Source: Cyanobacteria bacterium NC_groundwater_1444_Ag_S-0.65um_54_12
GTDB lineage: Bacteria; Cyanobacteriota; Sericytochromatia; S15B-MN24; VGJW01
Assembly: GCA_016267585.1 (NCBI GenBank)
Contig: JACQUT010000123.1
Coordinates: 1-6,062 of the forward strand
DNA: 6,062 bases
Reading direction: 5' to 3'
Part shown: positions 1 through 6,062 of the stretch, piece after piece
How the letters are laid out: every line of letters starts with the position of its first letter
Numbering within the stretch: the stretch's first letter is position 1
Made by a program: the position numbers and the translations under genes
The notes under the pieces: model-generated
The model's input: the letters and a program-made list of their open reading frames with translations, nothing else
The model's database searches: none
Told to the model about the DNA's origin: nothing

Positions 1-1
1 A

Positions 2-1240
2 ATAAGCGGTGGTATCAAGTGCCGTAAAGTTCCCCAAATTACTGCAAAACTTGTCGCCAATCACCAGGATCTCTGGCAAATTGATCAAGAATGGCAGATC
101 AAGCTCGACAGTATTCGCCAGAAATTGAACATTCTATCAGGCGATAACCTTCAAGCGTGGGAAGTCCCAGCCAGGGCCGACGATAACTGGTCGGATCTAG
201 TAAAGACGCTCTGGCAAGCATGGTGGCAAGGTAAGCAGCAACGACGAACGGAGATCAATAAAGCCATCGCAAAACATGCCAACCCGGTCACTTTGTTCGA
301 TCAGCCTTTGGTAGATCGTAAAAAACTAAGAGTAGCAGGACCTTTCACGGTAGAAGCGGTTCCTGCTCCAGTGGTAAGATCGCTCAGTTCAGCAACCAAG
401 AGTACACAAGCTGCCGATAGTTCCATTGCGCGCCGTGGTGAAACGCACAGGCAGGCCTGGCTGCGAGACGAGTTGTTCAATACCGGTATCCGTGGCAAAT
501 CCGCTCAAAAGATAAAGTTTTCTCGAGTGGAAATACTGGCTGGCACGAGCTGGCTCCATGCCGAAGCTGAAACTGAAGAGAACGACCCGCAGCGCGCTGT
601 AATCGTTTTCGGGCCTGAATATGCACCTTTGGCGAGCTGGCAACTGGCTTTGGCCATCGCGGAAGCAAAACAACTGGTTCCCCGACCACAACTAGTAATC
701 TTTGTGGCATTTCAATTCGAGCCAGAAGCCGCCAGAACCATTGATGAAATGGTATTGCCAGACTTTACGCTACTCAAGGTCCAGATTAATACCGATCTGC
801 TTACTTCGGATCTCAAGAAAGGGCGTTCTGGTAATGATAGCTTCTGGCTGATTGGTCAACCCGATATAACGTTGCGGCGCAGCAATTGCGCTGAGCAAAT
901 TTCCAGATACCAGGTCGAAGTGCATGGATTTGACTATTACAACCCCCATTTGGGCAAGGTAGAGTCGGGTGACAAGAACAAGATTGCCATGTGGCTTCTC
1001 GATACTGATTATGATGGTTGCAGCCTATTGCCCAGCCAGGTGTTTTTTCCGATGTCAGGAAGAAGAGATGGCTGGGAACGTTTAGCCAGGGCCCTCAGTA
1101 CCGAGATCAACGCGGAGTTGCTCGAGACCTATCGCGGTACCACATCTTTACCGTTTGAACCAGGACAGCATAAGCGGCTAGCCGTCAAGATCATAGACGA
1201 CCGTGGGATCGAGAGCCTAAGGGTAATGGCGATCGGCTAG
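2..1240 (+). CDS. Site-specific DNA methyltransferase of a type III-like restriction-modification pair, C-terminal part (5' end outside window)
   Basis: The frame is open from the first complete codon at base 2 to TAG at 1238-1240, giving 412 visible residues. The TTG at 125 lies inside the open frame and is not a convincing start. The catalytic AdoMet domain (DPPY and FxGxG-type motifs) is not visible and should lie upstream. What is seen is the linker and C-terminal region typical of methyltransferases paired with large type III-like Res helicases. This includes a segment reading VDRKKLRVAGPFTVEAVP (bases about 311-364), then IAMWLLDTDYDG (about 986-1021) and VFFPMSG, ending in a strand-rich tail with AVKIIDDRGIESLRV. 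By family knowledge it would methylate a base (probably adenine) in a specific DNA site to protect the host. The restriction gene follows after six bases in the same frame, so the two are almost certainly one operon. I am sure of the family and less sure of the exact methylation chemistry. Confidence 0.85.
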   Translation: MSGGIKCRKVPQITAKLVANHQDLWQIDQEWQIKLDSIRQKLNILSGDNLQAWEVPARADDNWSDLVKTLWQAWWQGKQQRRTEINKAIAKHANPVTLFDQPLVDRKKLRVAGPFTVEAVPAPVVRSLSSATKSTQAADSSIARRGETHRQAWLRDELFNTGIRGKSAQKIKFSRVEILAGTSWLHAEAETEENDPQRAVIVFGPEYAPLASWQLALAIAEAKQLVPRPQLVIFVAFQFEPEAARTIDEMVLPDFTLLKVQINTDLLTSDLKKGRSGNDSFWLIGQPDITLRRSNCAEQISRYQVEVHGFDYYNPHLGKVESGDKNKIAMWLLDTDYDGCSLLPSQVFFPMSGRRDGWERLARALSTEINAELLETYRGTTSLPFEPGQHKRLAVKIIDDRGIESLRVMAIG

Positions 1241-1246
1241 ACGGTA

Positions 1247-3964
1247 ATGGCCGGTCTGATCATCAACTCACCATACGAAGAGCCAGCACGCCATTGGCAT
1301 TACGATCGCCCTTCGCAACAGTTCATCCTGCTATCCGCTCGTCGCCCGGCAGGTTATTTGCTAGCAACGCCAGGTTCCCGAAATTTCGCCGATCCGGGTA
1401 TTTTTGTGGCGATCGCACTGGTCAATCAACTCAGGGCCAGAGTAAAAGCGTGGCGAACCGATCGCGAAAATCCTTACGCTGGCGTTTCGGGAATCACGCG
1501 TCGCTTACTGGCTTACTGGCACACTGGGGCAGAGCGGCAGTACCCTTTCTTCTTTGCTCAACTTGAAGCCATCGAAACCTTGATATGGTTAACAGAAGCG
1601 CCGTTAGCCCAACGTCTAGGTGTCCAGGTTCCGAGCGATGGGGGAAAATTTGCGCGCTGGTGCGTCAAGATGGCGACCGGAACCGGGAAAACGGTCGTCA
1701 TGGCGATGCTCATCGCTTGGCAGATCCTGAACAAACTGGCCTATGGCCAGGATAAACGCTTCTCTAAAAGTATTCTGGTAGTGGCACCGGGATTGACGGT
1801 AAAGAACCGCTTACAATCGCTAAGGCTGGCGCAAAAAGACAACTATTACGAACGGTTCGACATCGTACCACCGGATTTGCGCAGCCAGCTGCACCAAGGC
1901 CGAGTCATGATCCATAACTGGCAAGCGTTAAGCTGGGATGGTGAAAGGCAGTTCATCAGACGTAATTCCGTAGATAAACGTGGCCCCAAGAGTGACGAAG
2001 CCTATGCCGCTGCAATCCTGAAAGACGCGGAAAAGTCCCGCAATCTGCTGGTTATCAATGACGAGGCTCATCACGCTTGGCGCATGCCTGCTAGCCGAAG
2101 TACCGTCAAGCTCACCAATAACGAAACCGCCAATGTCACAAAATGGATCGCTAGCTTGGACCGCATCCACAGCGCAAGAGGCATCCGCACCTGTTTTGAT
2201 TTCTCGGCTACGCCTTTTATCCCTTCAGGTAAAGAAAACAGCACCGAGACCATCTTCGATTGGATCGTCAGTGATTTTAGCCTGAACGACGCTATCGAGG
2301 CCGGATTGGTCAAAACCCCTCGTATGTTAGTCAGGCATGATGGTTGCGGTAGCACGCAAGACCAGCGGCGTTTTTATCAAATCTATCACGATCCCGAGGT
2401 CAAAAATGATTTAAAGCGGCGAGCTAAGCCTCATGAGCCGCTTCCTGAGCTAGTCGTAGCGAGCTATCATCTGCTCGGCAAAGATTGGCTGGAGACTGAT
2501 AAAGCGTGGAAAGCAGCGGGCCAGCCAGTGCCTCCGGTAATGATCACCATAGCAAATCGCACTGAAACTGCGGCCCGCGTCAAGTACGCTTTCGACCACG
2601 GCAAAATCGGTAGCGCTGAATTATGCGTGCCAGACAAGACGCTGCACATCGACTCTCGGGTCCTGGAACAAGCAGAAGCGCAAACTACCATTCCGGTGTT
2701 GCAGGAACAAGCGGAATGGTTGCGCTGCTGCGTAAATACGATAGGCCAAGCAGGCGAGCCAGGCGAATCGATTCAGAACGTAATTTCGGTCAAAATGCTT
2801 TCCGAAGGCTGGGATGCCAGAACAGTCACCCATATCATCGGTTTGCGTGCCTTTTCCAGCCAGTTGCTTTGCGAGCAAGTGGTAGGCCGTGGCCTCAGGC
2901 GCATGTCTTACGATGTCGACCCCGAAACTGGCTTGCTCGAGGCGGAATACGTCAATATCTTCGGTGTGCCATTCACCTTCATGCCGCATGAAAGTGGAGA
3001 TAGCCTGCCACCGCCTCCGACCAAGCCTGCGGTCCGAATAGAACCGCTTGCCGAGCGGGCGCAACTGGCGATCGCGTGGCCGCAAGTAATTCGCATCGAA
3101 CGGCTTCGTCGACTCGAATTACTTCTCGATTTCGAACGCCTGGAACCACTAGTGCTTGCTGACACTTTGACAAAGTGCCAGCGTTTGATCCCGAAATGGC
3201 GAGTACAGCAAGCGCTATTTGTGGAGGCTAGTAGCTTCGTCGCGGAGCTACCACCGCAGTGGTCAGCATACAAAGAACTATTGGTAGGTCAACTTATTTG
3301 TCTGGTCGAAAAATTCCTGACTGCAAAATATTGCACTATTGCACCGCAGCCTTTTGATCTTGCGGAGGAATCGCGACAACTGGTTTTCCTCCGCAACATG
3401 CGCACAATAATACGCCATGTCTGGGAGGCGACTCGCTTTGAGAGTTCTGAAACAAGCAGCCCGGTATTCGATCGCTCCTGGCCCATGCGCTCTACCAGTG
3501 ATGTAGTGGGCTGGTGCACTAAAGAGCCCTGCCGGCCCACGAAAAAATCTCAGCTGAATCTCTATCGCCATGACAACGAACAAGAAGCCAACATGGTAGC
3601 TGAATTCGAAAATTGTCCGCTGGTAGCTGCGTGGGCCAAGAATGATCGCCTGGGATTCGAAATAGTCTATCGCAGCGCGGGATTCATCCATAAATATTTT
3701 CCCGATTTCTTGTTGCGTTTTTCGAACGGTAATCTGCTAGTCTTGGCGGTGGAAAAAGCCAGTACCGGACAAGACCAAGCAAAGCTTGGCACCCTGGCAG
3801 GGTGGGTCGAGGCGGTAAACAATCATGGCGGGTTAGGTTTCTGGCAATGGGCGGTCATTCCCTTTCCCAGCAATGGGTTGAGTGAGTTATTGGAACAGGC
3901 ATACCAGGGGGATTGCGATCGCTCCGGAAAGACTACTGTTATCGTTAGTAGTTTTTATCTCTGA
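1247..3964 (+). CDS. Type III-like restriction subunit (SF2 helicase plus degenerate PD-(D/E)xK nuclease)
   Basis: This 905-residue protein belongs to the Res-type DEAD/DEAH helicase-nucleases; from memory it most resembles the group named BPTD_3080 family restriction endonuclease. Helicase motifs are complete: Walker A ATGTGKT (143-149), DEAH (272-275) followed by HAW, motif III SATPF (320-324), motif V SEGWDA (519-524) and motif VI QVVGRGLRR (544-552). These predict ATP-driven translocation on DNA after the methyltransferase partner recognises an unmodified site. The C-terminal nuclease region keeps YFPDF (PD at 819-820) and the later QDQAK and WVEAVN landmarks. Where relatives have LEVKG, this protein has LAVEK (833-837), so the catalytic Glu and Lys are replaced by Ala834 and Glu836. 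Cleavage may therefore be lost. The ATG at 1247 is six bases after the methyltransferase stop and lacks a clear Shine-Dalgarno sequence, suggesting translational coupling. A final tail of about 15 residues has no obvious counterpart in relatives I recall. Confidence 0.92.
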   Translation: MAGLIINSPYEEPARHWHYDRPSQQFILLSARRPAGYLLATPGSRNFADPGIFVAIALVNQLRARVKAWRTDRENPYAGVSGITRRLLAYWHTGAERQYPFFFAQLEAIETLIWLTEAPLAQRLGVQVPSDGGKFARWCVKMATGTGKTVVMAMLIAWQILNKLAYGQDKRFSKSILVVAPGLTVKNRLQSLRLAQKDNYYERFDIVPPDLRSQLHQGRVMIHNWQALSWDGERQFIRRNSVDKRGPKSDEAYAAAILKDAEKSRNLLVINDEAHHAWRMPASRSTVKLTNNETANVTKWIASLDRIHSARGIRTCFDFSATPFIPSGKENSTETIFDWIVSDFSLNDAIEAGLVKTPRMLVRHDGCGSTQDQRRFYQIYHDPEVKNDLKRRAKPHEPLPELVVASYHLLGKDWLETDKAWKAAGQPVPPVMITIANRTETAARVKYAFDHGKIGSAELCVPDKTLHIDSRVLEQAEAQTTIPVLQEQAEWLRCCVNTIGQAGEPGESIQNVISVKMLSEGWDARTVTHIIGLRAFSSQLLCEQVVGRGLRRMSYDVDPETGLLEAEYVNIFGVPFTFMPHESGDSLPPPPTKPAVRIEPLAERAQLAIAWPQVIRIERLRRLELLLDFERLEPLVLADTLTKCQRLIPKWRVQQALFVEASSFVAELPPQWSAYKELLVGQLICLVEKFLTAKYCTIAPQPFDLAEESRQLVFLRNMRTIIRHVWEATRFESSETSSPVFDRSWPMRSTSDVVGWCTKEPCRPTKKSQLNLYRHDNEQEANMVAEFENCPLVAAWAKNDRLGFEIVYRSAGFIHKYFPDFLLRFSNGNLLVLAVEKASTGQDQAKLGTLAGWVEAVNNHGGLGFWQWAVIPFPSNGLSELLEQAYQGDCDRSGKTTVIVSSFYL
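1409..1416. repeat. HIP1 octamer GCGATCGC
   Basis: A perfect palindromic GCGATCGC lies in the N-terminal part of the restriction gene, read as Ala-Ile-Ala. Confidence 0.8.
3068..3075. repeat. HIP1 octamer GCGATCGC
   Basis: This second copy in the restriction gene sits after the helicase motifs, again read in frame as Ala-Ile-Ala. Confidence 0.8.
3915..3922. repeat. HIP1 octamer GCGATCGC
   Basis: This third copy is in the unusual C-terminal tail of the restriction gene and is read in another phase as Cys-Asp-Arg. Confidence 0.8.
3932..3956 (+). terminator. Possible weak intrinsic terminator at the end of the restriction gene
   Basis: ACTACT (3932-3937) pairs with AGTAGT (3947-3952) around a 9-base loop, and TTTT follows directly (3953-3956). 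The hairpin lies inside the last codons of the restriction gene, ending eight bases before the end of its stop codon. The stem is short and only half G/C, so termination would be inefficient at best and the match could be chance. Confidence 0.28.
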
Positions 3965-3979
3965 GGTATGATTTTCTAG

Positions 3980-4060
3980 TTGCCAGCTATGGATTGAATT
4001 ACTGGCAATAATGCAGCTACGGCTAGCTTGGGCAACGGAAACGAGGTTATTTTGCCAGTA
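3980..4060 (+). promoter_or_regulatory. Leader with three TTGCCAG-type words able to form alternative hairpins
   Basis: The 112-base gap before the ATPase gene (3965-4076) has no credible gene of its own. TTGCCAG occurs at 3980-3986, its reverse complement CTGGCAA at 4002-4008, and TTGCCAG again at 4052-4058. The middle copy can pair with the first (7 bp, 15-base loop) or with the third, where the match grows to 9 bp (4000-4008 with 4052-4060). The second pairing ends three bases before the Shine-Dalgarno sequence at 4064. This could be an operator-like dyad or an RNA switch in the leader. I found no convincing -35/-10 pair: TTGCCA at 3981 and AATAAT at 4007 are 20 bases apart, too wide for a standard sigma-70 promoter. 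Confidence 0.35.
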
Positions 4061-4063
4061 GAC

Positions 4064-4069
4064 AAGGAG
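4064..4069 (+). promoter_or_regulatory. Shine-Dalgarno sequence that decides a CTG start
   Basis: AAGGAG lies 7 bases before CTG at 4077. It is the only strong ribosome-binding match near the beginning of the ATPase frame. No ATG, GTG or TTG occurs in that frame between the upstream stop at 4059-4061 and GTG at 4167. Confidence 0.7.
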
Positions 4070-4076
4070 CAATAGA

Positions 4077-4841
4077 CTGATCCACTTTGCGAAGGTAAGC
4101 AAGTGCTTTGGGCAGCAGGAAGTCCTGTCAAAATTAGATCTGTTAATTCCGGCAGGCCAGAAAGTCGTGATAATCGGACCTTCCGGTTCAGGGAAAAGTA
4201 CTTTATTGCGTTGTATCAATAAACTAGACGAAATAGCTACTGGCCAGCTTACTGTATTGGGAATTCCGGTTCATTCGGCGCAGGGGGAATTGCTGAATCG
4301 TTTGCGCGCTGATGTGGGGATGGTTTTCCAGAATTTCAATTTATTCCCCCACAAAACGGTACTGGAAAACTTGACTCTCGCACCAATGAAAGTGCGTCGC
4401 ATTCCGCGGGCTGAAGCCGAACATACTGCATACAATTTACTCGAGCGCGTCGGTATACCAGAGAAGGCACAGCAATATCCTGGCCAACTTTCAGGCGGGC
4501 AGCAGCAGCGAGTGGCGATCGCCCGCAGTCTGGCCATGAAGCCGAAGATCATGCTCTTTGATGAACCTACCAGTGCTTTGGACCCCGAGATGATCCAGGA
4601 AGTCTTACAGGTGATGATCGATGTCGCTCACAGCAATTTGACCATCCTGGTCGTAACGCACGAGCTCGGATTTGCCCGCGAAGTAGCTGATCGCGTGCTC
4701 TTCATGGAAAAAGGACAAATCGTTGAAGACAGCGAGAGTGCCGATTTCTTTGCCAATCCCCGAACTGATCGTGCTCGTGAGTTTTTAGCATCCGTGCGCC
4801 ATGGAATGAGTAGTAACTGCTCACCAGGAGGTGATTTCTGA
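4077..4841 (+). CDS. Polar amino acid ABC transporter ATP-binding protein (GlnQ/ArtP-like)
   Basis: Read from CTG at 4077, this is a 254-residue cytoplasmic ATPase that would power amino acid import through a membrane permease fed by a periplasmic binding protein. Motifs in order: an N-terminal strand resembling the usual MIxFxxVSKxFG opening, with the A-loop aromatic position apparently taken by Phe12; Walker A GPSGSGKST (34-42); Q-loop Gln85 in VFQNFNLFPH; signature LSGGQ (138-142); Walker B MLFDE (159-163); D-loop SALD (166-169); switch His195 in VVTHELGFAREVADRV. The last form is typical of the polar amino acid subfamily. Starting at GTG 4167 would remove the first strand, so CTG is preferred. 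The length is normal, but the final residues SSNCSPGGDF look added and are encoded within the structured element at 4813-4937. No permease or binding protein gene adjoins it, so substrate and partners are unknown; glutamine, arginine, glutamate or histidine are all possible. Confidence 0.93.
   Translation: MIHFAKVSKCFGQQEVLSKLDLLIPAGQKVVIIGPSGSGKSTLLRCINKLDEIATGQLTVLGIPVHSAQGELLNRLRADVGMVFQNFNLFPHKTVLENLTLAPMKVRRIPRAEAEHTAYNLLERVGIPEKAQQYPGQLSGGQQQRVAIARSLAMKPKIMLFDEPTSALDPEMIQEVLQVMIDVAHSNLTILVVTHELGFAREVADRVLFMEKGQIVEDSESADFFANPRTDRAREFLASVRHGMSSNCSPGGDF
4515..4522. repeat. HIP1 octamer GCGATCGC
   Basis: This copy falls in the ATPase gene, just after the ABC signature, where Ala-Ile-Ala is a normally conserved stretch. 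Confidence 0.8.
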
Positions 4842-4937
4842 GTGCGCCCGCAGGCTCCGGGCCGCAGCGTACTGGGGAGGTACGTGAGGCACTGGGCCGA
4901 GGACGAAAGCCAGAAAGCGACCCTGGTGAGCAGTTAC
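4813..4937 (+). repeat. GC-rich structured element closed by a perfect 16-bp inverted repeat
   Basis: GTAACTGCTCACCAGG at 4813-4828 is the exact reverse complement of 4922-4937. Inside, TTTCTG (4835-4840) can pair with CAGAAA (4911-4916). Two 5-bp hairpins with 7-base loops follow each other: 4846-4850 with 4858-4862, and 4868-4872 with 4880-4884. A third possible hairpin (4892-4897 with 4909-4913) competes with the inner stem. Bases 4842-4937 are about 68% G+C, well above the flanking genes. The element starts within the last codons of the ATPase gene, contains its stop codon, and ends 27 bases before the probable start of the next gene. It could be a structured leader RNA, a processing or terminator-like structure, or a small inserted palindromic repeat. 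I could not match it to a riboswitch, RNase P, SRP, tmRNA or attC pattern. Confidence 0.6.
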
Positions 4938-4951
4938 GATGAGTATGCCCA

Positions 4952-4957
4952 GGGAGG
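4952..4957 (+). promoter_or_regulatory. Shine-Dalgarno sequence for the phosphodiesterase-like gene
   Basis: GGGAGG lies 7 bases before ATG at 4965. A rival site, AGGAGGTGA at 4826-4834, precedes an in-frame GTG at 4842. The downstream pair is preferred because the residues after 4965 look like the family's N-terminus and the region between is GC-rich and strongly self-complementary. Confidence 0.6.
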
Positions 4958-4964
4958 CTACCTG

Positions 4965-6062
4965 ATGAATGTCATGCCAGTCAAGGGTTTGGTGCATAAG
5001 CTGGCGCGCGGTGGGGTGTTGGTAGAAACCTCGGCAGGCCCGCTTCAATTCGGAGCGGTTCCCGAGACGATCAAGGACACCATGCTCACAGCTGGTGGGG
5101 TACCGGCCATTTACGTGGTGGGCGATCGTCTTTTTTCTACCAAACATGGGATCAGCTTGGCCGATCTGGAATTCCCCATTTATTTCAATTTTTTTGCGCA
5201 AAGACGTAAGACCATTTGTGTTTGCCAGCCCAGCCAAAAGCGCGTGATCGCTGCCATAATGCGCGAAGCCGTCCTTGGTCCACGCAAAGTGGATGTCAGT
5301 ACCGAAATTGCTGCCGGACCCGTTCCTAAACTGGCTGACGAAATAGCCTATTTCCGTAGAAACCCCTTAGCGGGTAACCCTTTGGAGTTCGAGGACATGC
5401 TCGAATTCCTGCTCTTCGATCGAACCGGCAGAGCCAAGCTTGCCGGAGTCGAGATTCAGCGCGGATCAGATGGACAATTTTCAGTCAAAGATTCGGGCGA
5501 ATTAATCGCTCAATTCCCGATGGAATTGCCTGTTCCTGCTGCTCTAGAGGAAACCCATGTCAGGGTAGCGCCCTTCCATCCCCCCGCCTTCGGAATTACT
5601 TTCATCGGCACTGGCCATGGTTTCGATCCCAATACCATGACCAGTGGTTTCGTGATATGGGTAAATCACCGGGGCATTTTGGTGGATCCGCCGGTAAATA
5701 GCACCGAATGGTTCAAGAAAGAGGAGATCAACCCCAAGCTTATTGATGCGATCATACTCACTCATTGCCATGCGGATCACGATGGCGGGACGTTGCAAAA
5801 AATCCTTTCCGAAGGGCGAATAAAAGTATATACAACTCCCACCATCATGGGGAGCTTTGTGCACAAATATCGCCAACTAGTCGGATTAAGCCGGAGGCAC
5901 TTTGACGCACTATTTGATTTCGTGCCAATTAGCATTTGTGAGCCGATTCGCATACATGGTGGGGAATTTTATTTCCATTACACCTTACACTCGATTCCTT
6001 GCGTGGGTTTCGAAGTATTCTGGGGAGGAAAATCCTTCGTTTATACCTCAGATACGCTATAT
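4965..6062 (+). CDS. Metallo-beta-lactamase-fold protein resembling cAMP/cGMP-dependent cyclic nucleotide phosphodiesterase, partial (3' end outside window)
   Basis: The frame has no stop up to the window edge, giving 366 residues from ATG 4965. It is also open upstream to GTG 4842, which would add 41 residues. The N-terminal part has GGVLVET, PLQFG, PETIKDTM and EFPIYFNFF, a pattern I recall from the Bd1971-type phosphodiesterases, which place a metallo-beta-lactamase domain before a cyclic nucleotide-binding domain. The metal-binding motif THCHADHDGG is clear, with His267, His269, Asp271 and His272. Further probable ligands are His342 in LHSIPCVGF and Asp363 in YTSD. By family knowledge it would hydrolyse cAMP or cGMP in the cytoplasm and be activated by the same nucleotides; the sensor domain would lie beyond the window and is not seen. 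It follows the ATPase gene by 123 bases on the same strand, so co-transcription is possible. The fold is certain; the substrate assignment is from recalled similarity. Confidence 0.72.
   Translation, partial: MNVMPVKGLVHKLARGGVLVETSAGPLQFGAVPETIKDTMLTAGGVPAIYVVGDRLFSTKHGISLADLEFPIYFNFFAQRRKTICVCQPSQKRVIAAIMREAVLGPRKVDVSTEIAAGPVPKLADEIAYFRRNPLAGNPLEFEDMLEFLLFDRTGRAKLAGVEIQRGSDGQFSVKDSGELIAQFPMELPVPAALEETHVRVAPFHPPAFGITFIGTGHGFDPNTMTSGFVIWVNHRGILVDPPVNSTEWFKKEEINPKLIDAIILTHCHADHDGGTLQKILSEGRIKVYTTPTIMGSFVHKYRQLVGLSRRHFDALFDFVPISICEPIRIHGGEFYFHYTLHSIPCVGFEVFWGGKSFVYTSDTLY

Follow-up and report, generated by a model that had tools for sequence, protein, structure and literature searches.

The Type III-like Mod-Res operon described here has probably ceased to restrict DNA: its Res subunit has lost the catalytic glutamate and lysine of the nuclease and is predicted to be a non-cutting, ATP-driven motor acting with the methyltransferase Mod, the operon as a whole likely persisting for methylation. 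The stretch of DNA analysed (the window, 6,062 nucleotides) is the entire contig C45 of a 2.07 Mb, 64.6% complete metagenome-derived genome (G000), and all coordinates below refer to its forward (+) strand. We infer the loss of cleavage, the ATPase activity and movement of Res, a working Mod at this locus and the reason for which the motor is retained from comparisons of sequence and predicted structure.

Mod lies directly upstream of Res on the same strand in an operon-like arrangement, the Mod reading frame ending at 1240 and Res starting at 1247. The contig begins inside mod, and only the last 412 amino acids are visible (2..1240; positions 568–983 of the 983 in the PADLOC MTase_III profile). 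The start and the catalytic motifs of Mod lie off the contig, a point that counts against reading the operon as a methylation system. A search of the G000 assembly with a full-length Mod did not identify the N-terminal part elsewhere; the best other match, on contig C64 and ahead of two weaker ones, reads as another methyltransferase and was rejected as the missing portion. The Res subunit (905 amino acids, 1247..3964) combines an SF2 helicase with a nuclease domain. It matches Pfam ResIII and, over the whole protein, scores 891.9 bits against NF046055 (curated cut-off 800), which places it in the BPTD_3080 family, named presumably after a B. pertussis locus tag. The window's Res resembles the members of this family in its whole length, motor, spacer, nuclease fold and the Mod just upstream, and differs from them by the substituted glutamate and lysine and by a shortened spacer and one shortened loop.

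Downstream of Res lie an ABC ATPase gene and the first part of a gene with a metallo-beta-lactamase fold. The ABC ATPase frame is open upstream of its listed GTG start as far as a CTG at 4077 (LIHFAKVSKCFGQQ...), with AGGAG at 4065–4069; the CTG is possibly the start codon, or a lost ATG. Between the two genes lies a dispersed element of about 125 bases (4812–4938) with terminal inverted repeats of 17 bases (one mismatch) and 29 matches in G000, including itself. The first 41 or so residues of ORF 4842 come from this element, and orthologues of the ORF align only from residue 42–52; the gene therefore likely starts at the ATG at 4965.

The first half of the PD-(D/E)xK active site is kept as P819-D820-F821 (3701..3709, with the D820 codon at 3704–3706), and the aspartate is present in 119 of 119 relatives listed (the best 120 of 8000). 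In the second half, LAVEK (3743..3757) stands in place of LE-x-KG. Read directly, the codons are GCG for A834 (3746–3748), then V835, GAA for E836 (3752–3754) and AAA for K837 (3755–3757). Across the same listed relatives (best 120 of 8000), the column of A834, the catalytic glutamate, holds Glu in 119/119; that of E836, the catalytic lysine, holds Lys in 118/119 and Asn in one; and that of K837 holds Gly in 119/119. The motif stretch aligns without gaps to these 119 proteins, which are 52–56% identical to the window's Res by BLASTP. Hence the preliminary description was right that PDF is kept, that the alignment is gap-free and that both catalytic residues are truly substituted. D820, E780 and K846 are common to the window's Res and all 119 relatives listed (best 120 of 8000). 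A second list of homologues (the best 120 of 1850) has Asp, Glu and Lys in 118 of 120, the exceptions being the protein of genome G002 and P0135. The C-terminus of the window's Res thus carries an incomplete PD-(D/E)xK motif, in which D820 is kept while A834 and E836 replace Glu and Lys, and for this reason we do not file Res as part of a working restriction system.

A survey of 386 genomes of the phylum gave 15 above the NF046055 cut-off. Besides the window, 10 of the 14 read E-x-K, and four keep Glu with Ser at the lysine place, showing that this place varies elsewhere. The glutamate was found lost in just two cases of this phylum-wide comparison, the window and G002, the latter aligning much less well and having Asp at this place. 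The four serine-bearing proteins (loci L033, L034, L041 and L043; LEVSG or VEASG) are 1042–1094 amino acids long and keep the nuclease Asp and Glu; on this branch the catalytic lysine has possibly moved. A search limited to residues 770–880 for a relative with the altered motif returned only P0121, whose motif is intact. Viral contigs held no stretch matching the window's Res, and the Res of genome G001 matched seven viral loci, with Glu and Lys in 7/7. One homologue of 1060 amino acids, P0003, contains part of the helicase sequence twice, by duplication or as an assembly artefact.

The motor is preserved, as had been claimed from the sequence. Motif I (ATGTGKT, residues 143–149, 1673..1693), motif II (NDEAHH, residues 271–276, 2057..2074), motif III (SATPF, residues 320–324, 2204..2218), motif V (MLSEGWD, residues 517–523, 2795..2815) and motif VI (QVVGRGLRR, residues 544–552, 2876..2902) are all present. 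Conserved columns were defined as those with at least 95% agreement among 31 representatives, thinned to under 80% identity from the 119 relatives listed. By this measure the nuclease domain of the window's Res (residues 771–875, 3557..3871) has lost 12 of its 39 conserved columns and the spacer 9 of 37; for the helicase the figure is 20 of 227, and for the N-terminus 2 of 35. Nuclease and helicase differ significantly (Fisher p 0.0005), also when the three motif positions are left out (9/36 in the nuclease, p 0.008). The helicase loss is itself the highest of the 32 proteins tabulated (the next being 16/232), as would befit a more distant member of the family. A regression of nuclease identity on that of the helicase, fitted to 31 relatives selected for it (17 from the first list, P0121 and 13 loci), placed the window's nuclease 4.9 residual standard deviations low and its spacer 3.2 low. 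Decay in the window's Res is accordingly local, since nuclease domain and spacer have drifted well beyond the helicase. The earlier argument against general decay therefore holds for the helicase motifs and needs qualifying elsewhere, both for the drifted regions and for the columns lost within the helicase.

Impaired nucleases recur in the GTDB family of the host (f1). Homologous Res proteins were found among 18 genomes of the class in G000, G001 and G002, all of f1, with G011 and G012 giving only weak matches of 23–24 bits. Three of the five f1 genomes compared carry a homologous Res and none of these has an intact nuclease site, which is substituted in the window, a remnant in G002 and missing in G001. 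In G002, a mod of 768 amino acids accompanies a res of 766 amino acids with a shortened spacer and the nuclease remnant PAF / LDLEP. In G001, mod encodes 736 amino acids and res 606, the latter stopping shortly past the helicase; searched with seven nuclease domains, the 19 kb around this res gave nothing better than E 0.75. The nuclease domain is likewise missing from P0135 (679 amino acids), which is 64% identical to the G001 Res over 599 amino acids. The SF2 motifs I, II, III, V and VI are present in the window's Res and in these three proteins, which resemble it in having kept the helicase and lost the nuclease site. They differ from it in scoring below the NF046055 cut-off (366–409 bits; G001 391, G002 366) and in lying on another branch. 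The ruined nuclease of G002 and its absence from G001 and P0135 lend support to the preliminary proposal that the methyltransferase is paired with a motor that does not cut. Moreover, the G001 and P0135 proteins have diverged to 64% identity without a nuclease and with every motif kept, which requires the motor of that lineage to have been under selection for a long time.

The G001 and G002 Mods keep DPPYG and DPTCGSGTT and match PF01555. In G004, from the genus of G002, Mod is 85% identical to that of G002, with dN 0.083, dS 0.386 and dN/dS 0.21 over 768 codons. DNA similarity between the two genomes stops at the Mod stop codon, and a Res was not found in G004 either in the 108 bases that follow Mod on its contig or in three genome searches of the 86% complete assembly, although one may lie in sequence that was not assembled. 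Matches to the G002 Mod, including the Mods themselves where present, number 15 in G001, 11 in G002, 5 in G003 and 13 in G004, and these genomes therefore seem rich in DNA methyltransferases.

It is conceivable that selection acts on Mod alone, and that res is at an early stage of dying, its motor already without function. The constraint on the G004 Mod where Res was not found would fit such plain decay, as would the drift of both spacer and nuclease in the window's Res. However, the frame of the latter is open over all 905 amino acids with its helicase motifs kept, and the G001/P0135 pair calls for prolonged selection on its motor. We regard plain decay as unlikely, although it retains some weight, and favour the retained, non-cutting motor.

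The window does not appear to represent an early stage of what is seen in G001, G002 and G004. Its Mod fragment is 53–58% identical to the Mod C-termini of L002, L003, L006 and L008 and 44% identical to the L009 Mod, and only 23–30% identical to the Mods of G001, G002 and G004. The latter three share a gene order (a gene that we take to be RelA/SpoT-like, a gene for an NYN-domain protein, then mod), indicating one inherited locus, which is not the one in the window. Given the low Mod identity and the different locus, we consider the window a parallel case. In a tree of 56 chosen rows, from which the L008 Res was left out (helicase frame of only 631 amino acids), the window's Res falls among core BPTD_3080 proteins, and G001, G002 and P0135 fall on another branch. 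A single clade of the four impaired proteins was rejected (AU p 0.0003), while a single clade of G001, G002 and P0135 was not (p 0.068, an indecisive value); the groups in both tests were named after the tree had been seen, and long branches are present. For these reasons only a minimum is claimed, namely that the nuclease appears from the sequences to have been lost independently at least twice. The number of f1 genomes behind this pattern of parallel loss is small.

Residual activity of the nuclease, or a site rebuilt from D820 with E836, K837 or K846, is improbable. The nuclease fold is still predicted: AlphaFold2 gives the helix-strand order of PD-(D/E)xK enzymes in the nuclease domain, with a block pLDDT of 75–92, and D820, E780 and K846 remain in place. 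Mean pLDDT was 68.8 for the window's Res and 69.9 for the reference P0008, the second helicase lobe being poorly modelled. Foldseek returned EcoR124I HsdR entries first, with TM-scores (0.18–0.24) too low to be informative; a sequence search of the PDB with the window's Res gave no match at E 0.001, and the family profile gave two weak helicase matches there. Variation of the motif occurs in the superfamily, to judge from the four cyanobacterial Res with Glu and Ser-for-Lys in otherwise long frames. BamHI naturally has Glu at the lysine place, and its E111A mutant, described as cleavage-deficient, keeps low residual cleavage (available text of PMC8845596). This mutant parallels the window in having Ala at the glutamate place and Glu at the lysine place of PD-(D/E)xK, but is a laboratory variant of a Type II enzyme. 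Because of the BamHI precedents, a dead nuclease is likely and not certain. Against continued cutting, the Ala-x-Glu-Lys arrangement occurs in none of the relatives listed (best 120 of 8000; best 120 of 1850), and 9 of 36 further conserved nuclease columns have been lost beside the motif. In the AlphaFold2 model, the strand that carries A834 (residues 830–836) ends at E836 and K837 lies just past it. The relocated Glu836-Lys837 site that had been suggested as an alternative is thus not supported.

A sequencing or assembly error is very improbable as the source of the odd motif. The window comes from a single metagenome-derived genome of limited completeness, and E834A and K836E are each reachable by one base change; yet three motif positions and nine further conserved nuclease positions differ, and no stop interrupts the frame. 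Nor is the contig foreign to G000, given that its last gene has orthologues of 63–71% identity in 4/4 other f1 genomes compared. It also fits G000 in its content of the octamer GCGATCGC, which we take to be HIP1: there are 478 copies genome-wide against 85 of a reversed control (5.6-fold), and four in the window against 0.2 expected. The octamer also points to Cyanobacteriota as the probable phylum. Supply of the nuclease in trans by another protein is hardly credible: an NYN-domain protein (666 amino acids in G002, 726 in G001; a domain presumably PIN-like) adjoins mod in G001, G002 and G004 (L063, L064, L082), but its gene is transcribed away from mod and still stands beside Mod in G004, where Res was not found, and the visible side of the window's locus offers only the ABC ATPase and the metallo-beta-lactamase-fold gene, both common to all four other family genomes.

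The preferred reading, a non-cutting Res motor alongside Mod, can be set beside characterised systems. EcoP15I and other Type III enzymes likewise have Mod beside a Res with an SF2 motor and a C-terminal PD-(D/E)xK domain. The active-site residues of EcoP15I are D898, E916 and K918 (PMC11142916, available text), and the counterparts of E916 and K918 in the window's Res are Ala and Glu. In phasevarions, Type III mod genes lie beside inactive res genes and Mod is said to be selected without restriction (available text of PMC3311624). The window shares the latter feature under our reading and differs in having an uninterrupted res frame whose defect sits in the active site; the 5' end of its mod is off the contig. 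A B. pertussis system is included in table 4 of PMC8259958 (m4C Type III). According to the available portion of that paper, the six systems characterised there have a canonical PD-(D/E)xK, unlike the window's Res, and two m4C Type III systems showed methylation only on co-expression of Res with Mod. Such a need of methylation for Res is a possible reason to keep one that does not cut. A literature search for BPTD_3080 found nothing, and no Res lineages without a nuclease are described in the titles and abstract beginnings covered. What appears new relative to the known cases is the active-site loss in an open res frame, together with nuclease-less Res in the same bacterial family kept over long divergence.

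In the mechanism that we propose, Mod would recognise and methylate its own site, and Res would associate with Mod and translocate by ATP hydrolysis without cutting. The retained motor may support Mod activity, as in the two co-expression cases above. The folded but dead nuclease domain may still serve, since the nuclease domain of EcoP15I has been proposed to act as a clamp in long-range communication (PMC11142916, available text). The apparent ability of G004 to manage without Res argues against the motor being needed.

It appears likely that Mod-Res systems in the host's family have repeatedly lost cutting and kept methylation, with the motor as a non-cutting partner. Because the corresponding nuclease part has decayed or disappeared in relatives, the operon in the window is probably for marking DNA and not for destroying it. 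More tentatively, members of f1, which are probably non-photosynthetic Cyanobacteriota, might possess a cutter-free Mod and Res motor, its nuclease lost at least twice independently, that now assists methylation or travels along foreign DNA as a roadblock. A single bacterial family would thereby provide natural examples of a substituted active site, a nuclease domain worn down to a remnant, one deleted outright and a res gene that is apparently gone, four ways in which restriction-modification may turn into a methylation system. These make it testable what use a Type III ATP-burning motor has when nothing is cut.
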